DNA from: an uncultured Acidimicrobiales bacterium
GTDB lineage: Bacteria; Actinomycetota; Acidimicrobiia; Acidimicrobiales; SZUA-35
Reading direction: 5' to 3'
Length of the DNA: 64,000 nucleotides
Assembly: GCA_937930695.1 (NCBI GenBank)
Contig: CALHCB010000083.1
Coordinates: forward strand, 1 to 64,000
In this document: positions 1 to 64,000 of the stretch, in pieces
Layout of the letters: each line of letters begins with the position of its first letter
How positions within the stretch are numbered: position 1 is the first letter of the stretch
The notes under the pieces: model-generated
What the model was told of the DNA's origin: nothing
Seen by the model: only the letters and a program-made list of their open reading frames with translations
The model's database searches: none
Translations under genes and position numbers: made by a program

Positions 1-2562
1 GAAGGCACCGGATTGGCCGAAGACGGGCAGTACGAGAACAACGCAAACGTGAGCGGGAGTCCGTCACTTCCGGACCCTGACACCTGCGGCTGCGACCTCG
101 ACGACCCCACCACCTGGCCAGAAGACCCCACCCTCTTCGACGATCCGGTCGACGAGAACGGCGACCCGCTGCCACCCGTCACCGACGACGACCCCAGCCA
201 CTACTTCGGATTCTCCGGAGGCATCGACATCGAGAAATGGACCAACGGCGTCCAAGCCGACGCAGAACCAGGACCGGTCCTCAACGTTGGCGACACCGTG
301 ACCTGGACCTACGAAGTCACCAACACCTCGACCGCTGCGCTCGCGGACGTTTCGGTGACCGACTCCGAAGGCGTCACGGTGAGCTGCGACTCCGACAACG
401 ACGGTGCGTTTGACGACGGCAGCACCATCCCGCTGCTTCTTCCCGACGCATCCGTCACCTGCGAAGGCACCGGAACGGTCGAACCAGGCCAGTATCAGAA
501 TGATGGCGACACCTCGGGAAGCCCGGTCCTTCCGGATCCGGCAACCTGTGGCTGTGACCTCAATGACCCCACCACCTGGCCAGAAGACCCGACTCTCTTC
601 GAGCCGGCGGTTGACGAGAACGGCGATCCTCTCGCTGAGGTGACGGACACCGATCCAAGCCACTATTTCGGCGACGACGGCCAGATCGACATCGAGAAGT
701 TCACCAACGGCGTCCAGGCCGACAATCCTCCAGGCCCCGGCATCACCGTGGGCGAGACCGTTACCTGGACCTATGAAGTCACCAATAGCACCACATTGGC
801 CATCATCGATGCGACAGTCACTGATGACCAAGGTGTCACGGTCGACTGTGACATTGACGGCGACGGTATCTTCGACGGAACCAACATCATTCCGTTGCTG
901 ATTCCTGCCGGGTCAGTGACCTGCCAGGGCGAAGGCATCGCTGTTGGCGGCCCCTATGCCAACGTTGGTGAGGTCACCGGCACACCGGTCCTCCCCGATC
1001 CGGACACCTGCGGCTGCAATCTCGACGACCCCGGCACCTGGCCAGAAGACCCGACTCTTTACACCGACCCGATCGACGAGAACGGTGACCCACTGCCGCC
1101 ACTCACCGACGACGACCCCAGCCACTATTTCGGCGAGGACCCAGGGCTCGAGATCGAGAAGGCAACCAACTCTGTCGATGCTGATGTTGCGCCCGGTCCC
1201 GGGATCGCCGTTGGCGACGATGTGACGTGGACCTACGTCATCTCGAATACCGGATTCGCAGCCATCCGACCGGCGACGGTCACCGACTCTCAGGGTGTCG
1301 TTGTCGACTGCGACATCGACGGAGACGGCACCGTCGACGGAACGAACATCATTCCGTTGCTGATTCCGGGCCAGGAAGTCACCTGCCAGGGAACCGGCGC
1401 GGCGACGAGCGGCCAGTACCAGAACCAGGGAATCGTGTCCGGACCTCCGAGTGTTCCGGACCCCGCAACGTGCGAATGTGACCTCAATGACCCCACCACC
1501 TGGCCAGAAGACCCCGAGGGCTATGAGCCGCTGATCGATCCGACCACCGGAGAAATCGTCCCCGACCTCTTTGCCGAGGATCCGTCCCACTACTTCGGTA
1601 CCGATGGCAGCATCGAACTGGAGAAGGCCACCAATGGCGAGGATGCCGATGCACCAAGCGGTCCAGAAATCGCTGCCGGTGCCCCCGTCACGTGGACCTA
1701 TGTCGTCACCAACAACACGTCGGCACCCGTGCTCGACGCGACGGTTGGCGATGACCAAGGTGTTGCAATCGACTGTGGCGATGGAACCAACGTGATTGCG
1801 GTACTCCTCCCGGGGCAGTCTGCAACCTGCGAGGCGAGCGGAACGGCCACGTCCGGTCCCTACCGCAACATCGGTGATGTCACCGCTACGCCAGCGGGCC
1901 CCAATCCCGAGACTTGCGGTTGCGATCCGACGGATCCATCCACCTGGCCGCAAGACCCAACCGCTTACGATCCGCTTCTGGATCCAGCGACTGGTGAGCC
2001 TGTCAACCCCGTGACCGACGATGATCCATCCCACTACTACGGAATGCTCGTCGACCTCACGCTCGAGAAGAAGCTGATCAGTGCAACCCCAACGAGGGCA
2101 ACCTTCGAATTCATCACGACGAGCAACGGGCCCGATATCGCCCGTGGCCCGATCGAGATTGTCGATGAGTTGCCGGTTGGTCTCAGCCTCGCCTCGTTCA
2201 GCGGCGCAGGTTGGTTCTGCTCGGCTCTGGGACAGACCGTGACCTGTTCACACCCCGCCGACTTGGCACCGACGCTGTCGACTCCTCCTTTGACCATCGA
2301 GACGAATATCACGGCTCCGGCCGGAACGAGTCTTGTGAACAATGCGTCGACTCGCTCAGAAACGCTCGGGAATGCGTCAGCGGAAACCGATCCGACCAAC
2401 AACGATTCGACGGCCGAACTCGTCGTACCGACAACACCGAGTCCGTTGGCCTTCACCGGCTCGGAATCCAAGCGCACGACCTACGCGGCGCTTCTGATGA
2501 TCCTGCTTGGCGGCATGCTGTTGTTCGCCTCTCGTTCGAAAAAGGAAGAAGAGCTCTCATGA
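1..2562 (+). CDS. Repeat surface protein (DUF7507/DUF11-like modules) with C-terminal LAFTG sorting signal; 5' end outside window
   Basis: Frame is open from base 1 (EGTGLAEDGQ...). Repeated module DIEK.TNG..AD..PGP...G..VTWTYEVTN...CGCDL.DPTTWPEDP...DPSHYFG. C-terminus LAFTGS + TM + SRSKKEEE. Confidence 0.85.
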   Translation, partial: EGTGLAEDGQYENNANVSGSPSLPDPDTCGCDLDDPTTWPEDPTLFDDPVDENGDPLPPVTDDDPSHYFGFSGGIDIEKWTNGVQADAEPGPVLNVGDTVTWTYEVTNTSTAALADVSVTDSEGVTVSCDSDNDGAFDDGSTIPLLLPDASVTCEGTGTVEPGQYQNDGDTSGSPVLPDPATCGCDLNDPTTWPEDPTLFEPAVDENGDPLAEVTDTDPSHYFGDDGQIDIEKFTNGVQADNPPGPGITVGETVTWTYEVTNSTTLAIIDATVTDDQGVTVDCDIDGDGIFDGTNIIPLLIPAGSVTCQGEGIAVGGPYANVGEVTGTPVLPDPDTCGCNLDDPGTWPEDPTLYTDPIDENGDPLPPLTDDDPSHYFGEDPGLEIEKATNSVDADVAPGPGIAVGDDVTWTYVISNTGFAAIRPATVTDSQGVVVDCDIDGDGTVDGTNIIPLLIPGQEVTCQGTGAATSGQYQNQGIVSGPPSVPDPATCECDLNDPTTWPEDPEGYEPLIDPTTGEIVPDLFAEDPSHYFGTDGSIELEKATNGEDADAPSGPEIAAGAPVTWTYVVTNNTSAPVLDATVGDDQGVAIDCGDGTNVIAVLLPGQSATCEASGTATSGPYRNIGDVTATPAGPNPETCGCDPTDPSTWPQDPTAYDPLLDPATGEPVNPVTDDDPSHYYGMLVDLTLEKKLISATPTRATFEFITTSNGPDIARGPIEIVDELPVGLSLASFSGAGWFCSALGQTVTCSHPADLAPTLSTPPLTIETNITAPAGTSLVNNASTRSETLGNASAETDPTNNDSTAELVVPTTPSPLAFTGSESKRTTYAALLMILLGGMLLFASRSKKEEELS
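103..2040 (+). repeat. Intragenic repeat, 462-bp (154-aa) period
   Basis: The string gacccca/g..cacctggccagaagaccc recurs at 103, 565, 1027 and 1489 (exactly 462 bp apart), then a diverged copy at 1933 (444 bp). Confidence 0.85.
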
Positions 2563-2957
2563 CCCGCCGAAATCGGATGCTCCCCGTCGTTGCGCTGACC
2601 CTCGCCATGCTCGGAGCCGGCTGTACGTCGGGCGACGACGAAGCAGAATCAGCCAACCCAGCCGTTGAGGAGTCAGCCAACGAGAACTCACCGACGGATG
2701 CTCCTTCGGAGCTTGCGACTACCGACGGATCCACCGAAAGTGGGGCAAGCAGCGATGGGGTTCCCGCTCCGGCAGACCTCGACGGCATCGAACAGCTTTG
2801 GCTCGACAACGGAACAGACCCCGAGCTCGCCAGTTGTTACCGAGGTGTGTTGGAAGATGCAGGCATCAGCGAAGTTGCAGACCTCAACGAGCTCGCACAG
2901 GTCATGAGCGACCTTGACGATCCGGCGCAGCAAGCCATCGCCGATTGCCTGGGTTGA
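2559..2957 (+). CDS. Small putative lipoprotein
   Basis: ATGA overlap with upstream gene; signal peptide plus lipobox-like LGAGCTSGDD. Confidence 0.7.
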   Translation: MTRRNRMLPVVALTLAMLGAGCTSGDDEAESANPAVEESANENSPTDAPSELATTDGSTESGASSDGVPAPADLDGIEQLWLDNGTDPELASCYRGVLEDAGISEVADLNELAQVMSDLDDPAQQAIADCLG

Positions 2958-2972
2958 GCTGCCTGGGTTGAG

Positions 2973-4202
2973 CTAGCTCGTCGACATCGTGAGCGAGCGA
3001 AGCCCTCGGATCACGAAGGTTGGGTGGTAGCTCGGCTCGTCGACGAGCTGCAGATTCGGGAAGCGATCGGCAAACCCGGACAGCGACCGGTTGAGTTCTT
3101 GGCGGGCCAGCGGTGCCCCGATACAGAAATGGATGCCGCCACCAAAACCGATGTGCGCCGGATCGTCCCGCCCGACGTCGAACACCTCCGGAGCATCAAA
3201 CCGCCGAGGATCTCGCTGCGCGGATCCGAACAACATCGCAATCTCATCCCCGACGTTGAGAGGTTGGCCACCGATCTCGATCCCCGGCTCGAGCACCCAA
3301 CGTTCGAACATCTGAAGCGGCGAGTCATAGCGCAGCAGCTCCTCGATCGCTGAGGAGACCGTGACGTCACCAGACGTGACTCGCTCCCATTGGGAGCGAT
3401 GGTGCATGAGGGCCCGAAAGCCATTGCCGAGCGTGTTGACCGTCGCCTCGTGCCCCGCCTCGACCAACACCATCGTCGTCGAAATGATCTCGTCCTCGGT
3501 GAGTGACTCACCCTCATCCTCGACCCGAGCAAGCTCGGAGACGAGAAGACCATCTGGCTCCCGACGTTTCCGAGCGATCAAGTCACGGGTGTAGGCGATG
3601 TACTCACCTGCAGCGCGATCAGCGGCGATCTTGGTTTCTTCTGACGCCGTCAACTCGTACATCTTCACAATGGCGTGAGACCAGTCGAGCAACAGCTGGG
3701 TGTCGGACGTGGGAACCCCGAGCATCGAGCAGATCACGGCCACGGAATAGGGCTGGGCGTAGTCCGACAACAGATCGAAGGTGCCGAGTTCCTCACATCG
3801 ATCGAGAAGTTCGTTGGAGAAACCCTCGATCGGCTCGGCGAGTTTGGCAACCGCCCGAGGTGTGAACACTTTGGCAATCAACCGACGGATTCGTGTGTGG
3901 TCCGGAGGCTCAAGACTCAGAAGCGACCACTGCTCGTGCTCGTTGAACCGAGTCCACCGAACATCCGGTGCGGTGCGTCCGAGTTCCTCATGACTGAACA
4001 TGTGGGTGTAGCTGCGTCCGAACTTTCGATTCTTCAGCGCGGCCGAGACATCGTCGAATCGGGTGACCATCCACTGATTGGTCGACTCGTTCCAGAAGAT
4101 GGGCGTTGCCTCCCGGAGCTCGGCCAGCACCGGATACGGATCGGCGATGAACGCAGCGTCGCCCGGGGCGAACTGTTCGAGAATGTCATCGAGAGCGCTC
4201 AT
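2973..4202 (-). CDS. Cytochrome P450
   Basis: FGGGIHFCIGAPLARQE heme motif, EELLR (ExxR), AGHEAT I-helix. Start taken at MSALDDILEQF. Confidence 0.93.
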   Translation of the reverse strand: MSALDDILEQFAPGDAAFIADPYPVLAELREATPIFWNESTNQWMVTRFDDVSAALKNRKFGRSYTHMFSHEELGRTAPDVRWTRFNEHEQWSLLSLEPPDHTRIRRLIAKVFTPRAVAKLAEPIEGFSNELLDRCEELGTFDLLSDYAQPYSVAVICSMLGVPTSDTQLLLDWSHAIVKMYELTASEETKIAADRAAGEYIAYTRDLIARKRREPDGLLVSELARVEDEGESLTEDEIISTTMVLVEAGHEATVNTLGNGFRALMHHRSQWERVTSGDVTVSSAIEELLRYDSPLQMFERWVLEPGIEIGGQPLNVGDEIAMLFGSAQRDPRRFDAPEVFDVGRDDPAHIGFGGGIHFCIGAPLARQELNRSLSGFADRFPNLQLVDEPSYHPTFVIRGLRSLTMSTS

Positions 4203-4259
4203 CGGCCGAAGCCTATGTGCGAGCACGACAACGACCCGCAACGCCGCGAAGATGTCAGA

Positions 4260-5402
4260 ATGATCGAGGGCACCCATCCGGCAGTGAGCATGGTGAGCGA
4301 CCGTGCCGCCAACCATCGCGAGGCGGCTCGCTTTCGTTTGGCAACGGCACTCGACACCGACAACGTGGAGCTGACGGACGTTCAGTTGACCGAAGGTGTT
4401 GCCCGGAACTCCCGCCTGACCCTGAACTTTCATCCTGACCGGCGAACCAAACACGGCCGAACGGTGGCCGAGGGACTCCTTGAGAACGGCTTTTACCTAC
4501 CGCAGAGCCACACGGGCGTATCGAACGGTCAGCGATATCCGATTGGCGCGGGCGGCCGAGCTCGCTGGGAGACCTCGATGTTTGGCAACACCTACGACGA
4601 AGAGCTTCTCAGTCGTCCGCTCTATGGGGCCTTGGATCTGACGTGGGACCCGCACGGAGGCTCACCCCGCTTCGGCTCGAGCTATCTCGTTCTCGAACAG
4701 CACTGCATGGCCCGGGCGACATTCTGCGTGGGCGATAGCCACAACAACCCCGCCGACCGAGGAACCATCGACAACTTCACATCGATTCTTGCCGGACTCT
4801 TCGAGCAAACTGCTCGACCCAACGGGGCACTCGACCGTGCGATTGGGGCGGACCAACTTCAACAAATGCTCAGGGGAGAGGTTCGGGCTGCGGAACCGGC
4901 TCGCCAACTCGATGGCTACGTCGAAGCGCAGTTCCACGGTGAGCTCTCGCTGCATCGTGATGTGCGAGCCATCGTGCTCGATCCCAGCTATCGGTCGACA
5001 GAAATCGAGACGGTGATGACCCGAGCAGCAAGTGAGTTCGACGCTGAGCTTCGCTGGCACGGCGGCTCGGAGTTGAGGGCCGAAGCAACTCCTGAGGACT
5101 TCAGAGGCCCGGATATGCCCGCCCTAGCGAGCGAAGTTGCCGATGCTGATGGTCTTGTCGACGCAGCCGCAATCGGTCGACGCCTCATCGCCGAGCCGGG
5201 GCTGTGCCCGTCAACCGAAACCGGACCGCTGCAGTCCCCACATTTCGGCGAACCGGCCTGGCGACGCCAACAGGTCTTCTTTGGGCCCTTGCTCGACGAC
5301 ACGACCGTTCTCGATGACGAGAATCCGATCAACGTCATTGAGCGTTGCCAAACGATGAGCGATCACAATCGCGGCTCGCCCTTCCCAGAGCTCGAGCAGT
5401 GA
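4260..5402 (+). CDS. DUF3626-like protein; 3' end antisense to ABC transporter gene
   Basis: LTLNFHPDR...GLLENGFYLPQSHTGVSNG...GGRARWETSMFGNTY...RPLYGALDL...PRFGSSYLVL resembles DUF3626. Start uncertain (4215, 4260 or 4290). Confidence 0.65.
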   Translation: MIEGTHPAVSMVSDRAANHREAARFRLATALDTDNVELTDVQLTEGVARNSRLTLNFHPDRRTKHGRTVAEGLLENGFYLPQSHTGVSNGQRYPIGAGGRARWETSMFGNTYDEELLSRPLYGALDLTWDPHGGSPRFGSSYLVLEQHCMARATFCVGDSHNNPADRGTIDNFTSILAGLFEQTARPNGALDRAIGADQLQQMLRGEVRAAEPARQLDGYVEAQFHGELSLHRDVRAIVLDPSYRSTEIETVMTRAASEFDAELRWHGGSELRAEATPEDFRGPDMPALASEVADADGLVDAAAIGRRLIAEPGLCPSTETGPLQSPHFGEPAWRRQQVFFGPLLDDTTVLDDENPINVIERCQTMSDHNRGSPFPELEQ

Positions 5403-7022
5403 CTCCTGAATCCGAGCCTCGGTCTCAGAATCGAGGGCAGACGTCGCCTCGTCGAGAATCACCACGTCCGCTTCCTTCAGGAAGGCTCGCGCGATAGCGA
5501 TCCGCTGCCGCTGGCCGAGGCTGAGCTTGATGCCGCGTTCGCCGACCATGGTCTGGAAGCCATCGGGAAGCGACTCGATGAAGTCACCGATGTTCGCCTT
5601 CTGTGCAGCCAACCGAATCCGAGCGGGATCCGCTTCACCCGGTTCGGCATACCCGATGTTGTATTCGACCGTCTCCTGAAACAGCGACGTGTCTTGGGGA
5701 ACATACGACTGAAGTTGAGCGAGTTCAGTGGGGCCAACGGGTCGACCATCGACGAGGACTTCACCGCTCGTTGGCCGGTAGAAGCCCAGCAATATCTTGA
5801 TCAGCGTTGACTTGCCTTCGCCGCTGCGCCCGACAATTCCGAGACGTTCGCCCCGCTTCACTACAAAGCTCACGTCGTCCAGCACGAGACGGTCCGGTTC
5901 ATCGGGGTACGCGAAGCGGAGGTTTCGCACCTCGAGGCTCTCGGTCATTCGACCCGGTCTTGACTCTTCGGAGTGTGCAACGTGACGATCGAGAGCGATC
6001 GGACCGAACGCAGGCTTCGACGGCGGCTCGGCAATGATGTTCCGGCCAGGGAACAGGTACGTGTACGCCTCTCGGAATCGGGCCGACTTGTCGATCCATT
6101 CGCCCAAGTTGTGCACGACGTTCCAATATTGGGCAGTGAAGTCAATCAGCACCGTGATCGAGACGACCATCGCGGTGAATGAAATCGCTCCTCGATCGAA
6201 CTGCCACCAGCTGAACCCCATCACGGCAGCCCACAGGATCCCACGAATCAACATCGAAGAGACCGCCCAATAGGAGGACAGCGCATATCCGAATCGAATG
6301 TCGTCGCGGATCAGGCCATCAAGCTGGCGATCGTTGCGATCCACCTCCTTGCGTTGTGCTCGGAAGGAGAAGACATTGACGAAGTTCGAATACGAGTCGA
6401 ACACCCGGCCGGTGTTCGTTGCGGTTTCGCTCGTGAGATGTCGTTGACGAGCGTTGACCGGTCCGGCAACCAAGGCGAGCAACACAGCGGAGCCAACGAG
6501 AAAAACCGCATAGACCGCTGCGTTACCCGCTGCTGTCTGCCAGAGAAGGACGACGTAGACCGGGATGGAAGCCAGCACCGGCAGAAACCCGTAGTGCGCT
6601 GCGTCCCACAGCACTTGGGTGTGGTTTCGCAGATCGTTGACATAGCTGGCCACCTTCCCGGAAGGACGATTGACGAAGTGTTCGTAATCCTCTGACCACA
6701 CCGTGTTGAACGCGGCACGCTTGAACTCGTAGGTGAGCGGATTGATCTTGAGAGCGACGTAGAAGTCACACGTCGTCCAGAGCAAGAAGTGGACAAAGCC
6801 CGTGGCAAAGAGCAGCCCGAGATATACGCCCACGCGGTCTGGTTCATCGATTGACGTCGCCAGTTGAGCGAGAAAATACGGGTGCAGCGCTGGAAGAGCT
6901 GAAGCGAGGGTCCGAAGGATCGTCGCGATAGCCATCTGACCGCGATGCATCCCGATAAGCGAACGCAGTGCAGCAAACGACTGGTCGTCCCCGCCTGCGG
7001 AGCGACGTGCCACACCAGCCAT
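5211..7022 (-). CDS. ABC transporter, fused permease/ATP-binding
   Basis: GIVGRSGEGKST Walker A, LSLGQRQRIAIARA signature, VVILDEATSALD Walker B; N-terminal TM region. Confidence 0.95.
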   Translation of the reverse strand: MAGVARRSAGGDDQSFAALRSLIGMHRGQMAIATILRTLASALPALHPYFLAQLATSIDEPDRVGVYLGLLFATGFVHFLLWTTCDFYVALKINPLTYEFKRAAFNTVWSEDYEHFVNRPSGKVASYVNDLRNHTQVLWDAAHYGFLPVLASIPVYVVLLWQTAAGNAAVYAVFLVGSAVLLALVAGPVNARQRHLTSETATNTGRVFDSYSNFVNVFSFRAQRKEVDRNDRQLDGLIRDDIRFGYALSSYWAVSSMLIRGILWAAVMGFSWWQFDRGAISFTAMVVSITVLIDFTAQYWNVVHNLGEWIDKSARFREAYTYLFPGRNIIAEPPSKPAFGPIALDRHVAHSEESRPGRMTESLEVRNLRFAYPDEPDRLVLDDVSFVVKRGERLGIVGRSGEGKSTLIKILLGFYRPTSGEVLVDGRPVGPTELAQLQSYVPQDTSLFQETVEYNIGYAEPGEADPARIRLAAQKANIGDFIESLPDGFQTMVGERGIKLSLGQRQRIAIARAFLKEADVVILDEATSALDSETEARIQESLLELWEGRAAIVIAHRLATLNDVDRILVIENGRVVEQGPKEDLLASPGRFAEMWGLQRSGFG

Positions 7023-7096
7023 ACGCTCAACCTAGTGGCCAGCGGCTCAGCAGTCGGCCGATTTCGCGGCCAGGAGTGTTGTGACCAGGAGCCGGG

Positions 7097-8026
7097 CTAG
7101 ATGCCCTTGCCCAGTTTGTGAGCCGCCTTGAGAACCTGGCCGGCTGGAAGACCAGCAGCGACGAGCAGGGCTACGGGCCAACGCTTCTCGGTCGGCTTCA
7201 ACTTGATGATCTCGGTCACGGTCTTGAGCGCACGCCGGCGATCTTTCATGGCCGCTTGAGCCACCGCTTGTTGACCACGAATCCGGGCGAGGCCCTCAGG
7301 GTGGTCGTGGAATTCTGGATACTTATTGACCAAGAATTCGAGTGCGGTATCGATGACCTTCCACTTCTCGAAGAAGAAGGAAGCACCATGCCAATGCACC
7401 CGAATGAGCGGCTTGGGCGCTACGGCGAACGGCGACAGCCTGGCTGCTCGGAGCAGCCAGTCGTAGTCCTCCGCGTACCCACCAGGAATGGTTTCGTCGA
7501 CATCACCGAGTTCGGCAATCAGCTCAGCCGAGGCGAGCGTGGCAGAAGGGTGTACATCGGTCATGCGATCGTTGAGAAAGCCGGAGAAGGTCAGCTTCGA
7601 TGGATCAGGGATCCGCTCGATGTCGTCACCCTCGTAGTGGATGAAGATGCCGGTGGTGGCAACGCGAGCTCCGGGAGTGGCCTTCAGCGCCTCGAACTGG
7701 CCAGCGAGTTTCCCCGGCAACCATTCGTCATCGTCGTCACAGAATGCGATCCACGGGTGCGTCGCTTTGGCCACACCGGTGTTGCGTGCCCCAGCGAGGC
7801 CCTTGCTGTGATCATTGGTGATCACGACGATTCTTCGCTCGAAGCCATCGACGACCTCTTCGAGTTCCAGACTCCGGTCAGGCGCGTCGTTGTCGAACAC
7901 GATCACGATTTCGATATCAGCGCCATGGTTTTGGCTCAGGACTCCGTCGATCGCTCGACGAAGAAGCTCTGGTCGGTCCAGTGTCGCGATGACGGTGGAG
8001 ACAGCGTTGTCAGGATTCCCGGCCAT
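7097..8026 (-). CDS. Glycosyltransferase family 2
   Basis: VSTVIATLDRPELLRRAIDGVLSQ...GLAGARNTGVAKATHPWIAFCDDDDEW. Confidence 0.92.
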   Translation of the reverse strand: MAGNPDNAVSTVIATLDRPELLRRAIDGVLSQNHGADIEIVIVFDNDAPDRSLELEEVVDGFERRIVVITNDHSKGLAGARNTGVAKATHPWIAFCDDDDEWLPGKLAGQFEALKATPGARVATTGIFIHYEGDDIERIPDPSKLTFSGFLNDRMTDVHPSATLASAELIAELGDVDETIPGGYAEDYDWLLRAARLSPFAVAPKPLIRVHWHGASFFFEKWKVIDTALEFLVNKYPEFHDHPEGLARIRGQQAVAQAAMKDRRRALKTVTEIIKLKPTEKRWPVALLVAAGLPAGQVLKAAHKLGKGI

Positions 8027-8027
8027 A

Positions 8028-8618
8028 TCAGTTCTTGAATCCGTCGTGGACCGTCAATGATGGCGAGGCGACACGTTCAATCGGCGTCTCGATGCCCAAG
8101 ATTTCATCGACCACTCGACCGAACGTCGCAACGCCAATGGGCACGCTCTTTTGTTCGATCGGAAGATTCATCGACGCCGGATTCTTGAGTGCTGCATCGA
8201 TGGCCGCAAAGAATTCGGTCTCGGTCCAGACGACGACAGCCATTTTCTGCTCGTCAAGGTGCCGGGCAAACCGCATCTGGTGACCATCAACGTGCTCAGA
8301 CAGTTCTGGATTGCGGGGGACCACAATCGGTTTGCGTCCGGCCGCTCTGGCATCCATCACGGTTGAGGGACCACCGTGGCAGATCACCACAGATGACTGG
8401 GAGAACAAGCGCCGAAGCTCGTCGTGAGGAATGAGCTCATGGCTCTCGATGTCTCGCGGCTCACTCGAGGTGCCGCGCTGCACGACGAACTTCAGGTCAG
8501 GGTGCTGGGCGACGTAGTGCTCGACCCAGCGAACCATGCGATCAAATCGATGGTGATCTGTTCCAACCGACACGACAATCAGCCGTTCGGGAACAGAGTT
8601 ATACATAGCCGCGGTCAT
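8028..8618 (-). CDS. Alg13/PssE-like glycosyltransferase catalytic subunit
   Basis: VSVGTDHHRFDRMVRWVE...VICHGGPSTVMDARAAGRKPIVVPR. Confidence 0.85.
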   Translation of the reverse strand: MTAAMYNSVPERLIVVSVGTDHHRFDRMVRWVEHYVAQHPDLKFVVQRGTSSEPRDIESHELIPHDELRRLFSQSSVVICHGGPSTVMDARAAGRKPIVVPRNPELSEHVDGHQMRFARHLDEQKMAVVVWTETEFFAAIDAALKNPASMNLPIEQKSVPIGVATFGRVVDEILGIETPIERVASPSLTVHDGFKN

Positions 8619-9118
8619 CAGTACACCAGTCCTGTCAATTCGCTACCGGGGTACAGGTTTTGCTGCTCGGGCCACTGCACACAGAACTTGGAGGCCAAGG
8701 GGGCGCAAAGCTTGCCGGTGAGTGTCTTTGAGTCCACTCGGTCGTAGACCTCGAGGTACACCGTAGGAATCTTGTTCTTTTTCGCAATGACGAAGAACGG
8801 CACCGCCACACCTGCCCCGTTTGAAATCACTACATCCGGACGCCACGTATTGATGACGTTCTGCGCCAGCCGAAAGTTGCGGATTGTGTTGGGAATACTA
8901 CGCGTAGTGGGATAGTGGGCCGCAATGAGTTCTTCTCCCTCGAGCTTCGATCTCGCATCGGAGATGTCGAAGGTCACCCAGCGGCGCTCGTGGCTCACCC
9001 ACCAGGGGCGCAGCTGAAGAAGCTGACTGAGGTGCCCGCCGGCAGAGCACACGAAAAGAACCCGGCGTCTATCCGCCGCGTCGAAAATGGTGTCATGGGT
9101 GTTCGCCGCGTCACTCAT
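8618..9118 (-). CDS. Alg14/PssD-like glycosyltransferase subunit
   Basis: VLFVCSAGGHLSQLLQLRPWW...RPDVVISNGAGVAVPFFVIAK; overlaps the Alg13-like ORF. Confidence 0.85.
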   Translation of the reverse strand: MSDAANTHDTIFDAADRRRVLFVCSAGGHLSQLLQLRPWWVSHERRWVTFDISDARSKLEGEELIAAHYPTTRSIPNTIRNFRLAQNVINTWRPDVVISNGAGVAVPFFVIAKKNKIPTVYLEVYDRVDSKTLTGKLCAPLASKFCVQWPEQQNLYPGSELTGLVY

Positions 9119-9765
9119 GCCAGGCGCTCAAATCCGTCGTCTTCGCATTGCGCCAAGAGTGCATCAGCCGCGCCATCGACGTCGGAGCCCGCGTCGAGTG
9201 CATCGACCAGCCCCTGGCCCGCCGAGACATAGTCGTTCAATCCTGTGGAAATTGCCATAGTCGCACCATCCCGGAGGCGTTCAGACCCATCGTTGCCACC
9301 GAGTAGAGCGAGGTATCCGAGCTCAACGGTTGCACAGGCGAGGGCGGAATCTTGCTCCTGGAGGGGTTGTTCAGTATCGCCATTCACAGGAGTTTCGGTT
9401 GTTTCGGTTGCAGCTGCGGTGGTAGTCGCCCCGGCAGCAGTAGTTGTTGTTTCGCCATCCTCACCCGGTGGCACGATGGTTGCCAGAGTGGTTCCGGGTG
9501 CGACAGTCGTCGTCGGAGCATCGTCATCGGGTTCGTCAGGGAACCCGTCGGGATCGCCGTCGTCGTCGGCATCGGGCTCAGGAACCGTGATCGGTTCGTC
9601 ATAGGGCAGAAGTTCAACGGTTTCGGTGGTCGTACTCTCCAACACATCCGTCCCAACAACCCCATTTTCGGGAGTTGCTGAATCACTGCCGGTACAGGCC
9701 GATACGAAGAGCATCGCCCCCAATCCAACGCCGGTGATCCGGCCCATCATTCGTTCTGTCGCCAT
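9115..9765 (-). CDS. Putative lipoprotein with Thr/Asp-rich linker
   Basis: LFVSACTGSDS lipobox, low-complexity TTT/AAT linker; 4-bp overlap with 8618..9118. Confidence 0.6.
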   Translation of the reverse strand: MATERMMGRITGVGLGAMLFVSACTGSDSATPENGVVGTDVLESTTTETVELLPYDEPITVPEPDADDDGDPDGFPDEPDDDAPTTTVAPGTTLATIVPPGEDGETTTTAAGATTTAAATETTETPVNGDTEQPLQEQDSALACATVELGYLALLGGNDGSERLRDGATMAISTGLNDYVSAGQGLVDALDAGSDVDGAADALLAQCEDDGFERLA

Positions 9766-9815
9766 TATCAATAACAATCGACATTTTTCCCGAAACATTG
9801 AGCCTCGGAGGCACA

Positions 9816-10976
9816 GTGACCCAAGAACTGGGGACATCTGAAGTGAACCCGGACGAATACGCCTGGCTTGGTGAGGTTCTTGGGGGTATTGGTGTAGGCC
9901 GACCGACCCAGTACCTGGTTCGGCCCAGCGTGGCCGAGCCTCAGTTGTTGCTGCCGCTTCAGCCTTCCAAGGTGACCGCAGCAGCGATGCGACGCCATCA
10001 CGATGGGCGCGGTCCCAAAGAAAAGCTTGTCGGTCTGGCAGCAGAATTGGCAGCGCGGGCCGGACTTCTCAAGTACGCCGGTGGCGAAGTCCACGAGTTG
10101 GCACCATTCGGTCTGATTTCCCGGCTCGCCGACGAGCTCAACGAGCCTGATCTGATTGCAGCGATCAGCATCGGTCCGCGGCGCCGCAACCGCAAGCCAG
10201 TGATCCAGCTCCTCAAGCCGTCGGGAGACTCGGTCGGCTTCGTGAAGGTTGGCTGGTCTGGGCTTACACGAGAGCTCGTGTCGAACGAGGCTCATTGGCT
10301 TCGCGAGGTAGAAGGAAAGCTCCCGTCGCCGCTCGAGGCACCTCGCGTGTTGTTGCGCCACACCGATGAACACACGGACACCGTCGTCACCTCTCCCTTA
10401 CCGATAAAGGCGGCTCTTCGGCCACCTCCCCCGATGACCGCTGCGCTCATGCTCGGTCTCGCTCGCTGCACAGGCTCTGACCAGGTGCCGGTCAGTGATT
10501 TGGGCACCGTCAGCGACATCGCAAACGCCGCCAAGGTGGGTCCCATCGACCTCCCGGCGCTGCTCGAACGCCATGGCCATGTCGAAGTCGAAGCGGGAAT
10601 GTGGCACGGCGACCTCACGCCGTGGAATACCGCCACCGGCCCTGATGCGACACTGCTATGGGACTGGGAGTTTGCCGCTGGTCAGCGACCTGTCGGTTTC
10701 GATCTTCTCCACACCGCGTTCGAAAAGGTCCGCCGAGCGCAGGCCAACAACGAAGAAGCGGCGGTCAGAACGATCCTCAACGAAGCCTCGTCGATTCTTC
10801 GACCCGTGACCGGTCGCGCCGTTCCGCAACCTGTCGTGGACGCCTACTGCGATCTCTACTTGGCCGAGCTCATTGCCAGAGAGACTCGCTTGGCGGGCGA
10901 AGGATGGCGACCTGCGAACCTCGGCCCGCTCGATCAGGTTGCCGCCGAGGCCCTGCGCCGTCGCCTGGCAGCCTAA
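9816..10976 (+). CDS. Aminoglycoside-phosphotransferase-fold kinase
   Basis: MWHGDLTPWNTATGPDATLLWDWEFAAGQRPVGFDLLH. GTG start preceded by GGAGG. Confidence 0.75.
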   Translation: MTQELGTSEVNPDEYAWLGEVLGGIGVGRPTQYLVRPSVAEPQLLLPLQPSKVTAAAMRRHHDGRGPKEKLVGLAAELAARAGLLKYAGGEVHELAPFGLISRLADELNEPDLIAAISIGPRRRNRKPVIQLLKPSGDSVGFVKVGWSGLTRELVSNEAHWLREVEGKLPSPLEAPRVLLRHTDEHTDTVVTSPLPIKAALRPPPPMTAALMLGLARCTGSDQVPVSDLGTVSDIANAAKVGPIDLPALLERHGHVEVEAGMWHGDLTPWNTATGPDATLLWDWEFAAGQRPVGFDLLHTAFEKVRRAQANNEEAAVRTILNEASSILRPVTGRAVPQPVVDAYCDLYLAELIARETRLAGEGWRPANLGPLDQVAAEALRRRLAA

Positions 10977-11029
10977 AGAGTTGCTTCTGACACCCTCACC
11001 GTGCGCGAGTTCGTGCCGATGAGAAGAGT

Positions 11030-12523
11030 GTGGTCGTGACCGACAAGCCAGCAGCGCCGCGCCAAACCGCAGGCGCCGCCTCGAGCCTCGCCATTCTCGG
11101 AGCCATCATCACCACCATCGCAAACTTTGCGATCGCCTTCCTGGTTTCTCGGGATTCGGCTGAACTGGCAGGCGTCTTCTTCATCGCCACCGCCATCGTG
11201 ACGATTCTGGGCAACGCCGCCAGCCTGGGGACCATGACCGGTCTTGTCTATTTCATGCCGACGGAGCTCGGTCCCCGATCAGGTGGACCCCGCCCGCTCA
11301 TCAGCATGGCACTCCGACCGGTAGGAGCAGCGTCCTTGCTGTTGACCCTCGGCTTGGTTGCACTCGCTGGCCCACTCGCTCAACTCGTTGCCGAAGATCG
11401 GGCTGACGACGTCTCGGCGATGCTGCGCATCTTGGCGCTCGCCGTTGTGCCCTGGGCTCTGACCGTTGGTCTACTCGGCGCCAGCCGCGGGCTCGGCTCG
11501 CATACCCCAACGGTGCTTGTGAGCCAAGTCGTTCGGCCGGGCCTCCAAATCCTGCTCCTTGGCGGCGTGTTCCTTCTCGACTCGCCCCCGATCTGGGCAA
11601 TCGGCGTCGCCTGGGGTCTCCCGGTCGCAATTGGCGCTGTGCTGGCCGCAGTATTGGTCGGCAGACTCGGCGGCTGGGAGCGCGGAGACGGACGCCGGAT
11701 GAAGTCCTCCGATTTCTGGTCGTATACCCGGCCGAGAGCCCTCTCAACCGCCCTGCAGATTGCACTCGAGCGAATTGATGTCGTGCTCGTCGGGGCGTTC
11801 GTCGGACTCGGGGCCGCTGGCGTCTACGGAGCGTTGACTCGCTTCATCACTGCGGGCAACTTCCTCATGTACAGCGTTGCGCAGGCGATCTCGCCGGGAC
11901 TGCGCAGAGCGATCGCCAACGAGCAATGGGACAAGGCACGGAACGTACTGCAGAAGGCAACGGGCTGGCTCGTCCTCATCGCTTGGCCCTACTTCCTCGC
12001 CATCAGCCTGAAACCCGAACCGCTCGCCGAACTCCTCAGCAGCGGGTACGTCGACGATGCGTCGATCATGGGATTCCTCGCTATCGGCATGATGTTCAGC
12101 GCTCTCTCCGGACCGATCGAGCTCAATCTCTTGATGCTCGGACGCAGCGGGCTCGCCCTCATCGGCATCGTTGTCGCGATCGTCGCCGACGTACTTCTGC
12201 TCGGGATTCTCACTCCCTCACAAGGCCTTGCCGGCGCCGCGATCGCGTGGTCGGTAAGCGTTGCCGCTCAGAATCTGATCAACGCCTACTTCGTGCGTCG
12301 GGAAACAATCGAACGCGCCGAACGACCTCTCATCGCTCCGAGTAGCCGTGCACTCCTCGCGGGAGTCATCGCCATCGTCAGCGTGGTGCCGATCTCACTC
12401 GTCACGCCCAACTCATTCGTTGGTCTCGTGATCGTCGGCGTTGTCGCCGGTCCACTGACGATCGGTCTCGCTTTGGCGGCGGGACCTCGACTCGCTGTGC
12501 GCGAACTTCTTCCTGGTCGCTGA
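11030..12523 (+). CDS. Polysaccharide flippase (Wzx/MOP superfamily)
   Basis: Multi-TM; N-terminal AAGAASSLAILGAIITTIANFAIAFLVSRDSAELAGVFFIATAIVTI; context. Confidence 0.85.
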   Translation: MVVTDKPAAPRQTAGAASSLAILGAIITTIANFAIAFLVSRDSAELAGVFFIATAIVTILGNAASLGTMTGLVYFMPTELGPRSGGPRPLISMALRPVGAASLLLTLGLVALAGPLAQLVAEDRADDVSAMLRILALAVVPWALTVGLLGASRGLGSHTPTVLVSQVVRPGLQILLLGGVFLLDSPPIWAIGVAWGLPVAIGAVLAAVLVGRLGGWERGDGRRMKSSDFWSYTRPRALSTALQIALERIDVVLVGAFVGLGAAGVYGALTRFITAGNFLMYSVAQAISPGLRRAIANEQWDKARNVLQKATGWLVLIAWPYFLAISLKPEPLAELLSSGYVDDASIMGFLAIGMMFSALSGPIELNLLMLGRSGLALIGIVVAIVADVLLLGILTPSQGLAGAAIAWSVSVAAQNLINAYFVRRETIERAERPLIAPSSRALLAGVIAIVSVVPISLVTPNSFVGLVIVGVVAGPLTIGLALAAGPRLAVRELLPGR

Positions 12524-12526
12524 CCT

Positions 12527-13087
12527 TCAACTGAAGTCGGCTTGCTCCGCCGCCATCTGCTGCCCAAAGAACGACTTGAATTCCGCTGAATCCCAAAGAC
12601 GATGATCACCATCGCGATACGCCACGGCATTCCGCTGGTACGCCCACGCGTTCATCCGATTGGCCACGGTGTTGTCTCGCTCAGCAACGACCTTGCCAGG
12701 CGTTCCCATGATGATGGAGTTCGGCGGGTACTCCTTGCCTTCAGGAATAAAGGTTCCGCCGCCCACGATGGAACCCGCACCGATCACGGCGCCGTCCATG
12801 ATCACCGCACCGATACCGATCAGACAATTGTCACCAATCGTGCAGCCGTGAAGCGTCACTCGATGAGTGATCGAGCAGAAGTCGCCAACAATGGTGGGGT
12901 GTGCGAACCCGACGTGAATCATCACGAAGTCCTGAATGTTGGTGTGTGACCCGATCGCAATGTGATCGTTCTCCGCTCTCATGGCCACGTTCAGCCATAC
13001 GGAACTCTCGGATCCGATAGAGATCTTTCCGTAGAGCTGGGCCGATGGGTGCACGAACACGGAGGAGTCGATGTCTTGAAGATCCAT
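12527..13087 (-). CDS. Gamma-carbonic-anhydrase-like hexapeptide-repeat protein
   Basis: SVWLNVAMRAENDHIAIGSHTNIQDFVMIHV...SITHRVTLHGCTIGDNCLIGIGAVIMDGAVIG. Confidence 0.85.
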   Translation of the reverse strand: MDLQDIDSSVFVHPSAQLYGKISIGSESSVWLNVAMRAENDHIAIGSHTNIQDFVMIHVGFAHPTIVGDFCSITHRVTLHGCTIGDNCLIGIGAVIMDGAVIGAGSIVGGGTFIPEGKEYPPNSIIMGTPGKVVAERDNTVANRMNAWAYQRNAVAYRDGDHRLWDSAEFKSFFGQQMAAEQADFS

Positions 13088-13125
13088 GAAACTCGACGGT
13101 AGTTGCATCACCGCACGCGAGACTC

Positions 13126-14040
13126 ATGGGGATGACTCGTGAGTTCGAGATCCCTCAAGTGGTTCAGAACAAGGCAGCCGCTGCTGGAGCCCAGGCTTGG
13201 CTCACCGAGCTCCCCGAACGAGTCGCTCACCTGGAACGGCTGTGGGATATCACGGTCGACAACGTGTACACCGAAGGAACTGAGGCGTTCGTCGCCGCGG
13301 CGCTCTGCTCCGACGGATCAACAGCTGTCCTGAAGGTAGCCATCCCGCGCCTCGACACTACCGAGGTACGTCACGAGGCAACGGTGCTTCGCCTCGCTGC
13401 AGGCGATGGCTGTGCTGCCCTCCTGGCTGAAGAGCCCGAGCATCACGCCCTCCTCATGGAACAACTCGGGCCGTCGCTGTTTGACCTCGACCTACCGGTC
13501 ACAGCTCGCTGGGAGATCCTCTGCGACACCGCATCGCGACTCTGGCGAATCACCCCGGATGCAAGCTTGCCGACTGGCGCCGAGAAGGCTGCATGGCTTT
13601 CAGACGCCATCAGTTCGCGGTGGACGGATCTCGACCAACCCTGCTCAGAGCGGGCTGTGGAGGTCGCTCTCGCTGCCTCTGATCGTCGTCGTCTGGCACA
13701 CGACGACGAACGCTCCGTACTCGTACACGGCGATGTACATCAATGGAATGTGTTGCAAGCCAGCGTTGGCTTCAAGTTGATCGACCCCGACGGGCTCTTC
13801 GCAGAGCCCGAATACGATCTCGGCGTCATCATGAGAGAAGACCCGATCGAGCTCATGGCCGACTCTGACCCGAGGCTTCGTGCTCGATGGTTGGCCCAGC
13901 GTTGTGAACTCGATGTCGAGGCCGTCTGGGATTGGGGCCTCATCGAGCGAGTCTCCACCGGCCTGCTGTGCGCAGAAATCAATCTGCAACCAGTTGGCCG
14001 CCAGATGCTCCGGGCGGCCGAATACGCCGCCGATGCCTAG
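13126..14040 (+). CDS. APH(6)/hydroxyurea-kinase-like phosphotransferase
   Basis: VLVHGDVHQWNVLQASVGFKLIDPDGLFAEPEYDLGVIMRED resembles the PF04655 type. Confidence 0.75.
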   Translation: MGMTREFEIPQVVQNKAAAAGAQAWLTELPERVAHLERLWDITVDNVYTEGTEAFVAAALCSDGSTAVLKVAIPRLDTTEVRHEATVLRLAAGDGCAALLAEEPEHHALLMEQLGPSLFDLDLPVTARWEILCDTASRLWRITPDASLPTGAEKAAWLSDAISSRWTDLDQPCSERAVEVALAASDRRRLAHDDERSVLVHGDVHQWNVLQASVGFKLIDPDGLFAEPEYDLGVIMREDPIELMADSDPRLRARWLAQRCELDVEAVWDWGLIERVSTGLLCAEINLQPVGRQMLRAAEYAADA

Positions 14041-14083
14041 CCTGACGAACGCCCGGCTGTTCGATGATGTCTCTGGTGAGACG

Positions 14084-15103
14084 TCAGCTGAGGTCGCGGA
14101 CGAATTGGCCGAAGGCGTCGGCTGACTCGACGCTCGAGTCGTGGCTCCAAATACAGTTTGGCCAGGTTCCCCCTGGAGCGTTCACGTTGAACCAGGCAAC
14201 GAACTCCAGGTCATCGGCGATCTCCGGGCGAGCCAACGTTGCGGCAGCATCGCGGAGCCAGTCCGCCTTGCGGTCGGGTTCGTTTCGATCCTCGGCCGAC
14301 GCGAACTCGGGCAACGCAAGCGGCTTGTTGCGGTCCCTGGCGAAGTTCAGCGGTTCGACGAGCAGAGAATCCAGGTCGACCCAGGGTCGATCAGATCCTT
14401 GGCACGTATGCCAGTTGTACAGATCTGCACCGACGACATCAACGACATCATCACCCGGATACCAAAGCTCAGCGCGACCATCAGAGAAGGCTCCGGACGT
14501 CATGGTCCAGACGACGACCGTCTCTTCGCCGCCTCGCTCACGAAGCAGCTGCACAAAGCGACGCCACATCGCTACGTAGTCATCCGCATCACCATTGCGT
14601 GCCGAGTCGTTGGTCTCGGGTTCGTGATTGATCGTGACGTAAGTGCCGGGACCGACGTCGATCATGCGGTCGATCCACGCCACGAACTCTTCGTAGAGCT
14701 CATCACCTGGTTGAGCATCGGCCATGTCGCGCCACTGAATGACTCGACCGCCAGATGCGTTGGGCCGAACAGACATATGCAGGGTTCGACCAGCATCGAG
14801 CAGCGCTTGCTGGTCGGCGTTGGGAAAGACAGAGTCCCAACGAGAGAAGGTTCGGATCACTGGGAAACCGGCGCCCAGTTCGACCTCGAGGTCTCGTACG
14901 GTCGCTGCCCGACCCTCGGGGACCGCGATGCCAAGGACAACTCCTGGATCAACGTCGGAATCGGCAAGCGATGCTGGCGGGTCTGAACTGAGCAACGTCG
15001 TCGGCTGGTTAGAGGTCGTGGGCGTCGTGCTGGTTGAGGAGGTCACGCACGACGTCGCAGTCAACGCTCCGGCGCACAAAACCGAGAGCGCAAGTCGCCT
15101 CAA
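14084..15103 (-). CDS. Lipoprotein, GH26-like glycoside hydrolase
   Basis: Lipobox TATSCVTSS; ...GTYVTINHEPETND...MWRRFVQLLRERGGEETVVVWTM...WYPGDDVVDVVGADLYNW. Confidence 0.65.
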   Translation of the reverse strand: MRRLALSVLCAGALTATSCVTSSTSTTPTTSNQPTTLLSSDPPASLADSDVDPGVVLGIAVPEGRAATVRDLEVELGAGFPVIRTFSRWDSVFPNADQQALLDAGRTLHMSVRPNASGGRVIQWRDMADAQPGDELYEEFVAWIDRMIDVGPGTYVTINHEPETNDSARNGDADDYVAMWRRFVQLLRERGGEETVVVWTMTSGAFSDGRAELWYPGDDVVDVVGADLYNWHTCQGSDRPWVDLDSLLVEPLNFARDRNKPLALPEFASAEDRNEPDRKADWLRDAAATLARPEIADDLEFVAWFNVNAPGGTWPNCIWSHDSSVESADAFGQFVRDLS

Positions 15104-16401
15104 GACACGTCACTTTGCAGTCGAAGCGCGAGCGCGGCAGCAGCCATCATGGTGAACAACTGATGGGGCACATGTAAGTAGTAAGGCAGCTGGATCAGTC
15201 CCACGATGATCACGATGTGCGCCCACATGCCGGTGACCGTCGGCTGACGGCGAGTTCTCCAGGCCAGCGAGAGCAACGCCCCGATGTAGCCAATCGCGCC
15301 CACAAAGCCGTGAGAGAACATTACGAACCAGATTTGACCGTGGGTTCCCACCGACGGGAGGTTGCGATCGTTCGGTCGAGGTGCGCCCCATCCGAACACG
15401 GGGCGTTCCATGGTTCCCTCGATGGCGTCGAGGATCAGTTCAGTTCGGTCGCCGTCGGAGTGTCCGTTGTCGAGACGGCTCATGATGATGCCGCTGAGCG
15501 GCGTCACAACGATGGAGACGACGAAGAAGACGGCAACGAGAATCGAGTTCCGGACTGCTCGGCTTCCGCCTGCGACCCCGAATCGGAAGGCGGCATAGAT
15601 GAGGCCAACACCAAGGCTCAGCCACAGACCACGGTTGAGTGAGATCACCGCCGGGACGACCGATGCGGCAAGCGTGACTTTGATAACGGTTTTCGAGAAA
15701 CCAACCCGAGGTTCGTTGAGCGCCATGAGGCCGAACGGGGTCAGGAGGCCGAGCATCGAACCCCAACTATTGGTATAGGGGAACGGGGCTTTCGGTCGAG
15801 GAACCGGGAATCCGATGATGTCCTGAAGGTCGGCAAAGCTCGGCGTCACCAGCGTGTTGATGAGGTCGTTCTCTCGAAGTGCACCAGGGATGACGTATCC
15901 CATTGGAGCCAGGAAGGAGAGGTCGCCCACAAAGAACGCTAGGTATCCGCCAACGACGGTCGCGATCCAAAGCCACGTGAACGATCGGATCACGCTCCAC
16001 GCCGGCAGACCTTTCCGACCGTTGAGGACGTAGAGCAAGGTGATGGTCGCAGCGACGTAATACCCGTACCGAAGGAGCCAGCCGGACAGACGCGGCACCG
16101 AATCGATACTGAACACCGACACGGCAGCAGCGGCAAGAAAAACGATCCACCAGCCAAAGCCTTTCGGGACCACGATGCCGCGACGACGGACAAGCGAAGC
16201 TGCCATCGGGGCGGCAAAGATCACCCAGGTGAAGCCGGCCAGTCCCAGAATGAACCAGAGCGGCGTGAGCGCGATCATGCCGGTGATCGGCCAAAGCGGA
16301 AGCGGAGCCTCTGCTTCTGGACGCAGAACTGACGGACGGAAGTGGCCCGCTGGTTCGGCGTGATCGGCTGACGGGCCGACGCTGTCGACCGCTGCGGTCA
16401 T
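15100..16401 (-). CDS. O-antigen ligase / polymerase family membrane protein
   Basis: Polytopic; SLNRGLWLSLGVGLIYAAFRF...RTELILDAIEGTMERPVFGWG...VGTHGQIWFVMFSHGFVG. Confidence 0.85.
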   Translation of the reverse strand: MTAAVDSVGPSADHAEPAGHFRPSVLRPEAEAPLPLWPITGMIALTPLWFILGLAGFTWVIFAAPMAASLVRRRGIVVPKGFGWWIVFLAAAAVSVFSIDSVPRLSGWLLRYGYYVAATITLLYVLNGRKGLPAWSVIRSFTWLWIATVVGGYLAFFVGDLSFLAPMGYVIPGALRENDLINTLVTPSFADLQDIIGFPVPRPKAPFPYTNSWGSMLGLLTPFGLMALNEPRVGFSKTVIKVTLAASVVPAVISLNRGLWLSLGVGLIYAAFRFGVAGGSRAVRNSILVAVFFVVSIVVTPLSGIIMSRLDNGHSDGDRTELILDAIEGTMERPVFGWGAPRPNDRNLPSVGTHGQIWFVMFSHGFVGAIGYIGALLSLAWRTRRQPTVTGMWAHIVIIVGLIQLPYYLHVPHQLFTMMAAAALALRLQSDVS

Positions 16402-17978
16402 CAGGTCGGCGTGCTCTCCGCCACAATCGTGCCGACAACCTCAGCGCCAACACGGCGAAGTTGTTCGACCGAATCAGCGACGTCGGAGCGACTCGAACGA
16501 CCGGGCTCGATGACGAGGACAACGCCCTCGCAAAGCCGCCCAAGATCGGCGGCGTCAGCAACGGCGAGAACGGGTGGAGCTTCCACAACCACCAAGTCAT
16601 AACCGCCCTTGACCTGTGACAGGAATCGCCCAAGGGCGACGCTCTGAAGCAGGCGAGCGGGCTGTTGAACCGGGGAACCTGCGGGGATGATCCGCAGATT
16701 GGGCAGGTCGGGCGTCTGCTGCAGCGCGCCATCGACGGCCACCTGGCCAGCCAAGACGTCGCTGAGACCACGCACGTTCTCCAACCCGAAGCGGTCATGA
16801 AGGCTCGGCCGGCGCAGATCAGCACCGATAAGCAGCGTTCGCCGACCAGCGCGAGCGGCTGCGGTCGCCAAGTTGGCCGCCACAGTCGTCGTTGAGTGGG
16901 GGTTGTTGGTGCCGGTGACAAGAACAACGGTCTTGTCCGACTGGTCGAGATTGAACAACAAGCTGCCCTGAACTCGGCGGTACGCCTCGCCCGTTTCGGA
17001 GTTGAGCTCGGCGATGGCTTGATCACTGCCAAGACGGAAGATGCCACGACCCACCGGAACCGTACCCATAGGGCTGAGGTTCATTTGGGCGAGTTCGCTG
17101 GCGACGCTACGGAAACGATCGTCACGACGGTCAAGCATGAAGGCCACACCGAGGCCAGCAAGGGCACCGAGCATCAAGCCGCTCATTGGCCCAGCCAAGA
17201 ACGGAAGTCCCGCTCGACCTTCTGGAACGTCGGCATCGTCGAGGACTTCTCCGGCGTTGATGCTAATCGCACTGATGTTGGCGAGTCGTGCACCAATTCC
17301 GGCGAGTTCTTCTCGCTTGGAGACGTCGCGGTAGCCGAGTGACTGACGCTCAGCGTCCGTGGTCGCTGCCGCAATCTCACGAGAGAGCGTGTCGAGTTCA
17401 ACGATGAGCTCTTGCTCGCGCTCCAACAGCTGTTGACGGGCAAGTTCGGTACCAGCAAGGCCTTCGTCGCGCCGGAAGTCGAGGTAAGCGTGGGCCATCG
17501 ACTGCGCAAGCTCCTGAGACCGTGCCGCGGTTCCAGCTGTGGCGGTGATCTCGAGCACCTGAGAGTCAGCGGGGATCGAGATGGTGATGTTCTCAACAAT
17601 GTCGCGAGCGACTTCGGTGTCCACCACGAGGGTGTCGGCCAACATCTCCACCTCTGGGCTGTTGAGATCGCTGGTCTCCAGTTGGTCCGCAGCATCAAGC
17701 AGGGCCAAGGCTCGCTCGGCCACTCGCTGGGAGCCCGCGATCGCACGTTCTGTCGTGGTGTTGACCTGACGGCTCACGTCAAGGTTGGGATCGTCGCCCT
17801 GAGTCACGAGTGGGCGGACTTCGACGGTAGCGACAGACTCGTAGCTCGAGCCCTGCAATCCAATCAAAACCGACCCGAGCACGAGCCCGATGATCGACGC
17901 GACCGCAATAAGCGGCCACCATCGTTTCAACGCACTCGTGTACTCAGACACATCGACGACGGCTTCTCCGTCGAGCAT
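16401..17978 (-). CDS. Wzz/BY-kinase-like protein with degenerate nucleotide-binding motifs
   Basis: Wzz-like N-terminus plus CpsD-like domain: TVVLVTGTNNPHSTTTVAANLA / RTLLIGADLRRPSLHDRFG / YDLVVVEAPPVLAVADA. Confidence 0.88.
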   Translation of the reverse strand: MLDGEAVVDVSEYTSALKRWWPLIAVASIIGLVLGSVLIGLQGSSYESVATVEVRPLVTQGDDPNLDVSRQVNTTTERAIAGSQRVAERALALLDAADQLETSDLNSPEVEMLADTLVVDTEVARDIVENITISIPADSQVLEITATAGTAARSQELAQSMAHAYLDFRRDEGLAGTELARQQLLEREQELIVELDTLSREIAAATTDAERQSLGYRDVSKREELAGIGARLANISAISINAGEVLDDADVPEGRAGLPFLAGPMSGLMLGALAGLGVAFMLDRRDDRFRSVASELAQMNLSPMGTVPVGRGIFRLGSDQAIAELNSETGEAYRRVQGSLLFNLDQSDKTVVLVTGTNNPHSTTTVAANLATAAARAGRRTLLIGADLRRPSLHDRFGLENVRGLSDVLAGQVAVDGALQQTPDLPNLRIIPAGSPVQQPARLLQSVALGRFLSQVKGGYDLVVVEAPPVLAVADAADLGRLCEGVVLVIEPGRSSRSDVADSVEQLRRVGAEVVGTIVAESTPT

Positions 17979-18095
17979 GGCACAACCTCGTTCCTCGGTG
18001 CACCGCGAAAATCGGTCGCGGTGCGTCTTCACAAATCATCGGCCAAAGAGCTGATGAGCTGAGTTTTCTCCGAAGTTGGGCCCGATTGACCCCCC

Positions 18096-19613
18096 TCAAG
18101 CGCAGGGCGTTCCTTCCGGGCTCGGCCCAGGAACAATGCCGATGACCTCAGGTGTAGGCGCTTCGGTGACCGGAGCTGCGGTCGTGGGAGGCGCGGTGGT
18201 CGTTGGTGCGGCGATCGAGCCAGCGGGCAACGGGGTTTCGAGCAAACCGTCGAAATCGGTCCCTGTCACCAGGGCGACATCGGTGATCGTGGGGTCGAGT
18301 TCAAACACTGGAGCGACAACGAGGTGCACGGCAACACTTTCCGCCGCAGCTTCGAGCCCCGGGCCGTACAAGATCTTCGTCTGGCTGGTGGTCTCAGCAT
18401 TGTCCTTCGAGGACACGATGAAGCCGCGAGTGCCGAGTTCAGAGGTGATCTCGCCCGCCTGCCCAGCGATTCGACTGCCGTTCAGAACGCGCATCTCGAA
18501 TGCGGAAGAAGCAGTCGTTGGGACTGGTGTGCCATCGGATTCGAGCTGAGGTTCGATGCCGCGGAACAGATTGAGAATCGGCATGGCCTCTTCTTCGACC
18601 AGTCCGAGGACCGCTGCGTTGTTTGGCGCCCGAAAGTCATAGACAGGCAACGCGTGTCCTCGGATCTGGCCTTCTTCGACACTGGAGAAGATCGAAGCCA
18701 ATTGCAGGAGGTCGTCGGCACTCACCGCTTGATCGAGCGCCAGGTTCTCACCACCAACGTCGAGGATGGAGTTGATCGTGCCGATCGAGGTGATGTCGAG
18801 TTCTGACGCAGCAACGGCTGCTACCCGGCTCAGAAAGTACTGCTGACGACTTGTTCGCCCCAGATCGCCCGTGCCGTCCAGCCGCCACTTCCCGTTGTCG
18901 AAGTATTCGAGATTGCGCCCACGAGCGAATGCCAGGGCTTGCGAACCGTCCAGGCTGTGACAGCCCGCCGAACTCACGTCGAGGCCAGATCCGGTGTCTC
19001 GCATCGGGCGGTCGAACCAGATCGGGACCCCTCCGAGCGTGTCGACAACGTCTTGGAAGCCGACGAAGTTGATCTCGGCATAGTGATTGATTTCGATACC
19101 GAAGTAGCTCTCGATGGTGTCAACCAACCGTTGGGCGCCGTTCTCGCCGTTGAACGCCGTGTTGATCCGGGACTCACCACCGGTCCCTGCGATGGGGACA
19201 TAGAGATCTCGGGGAATCGACAGCAAGTCGACCGAGCGGGTCTCAGGATCGACCCGAGCGATGATCATGGTGTCGGTGCGCGTGCCACCGATTGGGCCAT
19301 CACCGAGAAACTTCTCCGCGTTCGGATCGCTCTCGTCAATACCGTCGCGGGTGTCTGTTCCGACCAACAGCCAATTCGACGGTTCACCGGGCGCTGCGAC
19401 TTGCTCCACGGACCCCTCTGTGAAGGGAATGCGGGGAATCGCCTCGTATTTGTCGAGTCCCCAAGCAAGAACACCGGCAGCCATCATCGCCATCACGGTT
19501 GCGGTGACGCCGCTCGCAACGACGATGCGTTCGATCCACGATCTGCGGTAGCGAGCCGAGCGTGGCGGACGAGGCCGTGGAGCCAGCTCGGTGGGCGGTG
19601 ATTCAGCCGACAT
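18096..19613 (-). CDS. LytR-CpsA-Psr (LCP) family protein with LytR_C domain
   Basis: GTRTDTMIIARVDPETRSVDLLSIPRDLYVPI...INTAFNGENGAQRLVDTIESYFGIEINHYAEINF; C-terminal VLNGSRIAGQAGEITSELGTRGF. Confidence 0.94.
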   Translation of the reverse strand: MSAESPPTELAPRPRPPRSARYRRSWIERIVVASGVTATVMAMMAAGVLAWGLDKYEAIPRIPFTEGSVEQVAAPGEPSNWLLVGTDTRDGIDESDPNAEKFLGDGPIGGTRTDTMIIARVDPETRSVDLLSIPRDLYVPIAGTGGESRINTAFNGENGAQRLVDTIESYFGIEINHYAEINFVGFQDVVDTLGGVPIWFDRPMRDTGSGLDVSSAGCHSLDGSQALAFARGRNLEYFDNGKWRLDGTGDLGRTSRQQYFLSRVAAVAASELDITSIGTINSILDVGGENLALDQAVSADDLLQLASIFSSVEEGQIRGHALPVYDFRAPNNAAVLGLVEEEAMPILNLFRGIEPQLESDGTPVPTTASSAFEMRVLNGSRIAGQAGEITSELGTRGFIVSSKDNAETTSQTKILYGPGLEAAAESVAVHLVVAPVFELDPTITDVALVTGTDFDGLLETPLPAGSIAAPTTTAPPTTAAPVTEAPTPEVIGIVPGPSPEGTPCA

Positions 19614-19685
19614 AACGAGAGAGGACGCTAGCGCCCCCAGGCTCCAACCGGGGTGCACGTTGGAACTGTGATCGAGACGGGTGGG

Positions 19686-20921
19686 CTAGCTACCCGGCTT
19701 TGGCTCCTTCGGAAGTCCGAGCACGCGCTCGCCAACAATGTTCCGCTGGATCTCAGCGGTGCCGCCCCAGATCGTCTCGCTGCGACTGAAGAAGTACGCG
19801 GCCTGAAGCGCGTTCACGGGATAGGTGGCCTTGCCCCGTCGACGACTCGGGTTCGAGCTCGACTCATCGAAGTCACCATCAAGGATCTGACTATGCGGTC
19901 CGGCTACTTCTGTCCACAGCTCCATGACCTCGCGGTGGTATTCGGACCAGAACATTTTGTTGGTTGCTCCGATTGCGGCCACCGCTGGATCCTTCTTCTT
20001 GTTGACCGTTGCCGACAACGAACGAAGACCGTTGATCCGCATGATCTGGACCTTGGTATGGGCAGCGGCCAGCTTCTGTCGGATCGATGGGTCAGAGATC
20101 CGGTCGTATGTGCGGGCCTCGTCGATAATCGCATCCAGTTCGATCTCGAATCGGCGGTGCGAGGTAGTGGCGCTCGTTCCCCGTTCGAATCCGAGCGTGG
20201 TCATGGCGACTTTCCAGCCGTTGTTCACACCGCCGACGACGTTGTCCTTCGGACACTTGGCATCAGTGAAGAAGACCTCGTTGAACTCACCGGACCCGTC
20301 GACCTGAGCGATCGGCCGGATCTCAACGCCCGGTTGATCCATGGGGACCAAGAGGTATGAGATGCCTGCGTGCTTGCTCACCTCGAAATCGGTGCGAGCA
20401 AGCAGGAAGACGTAATCGGAGCCGACCGCTTGGGTCGTCCAAACCTTCTGGCCGTTGATGACCCACTCGTCACCGTCGAGTTCCGCCTTGCAATTGAGCG
20501 AGGCGAGGTCGCTCCCGGAACCAGGCTCAGAGAATCCCTGGCACCAGCTGGTCTCTCCCCGCAAGATGCCGGGCAAGAACTGCTTCTTCTGCTCCTCACT
20601 CCCCCATTGGAGGATCGTCGGACCCACAAGGGTGTCGCCAAAGAAATCGCCTCGCATCGGAGCGCCAACTTTGGCGAACTCTTCGTTGAGGACGACGGAT
20701 TTCATGGTCGACAGTCCTTTGCCGCCGTATTCCACTGGCCAGGACGCGCAGATCCATCCCCCGGCGAACAGCTTCTTGGGCCACTCGGTGTTGAACGCTT
20801 CACGATCTTCATCGCTCATCTCGAAATCTTCATCGGTCCAACCAGTCGGCAGGTTCTCATCGAGCCATGCCCGAATCTCGACTCGGAAATCCTCGGCTTC
20901 TTGGGGGTAATCCAGATCCAT
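19686..20921 (-). CDS. Acyl-CoA dehydrogenase family protein
   Basis: WCQGFSEPGSGSDLASLNCKAELDGDEWVINGQKVWTTQA; C-terminal FFSRSETIWGGTAEIQRNIVGERVLGLPKEP. GTG at 20924 is an alternative start. Confidence 0.95.
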   Translation of the reverse strand: MDLDYPQEAEDFRVEIRAWLDENLPTGWTDEDFEMSDEDREAFNTEWPKKLFAGGWICASWPVEYGGKGLSTMKSVVLNEEFAKVGAPMRGDFFGDTLVGPTILQWGSEEQKKQFLPGILRGETSWCQGFSEPGSGSDLASLNCKAELDGDEWVINGQKVWTTQAVGSDYVFLLARTDFEVSKHAGISYLLVPMDQPGVEIRPIAQVDGSGEFNEVFFTDAKCPKDNVVGGVNNGWKVAMTTLGFERGTSATTSHRRFEIELDAIIDEARTYDRISDPSIRQKLAAAHTKVQIMRINGLRSLSATVNKKKDPAVAAIGATNKMFWSEYHREVMELWTEVAGPHSQILDGDFDESSSNPSRRRGKATYPVNALQAAYFFSRSETIWGGTAEIQRNIVGERVLGLPKEPKPGS

Positions 20922-20929
20922 CACTCCAT

Positions 20930-20947
20930 CTTGACCGGTCGGTCAAG
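20930..20947. promoter_or_regulatory. TetR-type operator-like palindrome upstream of acyl-CoA dehydrogenase
   Basis: CTTGACCGGTCGGTCAAG, near-perfect inverted repeat 8 bp from the start codon. Confidence 0.5.
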
Positions 20948-21057
20948 TTTTTGGCAACCCCCGGAGACCGTCAGGACAAATCTGCGATCACGGCCTCCCT
21001 GGGGCACGACCTCAATCGTCCAAGAGACTCGGGTCGATTTGGCTGTAGCGTCGCCGA

Positions 21058-21690
21058 ATGGCAGAGCCAGAACCACTCGTTGAGGGCGAAGACGGAGAAC
21101 TTCGTTGCAGCTGGGGCACGTCGACTCCGGACTACGTCCACTATCACGACACCGAGTGGGGTCAGCCGGTCGACAACGAACGGACCCTGTTCGAGAAGAT
21201 GTGCCTCGAGGGATTCCAGTCAGGACTCTCCTGGATCACGATTCTTCGCAAACGCGACGCGTTCCGGGACGTCTTTGCAAACTTCGATGCGCCGACGGTT
21301 GCGGCCTATGGCGAAGAGGAAGTGGAGGCGTTGCTCCAGGATGCGCGGATTATTCGCCACCGGGGGAAAATCGAAGCCACCATCAAGAACGCCCGAGCCC
21401 TTCTCGATCTGCACGAGTCCGGCAGCACACTTTCGGACCTCATCTGGTCATACGAACCTTCAGGTCGACGGGCTCCCGAGGTGTGGTCCGACGTGCCGGG
21501 CTTTACACCCGAGTCCACTGCGCTTTCGAAGGATCTCAAGAAGCGCGGCTTCCGATTTGTCGGTCCAACGACGGCCTACGCCGCCATGCAAGCCATGGGC
21601 GTTGTGAACGACCATTTCGTCGGCTGCAACAAGCGCGACGTCTGTGAAGAACTCCGAAGCAGGATCGTTCGGCCGCCAAGCGCGACGTAG
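21058..21690 (+). CDS. tag: DNA-3-methyladenine glycosylase I
   Basis: CSWGTSTPDYVHYHDTEWGQPVDNERTLFEKMCLEGFQSGLSWITILRKRDAFR. Confidence 0.94.
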   Translation: MAEPEPLVEGEDGELRCSWGTSTPDYVHYHDTEWGQPVDNERTLFEKMCLEGFQSGLSWITILRKRDAFRDVFANFDAPTVAAYGEEEVEALLQDARIIRHRGKIEATIKNARALLDLHESGSTLSDLIWSYEPSGRRAPEVWSDVPGFTPESTALSKDLKKRGFRFVGPTTAYAAMQAMGVVNDHFVGCNKRDVCEELRSRIVRPPSAT

Positions 21691-21783
21691 ATCCTGTTTT
21701 CGCCCCCCCGTTTCGGGGGCCACTGGCATTCAATTGCCCTTAGTTCAGCAGTTCGGCCGCTTCGGATCTCATCCCGAAAATTG

Positions 21784-21806
21784 AGGGTTGAACCCTTCAG
21801 TTTTTT
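21784..21806 (+). terminator. Possible intrinsic terminator/attenuator
   Basis: agggt-tga-accct short stem followed by ttcag and TTTTTT, between tag and 21831. Confidence 0.35.
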
Positions 21807-21830
21807 CCACCTTCTGCCGACCGAACAACT

Positions 21831-23150
21831 ATGAACGAGCCCGCCCTGCTTGCGCGCCAGCTCGTGGCGCGTCTCGGAGACGACATCGACACGATTCTCC
21901 CCGCGCCACCGAATGCTCCGACACCCCAGGTGAACGACGCTGCCCGCCCGGACGGCGCTGTCGTCCAGCTTCGCCAAGTAGCGGGACTCACTGCAGGGGA
22001 CACAATCAACTTGCCATCGGGCCAGTTCGAGTTCGGCGAAAAGCCAGCCGGCACCGACGGAGGAACCGAGACCGATCACGACGAGGCCACCGCGTTCTCG
22101 TTGAACGTCGACGAGTCGGGCGACGTCATCATTGACCCTGGCGAGTCTCCAGTTCGTCTTGATGGCCGACGGATCAGTACGTCGCACCGAGTCGGGCAGC
22201 AAACCATTGATGTCGGTTCGGCCCGCTTCGTCGCTCTTCGCGCCGGTGACCGCGCACGCTCGAATCTTGGTTCGACACCGCGGCTCATGCCTCGCTCCAT
22301 TGTCATTCCTCGCCTGAAAGAGCCAACCGTTCCCCAGGGAAACTGGCGTAAGCGGGGCGATCGCCGAGTCAGCGACACCGAGGCGTTGCGGTCAGCCAAC
22401 GATGAAGCTCGCGACCTCATCGCGGCCGAAGGTCAACGCCAAGCCCAGGAACGGTGGACGGTTCACCTCGACCCGACCCGGATCAGCGACCTCCTCGAGA
22501 TCGGCCCTGGAGCACTCTGGCAGCGACCAGCGGGCCACTGGCATTTTGGAAGCGCAGCGATTGCGGCAGCCGATCTGACCTGGCGGCCCGAACTGGTTGG
22601 CGATACCTCTCGGCTCGACGACCCCGAGTTGCTCGCCTATGGCGTCATCCCGTCGGCACCTCTGGTCGCAGATCTTCGTCAGGGCCCTCTCGGCATCGTT
22701 GGTCTCCGAGCCGCAGCCCTTGCGGTGGCCCGACATGTCATCGTCACGTTCGCCACCGCTTCTCCTGCATCGGATCTCGAACTTGCAGTTCTGACCACAG
22801 ACCTCGGCGACGCCGACTGGGCCTGGACCACTGGATTGCCTCACACGAGTGGCGACGACTCGGGCAATCCCATGCCGGTGATCGTCGTCGACGACCTCAG
22901 GATCTTGGCCGACGACAGCATTCGAGGAGCGATTCAGGATCCTCGATCTGCCGGTGCAATTCTCATCGCGGATCACCTCGAGGACCTCCCGAACTATTGC
23001 TCGACCACGATCGTGATTGCGCGAAACGGAACCGCCGTAGTGAGCGACCATCGCTCCGGGACTCGCATGACGAACGCAACGCCAATCGGAATTTCTGGAA
23101 CGACTGCCGAAGCGGCGACGAGCCGGCTTCGGGACGCAAGTTTGAGCTGA
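21831..23150 (+). CDS. EssC/FHA-FtsK-like N-terminal region protein without ATPase domains
   Basis: FHA-like start, then ALWQRPAGHWHF...DDPELLAYGVIPSAPLVADLRQGPLGIVGLRAAALAVARHVIVTFATASPASDLELAVLTTDLGDADWAWTTGLPHT; no Walker A/B FtsK module before the stop. Confidence 0.65.
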   Translation: MNEPALLARQLVARLGDDIDTILPAPPNAPTPQVNDAARPDGAVVQLRQVAGLTAGDTINLPSGQFEFGEKPAGTDGGTETDHDEATAFSLNVDESGDVIIDPGESPVRLDGRRISTSHRVGQQTIDVGSARFVALRAGDRARSNLGSTPRLMPRSIVIPRLKEPTVPQGNWRKRGDRRVSDTEALRSANDEARDLIAAEGQRQAQERWTVHLDPTRISDLLEIGPGALWQRPAGHWHFGSAAIAAADLTWRPELVGDTSRLDDPELLAYGVIPSAPLVADLRQGPLGIVGLRAAALAVARHVIVTFATASPASDLELAVLTTDLGDADWAWTTGLPHTSGDDSGNPMPVIVVDDLRILADDSIRGAIQDPRSAGAILIADHLEDLPNYCSTTIVIARNGTAVVSDHRSGTRMTNATPIGISGTTAEAATSRLRDASLS

Positions 23151-23161
23151 GGAGCCCCACC

Positions 23162-24061
23162 ATGTCCGAAGAACTGTCATCGTGGTCTGTACGCCCTGCA
23201 TCGACGGCGGAGCCGTCTTCAGAAGCAATGCCCGCTGCGGCGTCGCCGCCACCGGAAGATGAGCGGCCGGTCTGGTTGTACGTCGGCCTCGCCAGTGTTG
23301 TCGCCGTCGCGGTGCTCTCGGGAGTGCTCCTTACCCAGGGCTCCACTCAGACCACCGACGACGTCGCCGCCGCTCCAACTTCGGAGGTTTCGGCCTCCGC
23401 GGATGCATCTGACCCGCCCGAGGATGGCGTATCGAACCGCAGCGATGGTCCGGTGCCAGAGGGCATGGCGTTTACCGAGGGAGAAAACGGGTCGCTGGAC
23501 GACGACACCAACACCGTCCCCGAGGAGACAGCTCCGAGCACCGAGCGGCGGGCCTACATCAAGGGAGGCATCCTCTACCTCGAAGGCGCCATCCCGAGCC
23601 AGGCACTCGCCGATCTCATCGTTGAACGCTCGAGCGCCGTGATGGGTCCAGACCGAGTCGTCAACAACTACACGATCGATCCCGCATCCACCTTCGATCC
23701 AAATCAAGGTGCGCCGCTCTATGTCGAGGATCTCGTTCTCTTCCCGACGGGAAGTGCAGAGTTCGCTCCCGAGGCCGTGCCGCTACTGCAACTCGGCGTC
23801 GTTCTCATGACGCAGTTCGACACCGTCACCATCGACGTGATCGGTCACACGGATTCACTTGGCAGCGACGCCGACAACCTCGCCCTCTCGCAGGCCAGAA
23901 TTGATGCAGTTGTGAGCTATTGGGTCGCTGCAGGGATCGATCCGAGCAGAGTCATCGCCATCGCCAAGGGTGAAGCCGAGCCGCTCGCAGACAACAGCAC
24001 AGAAGAGGGTCGCCAACTGAACCGTCGTGTGGAGTTCGTGATCACTGGCCTGCTCGGCTGA
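23162..24061 (+). CDS. OmpA/BON-type membrane protein
   Basis: Single TM, BON-like segment, then LVLFPTGSAEFAPEAVPLLQLGVVLMTQFDTVTIDVIGHTDSLGSDADNLALSQARIDAVVSYWVAAGIDPSRVIAIAKGEAEPLADNSTEEGRQLNRRVEF. Confidence 0.88.
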   Translation: MSEELSSWSVRPASTAEPSSEAMPAAASPPPEDERPVWLYVGLASVVAVAVLSGVLLTQGSTQTTDDVAAAPTSEVSASADASDPPEDGVSNRSDGPVPEGMAFTEGENGSLDDDTNTVPEETAPSTERRAYIKGGILYLEGAIPSQALADLIVERSSAVMGPDRVVNNYTIDPASTFDPNQGAPLYVEDLVLFPTGSAEFAPEAVPLLQLGVVLMTQFDTVTIDVIGHTDSLGSDADNLALSQARIDAVVSYWVAAGIDPSRVIAIAKGEAEPLADNSTEEGRQLNRRVEFVITGLLG

Positions 24062-24088
24062 AGATCGACACCAAACCGATTCAACCGC

Positions 24089-25267
24089 CTATGGCTTCTT
24101 GGTGATCCCGACCGCGACAGCCTCGTTTGCCCAGCCGGGCCACCGCTTCCGACTCTTCTCCGCAAGCTTGTGCATCAGGGCAATAGCGCCCGGGTCATCG
24201 TCACCAGGCCGAGTCTCGACAACGCCATCCTTGATCATGGCTTCAATGATCGCTCGGCCGAGATCGGTGCGAACAACGGTGAGCGTCCAGTCAGTTTCGT
24301 TGCCGATACCGCCGGTGGAGATATCGGCGTGTTCTGCTGCGAAGTCGGGGCACGTGTTGCACCCCTCACGGGTCCAGGCGTGACACTCCTTGAGATTGAT
24401 CTCGTGGTAGTCGCCGTTCTTCATCCAAACCTGGAAGACGCCCTTGATGTTCATCTTGACGATCTCTTCCTTCTTCAAGCCGTACTTGAGGAAGAACAGT
24501 TCGTCGAACATCGAATCATCGAAGCTCTTGGAGCACAGGAGGCCGATGTTGAGCTTGATCGGTTTGGAAACCTTGCCAACCTTGCGATGCCACATCACCG
24601 GAGCAATGGATGTCTGGCAGCTCATGCCGACCAGGGCAAGATTCTTCAGACCCTTGTCGATCGCTTCGGGGAACGCCATCGTGTTGGCTGAGTAGGTGTA
24701 CCGAGATCCCGCTCCTGCGAGCACCTCTTCGGCATTCGTCGCCACAGCTGGACGGGCCTTCCAGCCGCCGGAGCCGCCTTCGAGCATCGAGACCAGCGCC
24801 CCATCGATCACATTGTTCTCGAGCGCCCAGATCAAAATGGCAGAGACCAGACCGCCGTCCTGACCGGTCTCATAGACCTTGTCGTCCTTGGCCCGAACCA
24901 GGAGGATGTCCTTGTAGATGCCGGACATCTCATCTTCTTCGCGGGTTCGTCCGAAGAGATGCTCGTCGGCTTCGGATTCCCAGTCACGGAACCGAGGGCA
25001 AGCCCGAGTACAGGATGTGCATCCTTTCTCGCCATGGACGCAGTTGTCGGTACCAAGCTCTTCTTCAAGATGAAAAGGCTTGTACTGACCGGGCTCGTGC
25101 TTGTACCCGATCACATCGTGGGGACATGAAATCACGCAGCCTGCACAGCCTGTGCAGAGTCCCGACGTAATCACCTCGTCGAAGAGCTCTTTCCACTGGA
25201 ACGTCCAGCGTTCCTTCTTTGCGGGCTTGGAAGCCTCGGCGGAGCCTGCGTCATCAACGACCGTCAT
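24089..25267 (-). CDS. Coenzyme F420 hydrogenase/dehydrogenase beta-subunit-like iron-sulfur protein
   Basis: CTGCAGCVISCPHDVIGY and C...CTSCTRACP clusters; FrhB-like GSRYTYSANTMAFPEAIDKGLKNLALVGMSCQTS. Confidence 0.85.
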   Translation of the reverse strand: MTVVDDAGSAEASKPAKKERWTFQWKELFDEVITSGLCTGCAGCVISCPHDVIGYKHEPGQYKPFHLEEELGTDNCVHGEKGCTSCTRACPRFRDWESEADEHLFGRTREEDEMSGIYKDILLVRAKDDKVYETGQDGGLVSAILIWALENNVIDGALVSMLEGGSGGWKARPAVATNAEEVLAGAGSRYTYSANTMAFPEAIDKGLKNLALVGMSCQTSIAPVMWHRKVGKVSKPIKLNIGLLCSKSFDDSMFDELFFLKYGLKKEEIVKMNIKGVFQVWMKNGDYHEINLKECHAWTREGCNTCPDFAAEHADISTGGIGNETDWTLTVVRTDLGRAIIEAMIKDGVVETRPGDDDPGAIALMHKLAEKSRKRWPGWANEAVAVGITKKP

Positions 25268-25305
25268 GAAGAGAACCTACCGTCCCCACCTCGATCAGGA
25301 GAAGC

Positions 25306-25623
25306 TCACAGGTCGGCTTCCTCGATCACGCACCCCGCAATGATGACATTGAGCTCAGTCGGCAGCTCGGCCAGCGGGTCGAGAACCAGCTCGGCATCAA
25401 TCTCGGCGAATCGCTCGTACGGGATCTCGGTCTGGACACGCTCGAACACGCATTGACAGAGACGGGCTTGGAGAATCGAATCCTCAACGGGAACGGTGCA
25501 TGCCGCGAAGAAGTTCTCGGTTTGCTGTGCGGTGTAGTCCGTTTGGACGGGATCTGAGCAGCCGACAAGCACCATCAGCGCCACAAAACCAAGCACTCGA
25601 ACTCGTTGGAACCGTCTTCGCAC
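25306..25623 (-). CDS. Small putative lipoprotein
   Basis: VALMVLVGCSDP lipobox; GTG start with phased -10. Confidence 0.55.
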   Translation of the reverse strand: MRRRFQRVRVLGFVALMVLVGCSDPVQTDYTAQQTENFFAACTVPVEDSILQARLCQCVFERVQTEIPYERFAEIDAELVLDPLAELPTELNVIIAGCVIEEADL

Positions 25624-25664
25624 AGCACTGATCGTAGTGTGCGCAACGCCGCGGATCGGTGCCC

Positions 25665-25925
25665 CTACGGGCGGTCAGACCGCCAGGCGTCGAGATCAAT
25701 GACCGCAGCCAGGGATTGCTCGTCCTCGAACCGCTCTTCGAAGTCGTCGAAGGCCCGCTCACTCATGACTGCGGCGGCGAGTGCAGCCCAGAGTTCCGGG
25801 CTGGCCGCGTCTTCGGCAGCCAACGTGTCGTGAAGCATTCCGCTCATCGTTGGCAGCTGAATGATCTGGCCATCGTGACCTGCAGATTCTGCAGGCTGAT
25901 CAGCTGGGTGCGGGCTTGCTTCCAT
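25665..25925 (-). CDS. Small hypothetical protein
   Basis: Acidic ORF with typical amino-acid composition; no family recognised. Confidence 0.4.
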   Translation of the reverse strand: MEASPHPADQPAESAGHDGQIIQLPTMSGMLHDTLAAEDAASPELWAALAAAVMSERAFDDFEERFEDEQSLAAVIDLDAWRSDRP

Positions 25926-26066
25926 GCTCTCAAGTACGGCATCGCGGCCCGAAAACCTAAGGATCAATTTGACCCATCAGGTCGAGCCGAGATGTGCGCG
26001 GTCGCCCCACGATGAAGTGTGAGCCGCTCGTGCCCTAGGGTTGCCCGAACGACACAGGGGGCTCTC

Positions 26067-27206
26067 GTGGCTGACATACAGGGACACATCGCCGACGACC
26101 GGTTTGCAAAGATGAGCGACCTGCTCAGCGGAAGCCTCGATGCAGGCGACGACGTTGGCGCCTCGGTCTCGGTGACCATCGAGGGAGAGACGGTGGTGGA
26201 CATCTGGGGCGGTCATGCCGACGAGGCACAAACCTCGCCGTGGGAGCAAGACACGATCACGAATGTGTGGTCCACCACCAAAACCATGACCTTCCTCGCT
26301 GCCCTCACACTCGCTGACAAGGGACTGCTCGACTTTGGAGCCCCCGTCGCAACGTACTGGCCAGAGTTCGCACAGAACGGCAAGGAGAACATCGAGGTTC
26401 GCCACCTGATGTCTCACACATCCGGCGTCTCAGGCTGGGAACAGCCGATTGTGACCGAGGACCTGTACGACTGGGAAAAGGCGACATCGAAGCTGGCGGC
26501 TCAGGCGCCATGGTGGGAACCAGGAACCGCATCCGGGTACCACGCACTGAACCAGGGCCACCTCATCGGCGAAGTCGTCCGACGGATCGACGGTCGGAAG
26601 CTCGGCACCTACTTCGCAGAAGAGATCGCTGGGCCCCTCGGCGCCGACTTCCACATCGGCCTCGATCCCGCAGAGTTCGGACGGATTGCCAACGTGATCC
26701 CTCCGCAGATGGCGCCTGTCGATCTGTCCAACATCGACATGGACAGTCCGGCCATCAAGACCTTCACGGGCCCCGCACCGGGAGCAGAGGCGGCATGGGA
26801 GAGCGATTGGCGCACCGCTGACATCGGCGCGGCAAACGGACACGGCAACGCTCGATCAGTTGCTCGCATTCAAGCGATCGTCGCCAACGGCGGCGAGGTC
26901 GACGGAGTTCGTTTGTTGTCCCCCGAAACGATCGAGCTGATCTTCGATGAGCAGGCGTATGGCACCGATCTGGTCCTCGGCGAAGTCGTCCGCTTCGGCA
27001 TGGGCTACGCCCTTCATTCTGAAGCGCTTCCACACATCCCCGAATCGAAGATCTGCTACTGGGGTGGCTGGGGAGGCTCGTCGATCATCATTGACCTGGA
27101 TCGACGGATGACGATCGCCTACATGATGAACCGCATGGTCGACAGCCTGCTCGGCGACATGCGCGGCGCCAATCTTCACATGGCTGCCTATGAAGCAATC
27201 GGCTGA
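26067..27206 (+). CDS. Serine hydrolase, beta-lactamase (class C) family
   Basis: NVWSTTKTMTFLAALTLADKGLLDFGAPVATYWPEFAQNGKENIEVRHLMSHTSGV; GTG start with upstream AGGGGG. Confidence 0.93.
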   Translation: MADIQGHIADDRFAKMSDLLSGSLDAGDDVGASVSVTIEGETVVDIWGGHADEAQTSPWEQDTITNVWSTTKTMTFLAALTLADKGLLDFGAPVATYWPEFAQNGKENIEVRHLMSHTSGVSGWEQPIVTEDLYDWEKATSKLAAQAPWWEPGTASGYHALNQGHLIGEVVRRIDGRKLGTYFAEEIAGPLGADFHIGLDPAEFGRIANVIPPQMAPVDLSNIDMDSPAIKTFTGPAPGAEAAWESDWRTADIGAANGHGNARSVARIQAIVANGGEVDGVRLLSPETIELIFDEQAYGTDLVLGEVVRFGMGYALHSEALPHIPESKICYWGGWGGSSIIIDLDRRMTIAYMMNRMVDSLLGDMRGANLHMAAYEAIG

Positions 27207-27218
27207 ATTCGTCTGGCT

Positions 27219-27923
27219 TCAGATCAGCGCTCGGGCACGGGCGAATACCGCATCAAGCATCTCTTCTGTGAGCCGCCCGGTGAACGTGTTCTGCTGACTC
27301 ACATGAAAGCTGCAGAGCACAACGGCGCCTGCGTTCGGTCCGTCGTCCACCTCGACCTCTACACCGTGGCCGAACTTTGGCCGCCGCTTGATGCCGAGAT
27401 AGGACGCAAGCGCCTGATAGGCGAAGCCGCCGAGTGCGATGAATACCTTGGCGTCGACGACCTCGAGTTCCCTGTCGAGAAATGGCCGACAAGTGTCCCG
27501 TTCGACGGTGGTCGGCTTATTTGCGGGAGGAGCGCACTTCACCGGCGAGGTAATGAGTGCATCCGTGAGCACCATCCCATCGTCGGCGTCAATGCTCTCA
27601 GGCTGGTTCGCGAATCCAGCACGGAAGAGTGCTCGATATAGCCAATCGCCAGACCGGTCTCCGGTGAACATCCGGCCGGTCCGGTTCGCCCCATGAGCAG
27701 CTGGAGCCAACCCCATGACAATGAGACGAGCTGACGGATCGCCAAAGGCCGGCACTCCTTGACCCCAATAGGTGTGGTCCCGGTACGAGGCCCGCTTCTC
27801 GTCGGCGACTTGCTCTCGCCATTCGACCAAGCGAGGACATGCCCGACACGCTCCAACTTCCTCCGCGATCGTCAGCAACCGACGTTCGCGATCAACAGCA
27901 GACGATCCAGGTTCGGCGGGCAT
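27219..27923 (-). CDS. Uracil-DNA glycosylase, family 5-like (UDGb)
   Basis: CRACPRLVEWRE...YWGQGVPAFGDPSARLIVMGLAPAAHGANRTGRMFTGDRSGDWLYRALFRAGFANQ. Confidence 0.9.
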   Translation of the reverse strand: MPAEPGSSAVDRERRLLTIAEEVGACRACPRLVEWREQVADEKRASYRDHTYWGQGVPAFGDPSARLIVMGLAPAAHGANRTGRMFTGDRSGDWLYRALFRAGFANQPESIDADDGMVLTDALITSPVKCAPPANKPTTVERDTCRPFLDRELEVVDAKVFIALGGFAYQALASYLGIKRRPKFGHGVEVEVDDGPNAGAVVLCSFHVSQQNTFTGRLTEEMLDAVFARARALI

Positions 27924-27952
27924 CGCGTCGACCGTAGATAGCGTGAAGACCA

Positions 27953-28648
27953 ATGGCACCTCGGACGACGAAGCGATCGACGGCGAAATCGGCAAAGAAG
28001 TCAACGGACAGCGGCGTCAAGCCCACCTTGGTTCTGCTGGTTCGACACGGCAAGACTCCAACGACGGGCCAGGTTCTACCCGGTCGGGCGAAGGGCCTTC
28101 ACCTCGCTCCTGAGGGAGTCGCCCAGGCCGAGAGAGTGGCCGCTCGGATTGCGGCCCTTGGCGAGAAGAAGATTGCCGCGGTCTACGCCTCCCCGATGGA
28201 ACGGACCCAGGAGACGGCGGCACCGATTGCCAAGGCCCTGAAGCTACGGGTGCGCACTCACAAGGGATTGATCGAGGCAGACTTCGGAAAGTGGACGGGC
28301 CGCAAGCTCACCGAACTCAACAAGCTCCCGGAGTGGAAGACGGTCCAGCAGTACCCGAGCGGGTTTCGTTTTCCGGGTGGCGAGTCATTCCCTGAGATGC
28401 AAACCCGAATGGTCGGAGCAATTCAGGAACTCGTGGCGAAGCACCCCGGCGAAACAATCGTGTGCACCTCGCATGCCGACACCATCAAGGCAGCTGCCGC
28501 GAGCGCCCTCGGCACGCATCTTGATCAATTCCAACGGATCGTGATCGGGCAGTGTTCCGTCACCGCAATCATGTACACCTCCGGCGGCCCTGTCGTCCTT
28601 GGAGTCAACTCGATGGGCGACGATCTCTCGACCCTCGTTCCGAGCTGA
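27953..28648 (+). CDS. MSMEG_4193-family histidine phosphatase
   Basis: TLVLLVRHGKTPTTGQVLPGRAKGLHLAPEGVAQAERVAARI...ASPMERTQETAAPIA...TIVCTSHADTIKAA. Confidence 0.9.
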   Translation: MAPRTTKRSTAKSAKKSTDSGVKPTLVLLVRHGKTPTTGQVLPGRAKGLHLAPEGVAQAERVAARIAALGEKKIAAVYASPMERTQETAAPIAKALKLRVRTHKGLIEADFGKWTGRKLTELNKLPEWKTVQQYPSGFRFPGGESFPEMQTRMVGAIQELVAKHPGETIVCTSHADTIKAAAASALGTHLDQFQRIVIGQCSVTAIMYTSGGPVVLGVNSMGDDLSTLVPS

Positions 28649-28651
28649 ACC

Positions 28652-29161
28652 GTGTCTGAGTCGTTCGAGTTTCGGGAGGTGTTGCACTTCACCTCCGGCG
28701 CGGTTGGCGAGCCGGGCGCGCGCGTTTTTTACATCCAAGCAAGCGACGGCGAACGACTGGTCTCGGTCAAACTCGAGAAACAGCAGGTCGGCGCCATCGC
28801 CACCTATCTTCGGACGATTCTGGAAGATCTCCCTGCACCGTCGGGACCCCAACTTCCGCTTCCGCTTCGTGAGCCGGTCGAGACCGATTGGATCGTTGGC
28901 CAGATTGCCGTCGGCGTCAGCGAGGCGGAGTCTGAGGTCGTGCTCGTCATCGAAGAACTCGTGGATGAACCAGACGATGACGACGACGACCTCTTCGCCG
29001 ATATTTCGAGCGGTGCATCGCTTCGTCTCCATCTCACCGTCGACCAAGCTGCCCAATTCATCACCACGTCAGACGATCTGATGGACAAGGGACGTCCCCC
29101 GTGCCGGCTCTGCGGTCAGCCGGAGACGCCGGGCGGACACATCTGCCCCCGATTGAACTGA
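28652..29161 (+). CDS. DUF3090 family protein
   Basis: SFEFREVLHFTSGAVGEPGARVFYIQASDGERLVSVKLEKQQV...; C-terminal CRLCGQPETPGGHIC. Confidence 0.9.
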   Translation: MSESFEFREVLHFTSGAVGEPGARVFYIQASDGERLVSVKLEKQQVGAIATYLRTILEDLPAPSGPQLPLPLREPVETDWIVGQIAVGVSEAESEVVLVIEELVDEPDDDDDDLFADISSGASLRLHLTVDQAAQFITTSDDLMDKGRPPCRLCGQPETPGGHICPRLN

Positions 29162-29166
29162 CCGCC

Positions 29167-29913
29167 ATGGATGCTGAGCTGCCAGCCGCATTCGCGCTGT
29201 CCTCTACCGAAATCATCGACCTCTTCGAGTCGGGTGAGTACGAGATCGAGGGCCGAATGCCCCACAGCTCGAACGCCACCCTGTTGGTCACGGTGACAGA
29301 CGGCGAGGGAGAGCAGCGGCGAGAACAGAAGGGCATCTACAAGCCTGGACGAGGCGAGCGACCTCTATGGGACTTTCCACCTGATCTGTTCAAACGCGAG
29401 GTCGCGACCTATCGAGTGGCAGACCGACTTGGTTGGCAGGTCATCCCACCGACAGCGCTTGTTGATGGACCACTGGGTATGGGCTCGGTGCAAGCCTTCG
29501 TCGATGCAGACTTCCAACAGCACTACTTCACGATGTTCGAAGACGGTGTCGGACTCGATGACCTCCGGCAAATCTGCACACTGGATCTGATCACCAACAA
29601 CACCGATCGCAAGTCGGGTCACTGTCTTCTCGGTCCCGATGGACACGTCTATGGCATTGATCACGGACTCAGCTTCCACGCGCAATGGAAGCTGCGAACC
29701 GTGATGTGGGACTTCGTCGACGAAGCCATTCCCGACTCGATCCTGCAATGTGTTGAACGTTTCGTTGCCGTCGGTTCGTACCCCGAACTCGACGGGCTGC
29801 TCGATGACTTCGAGCTGGATGCCATGCTCACCCGGGCCAAGGCCGTCCTCGATGAGGGCATCTTTCCCGAAGACGAGACCGGCGGCCATCGATATCCCTG
29901 GCCCCTCGTCTAG
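29167..29913 (+). CDS. SCO1664 family (PI3/4-kinase-like) protein
   Basis: GIYKPGRGERPLWDFP..LFKREVATYRVADRLGWQVIPPT...LDLITNNTDRKSGHCLLGPDGHVYGIDHGLSFH. Confidence 0.88.
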   Translation: MDAELPAAFALSSTEIIDLFESGEYEIEGRMPHSSNATLLVTVTDGEGEQRREQKGIYKPGRGERPLWDFPPDLFKREVATYRVADRLGWQVIPPTALVDGPLGMGSVQAFVDADFQQHYFTMFEDGVGLDDLRQICTLDLITNNTDRKSGHCLLGPDGHVYGIDHGLSFHAQWKLRTVMWDFVDEAIPDSILQCVERFVAVGSYPELDGLLDDFELDAMLTRAKAVLDEGIFPEDETGGHRYPWPLV

Positions 29914-30089
29914 ACCCCAATTTCGAGGGGCGATGCCCGTGGTCGCATCGGGCATGTCATGGTGATGTTCGTCGCACGGTCCCCGACGCCGGACCGTGAA
30001 CTCTGAGAAATCGTGCGGCGGGCGACGTTTATCGAGCCCGCCGCAGTCTCGCCCGTAGCGGGCCTCGGTCGTTCTGGACCGGGACCCGC
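29901..30089. other. Tandem stem-loop intergenic region (terminator cluster or structured RNA)
   Basis: Consecutive perfect stems: gcccctcg/cgaggggc, atgcccg/cgggcat, cacggtcc/ggaccgtg, gcggcgggc/gcccgccgc, gcccg/cgggc, cggtc/gaccg. Confidence 0.6.
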
Positions 30090-30107
30090 CAGCGCTCGAT
30101 CAGATCG

Positions 30108-30743
30108 CTAGGACATCTTCGACAGTCGTTCGACGTATCCGTCTCGATTTCGTTCGGCGACCGGGGTTGCCAACGCGGCCGTCAACCGTTCCGCTGATGC
30201 TGACCGGTCATAGGAGAGGTCGAACGTCTCGAGCACCAAGATCGAGTCACCCTCGACCGGCACAGGATCGATGTTGGTCCCAGCTTCGAGTTCACCACCC
30301 TCGATCACCCGGCAATACACGCCGGGTCGGCGAGCTCGCTTGAAGCGCTCAACCCACGCTGGTTCCGCGATGCGTTCAGCGAACACGCCACACGGGATGC
30401 GAGCGGCAGAAGCTTCCAGAATCACCCCGCTCGGGAAGACAAACCGGTCGCCGATCCACAGGTCGGCCGAACTGAAGCCTGAGACCGTCAGATTTTCGCC
30501 AAACGCTCCGCCTGAGAACGAACGTCCGAGCTCTGATTCCCAGTAGGCATAGTCCTCACGGGTATAGATGTAGACCGCCTGCCCGGGTCCGCCATGGCGT
30601 TTCGTGTCCGCAACCTCATCGCCAACGAGCCCATCGATGCTCACGATCGCTCGCTCGACATCGGTCTTGTTGATCCCCGATGTTCCAACGACCGCCGCCG
30701 CTGATGGCTCGGACTTGCCGATCTGTATGGAGTCGAGACGCAT
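30108..30743 (-). CDS. MOSC domain protein
   Basis: GDEVADTKRHGGPGQAVYIYTREDYAYWE...GGAFGENLTVSG...IGDRFVFPSGVILEASAARIPCGVFA. Confidence 0.93.
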   Translation of the reverse strand: MRLDSIQIGKSEPSAAAVVGTSGINKTDVERAIVSIDGLVGDEVADTKRHGGPGQAVYIYTREDYAYWESELGRSFSGGAFGENLTVSGFSSADLWIGDRFVFPSGVILEASAARIPCGVFAERIAEPAWVERFKRARRPGVYCRVIEGGELEAGTNIDPVPVEGDSILVLETFDLSYDRSASAERLTAALATPVAERNRDGYVERLSKMS

Positions 30744-30790
30744 GTTGGGAGTAGACCAGAGGCTTCAGCTCGACGCCAGGAGAATTCAAC

Positions 30791-31642
30791 ATGCCAGAGA
30801 ACTCAACCACGACCGAGTGGGACCACGTTCGCTTCGACAAGCCCGCTCCCGGTGTCGGTCGCGTGACCTTGGCCCGCTCGGAGACAGCGAATGCCCAGAA
30901 CTACAAGATGCTCACCGAGGTCAACGAAGCATTCGACGTCGCCTGTCAGGACGAAGAAGTTCGCTGCATCGTCTTGGCCGCCGACGGCAAACACTTCTCG
31001 TCTGGCCACGACCTGTCTGACCTTGATCCGGACATGGATGCGCTGCCGACCATCGGCACCCAATGTCACTTCGAGGCTGAGGGGGCCGAGGGCTATATGG
31101 CCAGAGAAGCCGAGATGTATGTCGGCCTGTGCTGGCGTTGGCGCAACATGCCCAAGCCAACAATCGCCTCGGTCCAGGGCAAGGTCATCGCCGGCGGGCT
31201 CATGCTGGTCTGGCCGATGGACCTCATCGTCTGTTCAGAAGAAGCAACGTTCTCTGATCCAGTTGTTGCCTTCGGGGTGAACGGTCACGAGTACTTCACC
31301 CATCCGTATGAAGCCGGTGCTCGGCTCGCCAAAGAGATGCTCTTCACGGGTCGGGCGATCACGGCGCAAGAGGCCCTGCAACATGGGATGGTCAACAAGG
31401 TCGTCGCCCGCGACGATCTCGAGTCGGCAACCCTGGAGATGGCGGCCCACATCGCCAAGCGTCCGATGTTCGGCCTCACGCTGGCAAAGCAGTCGGTCAA
31501 CAATTCGCTCGATGCGATGGGCATGTACACCGCACTGCAGTCTGCCTTCGGGTTGCATCACGTTGGCCACAGCCACAACCGTTTGAAGCACGGCTCTCTC
31601 GTTGACCCCGAGGGCATCCAAGTCATTCGGAGCGAGGCCTGA
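30791..31642 (+). CDS. Enoyl-CoA hydratase/isomerase family protein
   Basis: CIVLAADGKHFSSGHDLSDL...PKPTIASVQGKVIAGGLMLVWPMDLIVCSEEATFSDPVVAFG; SD aggaga upstream. Confidence 0.95.
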   Translation: MPENSTTTEWDHVRFDKPAPGVGRVTLARSETANAQNYKMLTEVNEAFDVACQDEEVRCIVLAADGKHFSSGHDLSDLDPDMDALPTIGTQCHFEAEGAEGYMAREAEMYVGLCWRWRNMPKPTIASVQGKVIAGGLMLVWPMDLIVCSEEATFSDPVVAFGVNGHEYFTHPYEAGARLAKEMLFTGRAITAQEALQHGMVNKVVARDDLESATLEMAAHIAKRPMFGLTLAKQSVNNSLDAMGMYTALQSAFGLHHVGHSHNRLKHGSLVDPEGIQVIRSEA

Positions 31643-31679
31643 CTCACCCTGTTGCCAGGAACCGCTGGCCCGGGCCGAT

Positions 31680-33209
31680 TCAAACCGGCTCGGGCGGCGG
31701 ACCGTATTCCGGAGTCGCTGGCGTGTGTTCGTCCAGCGGATAGATGGGGCGCCGCACATCAACGAAGGTGAACAGGCTGTTGTCGCTACTCGTCACGCCA
31801 ACACCGTTGCATGCGATGTCGCGGGTCGAGATGTCACTGAAGCCTGCCCGGTAGTGAATTCGCGACTTCAGAATCAGGTAGCGCATCTCGGTCGGTTCGA
31901 TGCCGACACTGCGAAAGCATCCTGGATCCCACGGTTCAACGTTGCGGGAACACACGACCACTTTCACCGGTGCCTCGTCTCCAATCTCTAGGACCGCCGT
32001 CGCCCCCATATCGGTCTGGGTTCCCCGCCCCATCGGCACCGTGACCGTAAAGACTCCGTCGGTGATGGCACGCACCCTGCCCGTCACCCGAAGCGGTTCG
32101 CCCACTCGGTTGATTGCTGGCATGTCCGTCTTACCACCAAGGTCGAGGGTCATCTCGGCACCGACGCCGGCCGCGATCATGGCTTGCACCGCCTCGGGGT
32201 CACAGACTCCGAACATGGCGACATCGGGCAGACCTTGATCGAGGACCTCGGCGAGAACGGCCATGGTGTCCTGAGTGCCGCCGGAAGCGGCATTGTCCGC
32301 ATGGTCGAGAAGAATGATCGGGCCGTCTTCCATCGCCTTGGCCTCAGCGATCGTTTCGTGGAGCGGGCGACTCTCGAAAACGAACTGCTCTCGCTCGCTC
32401 CATGCAGCCTCGAGAAGTTCCTCGCGGGCTTCTTCGGCTCGTGCACGATTGCCGTCCGCAACAGTCACGACTGACAGTCCGGCGTGCCAGATGTCGGCGA
32501 GGGGAAAGCCGCCAAAGACCGATGAGGCCAAGAGACCTTCGGCCTCCTGCCTCCGGGCCATCTCGAGCAGAGGACCCATGGGTTCATCTTCGTGACCCAT
32601 GCGCAGCGTCTGGGCCAGGATCGGCCGACTCCCCCACGTCATGACGGGATCAATCTCCCCTGCCAACGCTCGGACGAGAAGACGTCCCGACTGTTGCCCC
32701 GCCTCGTACATGTCGAGGTGCGGATAGGTCTTGTACCCAACGAGCACCGTGCAGTTGTCAACGATGGCGTCGGTCATGTTTGCGTGGAGATCAAGACTGA
32801 TGGCGATCGGAAGATCAGGAGCCAATCTGCGAATCCGGGCGAGCAACGTTCCTTCGCCGTCGATCGTTGTCTCGGACACCATCGCTCCGTGCAGGTCGAG
32901 AAAACAGGCATCACACCCGGCCTCGACTGCCTCGCAAATGAGGTCACTCATGGTTCGGTAGGCGTCGGCATTCACTCGACCACTTGGTGCCGCATTCGCT
33001 GCGATCGGTGTCGAGATCTCCATCCCCGCTTCGTCGGCGACATCGAGGAACGCTCCGATGCCGGTTCCCGTTCCCTTGAACCGGTCATACACCTCGCGGC
33101 CCGTCGGCACCCCGAAGCCGCCCCGGCCAAAACGCTCGAGCGGCGTTGGCACTGGGGAGAACGTATTGGTCTCGTGTTCCATCATGGCGACGACGACGCG
33201 TTGAGTCAT
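31680..33209 (-). CDS. M81 family metallopeptidase (MlrC-like)
   Basis: VVVAMMEHETNTFSPVPT...CFLDLHGAMVSE...ISLDLHANMTDAIVD...ILLDHADNAASGGTQDT. Confidence 0.93.
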   Translation of the reverse strand: MTQRVVVAMMEHETNTFSPVPTPLERFGRGGFGVPTGREVYDRFKGTGTGIGAFLDVADEAGMEISTPIAANAAPSGRVNADAYRTMSDLICEAVEAGCDACFLDLHGAMVSETTIDGEGTLLARIRRLAPDLPIAISLDLHANMTDAIVDNCTVLVGYKTYPHLDMYEAGQQSGRLLVRALAGEIDPVMTWGSRPILAQTLRMGHEDEPMGPLLEMARRQEAEGLLASSVFGGFPLADIWHAGLSVVTVADGNRARAEEAREELLEAAWSEREQFVFESRPLHETIAEAKAMEDGPIILLDHADNAASGGTQDTMAVLAEVLDQGLPDVAMFGVCDPEAVQAMIAAGVGAEMTLDLGGKTDMPAINRVGEPLRVTGRVRAITDGVFTVTVPMGRGTQTDMGATAVLEIGDEAPVKVVVCSRNVEPWDPGCFRSVGIEPTEMRYLILKSRIHYRAGFSDISTRDIACNGVGVTSSDNSLFTFVDVRRPIYPLDEHTPATPEYGPPPEPV

Positions 33210-33305
33210 GTCGCATCTTTGCTGATCCCGGCGAGCACTACCACCGGAGGCGTCACCGAAACATCGCCCCGACATATCGGGATCCGGTTCTGGTTTGTGC
33301 GTTCT

Positions 33306-33391
33306 ACGGTCGGACCGTCAGGGCACGGCTGAGAGTCTTAGCCCGATGAAGACGAAAGTCTTCATCGAACCACCGCCTCGAAGCCGTGCCC
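33306..33391. ncRNA. Putative structured RNA / nested inverted-repeat element
   Basis: Outer gggcacggct(33321-33330)/agccgtgccc(33382-33391); inner 10-bp stem cgatgaagac-GAAA-gtcttcatcg (33344-33367); preceding acggt-cgg-accgt hairpin. No ORF supported here. Confidence 0.45.
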
Positions 33392-33417
33392 AACCAATCC
33401 TTCCGCGTGACGCTTCG

Positions 33418-33627
33418 CTAGCCCTCTTCGAGCGTCTTTCGCTTCATCGCCCGGCCGAGCATCACGGCGCCGAGAATGATGAGGATGGTCCCGAAGACGA
33501 TCATTATCGTCCCAGCGGTTCCATCCTGAGTCGTTGACAGAGCGGTCAACGCGCTGCCGCCTCCAAGGACAGGCACCGCCGACGTCAAGGCCTTCTCGTG
33601 CTCGGTCTGTTCCTTCTGTTCACCCAT
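33418..33627 (-). CDS. Small single-TM hypothetical protein
   Basis: TAGTGT N6 ATG start; GTIMIVFGTILIILGAVMLGRAMKRK TM helix. Confidence 0.55.
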   Translation of the reverse strand: MGEQKEQTEHEKALTSAVPVLGGGSALTALSTTQDGTAGTIMIVFGTILIILGAVMLGRAMKRKTLEEG

Positions 33628-33667
33628 CTGGTGACACTAGGTCAGTTGTTCATTCTCATGCCTTGCG

Positions 33668-34987
33668 CTACGGGGAGACACTGAACACGTGAATCACAGG
33701 ATTGTTGCCGTCCGCGAATTCTTGGGCGACGAAGATCCGGTTGTGCGCCGCGTCGTAGGCAGCCCCAGTCAAGGTGAAGCTCGGTGCCGCGGTAGGCAAT
33801 TCGAGTTCCCAATAGTCATAGGGCTGGAGCGACTCAGGTGATCGTTCACCGGCGGCAACCTGAGCAAGTTCGGCCGCATCATACGCCCAGACCTGATAGC
33901 GGTACGGATAGGCGTGGGTGCCTTTCGACGCATAGTCCGGATCTCCGCAGTCATCGCCCGTTCCATAGCAGTACTCGCCGAACCCCATCGACCCAAAGAA
34001 CAACACGGAGTCACTCGCTTCTGGAAACACGATGCCCGTGACGTTGGAGGTCAGGTTCCACAGATCGCTTTGCTCCTCCGGACCATCCAATGCGCTGGCC
34101 AGTGGATATCCCAGAACCAACGTCGCAGGCTTGCCCTGGGAAAACGACTCTGGAGAGAACGTCGCGGCGGCAGGCCCGACGGATGAATTGCTAGCGATCG
34201 CAACTCCACCAAGCCCACCGATGTAGCGGTCGCCACCGAACGAGGGTCGCCACACCTCAGGAATGAACGCCATTGGCCCGCCGAGCCAGCGCGCCTGCAC
34301 CTCGTCCGAAATCGCTTGCAGCTCCGTGCTCTCTCCAAGGTTCACATCGGTCACGAGATGCGACCGGCTCTGTTCCCCTGAAGCGTCGTAGTAGTCGAAC
34401 GCCGAGATGATCAGCGAATCGCCGTCCACCAGATATCCGCCGACCCTCGCGTATTCGGGATCAGCCGGAGTGGAGATGTCTTCCAACTTGCCGTCAGTGG
34501 CATCTTGTGGCGGCTGCACGTAACTCGCTCTATTGAGCGACGAGGGATCAGAACTCTGCACCAGCTCGGGAATGGCAATTTCGGCGGTGAGTTGATGCCA
34601 GTCGTGACCGGTGATGAAGAGCGAGTCGCGGCCTGGGTTGTAGGCCACGCCGGCGCCGCCATATGCGAGTGATTGCTCACTTCCCGAACCGGAGTCTGGA
34701 ACGGTAAACGATCCTTCGAGTCGGAGGCTCTCCGGTCCGAGCAGGCTGCCAACGAATAGCTCTTGATCAGATTCCGGATCGTCCCCGGCAACCGGCGCAG
34801 CGTCTGGACCGGACGCAGACTCCAGAGCGACATCATCGGCGGCATCTTCTTCGCCAACCGCTGATTCGTCGTTCGATCTCGACCACGTCACCAGCCCTGC
34901 GAACACGATCAACACGCACGCCCCGAACAGCCATCCCATCGCCGACTTCACGCTGATGCGCTGCTCCACAACTCTCACGGTAGCCAC
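33668..34987 (-). CDS. Membrane-anchored secreted hypothetical protein (possible beta-propeller)
   Basis: N-terminal TM; repetitive beta-rich motifs (GAGVAYNPGRDSLFITGHDWHQ..., GAAYDAAHNRIFVAQEF). Confidence 0.65.
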   Translation of the reverse strand: MATVRVVEQRISVKSAMGWLFGACVLIVFAGLVTWSRSNDESAVGEEDAADDVALESASGPDAAPVAGDDPESDQELFVGSLLGPESLRLEGSFTVPDSGSGSEQSLAYGGAGVAYNPGRDSLFITGHDWHQLTAEIAIPELVQSSDPSSLNRASYVQPPQDATDGKLEDISTPADPEYARVGGYLVDGDSLIISAFDYYDASGEQSRSHLVTDVNLGESTELQAISDEVQARWLGGPMAFIPEVWRPSFGGDRYIGGLGGVAIASNSSVGPAAATFSPESFSQGKPATLVLGYPLASALDGPEEQSDLWNLTSNVTGIVFPEASDSVLFFGSMGFGEYCYGTGDDCGDPDYASKGTHAYPYRYQVWAYDAAELAQVAAGERSPESLQPYDYWELELPTAAPSFTLTGAAYDAAHNRIFVAQEFADGNNPVIHVFSVSP

Positions 34988-35059
34988 GACGTGACGACGA
35001 GGGCAGGCGCTCGGCCAACCGCCAGTTCTTGACCAACGTCAACCGTGGCGCAGGGTCTA

Positions 35060-35512
35060 CTAGCCGCCCGTTTGCCGGGGCGCGGCGACTGCCCGAACCG
35101 TGACGACGAACGGTTCGTCTGGCATGAACAACGCCAAAAGAGTCATTTCGACCTCACCAGCCACAACGACTTCAATCACTTCGGTGTCGGCGGCGATACG
35201 GGGCGCCTCGCTCAACGATCGGCGATCCGTCTGGGCTTCCACGCTCTGCCAGGCGATGTCGATCGCCAGAGCGGGCTCCAAGCGAACCTCACCAGTCGAC
35301 CGGTACCACCCCGTATCGATTCCGTTGGCACCGGCAGCGGCGGCGGCGTCGGCCATCTCCGCCAGCGCTCGTCGCTCGCTGAACGCTCGCCAGAGATCGA
35401 CGCTGAATCCGGCAACAAACAGCAGCACGACGACCATGCCAACTCCAAAAAAGGTCACGTGGCCGCCTTCATCTCGCCCGCTCTCTGGGCCAGCCTGCCG
35501 GCAACTGCACAT
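35060..35512 (-). CDS. TadG-like pilus assembly protein
   Basis: DEGGHVTFFGVGMVVVLLFVAGFSVDLWRAFSERRALAEMADAAAAAGANGID. Confidence 0.75.
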   Translation of the reverse strand: MCSCRQAGPESGRDEGGHVTFFGVGMVVVLLFVAGFSVDLWRAFSERRALAEMADAAAAAGANGIDTGWYRSTGEVRLEPALAIDIAWQSVEAQTDRRSLSEAPRIAADTEVIEVVVAGEVEMTLLALFMPDEPFVVTVRAVAAPRQTGG

Positions 35513-35937
35513 CATGAACTCGCTCCGTAGTCGGGAACTCGCTCGCCATGTTCTGCTGTCCAGGTCACTTCTCCGAGCGAGCCCACCAGAGGGAGGACAG
35601 CCCCTGGCATCTCTACGGTCACCTCGGCAACAACTGTCGTCCCTGGGGCACGTTCCCCCGAAAGCTGAAGCTCCATCGAGCCTTGAGGGAGCCCGTAACC
35701 GAGTTCAATCTGTCGCAACAGCATCTCTGCGGATTCGACCGTCGCCGCTTCGTCAACGACGAGCAGTCGAGCGACCTCTCCGGCTGCATCTCGAGCCGCG
35801 GTCTGACGCTCGACCCAGGTCGACACTGACAGGACGAGCACACCAAACGGAATCAGGATGAGACCAAGCAGTAGCGGAAGCTCAAACGCCGCGCTGCCTC
35901 GTTGTCGTGTTCGCTCAGGTCGAGGCCGATCGCTCAT
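35512..35937 (-). CDS. TadE-like pseudopilin
   Basis: RQRGSAAFELPLLLGLILIPFGVLVLSVSTWVERQTAARDAAGEVARLL; overlaps neighbours. Confidence 0.75.
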   Translation of the reverse strand: MSDRPRPERTRQRGSAAFELPLLLGLILIPFGVLVLSVSTWVERQTAARDAAGEVARLLVVDEAATVESAEMLLRQIELGYGLPQGSMELQLSGERAPGTTVVAEVTVEMPGAVLPLVGSLGEVTWTAEHGERVPDYGASS

Positions 35938-36314
35938 GCCGGCTCCACTTCACGAACCGCGACCGCGGTGACCGTAAAGGACCAGTCGGGCGAGATCGGC
36001 AGCCACCGCTCAAACGTTGCATCAACGGATACGACGACTCGATCCTCAAAGAGCGAGCACCGAACCTCCGAAACCTGATTGCCGAGGTCTCCGCCGAGCA
36101 ACTCGCGTCGGACCTCGTTAAATCGAGACATGCAAATGCCGTCGGAGGTTTCGAACGCTGCCTGAGCTCGAGCAGCCTCGAGCGCCGACGAGCGCAACAC
36201 TGCCCGCCCGTATTGCCAGACTGCGAACTGTACGAACAACGTGAGCACAACAAGAAACATCCCCATGGCCACGATGGCAGGGAGAGCTCCCGAACCTCGT
36301 TCGCCAGTTCTCAC
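35934..36314 (-). CDS. TadE-like pseudopilin
   Basis: ERGSGALPAIVAMGMFLVVLTLFVQFAVWQYGRAVLRSSALEAARAQAAF; GTG start proposed. Confidence 0.7.
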   Translation of the reverse strand: MRTGERGSGALPAIVAMGMFLVVLTLFVQFAVWQYGRAVLRSSALEAARAQAAFETSDGICMSRFNEVRRELLGGDLGNQVSEVRCSLFEDRVVVSVDATFERWLPISPDWSFTVTAVAVREVEPA

Positions 36315-36327
36315 GAGAACGCCTATC

Positions 36328-36531
36328 TCAGAGCCCGAGCGACGACCGAATCGACGCAACGAGATCGAGGCCCAGTTGCTCCAAGCCAGCGAACACGGCA
36401 ACAAGGAGTCCGATTGACAGCGCGCTGATTCCAAGCCACTCAACGATCCCTGCGCCTCGTTCACCAAGACGAGTCGGTCCAGGAGGGACCTCCGCTGTGT
36501 GGATCTGCCGCATCACGTGGTGCATCAACAT
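36328..36531 (-). CDS. Flp-type pilin
   Basis: ERGAGIVEWLGISALSIGLLVAVFAGLEQLG, a type IV pilin-like N-terminus inside a Tad locus. Confidence 0.7.
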   Translation of the reverse strand: MLMHHVMRQIHTAEVPPGPTRLGERGAGIVEWLGISALSIGLLVAVFAGLEQLGLDLVASIRSSLGL

Positions 36532-36574
36532 GGTTTTTCTACCCTTCGCTTTGTACTTTCCGTGGCGGACTGGC

Positions 36575-37519
36575 TCACGAGCCAGTCCCGAGAACAAGTG
36601 CGGGCAACGCGGCGCCGACAAACAGCACCATGACGGGGGCGATCAACAACAACAGCGGGACCAACATGGCAGTTCGTCGCTTGACTGCGTTTCGGGCAAG
36701 TTCGTCGCGACGTTGGGCCCGAACGTCGTCGGCGACAGCGAGCAAGGCTCGGCCGATGTCGCCACCGGAGCGAGCGGAGGAAGCCAGCAACCGATAGAGC
36801 CGAGCGGCGACCGGTTCGGCCGACTGCTCTGCCAACTTGTCGTACGCCCGCTGAGGACTGGTGCCGCCGCTGATCCAGCTCAATGCGTCCCGTAGTTCTT
36901 CAATCACCGGCCCCCGCCCGAGGGCCGCAACACTTCGTACGGCGTCAACCGGTCCGTGGCCTGATCGGACATGAACGGCCAGCAGTTGTGCGACGGTCGA
37001 GACCTCTGATCGCATCACGGCGCGTCGTTGTTCGATCGCCCGTTCAACTCGATTGCGTTGCACGGTGGCTCCCGGAAATCCGAACAGGGCGCTGAGCAGC
37101 AGCGTCCAGCCAGCTGAGCCGAACAGTGAAATTCCGAGAAAGACCCCAAGAGCGAGCCCGGCACATGCACCTGCCAACTGGCGAACTCGGTATTGCTCTG
37201 CGGACGTGTCAGCGAAGCCGGCGTGGCGGAGTCTCCGCTCGAGCGTTGGTGCGTCGGCTGCATCAATTGCTCGACCAAAACCATCAGCCAGTCGTTGGAT
37301 GATCGGCCCAAGAACGGCACTCGCCGCGCTCTTGTCATCTTGGCGGGCGAGCGTGACGACAGACGCGTCGGCGTAGCCGGTTCCTAGGCGGGGTCGGGAG
37401 AGCGCTGCGTACGGCCGAACTCGGTTCGCGAGCTGACGACGAGGCGGAGCAACGACGCCGACGGCAGCCGCTGCGGTCACCGCCGCAAACCCCGAGGCCA
37501 CCAAGACGTGAACGCTCAT
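36575..37519 (-). CDS. tadC: TadC-like type II/IV secretion F-domain protein
   Basis: VSTVAQLLAVHVRSGHGPVDAVRSVA...LYRLLASSARSGGDIGRALLAVADDVR...; two TM regions. Confidence 0.85.
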   Translation of the reverse strand: MSVHVLVASGFAAVTAAAAVGVVAPPRRQLANRVRPYAALSRPRLGTGYADASVVTLARQDDKSAASAVLGPIIQRLADGFGRAIDAADAPTLERRLRHAGFADTSAEQYRVRQLAGACAGLALGVFLGISLFGSAGWTLLLSALFGFPGATVQRNRVERAIEQRRAVMRSEVSTVAQLLAVHVRSGHGPVDAVRSVAALGRGPVIEELRDALSWISGGTSPQRAYDKLAEQSAEPVAARLYRLLASSARSGGDIGRALLAVADDVRAQRRDELARNAVKRRTAMLVPLLLLIAPVMVLFVGAALPALVLGTGS

Positions 37520-38394
37520 CGCACACCACCGGCGAGGATGCGTTCCTCCTGCGGCACTCGACCGAGTCCGGAGATCGCCAGCAGCCCGGCGAGCGACATG
37601 GCTCCCCCGATCGAAACAACAAACCATCCGACCGGCGATGCGTAGAAGTCTCGATAGCCAGGGGACGTCATGCAGAGCAACGCCAGTACGCCGAAGGGCA
37701 GCAAGCTCGCACCGCGAGCTTCGATACGGGTCTCAAGCTGGGCTGTCACGATCTCTTCGGAAAGCCGGAGATCTTTGGACGACGACTCGGCCAGATCCTC
37801 GAGAATGTCGATGACAACGGTCGGACCTTGATCGAAGGCAATGAGCAGCACTTCGATGATGCGGTCCGAAAGCGGATCAGCCAGTTCCTCCCGAATCACC
37901 TCGAGTGCACTCTGTTGATCGAGTGCTCCAGCGAGTCCTGCGTATCGATTGAAGAAGGTGCGAAGTGGTTCGGGCCCAGAACGGCCGAGCTCCACGAGAC
38001 TGGCGTGAACGGACATCGATGCTCGCAGATGAGTGATGACGTCTCGGATGGCATCGGGCCACGCATCAAGACGCTCCTTCTGTGCATCACGACGGCGCCG
38101 CGAAAAGACAGCGCGGGGCCCCGCCATCGTGACGCCGCCCGCGACAAGTGCGAGCGAAGCGACTTGGGTGATGGCGAAGACGGCCAGTCCGACGCCCGCT
38201 GCTCCGGCGACCGAGACAGTGACGAACTGAACCGGGCTCACCGTCACTCCCGCCTGGTTCAGCCACTCTTGCCAGCGGGTCTCCTGTCGCCGGCTCTGCC
38301 GCGAACGATGGAGCCAACGGGGTGTGATTCCCACGAACGCGCCGAGTGCCAAATACACGAACAATCCGGCTCCAAGTCCGGCAAGCAACCTCAT
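37516..38394 (-). CDS. tadB: TadB-like type II/IV secretion F-domain protein
   Basis: AWPDAIRDVITHLRASMSVHASLVELGRSGPEPLRTFFNRY...; ATGA coupling with tadC. Confidence 0.85.
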   Translation of the reverse strand: MRLLAGLGAGLFVYLALGAFVGITPRWLHRSRQSRRQETRWQEWLNQAGVTVSPVQFVTVSVAGAAGVGLAVFAITQVASLALVAGGVTMAGPRAVFSRRRRDAQKERLDAWPDAIRDVITHLRASMSVHASLVELGRSGPEPLRTFFNRYAGLAGALDQQSALEVIREELADPLSDRIIEVLLIAFDQGPTVVIDILEDLAESSSKDLRLSEEIVTAQLETRIEARGASLLPFGVLALLCMTSPGYRDFYASPVGWFVVSIGGAMSLAGLLAISGLGRVPQEERILAGGVR

Positions 38395-39698
38395 GCGAGG
38401 GTCCTCGTTCCTTCCAAAACGTCCATGACGGTGACCCCCACCGGGGCGAGAACTCGGGCCAGCCGAGTTTCGAGTTCAGTTGGCAACGGGGCGCCCGTCC
38501 ATCGAAGCGGCGCACCGAAGCCGTCTCTGCTGAAGATCGGTTCCACGGTGAAGTCGTCGTCTGATCCCTGCATCGGAGGAATGGCGACGACCTCCATTAC
38601 CTGACGGCGACCCACCTCACCTCTGCCGTTCGCCGCTGTTGGTTCCTTCGCTGTGTGCACAACAAGATCGACAACCGAGGAGAAGATGGATCGCACTTGA
38701 GACGCCATCACGTTCGGGCCGGCCATCACGGCGGTGGACACCAGCGCCCCCAGTCCTTGCCGGGCACCATTGGCGTGGATTGTCGACAACATTCCGCAAC
38801 CAGCGTTGCCGGCCCTCGTGAGCTCGAAAGCTTCCGCACCGCGGATCTCGCCCAACACCAACAGCTCGGGTCGCATGCCGAGAGAAATACGAACCAGATC
38901 GCGCAACGACACTTCTCCTGAACCGTCCGGTCCAGGTGGACGGGTTCGCCATCGAGCCGCACTGAGATGCCCAACAGAGAGCTCAGGGGTGTCCTCACAC
39001 GCAATCACTCGCAGGTTCGGCGGAGCGGACCGCAAAAGAGCGTTGAGGAGCGTTGTCTTTCCGGAACCAGGTTGACCAGTGACGATCATTCCCGTCGGGG
39101 TCATCATGCAAGCTGCAAGCAACGATGCCGCCGGAGGACTAATTGCGTCCCAATCAATGAGTTCCTGGAAGGTTTCGCGCTTGGTTCGATAGCGCCGGAT
39201 AGTGACGTCGATGCGGTCCGCGACTGGCGGAGCCACAACACCAAGTCGAGCCTGGCCGTCCAGAATCTGGGCTTGCACCATCGGCCGACTGTCGTCGATG
39301 GAAACACCGACCGAGGCAAGAAGCTTCGACACAATGTGGGTGACTTCGTGCTCGCTCACCGGTTCGGCATGCACGACCAGTCGTCCGCGGTCATCAATGT
39401 AGGAAACCTCATCACCGTGAATGATGAGTTCCTCGTAGTCGATCGAACCATCAAGAAACGGTGTCAGCGGGCCGAACGACAAGATCGAAGTCGTGAGCCG
39501 GTCGATCATGGCTCTCGGATCATGCAGCGGCCGATCCCCGAATCCTGACGTGGCCTCCTGCTGGTACTTCTCGACAAGGGCTCGCACGAGATCTGCAACG
39601 TCCGCCGTATTGCCGGAGTCGATCCCTCGCTGCCGAAGTTGATCCAAGACGGCGAAGCGCAGCGTCTCATACGCGTCGGTTGAAGCGACGAGCGTCAT
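38391..39698 (-). CDS. tadA: CpaF/TadA pilus ATPase
   Basis: MIVTGQPGSGKTTLLNALLRS Walker A; RPELLVLGEIRGAEAFELTRAGNAGCGMLSTIHANGARQGLGALVS. Confidence 0.96.
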   Translation of the reverse strand: MTLVASTDAYETLRFAVLDQLRQRGIDSGNTADVADLVRALVEKYQQEATSGFGDRPLHDPRAMIDRLTTSILSFGPLTPFLDGSIDYEELIIHGDEVSYIDDRGRLVVHAEPVSEHEVTHIVSKLLASVGVSIDDSRPMVQAQILDGQARLGVVAPPVADRIDVTIRRYRTKRETFQELIDWDAISPPAASLLAACMMTPTGMIVTGQPGSGKTTLLNALLRSAPPNLRVIACEDTPELSVGHLSAARWRTRPPGPDGSGEVSLRDLVRISLGMRPELLVLGEIRGAEAFELTRAGNAGCGMLSTIHANGARQGLGALVSTAVMAGPNVMASQVRSIFSSVVDLVVHTAKEPTAANGRGEVGRRQVMEVVAIPPMQGSDDDFTVEPIFSRDGFGAPLRWTGAPLPTELETRLARVLAPVGVTVMDVLEGTRTLA

Positions 39699-40963
39699 GA
39701 GTTCTCCTCTACGTCCGCCAGTGCAGAGGTCGGCAACGCTTCGATCATTGATTCTTCGATCGAGCGGGCAAGTCGATTCATCGAGCGGGCAAACCTTCCA
39801 TGACGGACCAGGCCCGCATCCCAAGCAGCCCGCTCGACTCGAGGGTCGTGCCGAACGGGCACGATGGAACCGATCCGAGGGCCTGCAATCTCACGAAGTT
39901 GCGACTCCAACTGAGTTCTTGCGGACAGAGAACGCGGTGCACGGTTCAGCACGACGTCGACCGGCGTCTCTCCAACCAGAGGGAGGAGGTCGACCAGCCA
40001 GTCGACGAACCGCAAAAGGCCAGTCGACGTCGCATCGCAAACTCCAACGACGCGATCGGCCTTGGCAACCGTCAACCGACTCTGCCCGAATCGATCGACA
40101 TGACGAGAGAGGTCTTCGAGCTGAGGGCCCACTCGAGCAATCACAACGTTCCAGCGGGCCGCCAACTCCACGAGGAGATCCGCGACATCCTGAGCTTTGA
40201 CCAACGACCAGTCATCTCGAGCCGCCAGACCAACAACGACATCGAAGCTGAGTCGGCTTCCGCCAAGAGCGGTCCGAGCCAGGCACTCTTCCAACGCGAC
40301 TGGATCGGCTGACAACGACATTTGTTCGCCTCGATGGGCGTCAATGGCGCTGATGAGGTGAGGGTGAATACCGAGGCCCAACCTGCGAGCAAGCGTGGGA
40401 TGCGTCTCGTCCACATCGATGAGCAGTGCCTTGCTCCTCCAGCACGAGGCGATACCAACGGAGACCTCGGTCGCTCCCGCACCGGCGGGACCACCAACGG
40501 CGACGATGCGTCGGAGTTCTGTCGGGTTTCTCTCATCGAGATCGACGACCTGAGCTGCAAAGCGATCGTTCACATCATCGACCGGGCGAGCCCGTCGAAC
40601 AATATCGATCAGTTCTTCGGTCGAGAGACTCGAAGGGGCGACATGCTCGACTCCCAACCGCTTGAGGTGGGCCTGCCCGTGCCCATCAGCCTCAAGGGGG
40701 TCATAGAGACCCACGACGACAGTGCCGCTCTCACGGGCCTGCACCACAAACGGTGCCGACAACCAACTCGTGTCGTCGTCGACGATGAACAATTGCGGTG
40801 ACCGCTCGAGCCCATCTCGTCCATCGCGAACGGGAAGAACGATGACGTCAGCGACATGATCACGACAGTGGCGCTGGAGCGCGCTGCGCCACGAGCGAGG
40901 GCTGAGCGCGACGGCGATCACGGTTGGCTCTGTTGCGATGAGCGACGGATGAAGCGTCGTCAT
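39695..40963 (-). CDS. TadZ/CpaE-like protein with atypical P-loop
   Basis: VAVGGPAGAGATEVSVGIASCWRSKALLIDVDETHPTLARRLGLG, between cpaB-like and tadA. Confidence 0.8.
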   Translation of the reverse strand: MTTLHPSLIATEPTVIAVALSPRSWRSALQRHCRDHVADVIVLPVRDGRDGLERSPQLFIVDDDTSWLSAPFVVQARESGTVVVGLYDPLEADGHGQAHLKRLGVEHVAPSSLSTEELIDIVRRARPVDDVNDRFAAQVVDLDERNPTELRRIVAVGGPAGAGATEVSVGIASCWRSKALLIDVDETHPTLARRLGLGIHPHLISAIDAHRGEQMSLSADPVALEECLARTALGGSRLSFDVVVGLAARDDWSLVKAQDVADLLVELAARWNVVIARVGPQLEDLSRHVDRFGQSRLTVAKADRVVGVCDATSTGLLRFVDWLVDLLPLVGETPVDVVLNRAPRSLSARTQLESQLREIAGPRIGSIVPVRHDPRVERAAWDAGLVRHGRFARSMNRLARSIEESMIEALPTSALADVEENS

Positions 40964-41616
40964 GAAGTCCCCTTCGCAGCATCGGCACCAGTCGACCGAA
41001 TGATCTCCACGTCCCCAGCTCGCAGCGCGGCTGCCAAGAGCAGCGCCTCGCTCTCGGTGACCTCGATCGTCACGAATCCGTCGGCTCGCACCGCAAAGGC
41101 TCCGGACGACGCCGAACCGTTCGGCAAGCGAGCGATCGCCGCATCGACAATCACGAACTCGAGCGAGCCTTGTGAGCCAAGCCCAATCACATCGATTCGA
41201 TCGCCCACCGCCAGGCCAAGTCCAGTGAGCACCACATCCTCGACCGGGATGGAAATGGTTCGAGCGATCGACCCGGCCGCAATCGGCACCAGGTCAGAAC
41301 CTCGAAGCGGTTCGCCAATGCCCAGCGATCGAATGAGCTGACCATCGCGAATCAACGCCGGATCGACCGTGCCGTCGAGCAGCGGTGAATCAGCTCGTAC
41401 CTCGATGAGTTCGAACTGGTTCGCAACGTCTGCAGGCCGGATGACCGACCCGGCTGTCATTTCGTCTCGGGCGACGGCGACGACAACTGTCTCTGACTGC
41501 TCGTCGAGCACAGATGAGACAGACACGAATGTGACGATGCCCGCGAGTGCCATCAGCCCATGCGCCAGGGTGATGCGGGTCGGAACCCTCGTCGCCCATC
41601 GATTTCGTTCCCGCAT
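40960..41616 (-). CDS. CpaB/RcpC-like SAF-domain pilus protein
   Basis: VVVAVARDEMTAGSVIRPADV...GQLIRSLGIGEPLRGSDLVP...VGDRIDVIG. Confidence 0.8.
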   Translation of the reverse strand: MRERNRWATRVPTRITLAHGLMALAGIVTFVSVSSVLDEQSETVVVAVARDEMTAGSVIRPADVANQFELIEVRADSPLLDGTVDPALIRDGQLIRSLGIGEPLRGSDLVPIAAGSIARTISIPVEDVVLTGLGLAVGDRIDVIGLGSQGSLEFVIVDAAIARLPNGSASSGAFAVRADGFVTIEVTESEALLLAAALRAGDVEIIRSTGADAAKGTS

Positions 41617-41881
41617 CGCCCACCGCTCCCGTCTCACACATTGCAATCGTCGCCACACCGACGTTGTCCTGTTGGTGATCCGCCGATCAACCAACAAAGA
41701 CGAATGTAGAAGTCCACACAACGGGCGGCGAGGGGCCGCGAGTCACCTCTGTTTGAGGCGTTTGACCAGGGGTTCCGATCAACGTAACGTAGTTTAACGT
41801 ATATAACATGCTTTTAGAAGCATACAGAGAAGCGATTCGACCATCGCAGCCTGCCGAGACGATCAACGCTCCCGATTCAGC

Positions 41882-41906
41882 CGCTCGATGCAGTCGAGCG
41901 TAAACG
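41882..41906. promoter_or_regulatory. Operator-like repeat upstream of HTH gene
   Basis: cgctcga-tgcag-tcgagcg (7-bp perfect IR) then taaa-cgagcg; TACTAT -10 at 41912-41917. Confidence 0.45.
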
Positions 41907-41924
41907 AGCGCTACTATTGTCGGT

Positions 41925-42170
41925 ATGGCCGACACGAACGATGGATTCGACAACGTCCGCGGTGCGTTCCCGCCAATTCTGACCACCGCTCAAGTTGCCG
42001 AACTTCTCGACCTCAATACCCGTACCGTCTTGACCATGGCCAAGGACGGCCGACTCCCTGCCAGCCGACTCGAGGGATCAAGGAAGTTTCACTTCATTCT
42101 CGAGGACGTGATCGGCACGCTGAAGGCCAACCGGGTTTCCCCGTCTGACGAAGTCGCGGACCTCGGCTAA
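41925..42170 (+). CDS. Excisionase-family/HTH_17 DNA-binding protein
   Basis: PPILTTAQVAELLDLNTRTVLTMAKDGRLPASRLEGSRKFHFILEDV. Confidence 0.85.
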   Translation: MADTNDGFDNVRGAFPPILTTAQVAELLDLNTRTVLTMAKDGRLPASRLEGSRKFHFILEDVIGTLKANRVSPSDEVADLG

Positions 42171-42179
42171 AGGCTCACA

Positions 42180-42692
42180 CTATTGAACAGTCAGTGAGAT
42201 CGCAGCAACGGCGCGAATCGGCACATGCCACCGACCTGCGGAACCTTGCAGTTCGATGTGGTGAGCGCCAGCGGACTCAATCGCACCGCGGAGGCCACTT
42301 CCCGCTGAGCGCTGAATCTCGACGAAAACCCCCGTGCCTGCCAACTCCCGACATCGAGATTCGATCGTCAACGGGTGCCCTGTGGTTACCGGTCCAGCCA
42401 CTCCAGCGCCGCAATCACGAAGACCGATGACGTGGGAAAGCGAGACGACAACCTCAGTCGTGTCGCGGCAGGCCAGTCCGACGAGCCCAGTCCCCACGTG
42501 AGCGATTCGGCCCGTGAAGTCTGAAGTTGCTGTTTCGACAACGACCTCCCGACCCGCTTCACCCAGGCCGAAACAGACCTCGGCGAACGTGGAGCGAGCA
42601 GAGTCCAGTTCAGCGGCCGCATGCTCGACCTCCTCAGCTTCGGCTCTCGCTTGGAGCCGAAGCTCGCGCAGCCTGCGTTCCTGCGGCGTCAT
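42180..42692 (-). CDS. Hypothetical protein, N-terminal coiled coil
   Basis: Good coding character; RBS aaaggaacggtATG; conserved family not recognised. Confidence 0.6.
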   Translation of the reverse strand: MTPQERRLRELRLQARAEAEEVEHAAAELDSARSTFAEVCFGLGEAGREVVVETATSDFTGRIAHVGTGLVGLACRDTTEVVVSLSHVIGLRDCGAGVAGPVTTGHPLTIESRCRELAGTGVFVEIQRSAGSGLRGAIESAGAHHIELQGSAGRWHVPIRAVAAISLTVQ

Positions 42693-42797
42693 ACCGTTCC
42701 TTTCGGCTCATTGCGACGAACCCTGACTGTGGGCCCACCGCCCAACGACAATAATGCATCTTGACAGCCTTAATATACATTTGTTTACACTTATCGC

Positions 42798-43607
42798 ATG
42801 ATGCTCATCCTAGAACTTCGGCGGCTCGGCACGATGGGGAGCGCGGTGCTGCCAATCTTCATCCTCAGTGCGCTCGCCGACAACGTGCGACCTCACACAT
42901 TCCCGGCCAACCCGGACGATGCTGTCCTCGTTGCGGCGTGGTGGCTGGCATTCGCCGTTGCGTTGTGGTTCGCCGCCAGCGTGGGATTCTGGGTGCTAGC
43001 GGAGAAGCTCCCCACCTCGCCGCAACGTCGTCACTGGCACGAGCGCGGGGCGCAATGGACCATGCCTGGCTCCCGACATCTCGCCCGCGGCGTTTTCGCA
43101 GCGTCAACATTGGTGATTCCGGCATGCAGTACATCGGGACCAGAGGCGCCAATACTCCACGCGGTCGATGTCAACCTCTCCGACCAGACCTTCTCGGCCA
43201 ACCGGACCTCGGCGAGCTCTCAGTCGCCGACGACTCAACTCCCCCACTCGACCACTTCGACTGCGGCCGACAGCTCCTCTACAACGTCTTCGAGCACGGT
43301 CGAGCTAGCCCCCGAGCCACCTCCGATCGAGGTCGGAATTGGCCCACACCCCATTGCCCTGTCCGAGAATGCAAAGAACGACGAGTCAGGCGCGACTTAC
43401 ACCGTGCAGGAAGGCGACAGCCTTTGGTCCATCGCTCAAGCCCACACGACACGCGGCACTTCCTCGCACTTGAGCACTCACGTCTCCTCCTATTGGCGTC
43501 AGCTCATTCAGGACAACGCGGCAAGCCTTCGCTCGGGCGATCCAAATCTGATCTTCGTCGGTGAAACGATCAACTTGCCGCCGCTGTCTTCGGTGACTGC
43601 TGACTGA
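42798..43607 (+). CDS. LysM-domain membrane protein
   Basis: GATYTVQEGDSLWSIAQAH...YWRQLIQDNAASLRSGDPNLIFVGETINLPPL. Confidence 0.88.
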   Translation: MMLILELRRLGTMGSAVLPIFILSALADNVRPHTFPANPDDAVLVAAWWLAFAVALWFAASVGFWVLAEKLPTSPQRRHWHERGAQWTMPGSRHLARGVFAASTLVIPACSTSGPEAPILHAVDVNLSDQTFSANRTSASSQSPTTQLPHSTTSTAADSSSTTSSSTVELAPEPPPIEVGIGPHPIALSENAKNDESGATYTVQEGDSLWSIAQAHTTRGTSSHLSTHVSSYWRQLIQDNAASLRSGDPNLIFVGETINLPPLSSVTAD

Positions 43608-44511
43608 TGATCCACGCCCCGACCAACACCACAACGGTGCCGACGAGCTCTAGGGCGTGGAGATCCTCACCTCGGACCGTGACACCAAGCACGATCGCCA
43701 CCACCGGCACGAGATAGCCCATGATGGAACTTCGAGGTGCGCCGACCCGGCCCACGAGGGTCGCAAACATCGCTCGTGCCATCCCCGTTCCGACGACACC
43801 GAGCACGACGAGAGCAACAATCGAAGTGAGATCGGCCTCGGACTTCCCGGCCCCGTAGACGCCGTACGGAAACAAGACAAGCGATGAGATGACGAGCGCG
43901 TTGGCAATCACGGCGGCTCCGCCATAGGCCTGTTGCAACGGCGGGATCACGTTGTTGGAGAGGGCGTAGCCAAACACCGCGCAGCCAACGAAGAACAAGC
44001 CGAGCGGCTGCGCATCGGTGCCGGTCAGGTTTGGCGCTGCCATGAGAATCGCACCTCCGAAGCCGACAAAGAGGCCGACAACCTGTCGTCGAATCGGAGC
44101 CTTGCGCGACAGCCCGACCGAAATAACGAGCACCATGAGGGGCGAAACCGCGTTCAGCATCCCGGCGACCGACGTCTCGACGCGTTGTTCCGCCAGTGCA
44201 AAGAACACTGCAGGTGTCGCGTTCCCGGCGATCGCCACGACGGCGAGAGCCGGCCACGACTCTCTCGGAATTCGCCTTCGGGCTGAGGGAAGTACGCCCA
44301 AGGCGGCTGCTCCCAAGAGGACCCGTCCGAAGCTCACCGCGCCGGGATGCAACCCCTCGAGCGCGATCGCAATCCACAGAAACGACGACCCCCAAATACC
44401 TGCGACGACGGCAAGCAAGATCCAGTCACTCGTCGAGAACGCTCCCAGGTTCGTGCCCGACGAGGTATGCAACGCTCGGGAAGGACCGGTGCTGCCCGGC
44501 GGCGATACCAC
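43570..44511 (-). CDS. EamA/DMT-family transporter
   Basis: Ten-TM pattern; GIWGSSFLWIAIALEGLHPGAVSFGRVLLGAAAL; second repeat MGYLVPVVAIVLGVTVRGE. Confidence 0.92.
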   Translation of the reverse strand: MVSPPGSTGPSRALHTSSGTNLGAFSTSDWILLAVVAGIWGSSFLWIAIALEGLHPGAVSFGRVLLGAAALGVLPSARRRIPRESWPALAVVAIAGNATPAVFFALAEQRVETSVAGMLNAVSPLMVLVISVGLSRKAPIRRQVVGLFVGFGGAILMAAPNLTGTDAQPLGLFFVGCAVFGYALSNNVIPPLQQAYGGAAVIANALVISSLVLFPYGVYGAGKSEADLTSIVALVVLGVVGTGMARAMFATLVGRVGAPRSSIMGYLVPVVAIVLGVTVRGEDLHALELVGTVVVLVGAWIISQQSPKTAAAS

Positions 44512-44532
44512 GCTGCAAGCGTAGGTCCGACC

Positions 44533-45276
44533 TCAGTCGTCAGCTCCGTCGCGTTCTGCCTTGCGTTCTTCGCGCTCTTCGCGACGGTCTGCTTGGCGCT
44601 GCTCGCGCTCGCTCAGTGTGTCGGGAGTCGTCGTCGGTGCAGCAGTCGTTGACGGCGCAGCAGTCGTCGACGGAGCAGTCGTCTGCGCGCTGCTGGTCGG
44701 GACGGATGACACAAGAGTCGTGGACACTGCGGTTGTGGGCAACGCGGTTGTGGGCAACGCGGTGGTCGGCTCCGCGGTTGTGGGAAACGCGGTGGTCGGC
44801 TCCGCTGTTGTGGGCAACGCTGTGGTCGGCTCCGCGGTTGTGGGCAACGCGGTGGTCGATTGAGCCGTCGTGGCTGAGATGGTCGTCGCGACCTGCGCCG
44901 GATCAGCGTTGACTCCAGCTCGCTGGGTCGTCGTCACCGAAATCGTCTGCGGCTCGGCGGCGGGGAGCGAGGTCACCTCAGCGAGATCAATCTCGATCGG
45001 ACCGACCAAAAAGTCTCCGAGCTCGCGCTTGCGGTCTGGCGTGTCACGATCGGCCCGGACTTCAGCGCCGACGCCGTGTGCGGTCGCCGGCGACGCATCG
45101 GTGTCCAGGGCTACCGAGGATCGTTCAGCGAGATCAGCAGCAATGTCCGGCACGGACAGATCTTCACCAGCTCCAACCAATCGAGCATCGGCGAACAAGG
45201 CCACAGCGGGCACGACCGCAACAACGGCACCAATCCAAAGCGCGCGAATTCGTCCGCGCCGATCGCGTCGCGCCAT
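44533..45276 (-). CDS. Membrane-anchored Thr/Pro-repeat protein with charged C-terminus
   Basis: N-terminal TM; ALPTTAEPTTALPTTAEPTTAFPTTAEP repeats; C-terminal REQRQADRREEREERKAERDGADD. Confidence 0.6.
   Translation of the reverse strand: MARRDRRGRIRALWIGAVVAVVPAVALFADARLVGAGEDLSVPDIAADLAERSSVALDTDASPATAHGVGAEVRADRDTPDRKRELGDFLVGPIEIDLAEVTSLPAAEPQTISVTTTQRAGVNADPAQVATTISATTAQSTTALPTTAEPTTALPTTAEPTTAFPTTAEPTTALPTTALPTTAVSTTLVSSVPTSSAQTTAPSTTAAPSTTAAPTTTPDTLSEREQRQADRREEREERKAERDGADD
44729..44863. repeat. 15-bp tandem repeat, nine units, partly alternating
   Basis: gcggttgtgggcaac / gcggtggtcggctcc units read directly; encodes TTA(L/F)P-TTAEP on minus strand. Confidence 0.9.
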
Positions 45277-45385
45277 CTCAAATTCCACTTCGCCGTACTC
45301 GCTTCGCACTTCCCACCTCTTCGCCGCAACAGAGAGTAAACGGCAGGTCGGAAATAGCCCAGGCAGCTGGGTGGTTCTGCCCGTC

Positions 45386-45814
45386 ATGGCATCTATCACT
45401 GCAGAACTGCTTTCTGACTTCCGGATCGACATAACCAACGGCACGCACACATGGCGAGCCGATGAGCCCGTCGACCTTGGCGGTGACAACACCGGACCGA
45501 ACCCTTATGACCTCTTGCTCGGCTCGCTCGCCGCCTGCACCAGTATCACGCTCTCGATGTATGCCAAGCGGAAGAACATCGACATCACGTCACTGTCGGT
45601 GGAGTACTCCTACGACAAGGTGCATGCCAACGACTGTGAACAATGCGACGACAGCCACAAGGGAATGGTCGACCGAGTCACTTCCCGTATCTTCATCGAT
45701 GGTGACTTCGACGACGAAACGCGTCAACGGCTCGAACAGATCGCCCAGAGGTGCCCCGTCCACAAGACGCTCGAAAAGGGCATCGTCTTCGACGAAACGG
45801 TCTTTGCTGGCTAG
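45386..45814 (+). CDS. OsmC family protein
   Basis: DEPVDLGGDNTGPNPYDLLLGSLAACTSITLSMYAKRK...LEQIAQRCPVHKTLEKGI. Confidence 0.93.
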   Translation: MASITAELLSDFRIDITNGTHTWRADEPVDLGGDNTGPNPYDLLLGSLAACTSITLSMYAKRKNIDITSLSVEYSYDKVHANDCEQCDDSHKGMVDRVTSRIFIDGDFDDETRQRLEQIAQRCPVHKTLEKGIVFDETVFAG

Positions 45815-46137
45815 GCCTGCTGGCGGCGGCGAGCGAAGCTCAACGCGACTCCACCTGCGAGCAGAAGGGAGACACCAGCAGCGATCGGTACGTCCGCGTC
45901 GCTGCCGGTGTAGGCCAAGGCATCAGGCGCATCATCGACCGTCGTCGAGATGTCTGTCACCGCGAGTGCATCGGTGGTTCCAGAGACGGTGACTTCTTCG
46001 CCCGGCAGCGGATTGCTGTTGGAGAACGTCGCGCCATCCGCGCTTGGGGAGCTCTGAGCTGCGACCGGTACAGCAAGAGTGCAGATGCATGCACAGACAA
46101 GCGCCACCATCTTCGGCAATCTGCGTGTCCTGATCAT
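45811..46137 (-). CDS. Small secreted protein with LAYTG sorting signal
   Basis: Signal peptide; C-terminal LAYTGSDADVPIAAGVSLLLAGGVALSFARRRQQA. Confidence 0.75.
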   Translation of the reverse strand: MIRTRRLPKMVALVCACICTLAVPVAAQSSPSADGATFSNSNPLPGEEVTVSGTTDALAVTDISTTVDDAPDALAYTGSDADVPIAAGVSLLLAGGVALSFARRRQQA

Positions 46138-46383
46138 CTTGTCCCTCGTCTTCGTTCTGATTGTCGAATCATGTCGATTCGACTAACTCCATCTACTTGC
46201 AATGTCGTCGCACAACCATTCATCCTTTAGAAGAGATAGCTTCAACAAGCATCTACCTGCATGACGAATGGGGAATTGAACTGATGATCGAGCAAACGCA
46301 AGGCTTCCCGAATCGGCGCGTCACTCAAAGGGTGAAGAAGAACGGCGGGCACTACCTGCTCGCACCCCTCCTGATCCACTCGG

Positions 46384-47631
46384 TCAGATCGTGATCGGAA
46401 TAGATTCGTAACCCCGAAGCACGAATCGATTCCGCAGTACCGGCTCGCCCGCAAGCTGCAAGTTGGGGAATCGACGGACGAGTCCGCCGATGGCGACTTG
46501 CCCTTCCACCCGGGCCAAGGCCATTCCCAAGCAATGGTGAATGCCACCGCCGAATGACATGTTGCGGGCGGAGTTCTCTCGACGAAGATCGAGCTCGTGA
46601 GGGTTCTCAAACACGGATGGATCGCGGTTCGCAGCGCCCAACATTGTGAGCACTTGCTCCCCCGCCGGCACCGTTCGACCGCCTATTTCGGTCGGCTCGA
46701 GCAGGACTCGCATGCCCATCTGCACCGGGCTGTCGTATCGAAGAAGCTCATCAACCGCGCTCTTGTCGAGTTCTGAGTCTGCCTGCCACGCTTCGAGCTG
46801 ATCACGGTTTCGCAAGAGCGCGACGACACCGTTACCGATCAGGTTCACGGTCGTCTCGTGACCGGCCACCAAGAGGAGCAGCACCATGTTGATGAGCTCC
46901 CCCTCACTGAGCTGATCCTCGCCATCCCGCACCGCGAGCAATCCGGACAGCAAGTCATCGCCAGGGTCCTCAGCTCGCCGTTGGATCAAATCGCGTGTGT
47001 ACTCCTCGAGCTCATCGTTGGCCGCCATGATCGTTCGCTGCTCTTCGTCACTTCGGAGCATTCCAGGATCAAGACCTTGCGCAAGCGTGCTGGACCATCC
47101 ACTGAAGATCGCTTCATCCTCACGCGGCACGCCAAGCATCTCGCAGATCACGGCGATCGGAAGCGGGTAGGCAAGAGCGTCAACAAGATCGACGGTCTCA
47201 CCATTTGCGCCAGCCTTCTCCAAGTCGTCCAGGAGCGAGTTCGTCAACTCCTGAATGCGCGGCACGAGCTTCTCGACAGTCCGAGGCGTGAACGCGGAGC
47301 TGACAAGAGCCCGAAGCCGAGTGTGATCCGGAGGATCGAGGAAGAGCATGATCGGCTCTCGATCCGCGTACTCCTGGAGAATGGCATCGGTATCGACATT
47401 CTCCTTGAAGAACGTGCTGTTGCGCTCGTTGCTCGATGTGTTCCGGGCTCGAAGAAGCCCCTGGGTTTCAGCGTGCCCGAAGACGAACCAGAGATTGTTC
47501 CCCGCTTCGAGCACAGAGGTCTCTTCACGCATCCGATCAAACAACGGATACGGGTCTTCGCGATTCGCCGGCTCGAACACCTCCATGAGGAATAACTCTC
47601 CGACTGTCGGCGTCACTTCAGTGTTTGCCAT
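46384..47631 (-). CDS. Cytochrome P450
   Basis: MSFGGGIHHCLGMALARVEGQ heme motif; DELLRYDSPVQ; VAGHETTVNLIGNG. Confidence 0.95.
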   Translation of the reverse strand: MANTEVTPTVGELFLMEVFEPANREDPYPLFDRMREETSVLEAGNNLWFVFGHAETQGLLRARNTSSNERNSTFFKENVDTDAILQEYADREPIMLFLDPPDHTRLRALVSSAFTPRTVEKLVPRIQELTNSLLDDLEKAGANGETVDLVDALAYPLPIAVICEMLGVPREDEAIFSGWSSTLAQGLDPGMLRSDEEQRTIMAANDELEEYTRDLIQRRAEDPGDDLLSGLLAVRDGEDQLSEGELINMVLLLLVAGHETTVNLIGNGVVALLRNRDQLEAWQADSELDKSAVDELLRYDSPVQMGMRVLLEPTEIGGRTVPAGEQVLTMLGAANRDPSVFENPHELDLRRENSARNMSFGGGIHHCLGMALARVEGQVAIGGLVRRFPNLQLAGEPVLRNRFVLRGYESIPITI

Positions 47632-47646
47632 GAGGTTCTCCAACTC

Positions 47647-47679
47647 GATACACGAATGTATTGAGTACATTGATGTATC
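47647..47679. promoter_or_regulatory. 33-bp near-perfect palindrome between P450 and TetR genes
   Basis: gatacacgaatgtattgagtacattgatgtatc; overlaps TetR gene -10 (TATCGT 47676-47681). Confidence 0.7.
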
Positions 47680-47688
47680 GTTCTGGTT

Positions 47689-48312
47689 GTGTCAAGCAAT
47701 CGACAACCAGAACGCATTCGCCCCACCAGGGACGAGACCAAGGCGAAGCTCCTGGATGCGGCCGCAGTGCTGTTCGCCGAGCACGGCATCGGGACTACGA
47801 GCATCGAAGACATTTGCGCACACGCAGGGTTCAGCCGCGGCGCGTTCTACTCGAGCTTCTCAACCAAGGACGACATCGTCTTCGAGCTGCTCGACATCCA
47901 CTTCGAAGCCAATCAAGCCGAGGGTCAGCGGCTGTATGACAGCAGCTCCGACGCCGTGAGCTTTATCGAAGCCATGAATTCCGACGAGCGACGTCGAACG
48001 ATGCCCGTCGACGACGTCGGCATGCTCTACATGGAGCTCAACCTCTATGCCGTCCGCAACAGCGAGAATCGCCCTCGGCTCGTCGAACGACAACGGCGCG
48101 ATTTCGAGATGATGCGGGGATTCGTCACCCAAATCGTCGAGGCCGAGGGGCTCGAAGTTCCCGGCGAAATCGAAGACGTCGTGCACCTGTTGCTCGCACT
48201 CGACACCGGCTTACTCCTCCACGCGCTCATCGATCCCGAAACTCAAGATCCCCAGCGGTGGGCTCGTATCGTGACGACGCTCCACACGTTGTGGACCTCA
48301 CCGAGCTCCTGA
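47689..48312 (+). CDS. TetR family transcriptional regulator
   Basis: TKAKLLDAAAVLFAEHGIGTTSIEDICAHAGFSRGAFYSSFSTKDDIVFELLD; GTG start. Confidence 0.93.
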   Translation: MSSNRQPERIRPTRDETKAKLLDAAAVLFAEHGIGTTSIEDICAHAGFSRGAFYSSFSTKDDIVFELLDIHFEANQAEGQRLYDSSSDAVSFIEAMNSDERRRTMPVDDVGMLYMELNLYAVRNSENRPRLVERQRRDFEMMRGFVTQIVEAEGLEVPGEIEDVVHLLLALDTGLLLHALIDPETQDPQRWARIVTTLHTLWTSPSS

Positions 48313-48332
48313 CAAAGAACTACGTTGCCCAC

Positions 48333-49208
48333 ATGAGTTTCGAAATCACAAACGGGTCGGCCGACATCGACGGGCTTCACGTCGAGTGGCTCGAGGCAGG
48401 CACAGGTCCACTCGCCATTTGTTTGCACGGCTTCCCTGATTCAGCCCAATCCTGGCGCCACCTTCTGCCCGAGCTCGCGGCTGGGGGCTATCGGGCCGTG
48501 GCGCCATGGACCCGCGGCTACGCGCCGTCCGGGCTCGCCCCCGACGGCCTCTACCAATCGGGAGTTCGAGGCCGCGATGCATGCCTCCTCCACGAAGCAC
48601 TCGGTGGCGACAGTGATGCCATCATCATCGGACACGATTGGGGTTCAGGAGCCGCCAACATCGCGGCGGTGAAGGAACCCGATCGCTGGAGCAAGGCTGT
48701 GATGATGGCCGTGCCGCCCGCTGGCCGAGTTGCCGCAGCGTTCTTCCAGTACAAACAAATTCGCAAGTCGTCGTACATGTTCTTCTTCCAACACCCGCTG
48801 TCTGAGATGGTCGTACCGCATGACGATTGGGCCTTTATCCGTGGCCTGTGGAACGACTGGTCGCCCGGATTCGAGAACGACGCAGACGTCGCAAACTTCA
48901 TCGCAGCTGCCAGCCCAGAGGGACACCTCGCCGCGACGCTCGGCTACTACCGAGCCACCTTCCAACCAGAGCTGCAATCACCAGACTTTGCGGATTGGGA
49001 CCAAGCGGGTGCCGCGGTGCCACCGCAACCGACGCTCTACCTCCATGGCCGGACTGACGGATGCATTGGTGTGGAACTCGCTGATGGGCTCGAGGCTGAT
49101 CTCTCGCCCGGCTCGAATGTGGTTGTCTTCGACGACATTGGGCACTTCATGCATCTCGAAGACCCAGTGCTCGTCAATCGCACGATCCTCGACTTTCTCG
49201 CCACGTAG
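48333..49208 (+). CDS. Alpha/beta hydrolase (epoxide-hydrolase-like)
   Basis: AICLHGFPDSAQSWRHLLPELAAGGYRAVAPWTRGYAPSG...IIIGHDWGSGAANIAA...DDIGHFMHLEDP. Confidence 0.93.
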   Translation: MSFEITNGSADIDGLHVEWLEAGTGPLAICLHGFPDSAQSWRHLLPELAAGGYRAVAPWTRGYAPSGLAPDGLYQSGVRGRDACLLHEALGGDSDAIIIGHDWGSGAANIAAVKEPDRWSKAVMMAVPPAGRVAAAFFQYKQIRKSSYMFFFQHPLSEMVVPHDDWAFIRGLWNDWSPGFENDADVANFIAAASPEGHLAATLGYYRATFQPELQSPDFADWDQAGAAVPPQPTLYLHGRTDGCIGVELADGLEADLSPGSNVVVFDDIGHFMHLEDPVLVNRTILDFLAT

Positions 49209-49269
49209 TTGCGGCTGGCGGGCCCGCATCCAAGATCAGCGGCCTCATTCCGAGGCTGCGATAGGCTGA

Positions 49270-49283
49270 CGAACGCATGTTCG
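49270..49283. promoter_or_regulatory. SOS/LexA-box-like palindrome at helicase start
   Basis: CGAACgcatGTTCG, 13/14 match to CGAACRNRYGTTYC, overlapping ATG at 49277; TAGGCT -10 at 49262-49267. Confidence 0.6.
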
Positions 49284-51355
49284 CTTCTCCCGCCATCGCC
49301 GCTGACCTGAACCCACAGCAACAACATGCGGTGCATCACCGGGGAACCCCGCTGCTCGTCGTCGCGGGCGCCGGCACGGGCAAGACCAAGACGCTTGCGA
49401 CACGCGTCGTCCAACTCATCGATGATGGCGTCGATCCGCAACGCATCTTGCTGCTCACGTTCACCCGTCGGGCTGCCTCGGAAATGCTGCACCGAGTTGC
49501 GAGCGCCACTGATGATCGGGCCGCGTCTCGTGTCTGGGGCGGCACGTTCCATTCGACCGCGAACCGGCTGCTCCGCAACTTCGGACAAACCGCTGGCCTC
49601 TCCCCGAACTTCACCGTGCTCGACCAATCCGACGCCACGGATCTCATGGGCATGGTCCGAACCGAGGAAGGATTCGGCGAGCGCTCAAAGCGTTTCCCGA
49701 AGAAGGAGACCGTCGCCGGCATTTACGGTCGCATGGTCAACAGCCAAGCAAAGCTCTCCGAGGTTCTCGAGACTGACTACCCGTGGTGCGCCGATCACGG
49801 TGACGAGTTGAAGACCATTTTCTCCGCCTACACCGCCCGAAAACGTCGCCACCAAGTTCTCGACTACGACGATCTTCTGCTGTTCTGGCGAGCGCTCAGC
49901 GCCGCCCCAAGCGCCGGACCAGCGATGCGCGACCTTTTCGACCACATTTTGATCGACGAGTACCAAGACACCAATCCAATTCAGTCCGACATCATCCGGG
50001 GCATGTGTCGGCCAAGCGACGACGAACGTCCGACCGAAGTCTGCGCCGTCGGCGACGACGCCCAAGCCATCTATGGGTTTCGCTGCGCGTCGGTTGAGAA
50101 CATGTGGGCGTTTCCCGACCACTTCCCGGGAGCAACGACCGTCACGCTCGAACAGAACTACCGATCAACCTCGCCGATCCTTGCGGTCGCGAACGCGGTC
50201 TTGGCCTCAGCTCCGACAACCGCAGGAGCAACGTCACACTTCACCAAGGAGCTCTGGTCGACCAAGACAGAGGGACCCAAGCCTCACCTGCTTACCCACC
50301 ATGATGAATCGGCCCAGAGCCGAACGGTCTGCGAGAACATCCTCGATGCTCGCGAGCGGGGCATGGATCTCCGAAGCCAAGCGGTGCTCTTCCGTGCCGG
50401 CCATCACTCTGATGGCCTCGAGCTCGAACTCACCAGACGAGACATCCCCTACGTGAAATACGGCGGCTTGAAGTACCTCGAGGCTGCACACGTCAAGGAC
50501 CTCCTCTCACTCCTGCGCATTCTCGACAACCCGTCGGACATGCTTGCCTGGCACCGGGTGCTGTCCTCCATGGAGGGGATCGGGCCAGCCACAGTCCGCA
50601 GACTTGCCGAAGAACTCGAACTCGAATCCGCAGAGAATGCACCGCTCTCGCTGGCCCGATTCATCGATGGCATTGGCAAGGTGCCGGCCGCGGCGAAGGC
50701 CGAGGCCGATGAGCTCCGAGCGGCATTCGCCGACTGCATCGATGATGCTGACTTTCCGCCAGCCCAGCAGGTTGAGCGACTCAAGCCGTTCTGCGCCATG
50801 GTCTTCCCCAATCGATACGACAACTCCACCGCACGTCTGAGCGACATCGACCAGCTTGCGGCGTCGGCAGCGGCCTACGGATCACGCAATCGCTTCCTCA
50901 CCGAGTTGACGCTGGACCCGCCAGGAAAGACGAGCGACCAAGCGGGACCGCCACACCTCGATGACGACTGGCTCACCCTGAGCACGATCCACTCAGCCAA
51001 GGGCGGCGAGTGGCGAGCCGTGCACGTGATTCACGCAGCCGACGGGAACATCCCGAGCGACATGGCACTTGGGGACCAGGCCGGGATGGCCGAAGAACTG
51101 CGCCTGATGTACGTCGCGCTCACTCGAGCCAAGGATGAGCTCACCGTGCACGCGCCACTTCGATTCCACGTCAATCGCTTCGGCCAGGACGATCGCCACG
51201 TGCTGGCCCAAGTCAGTCGCTTTCTCGATCCGGTGCGCGATCTGTTTGACGAAGGGGCGAGCCAGGCCCAGCCCAGCGACGACTCCATCATCGAACTCGA
51301 CACCGTCGGCGTCGCCGACGAAGTCGACACCCTGCTGGCCTCGCTCTGGGATTGA
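49277..51355 (+). CDS. UvrD/Rep-family ATP-dependent DNA helicase
   Basis: LNPQQQHAVHH...VVAGAGTGKTKTLATRV...HILIDEYQDTNPIQ...AVGDDAQAIYGFR...LTLSTIHSAKGGEWRAVHV...LRLMYVALTRAKDEL. Confidence 0.96.
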   Translation: MFASPAIAADLNPQQQHAVHHRGTPLLVVAGAGTGKTKTLATRVVQLIDDGVDPQRILLLTFTRRAASEMLHRVASATDDRAASRVWGGTFHSTANRLLRNFGQTAGLSPNFTVLDQSDATDLMGMVRTEEGFGERSKRFPKKETVAGIYGRMVNSQAKLSEVLETDYPWCADHGDELKTIFSAYTARKRRHQVLDYDDLLLFWRALSAAPSAGPAMRDLFDHILIDEYQDTNPIQSDIIRGMCRPSDDERPTEVCAVGDDAQAIYGFRCASVENMWAFPDHFPGATTVTLEQNYRSTSPILAVANAVLASAPTTAGATSHFTKELWSTKTEGPKPHLLTHHDESAQSRTVCENILDARERGMDLRSQAVLFRAGHHSDGLELELTRRDIPYVKYGGLKYLEAAHVKDLLSLLRILDNPSDMLAWHRVLSSMEGIGPATVRRLAEELELESAENAPLSLARFIDGIGKVPAAAKAEADELRAAFADCIDDADFPPAQQVERLKPFCAMVFPNRYDNSTARLSDIDQLAASAAAYGSRNRFLTELTLDPPGKTSDQAGPPHLDDDWLTLSTIHSAKGGEWRAVHVIHAADGNIPSDMALGDQAGMAEELRLMYVALTRAKDELTVHAPLRFHVNRFGQDDRHVLAQVSRFLDPVRDLFDEGASQAQPSDDSIIELDTVGVADEVDTLLASLWD

Positions 51356-51380
51356 ACCGCAGCCTCTGTAGCGTTTGCTC

Positions 51381-51854
51381 ATGCCCAAGCTCGAACTCGC
51401 CGATCCGTCGTTCGTGGATGAAGCGCCCGTCACCATCAACGTGGGGCGAACCCTTCACGCCTCGCCAGAAGCCGTTTGGGCCGCACTCACCGACAATGAA
51501 TCGTGGACCGAGTGGTTCCCGAACATGAAGCGATGCGACACCACGTCCAGTGACCCCAACGGCATCGGGTCCACCCGCACCGTCAAGGTCGGCGGCCTCG
51601 TCGCCGATGAGCAATTCATCTTTTGGGATCGCCCGAAGGACTGGGGCTTCTCGATCGTCAAGACCAACTTGCCCCTCGCAACGAAAATGATCGAGCGAGT
51701 ACAACTCGAGTCCACGGGCGGCACAACAAACGTTCGGTACTCGGCATCATTCACTCCCCACTTGCTGACCAAGCCCATCGTCTCTCTCGTCAAGATGCAG
51801 ATCATGAAGTCGTGGGAAGATGGGCTCGTCGGGCTCGCTCAGCACATCGAATGA
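51381..51854 (+). CDS. SRPBCC family protein
   Basis: INVGRTLHASPEAVWAALTDNESWTEWFPNMKRCD; ~157 aa. Confidence 0.85.
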   Translation: MPKLELADPSFVDEAPVTINVGRTLHASPEAVWAALTDNESWTEWFPNMKRCDTTSSDPNGIGSTRTVKVGGLVADEQFIFWDRPKDWGFSIVKTNLPLATKMIERVQLESTGGTTNVRYSASFTPHLLTKPIVSLVKMQIMKSWEDGLVGLAQHIE

Positions 51855-52747
51855 CCGACCCCGGCCTCCAAGCCGAAATAGAGATCCCGGCACAACTCGA
51901 CCTTGCCAACACCGTGCGGGGGGCCAAGAACCCCGTGCTCATCGGCCCGACTGAGTCATGGTGGTGCACGCGAACTCCTGAAGGTTCGGGCTCGCTTCTC
52001 CTCGAACGCAAGCGTCCAGAGTTGGTGCTCGCGACGTCGTGGGGCGACGGAGCGGAATGGATGCTCCGCCAAGCGCCGAAGCTCATGGGGCTCGACGACG
52101 ACGTGTCCGGGTTTCAACCAACGGGAAAGGTTGGAGAGCTGTGGCGACGCAAGCCGTTCACGCTCGCCAGAACCGACATCGTGTGGGATGCAGTTGTCGG
52201 AGCCATCTTTGGTCAGAAGGTCCAGACGTTTCATGCGAAGAAGAGCCGCAAGGCGCTCGCCCGAAAATACGGAGAGTTGGCGCCAGGACCGCGCCAAGCA
52301 CACATCCTGCCGACGCCAGAACGCGTGGCGGAGATGGGGTACTACGACTTTCACCCGCTCAATGTCGAGCGCAAGCGGGCCGAGATCCTGATTCGTACCG
52401 CTCGCGAGATGCGTCGGATGGGAGACCTCTCACAGCGAACCCCCGCACAAGTCCAGGCCCGGCTTCAACGCATTCGCGGCATCGGGCCCTGGACCGCCGC
52501 CATGATTACGGCCTCTGCGTTGGGCGATCCCGATGCGGTTCCCGTTGGCGACATCCACATCCCGAACACCGTGGCCTACCTTCTCGCTGGTGAGGCGCGA
52601 GCAACCGATGAGCGGATGCTCGAACTCTTGGAGCCATACGCCGGCCATCGTTGGCGGGTCATCCGGATCGCCAAATCGTCCGGGAGTGCACCTCGCTACG
52701 GCCCACGGCTCGATCTCTACGGGTCCGGCCTCGAGATGGGTCGATAG
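51851..52747 (+). CDS. DNA-3-methyladenine glycosylase 2-like (HhH-GPD)
   Basis: VVGAIFGQKVQTFHAKKSRKALARKYGE...RLQRIRGIGPWTAAMITASALGDPDAVPVGDIHIPN; ATGA overlap. Confidence 0.9.
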   Translation: MTDPGLQAEIEIPAQLDLANTVRGAKNPVLIGPTESWWCTRTPEGSGSLLLERKRPELVLATSWGDGAEWMLRQAPKLMGLDDDVSGFQPTGKVGELWRRKPFTLARTDIVWDAVVGAIFGQKVQTFHAKKSRKALARKYGELAPGPRQAHILPTPERVAEMGYYDFHPLNVERKRAEILIRTAREMRRMGDLSQRTPAQVQARLQRIRGIGPWTAAMITASALGDPDAVPVGDIHIPNTVAYLLAGEARATDERMLELLEPYAGHRWRVIRIAKSSGSAPRYGPRLDLYGSGLEMGR

Positions 52748-52748
52748 A

Positions 52749-53135
52749 TCAGGCCCGGTGCATCACCAATTTGCTCGGACCCCGGAACGACACGATGGGC
52801 TTGAAGGACAGCTCTTGTTCAGCCATGACAATGTCAGGAAAACGGCGGACGAGTTCCTCGAACACCACTCGACCTTCCAGCCGAGCAAGCGGCGCTCCAA
52901 GACAGAAGTGAATGCCCTTCCCGAACGACAGATGCCGGCGGGCATCTGCGCGATGGATGTCGAACTCGTCGGGCTGTTCGAACCGAGCAGCACCAACACC
53001 CGTGCTTCAGCCGGAATCGTGACGTCCTCTGACAAGGGAACGTCGGTGAGACCGAGGCGTCGCCAGGCATTGACGCTCGAGTCGAAGCGAAGAGACTCTT
53101 CCAACGCGTTCGAGAGGAATCTGCCATCCCGACAG
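52749..53135 (-). pseudogene. Cytochrome P450 C-terminal remnant, frameshifted
   Basis: Frame A ...SNALEESLRFDSSVNAWRRLGLTDVPL...VLVLLGS; frame [78 protein letters not shown]. Confidence 0.85.
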
Positions 53136-53196
53136 CCTTTTACTTTTGTGCCGCCCGGGTACCTGTTCGAAGCGAGATCTTGGGAGGATGACTCCC

Positions 53197-54075
53197 ATGG
53201 CCACCGATGCTCGGTCGACGAGGCGACTACGCGTCGGCAGTCCGATGTGGGCCAATCGCGATTGGGTCGGACCAGTGTTCCCTGCGGACACCAAGATCGG
53301 CGACGAGCTGCATGCGTATGCAACCTGGTGCACCACGGTCGAGGGCAACACCACGTTCTACGCTCCCCCGCCGCCCGCCTCTGTCGAGAAGTGGGCGGCG
53401 TCGGCCCCGGACACATTCCGATTCTGCTTCAAGCTCCCCCAAGACATCACTCATAATCGCCGGCTGCGGAATGTCGAAGAACCGTTGTGGGAGTTTCTGG
53501 ACCTGCTGGAACCCCTTGGCGACAGAGTCGGCCCTCTTCAGATCCAATTGCCGGGCTCATTCGGACCCGAGGACCAACAGGTGCTCGGGGCATTCCTCCG
53601 ATCGTTGCCAAGCGACCGCATTTGGGCACTCGAAGTTCGGCACGCCGAGTTCTTTGCCGGTGGTAACAGCGAACGCCCGTTGGACGACATGCTCGCTGAG
53701 CTCGGGATCAACCGAGTGATCCTCGACAGCAGAGCCTTCTTCGCCTCTGTTCCGGTTACACGAGAAGAGCGAGAAGCGTGGGAACGCAAACCGCGATTGC
53801 CGGTACGGCCGGTCGCCACCTCGAACAACCCGATCATCCGGCTCATCGGGCAGAGCGATGTCGAAGCCAGTTTGGAGCATTGGGCGCCCTGGGTCCCGAA
53901 GCTTGCGGAATGGGTCGCAGCCGGCGTCGAACCTCATGTGTTCACCCACACACCGGACAACCGTGACTCGCCCATCCTCGCTCGACGCCTGTGGTCGCTC
54001 GTCGATGCGGAGGTCGCCGACCTCGAGCCGCTTCCCACCCCACTGAGAGGCGACCAACAGCTCGGCTTTTTCTGA
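53197..54075 (+). CDS. DUF72 family protein
   Basis: RVGSPMWANRDWVGPVFP...YATWCTTVEGNTTFYAPPPPASVEKWAASAPDTFRFCFKLPQDITHNRRL. Confidence 0.9.
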   Translation: MATDARSTRRLRVGSPMWANRDWVGPVFPADTKIGDELHAYATWCTTVEGNTTFYAPPPPASVEKWAASAPDTFRFCFKLPQDITHNRRLRNVEEPLWEFLDLLEPLGDRVGPLQIQLPGSFGPEDQQVLGAFLRSLPSDRIWALEVRHAEFFAGGNSERPLDDMLAELGINRVILDSRAFFASVPVTREEREAWERKPRLPVRPVATSNNPIIRLIGQSDVEASLEHWAPWVPKLAEWVAAGVEPHVFTHTPDNRDSPILARRLWSLVDAEVADLEPLPTPLRGDQQLGFF

Positions 54076-54151
54076 CACGAAGTCAGACGCAGCTGCGCGA
54101 AGGGGCCCCGACCTTGCCGAAACCGGCACCCAAGGCGGTACAACGTCAGGC

Positions 54152-55369
54152 ATGCGTGTTGCGATCGTTGGAGCAGGGCTCGCCGGACTCTCCGCAGCCA
54201 TCGAGGTAAACAAGGCCGGCCACGACGTGGTGGTCTTCGAGGCTTCTGATGGTGTCGGCGGCCGAGTCAGAACCGACGAGGTCGATGGATTCCGACTCGA
54301 TCGTGGGTTTCAGATCCTTCTCGACGCATATCCCGAGGCACGGGATCTTCTCGACTTCGAGGCTCTCGATCTTCGTCGATTCACACCGGGTGCCACCATC
54401 CGACACAACGGCGAGTTCCACCGACTTGGCGATCCAATCCGGGAACCCAAGCAGTTGCTGTCGACGCTCAAGGCACCGATCGGATCGCCCATCGACAAGG
54501 CGCGAATTCTCGCCTTTCGCCTCTCGGTAACCAGAGGCGAGATCGAAGACGTCTGGAAAGGCGTCGGCACCACCACAATCTCCCGCTTCGAGCGGGCAGG
54601 ATTCAGCTCCTCGATGATCGAACGGTTCCTTCGACCGCTCTTCGCTGGCATCACGCTCGATCCGCAATTGCAAGGTTCAAGTCAGGTCGCCGAATTCGTC
54701 TTCCGAATGCTCAGCACCGGCGATGCTGTGGTGCCGGCCGTTGGCATGGGTGCCATCTCCGACCAGCTGGCTGCTCGCCTGCCAGACGGCACCATCAAGT
54801 TGAACTGCCCGGTTGCAGATCTTGGAGCGACTGCACTCCGGCTCGAAGGCGGCGAGACCGAATCAGCCGATGCCGTGATCCTGGCAACCGACAGCACCGA
54901 GGCGGCGCGTCTCGTGGGAGTCCCTGACCCAGGGTGGAACGGTGTGACGAGTGTCTGGCTCGCTGCAGATGCCCCACCGATCAATGAACCCGTGCTCGTT
55001 CTCAACGGTGAAGGGGTCTCCCCCATCAACTCGTTCGTTGTCATGAGCAACGTGAGTCAGCGCTATGCACCGGCCGGGCGCAACCTCATGGTCATGTCGA
55101 CCCCGTCGGTTGCCCCCGATCTCCCTGCGGCAATGAAGACACAGCTTGTCGATTGGTTTGGCTCAGTAGCCGAAACCTGGGAGGAGCTTCGAGTCGATCA
55201 AATCGAACGAGCCCAGCCCATCCAGCTTCCTGGCCACGATGCCAGGGCGCCACTCGCCCTCGATAGTGGTGTGTGGATCGCAGGGGATCACCGTCGGGAT
55301 GCGTCGATCAACGGAGCAATCGGATCCGGTCGAGCCGTCGCTCGTGCCGCGTTGGCAGCCCAGGTGTAA
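54152..55369 (+). CDS. FAD-dependent oxidoreductase (amine oxidase/HemY-like)
   Basis: VAIVGAGLAGLSAAIEVNKAGHDVVVFEASDGVGGRVRTDEVDGFRLDRGFQILL. Confidence 0.92.
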   Translation: MRVAIVGAGLAGLSAAIEVNKAGHDVVVFEASDGVGGRVRTDEVDGFRLDRGFQILLDAYPEARDLLDFEALDLRRFTPGATIRHNGEFHRLGDPIREPKQLLSTLKAPIGSPIDKARILAFRLSVTRGEIEDVWKGVGTTTISRFERAGFSSSMIERFLRPLFAGITLDPQLQGSSQVAEFVFRMLSTGDAVVPAVGMGAISDQLAARLPDGTIKLNCPVADLGATALRLEGGETESADAVILATDSTEAARLVGVPDPGWNGVTSVWLAADAPPINEPVLVLNGEGVSPINSFVVMSNVSQRYAPAGRNLMVMSTPSVAPDLPAAMKTQLVDWFGSVAETWEELRVDQIERAQPIQLPGHDARAPLALDSGVWIAGDHRRDASINGAIGSGRAVARAALAAQV

Positions 55370-55400
55370 TTATCGACCAATTCGGCCGGGAGCAGGTTGC

Positions 55401-55874
55401 TCAGCGCGGCGCAGTCGGTCGGGTGCGTGCGGGAATGCGTTGCACCGCTCGGGCCGCCGAGTTCACCAGGTCAATCAGCGTTCGGCCGCCGACAATCATG
55501 GCGCAACCAATTGCGATGATGAGCATCGTCTCGTTGGTCCCGGTATTGGGCAACTGCTCTTGAGCATCGTCGTCTTGCAGCTGCGCTGATACGACGTCAA
55601 CTGTTTCATCGCCTGCCGCCAAGTCGGCGAATGCAGCAACGGTTGTCGTCGCCTGTTCAGCCATCGCTTCCGGGATCGTCGTCGCACTACCTGCAGCAAC
55701 ATCCACCTCTACTTCTGCGGGGAGCTGCACAGTCGGCGCGACCGAGATTCCAGGAGTCGAGGATGTCGATCCGCTGTTGAGGGTCTCATCGGAGATCGAG
55801 CTGCATCCAGCGACAGACAATGCTGCTGCCACAAGAAGTGTTCTGGCCCCGAGGCCGGTTACGAAATTCGCCAC
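55401..55874 (-). CDS. Secreted protein with LPNTG sorting-like motif
   Basis: Lipobox-like SVAGCSS; EQLPNTGTNETMLIIAIGCAMIVGGRTLIDL...RIPARTR. Confidence 0.7.
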   Translation of the reverse strand: MANFVTGLGARTLLVAAALSVAGCSSISDETLNSGSTSSTPGISVAPTVQLPAEVEVDVAAGSATTIPEAMAEQATTTVAAFADLAAGDETVDVVSAQLQDDDAQEQLPNTGTNETMLIIAIGCAMIVGGRTLIDLVNSAARAVQRIPARTRPTAPR

Positions 55875-55963
55875 GGGTTCAGCATGGCTCCCCCGGTTCT
55901 GAGTTACATGAGTCGAGCTTCGGGCAACCTTGGGTCGTACGAACCACTACCGTTCGGGCCGCT

Positions 55964-56782
55964 ATGCCCGAGCTCCCCGAGGTAGAAACTGTTCGCCGCC
56001 AGCTGGACCCGCGCGTCAAGGGTGCCCGTATCGTTGACGCCGGCTCTCATCCGTCAAGCAAGTTCACGCCGGCAACCGAAGCAATCGGGGCCAGCATTGT
56101 CTCCACCGGTCGGCGGGCGAAGTTCCTGTTACTCCAGCTCGACGATGATCGCGAGCTCGTCGTGCACCTTGGAATGACTGGTGTTCTTCGATTCCGCGAT
56201 GGCCCACCAAACGAAGAGGATCCCTATCTTCGGGCTTGGTGGACGTTGATGAGGGACGACGACATCGCGCAAACTCTCGAGTTCGCCGATGTGCGGCGCT
56301 TTGGGAGGCTTCGTGTGGTCCCGACGGGCGACTATTCGGGGATGCCGACACTGGCGAACGCCGGGCCGGAGCCATGGGATCCGATACTCACTCCAAAACT
56401 GTTCTGGCAGCTGTTGCAGGCAAGCAAGCGCCCGATCAAGACCCAGTTGCTGTCCCAGCGCCCGATTGCGGGTGTCGGAAACATCTACGCCGACGAAGCA
56501 CTCTGGATTGCGGAGATCAACCCAACGGCTCGACGGATCGGGCTGGAACGGGCGGCCAAGCTGCTCGACGCCGTTCGCTCGACCCTTGAACAGGGCATCG
56601 AACTTGGCGGTACAACCTTGCGCGATTACCGCAACGCCGAGGGCGGCACCGGCGGGAATCAACATGAACTCTTCGCCTACGGACGATCCGGCAAGCCGTG
56701 TCTTCGTTGTGGAACGACGATGGAGGCCCGCGTGATCGACGCTCGAACCACAACATGGTGCAAGACCTGTCAGCGCCGCTGA
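55964..56782 (+). CDS. mutM: Formamidopyrimidine-DNA glycosylase
   Basis: MPELPEVETVRRQL; QLLSQRPIAGVGNIYADEALWIAEINP; C-terminal CLRCGTTM...TTTWCKTCQ zinc finger. Confidence 0.97.
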   Translation: MPELPEVETVRRQLDPRVKGARIVDAGSHPSSKFTPATEAIGASIVSTGRRAKFLLLQLDDDRELVVHLGMTGVLRFRDGPPNEEDPYLRAWWTLMRDDDIAQTLEFADVRRFGRLRVVPTGDYSGMPTLANAGPEPWDPILTPKLFWQLLQASKRPIKTQLLSQRPIAGVGNIYADEALWIAEINPTARRIGLERAAKLLDAVRSTLEQGIELGGTTLRDYRNAEGGTGGNQHELFAYGRSGKPCLRCGTTMEARVIDARTTTWCKTCQRR

Positions 56783-56799
56783 TCCGTACACTTCTCGCC

Positions 56800-57573
56800 A
56801 TGGCAAACAGCTCGACGACGAGCAATCCACAGATGCCTGACCAGCCAAAGACCCTCACCGTGATCGGCAACGGCCGCGCTGGTGGAGCCCTGGTCGCAGC
56901 CCTCGACGCGGTCGGTTGGCCAGTCGACGCAGTGTTCGGTCGAGCCGACGACTATTCCGATGCCTGCAACGACACGGACATCGTGGTGATCGCCGCCCCC
57001 GACGATGCCCTCGCCACAGTGGCCGCCAGGATCGAACCAGGCGACGGCGTCGTCATGCATCTCTCCGGGTCGCGCACGCTTGATGTCTTGGCTCCCCACG
57101 AGCGACGGGCGTCAATGCACCCCCTCATGTCGCTTCCCGATCCCGTTCGAGGAGCCAAACGGCTCCTCGACAACTGCGCATTCGCAGTCTGCGGCGACCC
57201 AGTTGCTGAACTTTTGGTGCAGGCACTCGGAGGCAGAGGGTTTGCCGTGGATGACGATGACCGAGCCAGCTACCACGCTGCGGCAAGCATCGCTGCGAAT
57301 CACGTCGTGACGCTCTGCGCTCAGGTCGAGCGAGTTGCAGGGAGCATCGGAGCACCAGCCGATGCGTTCTGGCGCCTCATCTCGACATCGGTGGAAAATG
57401 CATCTCAGCTTGGTGCCAGCGCCGCGCTCACCGGGCCAGCAGCCAGAGGAGACTGGGACACCATCGCGGCCCATCTCAGCTCACTACCGCCAGACGAGCA
57501 GGTGCTCTACCGTGCGGTCGCCAAAGCGGCGGCCGAGCTCGCAAATCAACAGTGGCCCAGTCGTCTCGACTGA
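56800..57573 (+). CDS. Rossmann-like/DUF2520 protein
   Basis: LTVIGNGRAGGALVAALDAVGWPVDAVFGR...DIVVIAAPDDALATVAA...MHPLMSLPDP...HAAASIAANHVVTL. Confidence 0.88.
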   Translation: MANSSTTSNPQMPDQPKTLTVIGNGRAGGALVAALDAVGWPVDAVFGRADDYSDACNDTDIVVIAAPDDALATVAARIEPGDGVVMHLSGSRTLDVLAPHERRASMHPLMSLPDPVRGAKRLLDNCAFAVCGDPVAELLVQALGGRGFAVDDDDRASYHAAASIAANHVVTLCAQVERVAGSIGAPADAFWRLISTSVENASQLGASAALTGPAARGDWDTIAAHLSSLPPDEQVLYRAVAKAAAELANQQWPSRLD

Positions 57574-57610
57574 CCCTTCACGTTCGCTTCTGATTCGACA
57601 GGAAACCTCC

Positions 57611-58477
57611 GTGGCAATTGCAACAATCTCGACGATCAACGAGACCCGAGAACGCTTGGACGCAGTTCGCGCCAGCGGCCGGTCTGTCGGTTTCGTCCCG
57701 ACCATGGGCTTCCTTCACGACGGTCATGCCTCATTGATGCGCGCCGCTCGAAGTCAAAACGACGTCGTCGTTGCCAGCATCTTCGTAAACCCTCTCCAAT
57801 TCGCCGCCAACGAGGATCTCTCCGACTACCCCCGTGACCTTGACCGTGACACTGACTTGGCCGAACGGTCTGGTGTTGACCTGTTGTTCGTACCCTCCGT
57901 AGAGGAGATGTATCCCCACGGTCCTGTGCTCACCACTGTGACGGTTGACGACATCTCTTCGCGGTTCGAAGGTGCGACCCGTCCGACGCACTTCGCTGGC
58001 GTCGCCACCGTGGTTTCCAAACTCTTCAACATCAGTGGGCCAGCTCGTGCGTATTTCGGCGAGAAAGACTTTCAGCAGCTCGCGGTGATTCGCCGCATGG
58101 TGAGCGACCTCTCAATCCCGATCGAAGTCGTCGGGTGCCCCATCGTTCGAGAAGCCGACGGGCTCGCCATGTCCAGCCGTAACACCTACCTCAGTCCCGA
58201 GCAGCGAGCTGCTGCCCCGGTACTCCGACGGGCACTCGATGCAGGTGTCGCCGCCATCGACAACGGCGAGGTACGTCCGGCCGAGGTTGTCCGGATCATG
58301 ACCACAATCGTTGAGGCAGAATCTCATGCGCAGCTCGACTATGCAGCGGCTGTCGACGCGGCAACGCTGGTTGAACCTGACACTCTTTCCGGCGAAGTTC
58401 GGCTCCTGATTGCCGCTCAAGTTGGACGGCCACGACTGATCGACAATGCTGGTACCTCCATAGAGACGACGACATGA
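57611..58477 (+). CDS. panC: Pantoate--beta-alanine ligase
   Basis: VGFVPTMGFLHDGHASLMRAAR...IFVNPLQFAANEDLSDYPRDLDRD...YFGEKDFQQLAVIRRMV...AMSSRNTYLSPEQR. Confidence 0.97.
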   Translation: MAIATISTINETRERLDAVRASGRSVGFVPTMGFLHDGHASLMRAARSQNDVVVASIFVNPLQFAANEDLSDYPRDLDRDTDLAERSGVDLLFVPSVEEMYPHGPVLTTVTVDDISSRFEGATRPTHFAGVATVVSKLFNISGPARAYFGEKDFQQLAVIRRMVSDLSIPIEVVGCPIVREADGLAMSSRNTYLSPEQRAAAPVLRRALDAGVAAIDNGEVRPAEVVRIMTTIVEAESHAQLDYAAAVDAATLVEPDTLSGEVRLLIAAQVGRPRLIDNAGTSIETTT

Positions 58478-58520
58478 ACCAAACCCTCGTGTTCGACTCA
58501 CCGCTACCAAGGAAACAACC

Positions 58521-59378
58521 GTGAGTTCAAAGGTCACCGTTCCCAAGATCGAAGGCTCCAAGGTTCGCAATGGGGCAGATCCGCTCGTGATGGTCACCGC
58601 CTACGACGCTCCATCTGCTCGAGTTGCGAGTGAGGCGGGCGTCGACATGATTCTCGTCGGCGACAGCGTCGCGATGGTCGTGCTTGGCTACGACGACACC
58701 CTGCAGGTCACCGTGGATGACATGGCGCATCACGTCGCAGCAGTCGCACGGGCGAACCCCGATCCGCTGATCATTGGCGACATGCCGTGGATGAGCTTTC
58801 ACGTCTCGGTTGAAGAGACCGTGAGGAATGCCGCGACTCTGATTCGTGCTGGTGCTCAATGCGTCAAGGTCGAGGGTGGGCGAAAGCGGATCAAGATGAT
58901 CGAAGCAATTCGCGCCGCCGAAATTCCAGTGATCGGCCATGTCGGTCTCACGCCACAATCGGCGAACGTCATGGGCGGCTTCAAGATCCAAGCCCGCGAC
59001 GCACACGACGTCAGGCGAACCATCGCCGCGGCGAAGGGGCTCCAAGCTGCCGGATGTTTTGCCGTCGTCGTCGAGGGTGTGCCTGATCTTGCAGGTGAGA
59101 TGATCACCGATGCGGTCGACATCCCGATCATTGGCATTGGGGCAGGAGCCAACACTGATGGCCAGGTGCTCGTTTACCACGATGTCATCGGGCTCGAGAA
59201 CCGATTCAAGCCCCGGTTCGTCCGCCGCTACGGCACCGCGTACGAAGACCAGGTTGCGTCGATTGCCCAGTTCACTGCCGATGTGCGCGAGAGAAACTTT
59301 CCGGGCCCCGACGAGACCTACAAGACCAACGAGGCACTTGCTGAGGCTCTTGGTCTCTACGGTTCACAACCGAAGTAG
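58521..59378 (+). CDS. panB: 3-methyl-2-oxobutanoate hydroxymethyltransferase
   Basis: MVTAYDAPSARVASEAGVDMILVGDSVAMVVLGYDDTLQVTVDDM...VKVEGG...HVGLTPQSANVMGGFKIQ. Confidence 0.97.
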   Translation: MSSKVTVPKIEGSKVRNGADPLVMVTAYDAPSARVASEAGVDMILVGDSVAMVVLGYDDTLQVTVDDMAHHVAAVARANPDPLIIGDMPWMSFHVSVEETVRNAATLIRAGAQCVKVEGGRKRIKMIEAIRAAEIPVIGHVGLTPQSANVMGGFKIQARDAHDVRRTIAAAKGLQAAGCFAVVVEGVPDLAGEMITDAVDIPIIGIGAGANTDGQVLVYHDVIGLENRFKPRFVRRYGTAYEDQVASIAQFTADVRERNFPGPDETYKTNEALAEALGLYGSQPK

Positions 59379-59436
59379 CGCTCCCACAACACGCTGTCGG
59401 GGGAACAATCGCCTGGGCGACTAGGTTCAGGTCTCA

Positions 59437-60846
59437 ATGGCACCCATCCGACTCCGCGCTCCCTCGAGTTTCGAGCGGGGCTTTGCCCAGATTCGAGACG
59501 AGCTCGACGTGCCGCCTTCGTTCCCCGAGGTGGTGCTCGACGCTGCGAGGGAGGCCCGGCTCGATCTGAGCGGCAGACGAGATGCCCTCAACATCCCGTT
59601 CGTGGCCATCGATCCACCCGGTGCTACCGATCTCGATCAGGCGTTCGCAGCTGAGCGCCACGGTGACGGCTATCGAGTCTTCTATGCCATTGCCGACCTC
59701 GGTGCCTTTCTAGAGCCCGGTGGCGTCATCGATCTCGAAGCCAGAACTCGCGGGACAACGCTGTACAGCCCCGACATCCGCACACCTCTGCATCCGCCGA
59801 TCATCAGCGAAGATCGAGGGAGTCTGCTCGCAGGCACCATCAAACCTGCCCTGTTGTGGACCATCGACCTGGACGCCAGCGGGATGCCCACCGACTCGAG
59901 CTTCGAGCGCGCCATGGTGCAAATTCGTGAAGCGATTCCGTACACAGAAGCCCAGCGCAGGATCGACGCCAACGATGAGATGCTCGTCCTACTGAAAGAA
60001 GTCGGGACCCTTCGGCAAGCCAGGGAAGCCGATCGTGGTGGCGTCAGCCTCAATCTTCCGGCTCAAGAAGTTGTCGAAGTTGACGGCTCCTACAGCCTCA
60101 AATTCGACTCATCGATACCAGTTGAGAACTGGAACGCCCAGATCTCACTTCTGACGGGCATCGTTGCCGGGACCAAGATGTACGAGGCGCAGGTCGGCAT
60201 CCTCCGCACACTGCCACCGACTCGCAAGCAGGACCTTCGGCGTTTGCGTCGTCAAGCCAAGGCCCTTGGGGTCGATTGGCCGGACCACATCGACTACCCA
60301 GATTTCGTCCGTTCGATAACACCCGAAACTCCAACCGACAATGCGTTCTTGCTCCAGGCAGCCCGCTCATTTCGCGGAGCTGGCTATCTCGGCTTCTCAG
60401 GAGAGCAGCCCGAGTTCGCCGAGCACGGGGCAATCGCCTCGATCTACGCCCACGTCACCGCGCCGCTGCGCCGGCTCGTGGATCGCTTCGGCAACGAGAT
60501 TCTGCTCGCTCTCTACGCGGGCGAAGAACCGCCGGCATGGGCCGTGGAAGCGACAGAAGAGCTCCCGTCGCTGATGGGTCGGGCAAAGTCGAAGGAATCG
60601 GCTCTTGAACGTTCAATGGTCGACTTCGCCGAAGCGATGGTGCTCGAGCCTCACGTCGGTAAGTCCTTCGAAGGTTTTGTCATCGACATCAACGAGAAGC
60701 GTGGACGAGCCACCGTGCAGCTTTGCGACCCGGCGGTCGTTACGAATGTTGCACCCGACGGGCTCCAACTCGCACAAGAAGTATCCGTGACTCTTCAGGC
60801 CGTCGACACGTCGAAACGGACGCTCGACTTCGCGGTCGAGAGCTGA
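59437..60846 (+). CDS. RNB-domain ribonuclease (RNase II/R family)
   Basis: FVAIDPPGATDLDQAFAAERHGDGYRVFYAIADLGAFLEPGGVIDLEARTRGTTLYSPD; HVTAPLRRLVDRFGNEILLA. Confidence 0.94.
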   Translation: MAPIRLRAPSSFERGFAQIRDELDVPPSFPEVVLDAAREARLDLSGRRDALNIPFVAIDPPGATDLDQAFAAERHGDGYRVFYAIADLGAFLEPGGVIDLEARTRGTTLYSPDIRTPLHPPIISEDRGSLLAGTIKPALLWTIDLDASGMPTDSSFERAMVQIREAIPYTEAQRRIDANDEMLVLLKEVGTLRQAREADRGGVSLNLPAQEVVEVDGSYSLKFDSSIPVENWNAQISLLTGIVAGTKMYEAQVGILRTLPPTRKQDLRRLRRQAKALGVDWPDHIDYPDFVRSITPETPTDNAFLLQAARSFRGAGYLGFSGEQPEFAEHGAIASIYAHVTAPLRRLVDRFGNEILLALYAGEEPPAWAVEATEELPSLMGRAKSKESALERSMVDFAEAMVLEPHVGKSFEGFVIDINEKRGRATVQLCDPAVVTNVAPDGLQLAQEVSVTLQAVDTSKRTLDFAVES

Positions 60847-60880
60847 TCGAAGCAGACCGAAACAGATCCAACATCTCGAA

Positions 60881-61954
60881 ATGATTCTCCGACCAGAACG
60901 TCACGATCCGCTACCGCGTCAGCCAGCGGGTCTGCCCTGGCCAACCACCGACTGGCCGAAGAAGGCTCCCGAAGCGGACGTCGATCACGTGCAACTCGAG
61001 CAGCTACTCGACACGGCCTTCGGCAACTCCGTTTTCGAAAACTCTGCCGATGGCACACCGTCCCCGGAGCTCGGGCTCATGCTCGCCACGGTTGTTGTCC
61101 ACCGTGGCCACCTTGTCTCCGCTCGATATGGCGAAACGGCTGGCCCCCAAGAACCGCTCATCTCGTGGTCGATGGCCAAGAGCGTGGTTCATGCGTGGGC
61201 GGGCCTCCTCACGATGGACGGGCTGCTCGACGTGCACGCTCCGACCGGAATCCCTGAGTGGGCTGACGATCTCAGATCTGAGATCACGGTCGCGCAACTC
61301 TTGGACATGACCAGTGGGCTCGAGTTCAACGAGGACTACGTCGATGACCAGGTCTCCCATGTCATCGAGATGCTCTTTGGGGAGGGCCAGACCGACACAG
61401 CTGGCTACGCCAGAGACTTTCCATTGGTTCATGCAGCAGGCTCGCACTTCAACTATTCGAGTGGCACAACCAACATCGTCGCTCGGATCTGCGGCGATCT
61501 CGTCGGCGACCAGGAAGCCGTGGAGGCGTACCTCCAGGAGCGTCTGTTCGAACCCCTCGGCATGCAAAGCGCCGATCCTCGATTCGACGATGCGGGCACG
61601 TTCATCGGTTCGTCGTTCCTCTATTGCACGGCGGAGGACTTCGCCCGATTCGGCTACCTGTATCTCCGGAACGGCATGTGGGAGGGGCAGCGTCTTCTTC
61701 CTGACGGTTGGGCGGACGACGCACGATCAGCCGTTTCGGTACCTGTCGATGAAGACTTCTGGTACGGACACCACTGGTGGCTGTGGGATGACTCAACCGG
61801 AGGCTTCGCCTGCCACGGTTACGAGGGTCAGTACATCATCGTGATCCCCGCCCGAGATCTGATCGTTGTCCGTCTCGGGAAAACTCCAGCAGAACGTAAG
61901 GCCCCGGTCATCGCATGGCTGAAGGATGTGATCGCGTGTTTCCCCGAGAAGTAG
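60881..61954 (+). CDS. Serine hydrolase, beta-lactamase (class C) family
   Basis: LISWSMAKSVVHAWAGLLTMDGLLDVHAPTGIPEW...ITVAQLLDMTSGLEF; HFNYSSGTTNIVARI. Confidence 0.93.
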   Translation: MILRPERHDPLPRQPAGLPWPTTDWPKKAPEADVDHVQLEQLLDTAFGNSVFENSADGTPSPELGLMLATVVVHRGHLVSARYGETAGPQEPLISWSMAKSVVHAWAGLLTMDGLLDVHAPTGIPEWADDLRSEITVAQLLDMTSGLEFNEDYVDDQVSHVIEMLFGEGQTDTAGYARDFPLVHAAGSHFNYSSGTTNIVARICGDLVGDQEAVEAYLQERLFEPLGMQSADPRFDDAGTFIGSSFLYCTAEDFARFGYLYLRNGMWEGQRLLPDGWADDARSAVSVPVDEDFWYGHHWWLWDDSTGGFACHGYEGQYIIVIPARDLIVVRLGKTPAERKAPVIAWLKDVIACFPEK

Positions 61955-62412
61955 CCAACAGCCGCTGGCACTACAAGCATCGATTGCGGATCTGCATTGC
62001 TACCGCAACGTTCCTGGCATGCACATTGGCCGCATGCTCCAACAATCCCCGGGAGGTCGCTGACCCCACCATCCTCGAGGGTGCTGGAAGCACCTCGGCA
62101 ACCGATCTGTTCCCCGACGTGATCGACGCCACCGCCACACAGGCGGATGATGGCACATGGACCATCGCTGCGACGCTCAGTTCGCCTTACGACTCTCCCG
62201 AGCGCTACGCCGATGGTTGGAGGGTGATCGGGCCGGACGGAACTGAGTTTGGCCAACGACTGCTCACGCACGACCATGCGGACGAACAGCCCTTCACTCG
62301 AACCCATTCCGGGGTCGTGATTCCGCCAGACATCGACGTCGTCACGATTCAGGGCCGAGATCAGATCAGTGGCTGGGGCGGGTTGACCTTCGAGGTCGCA
62401 CTGCAGCGGTAA
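61915..62412 (+). CDS. Small putative lipoprotein
   Basis: CTLAACSNNP lipobox; start uncertain, overlaps upstream gene. Confidence 0.6.
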   Translation: MAEGCDRVFPREVANSRWHYKHRLRICIATATFLACTLAACSNNPREVADPTILEGAGSTSATDLFPDVIDATATQADDGTWTIAATLSSPYDSPERYADGWRVIGPDGTEFGQRLLTHDHADEQPFTRTHSGVVIPPDIDVVTIQGRDQISGWGGLTFEVALQR

Positions 62413-62465
62413 CGCACTGCAGCGGCAACGCACTGCTGGCAGCACGAAAGCTAGGGTCCACCGCC

Positions 62466-64000
62466 ATGGCTTCCTCGACGAACCAACGACGCCCGATGCG
62501 GCCGAGTGACCTCTATGAACTTCGATCGGTGGGCGAGGTCGTGCTGTTACCAGAAGGCGATGTTGCCTTCACCGTGACATGGCCTGATCAGGCGACAGAT
62601 CAGAATCGTTCGACGATCAGCGTGCTCCAGAAGGACGGAACGGTCCGACAGCTGACGGATGGCCACCTCGACCGCGGCATCTCGCTCAGCCCCGACGGAC
62701 AGCGTCTTGCGTTCTTGCGGACCGAACCAGGCGCTCGGCCTCGTCCCTTCGTTGTGGAGTTAGCGAATGGAGCCACACAACTCGTGGATGGACTGGAGGA
62801 CGGGGCAGACAGCGTGTCCTGGCTCGGCAACAATCAGCTCGTTCTGTTGGCGCCTCAACGTCCAGCCGATCAGGTCGGCGTCGACAATGAGGAGCTGGCT
62901 CGACGGCCGAGAATCATCCACGGGCTCGACTATCGATACAACGGCCGGGGCTGGACACACGACCGGCAGCGCCAAGTTGTGGTGGTCGATCTTGCGACAG
63001 CAACCCAACGAGTCCTTTCTGATCAATCTGTTGATCACCGCGGCCTCGCAACTTCGCCGAACGGCGATGCGATTCTCGCCATTGGACAGCTCGGGCAAGA
63101 CAACGATCTCACCGCAACATCCGACGTCTTACTCTTCGACCTTGAGAGTGGGAAGGAACCCGTCGTGCTGACCCAGGCGGGCGGACGATGGGCACAAACT
63201 GGATGGACGGCGGACGGACGGCCGATGGTGATCGGCACGCCGGACGGCGCAGCGGTTCGATTGATGCGACCTCATCTGCTCGACCGCAATGGTGTCGAGC
63301 CGCCACGAGTTCTCGGCCTCGCAGATGTGAGCGCCGCTTCGGTCGTCGGGGCACCCAGTGTCCCCTGCGTCGTCGATGCTGCCGTGCTGCTGCCGGGAAC
63401 CCGGGGCGGCGCGGTCACGATCGACCGATATGAGCTCTCGACGGGCAACGTGTCCACCCTTTTGCAGGGTCAGCTCTCGGTCGGAGCATTCGACGCAACC
63501 GCAGACGGAACTCGCATCGTTGCCGCCGTGAGCACGCCGACTCGGCCCGCCGAGCTCTGGCAGATTGTCGACAACGAACCCTCGACGCTGTTGTCACTCA
63601 ACGAGGAGCTCCTTGCCCAACTCGACCTCGTCGAACCCGAGCAGTTGCAGATCCCGTCAACTGATGGTGTCTCCGTGGAAGCGTTTCTCTTTCGCCCTCC
63701 CCCTTCGGTCGAGCCGGCAACATCGCCATCACAGCCCGGACCAGCGCTCCATTACATCCACGGTGGACCCATGTTCGCGTATGGCTATGAGTTCTTCGAC
63801 GAATTCCAGCTCGCAGCGGCCGCTGGCTACATCGTGATCGCTGGCAATCCTCGAGGGTCAGACGGGTACGGCGAAGAATGGGCGGCATGCCTCACCGCCC
63901 GACTCGGCACGATTGACTGGCAAGACATCACCGCGATCTCCGACCATCTTTTCGCTCTTCCCGAAGTCGACAGCGAACGAGTTGGAGTGGGCGGCGGGAG
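62466..64000 (+). CDS. S9 family (prolyl oligopeptidase-like) peptidase, 3'-truncated by window
   Basis: Read in frame by hand: open from ATG 62466 to 64000; C-terminal ALHYIHGGPMFAYGYEFFDEFQLAAAAGYIVIAGNPRGSDGYGEEW...RVGVGGG(S). Absent from ORF track because no stop is reached. Confidence 0.9.
   Translation, partial: MASSTNQRRPMRPSDLYELRSVGEVVLLPEGDVAFTVTWPDQATDQNRSTISVLQKDGTVRQLTDGHLDRGISLSPDGQRLAFLRTEPGARPRPFVVELANGATQLVDGLEDGADSVSWLGNNQLVLLAPQRPADQVGVDNEELARRPRIIHGLDYRYNGRGWTHDRQRQVVVVDLATATQRVLSDQSVDHRGLATSPNGDAILAIGQLGQDNDLTATSDVLLFDLESGKEPVVLTQAGGRWAQTGWTADGRPMVIGTPDGAAVRLMRPHLLDRNGVEPPRVLGLADVSAASVVGAPSVPCVVDAAVLLPGTRGGAVTIDRYELSTGNVSTLLQGQLSVGAFDATADGTRIVAAVSTPTRPAELWQIVDNEPSTLLSLNEELLAQLDLVEPEQLQIPSTDGVSVEAFLFRPPPSVEPATSPSQPGPALHYIHGGPMFAYGYEFFDEFQLAAAAGYIVIAGNPRGSDGYGEEWAACLTARLGTIDWQDITAISDHLFALPEVDSERVGVGGG

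Follow-up and report, generated by a model that had tools for sequence, protein, structure and literature searches.

The window, i.e., the analysed stretch of 64,000 nucleotides from an uncultured Acidimicrobiales bacterium, encodes a polysaccharide co-polymerase (PCP) fused to a BY-kinase domain which has lost the sequence features of an active kinase. We consider it likely that this protein is a co-polymerase of the PCP-2a type with a permanently switched-off kinase, which would serve as a phosphorylation-independent platform for chain-length control and assembly together with the adjacent Wzy polymerase and LCP transferase. We infer this scaffold role from the motif losses, the purifying selection and the linkage to wzy, all of which emerged from the sequences and their comparison, and from a fold obtained by modelling. 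The locus consists of the following genes:

18096..19658, minus strand: LCP (LytR-CpsA-Psr) glycopolymer transferase with a LytR_C domain
16401..17978, minus strand: PCP/BY-pseudokinase fusion (525 aa; AF2 model with pLDDT 86.2, Foldseek match to Wzc with E 5e-28)
15100..16401, minus strand: Wzy-type polymerase with a weak match to PF04932 (O-antigen ligase/polymerase family)
14084..15103, minus strand: GH26-family glycoside hydrolase-like protein (PF02156), its TTG start overlapping the wzy stop
11030..12523, plus strand: candidate Wzx-like flippase with multiple TM segments, proposed from locus context, no strong Pfam match
9798..10976, plus strand: putative kinase-like protein "kin2" (392 aa), no Pfam match, APH-like motif HGDLTPWN...WDWE
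8618..9118, minus strand: Alg14-like glycosyltransferase subunit (PF08660)
8028..8618, minus strand: GT28 C-terminal-like glycosyltransferase subunit (PF04101)
7097..8026, minus strand: GT2 glycosyltransferase (PF00535), conserved in the locus

The minus-strand genes are arranged in the order LCP, pseudokinase, Wzy and GH26. The stop codon of the pseudokinase gene and the start codon of wzy share one base (TGATG), and the wzy and GH26 genes overlap in TTGA; both overlaps resemble those of translationally coupled genes. Beyond the GH26 gene, the Wzx-like and kin2 genes lie on the other strand, followed by the Alg14-like/GT28 pair, in which the GT28-like subunit is the likely partner of the Alg14-like protein, and by the GT2 gene. 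The position of the pseudokinase gene between those for LCP and Wzy, which had been pointed out in a preliminary description of this DNA, was confirmed and is conserved across the family. The gene set for LCP, pseudokinase, Wzy, Wzx and glycosyltransferases is kept in about 20 genomes of the family, with synteny also in other families, and kin2 is retained in this Wzy locus across the phylum. A gene between those for the Wzx-like and GH26 proteins (13126-14040, plus strand) matches APH_6_hur (aminoglycoside/hydroxyurea kinase family; 79.6 bits) and is not among the conserved locus genes elsewhere, and a 535-aa protein with a C-terminal OmpA domain is encoded near the locus (22454-24061, plus strand). 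Genes similar to cysD, cysN and cysC (PAPS_reduct, GTP_EFTU and APS_kinase domains) are present at L052:9321-12223, and cysDNC-like genes were also observed between the LCP and pseudokinase genes of loci L044, L048, L051, L053 and L055; they are absent from the window. Because these genes are those of PAPS synthesis, the polymer may be sulfated in the family members carrying them.

Architecture and motif losses of the window protein

The reading frame extends on the minus strand from an ATG at 17978 to a TGA stop ending at 16401 and contains no internal stop. The encoded protein consists of a first TM helix (residues ~21-40), an extracytoplasmic alpha/beta domain (~45-260), a second TM helix (~262-285) and a cytoplasmic Rossmann domain (~303-525), which represents the pseudokinase. 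Its C-terminal half matched the BY-kinase model TIGR01007 with 129 bits (E 1.5e-37; cut-off 108), and a profile built from the family matched Wzc, BceF and CapAB from the PDB at E values of 1e-35 to 1e-39. The score against the Pfam Wzz model was 17.9 bits and thus under the cut-off of 25.5, while 18 of 24 family members reached this model at E<=0.01. The AF2 model of the full protein (pTM 0.54) showed the order helix, extracytoplasmic alpha/beta domain, helix and cytoplasmic Rossmann domain, and full-length Wzc K540M was its top Foldseek match. For isolated kinase domains, Foldseek returned CapA1B1 with TMt 0.93 and Wzc with TMt 0.82. Profile and fold place the protein in the BY-kinase superfamily, and the combination of two TM helices around a Wzz-like domain with a BY domain in one chain is that of PCP-2a proteins. 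Because the modelled layout agrees with the matches to Wzc and CapA1B1, we assign the fold to a PCP-2a protein, whose BY-kinase-like part is retained in the model despite the dead kinase. Both the intact frame and the Wzz/BY-kinase homology reported in the preliminary description, which did not mention the strand, are borne out, the homology being far above chance.

The three nucleotide-binding motifs of BY-kinases correspond to the following regions:

16881..16919, minus strand: pseudo-P-loop region VTGTNNPHSTTTV (residues ~354-366), Thr/Ala in the catalytic Lys column
16806..16838, minus strand: Walker A' region TLLIGADLRRP (residues 381-391), first Asp replaced by Gly, second Asp kept
16572..16598, minus strand: Walker B region DLVVVEAPP (residues 461-469), Asp replaced by Glu

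The whole P-loop counterpart reads VTGTNNPHSTTTVAANLA (residues ~354-371). All three motifs had been quoted letter-perfectly before, and the gapless reading of the P-loop agrees with an HMM alignment to Wzc and BceF, which puts Thr or Ala in the column of the catalytic Lys. The claim that all three motifs are degenerate applies to the P-loop and Walker B and is overstated for Walker A', where only the first Asp of DxDLR differs. This position is occupied by Ser or Gly in 10/10 intact Wzy-linked relatives and by Asp in just 5 of 16 intact paralogues, and the second Asp (DLR) is kept in 22 of 24 orthologues. Because intact relatives are also devoid of the first Asp, its replacement by Gly is uninformative on activity, and we rejected Walker A' as a third loss marker. 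The C-terminal tail (GTIVAESTPT) is free of Tyr, as described previously. Two further losses were detected: the second Arg of the EX2RX2R motif (EAYRRVQ) is replaced by Gln in 23 orthologues and by His in one, whereas the E/D-x2-R part is kept (Arg334 in 24/24; Tyr333-Arg334-Arg335 invariant), and the last-strand Asn of GxVxN is gone (VAE). The window protein therefore contains neither GK[ST], the Walker B Asp and the C-terminal Tyr cluster of active BY-kinases nor the complete EX2RX2R motif of helix alpha-2 that characterises BY-kinase rings, and both ATP binding and Tyr phosphorylation are predicted to be absent.

Age of the losses and selection on the dead domain

A homologue search set of 61 relatives was analysed. 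Most genomes of the same family contain one clear orthologue (40-89% identity), while their other BY-kinases are far less similar (~30%). The orthologue set comprised 24 full-length proteins and spanned some ten genera, all belonging to a single uncultured Acidimicrobiales family whose genomes are without exception MAGs; the same-family records in the GTDB scan are all from uncultured Acidimicrobiales or actinobacterial MAGs. Walker A GK[ST] occurs in 0/24 of these orthologues vs. 16/16 outgroup paralogues, and a Tyr after the last strand was likewise found in none of the 24, compared to a median of three in intact paralogues. The Walker B position is occupied by Glu in 19 orthologues, Gln in three, Ala in one and Asp in one. 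The clade-wide loss which the preliminary description had proposed to look for is thus present for the catalytic Lys and the Tyr tail in all 24 orthologues and for the Walker B Asp in 23, with Walker A' not being diagnostic; it covers the whole family, but is not confined to it, as homologous loci elsewhere in the order and the phylum show it again (see below).

We calculated dN/dS ratios by the NG86 method for the same-genus pairs window-G001, window-G003 and G004-G002, which are rough because dS was near or above 1 (near saturation), and obtained values of 0.069, 0.064 and 0.094 for the whole gene, 0.046, 0.039 and 0.052 for the dead cytoplasmic domain, and 0.078, 0.083 and 0.13 for the PCP half, respectively. 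The dead domain was below the PCP half in all three pairs. Equally rough comparison values were 0.081-0.093 for Wzy, 0.088 for LCP, 0.049 for an acyl-CoA dehydrogenase and 0.14-0.18 for the intact BY-kinase paralogue. Judged by these ratios, the dead domain is under strong purifying selection, the opposite of decay. Because it is more tightly constrained than live kinases of the same genus, it probably works as a structural part and not as an enzyme.

Wzy-linked relatives across the phylum

Strong homologues of the Wzy polymerase were found in about 50 of 397 genomes from other families of the order, and others in scattered genomes of the phylum. In almost every locus of sufficient length, Wzy has a PCP beside it, and these PCPs represent a series from intact to absent kinase domains. 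Phylum families 73 and 104 and some members of family f3 have an intact P-loop, Walker B and EX2RX2R together with at least one tail Tyr. Family f27 contributes 13 loci (L154, L155, L160, L161, L171, L174, L176, L178, L182, L184, L187, L204 and L205), in every one of which the P-loop Lys is replaced by Arg (EGRT), the Walker B Asp is kept and the tail is poor in Tyr; these proteins are candidates for an intermediate state or for kinases with altered nucleotide use. The P-loop Lys is changed to Thr in one genus of f3 (L163), and to Ile in f42 together with an Asp-to-Glu exchange in Walker B. Full loss is observed in f1, f17, f19 and another f3 genus (L164-L166 and kin), and phylum families 116 and 117 have a truncated kinase domain or none at all. 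Among the Wzy-linked homologues, the losses of GK[ST], the Tyr tail and, in most, EX2RX2R co-occur. The eroded f3 type was modelled with a pLDDT of 74.3 and partly below 50 in the kinase part; Wzc was still its top match (E 4e-15), but this fold is less certain because of the modest model and the low TM-scores.

Genus g10 (L159, L168 and L169), which belongs to the same family f1, carries a different, more eroded version of the fully degenerate PCP, and has a Wzy that falls in another part of the tree; horizontal transfer has probably replaced the locus. A single frame of 1166 aa in L167 (10568-14065, minus strand) joins a Wzx-like flippase with a (dead) PCP and is a possible natural flippase/co-polymerase fusion. 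The PCPs encoded at L201:16885-17832 and L202:5199-6494, near the same Wzy type, have a missing or truncated kinase domain. No gene for the phosphatase LMWPTP (PF01451) was found in the checked loci, of dead or intact type alike, while one is located near some intact paralogues; this phosphatase was therefore no guide to a joint loss with the kinase.

The Wzy tree, which is not shaped by the kinase motifs, served as reference for counting the losses. It places L163 inside the intact f3 group with a support of 100/96, and an AU test rejects a single clade of all non-intact loci (p=1.3e-6). A single loss for all non-intact Wzy-linked PCPs is ruled out by this test owing to L163; without L163, one non-intact clade is not rejected (support 51/85). 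The placement of L163 and the AU rejection show at least two independent losses on this tree, and more than two are likely, given the differing substitutions (Arg; Ile with Glu; full loss; absent domain). A PCP tree calculated without the motif columns agrees on the main groups, with f27 as one clade (100/100) and f1, f17 and f42 as another (96/94); L163 and L167 form long branches on it, and their placements were not trusted.

We tentatively propose, while holding it a shade more likely to be wrong than right, that one Actinomycetota-wide Wzx/Wzy locus has shed Tyr phosphorylation several times independently, losing the Lys and the Tyr tail each time and the octamer motif mostly, while the BY fold stayed under selection in most lineages. 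If this is true, loci of this type would be able to do without phosphorylation cycling, and the essential role of the BY domain would be an ancestral, non-catalytic one. The role of Tyr phosphorylation in polysaccharide co-polymerases is still disputed, and one homologous gene position here offers active, Lys-to-Arg and dead-but-selected kinases as well as PCPs without the domain. This natural series would allow catalytic and structural roles of BY domains to be separated directly by domain swaps in one host.

Proposed role and known systems

Capsule export by E. coli Wzc requires phosphorylation cycling, and a dead kinase is therefore not neutral there. EX2RX2R contacts hold the kinase ring of Wzc and CapB together, as does the Tyr tail, which lies in the active site of the neighbouring subunit; the octamer breaks up when the tail is phosphorylated and is stable in the kinase-dead mutant Wzc K540M (PMC3795738, PMC8285477, PMC11986026). 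The window protein has lost the Tyr tail and the second Arg of EX2RX2R, the two principal contributors to this ring interface in CapB and Wzc, so that a Wzc-like ring of its cytoplasmic domains may fail to form. In the proposed co-polymerase with a permanently inactive kinase, the membrane and extracytoplasmic half would determine oligomer assembly in place of phosphorylation cycles; PCP-1/Wzz octamers assemble in this way, and Wzc remains an octamer when unphosphorylated. The Rossmann domain would persist as a rigid element that helps cytoplasmic partners, or the PCP itself, to dock or fold, and the structural reason for keeping the BY fold might be either PCP stability, as provided by HfsB for HfsA, or the docking of cytoplasmic enzymes.

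The pseudokinase could alternatively act by pairing with an active BY-kinase, either in a hetero-oligomer or as a competitive regulator, as proposed for inactive CapB1 with CapB2 in S. aureus, which sets a precedent (PMC3795738). At least one intact paralogue is indeed present in most genomes of the family, and with few exceptions (e.g., the P-loop GGTST in L091) these paralogues keep GK[ST], the Walker B Asp and a Tyr tail. The paralogue from the genome of the window (G000:C16) shows GKTT, the Asp and the Tyr tail, but it is located on another contig and evolves faster. Moreover, no other BY-kinase with more than 60 bits to the BY-kinase model was detected in G003, G009 and G026 (drafts of 91, 96 and 84% completeness). 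Judging from these three drafts, an active partner is probably not needed, and the authors of the EcpK study argued along similar lines against pairing (PMC12004946). Hence, we regard pairing as unlikely.

An atypical but active enzyme, whose rewritten loop has acquired a novel mode of binding nucleotide, lipid-PP-sugar or some other ligand, would fit with the occurrence of the rewritten P-loop NNPHSTTT in many genera (Asn359 and Pro360 in 13/24 orthologues each, Gly356 and Asn369 invariant) and with the well-conserved Walker B region (majority fraction 0.83 among the 24 orthologues). We consider this quite unlikely, because the loop is merely average in family-wide conservation (0.62 vs. 0.67 for the whole domain), reads TTDGAS, VNDAAA or TEAGGSDT in other genera of the family, and contains no substitute Lys at any consistent place in the 24 orthologues. 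That the kinase domain is a decaying remnant without function beyond its attachment to a needed PCP appears very improbable: the heavily eroded (L165 type) or absent domains (L201, L202) in lineages with the same Wzy demonstrate that an end point of decay exists, but in the family studied here, of the two halves of the protein, the dead domain is under the tighter constraint, and its modelled fold is intact. Finally, a sequencing or assembly error or a recent pseudogene is hardly credible. We found nothing in favour of it, and identical losses occur in 24 orthologues with intact ORFs from independent MAGs. The combination of close intact homologues and relaxed selection, by which the preliminary description had defined a recent pseudogene, is excluded by the absence of GK[ST] from all 24 orthologues and the domain dN/dS of 0.04-0.05, and we rejected this explanation. 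This leaves the co-polymerase with a permanently inactive kinase as our preferred reading.

BY pseudokinases are already known: EcpK and HfsB are stand-alone proteins, and earlier sequence analysis has predicted fused forms for Gram-negatives. No actinobacterial BY pseudokinase was found in the open-access literature searched. Within the literature covered, the new aspects are the occurrence in this phylum, the linkage of the locus to LCP, a deep conservation under a constraint above that of active paralogues, and the series from intact to absent domains at one homologous locus.

E. coli Wzc (PCP-2a) resembles the window protein in architecture and fold, with kinase-dead K540M as best structural match, but it is catalytically active as an autokinase, its tail is rich in Tyr and it undergoes phosphorylation-driven octamer cycling with Wza, while the catalytic and tail parts are gone from the window protein. 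The PCP-1 proteins Wzz and WzzE provide a parallel in that an octameric PCP surrounding Wzy controls chain length independently of a kinase, but are devoid of a cytoplasmic Rossmann domain. CapB1 of S. aureus is inactive in vitro and has been discussed as a possible Gram-positive BY pseudokinase; however, it is separate from its PCP CapA1, its active-site residues are described as conserved and it is inactive for other reasons (PMC3795738). The closest in kind are the fusions of PCP-2 and pseudokinase that Cuthbertson et al. listed (cited in PMC12004946), namely S. meliloti SMc01795, a Brucella ceti protein, Mesorhizobium Mlr8439 and Vibrio vulnificus VV1_2305, which by their description share the same architecture and are Gram-negative; the account given there does not describe an intact-to-dead series in one homologous locus for them. 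EcpK of Myxococcus xanthus and HfsB of Caulobacter crescentus function without Walker motifs (PMC12004946). HfsB is a pseudokinase needed for a Wzx/Wzy polysaccharide and important for PCP stability, but HfsA/HfsB is a Gram-negative two-protein system (PMC12004946). EcpK combines a BY fold with orthologue-wide loss of the Walker motifs and the Tyr tail in a Wzx/Wzy pathway and was proposed as a PCP scaffold (PMC12004946); it is a separate Gram-negative protein with EpsV as PCP, whereas PCP and pseudokinase form one polypeptide in the actinobacterium studied here, and the window locus encodes an LCP transferase, unlike the EcpK setting. The window protein shares the sequence features of the EcpK/HfsB kind, i.e., the fold, the loss of motifs and tail across orthologues, the selection and the Wzx/Wzy locus, and thereby extends BY pseudokinases from these two studied cases, both Gram-negative, to the Actinomycetota.
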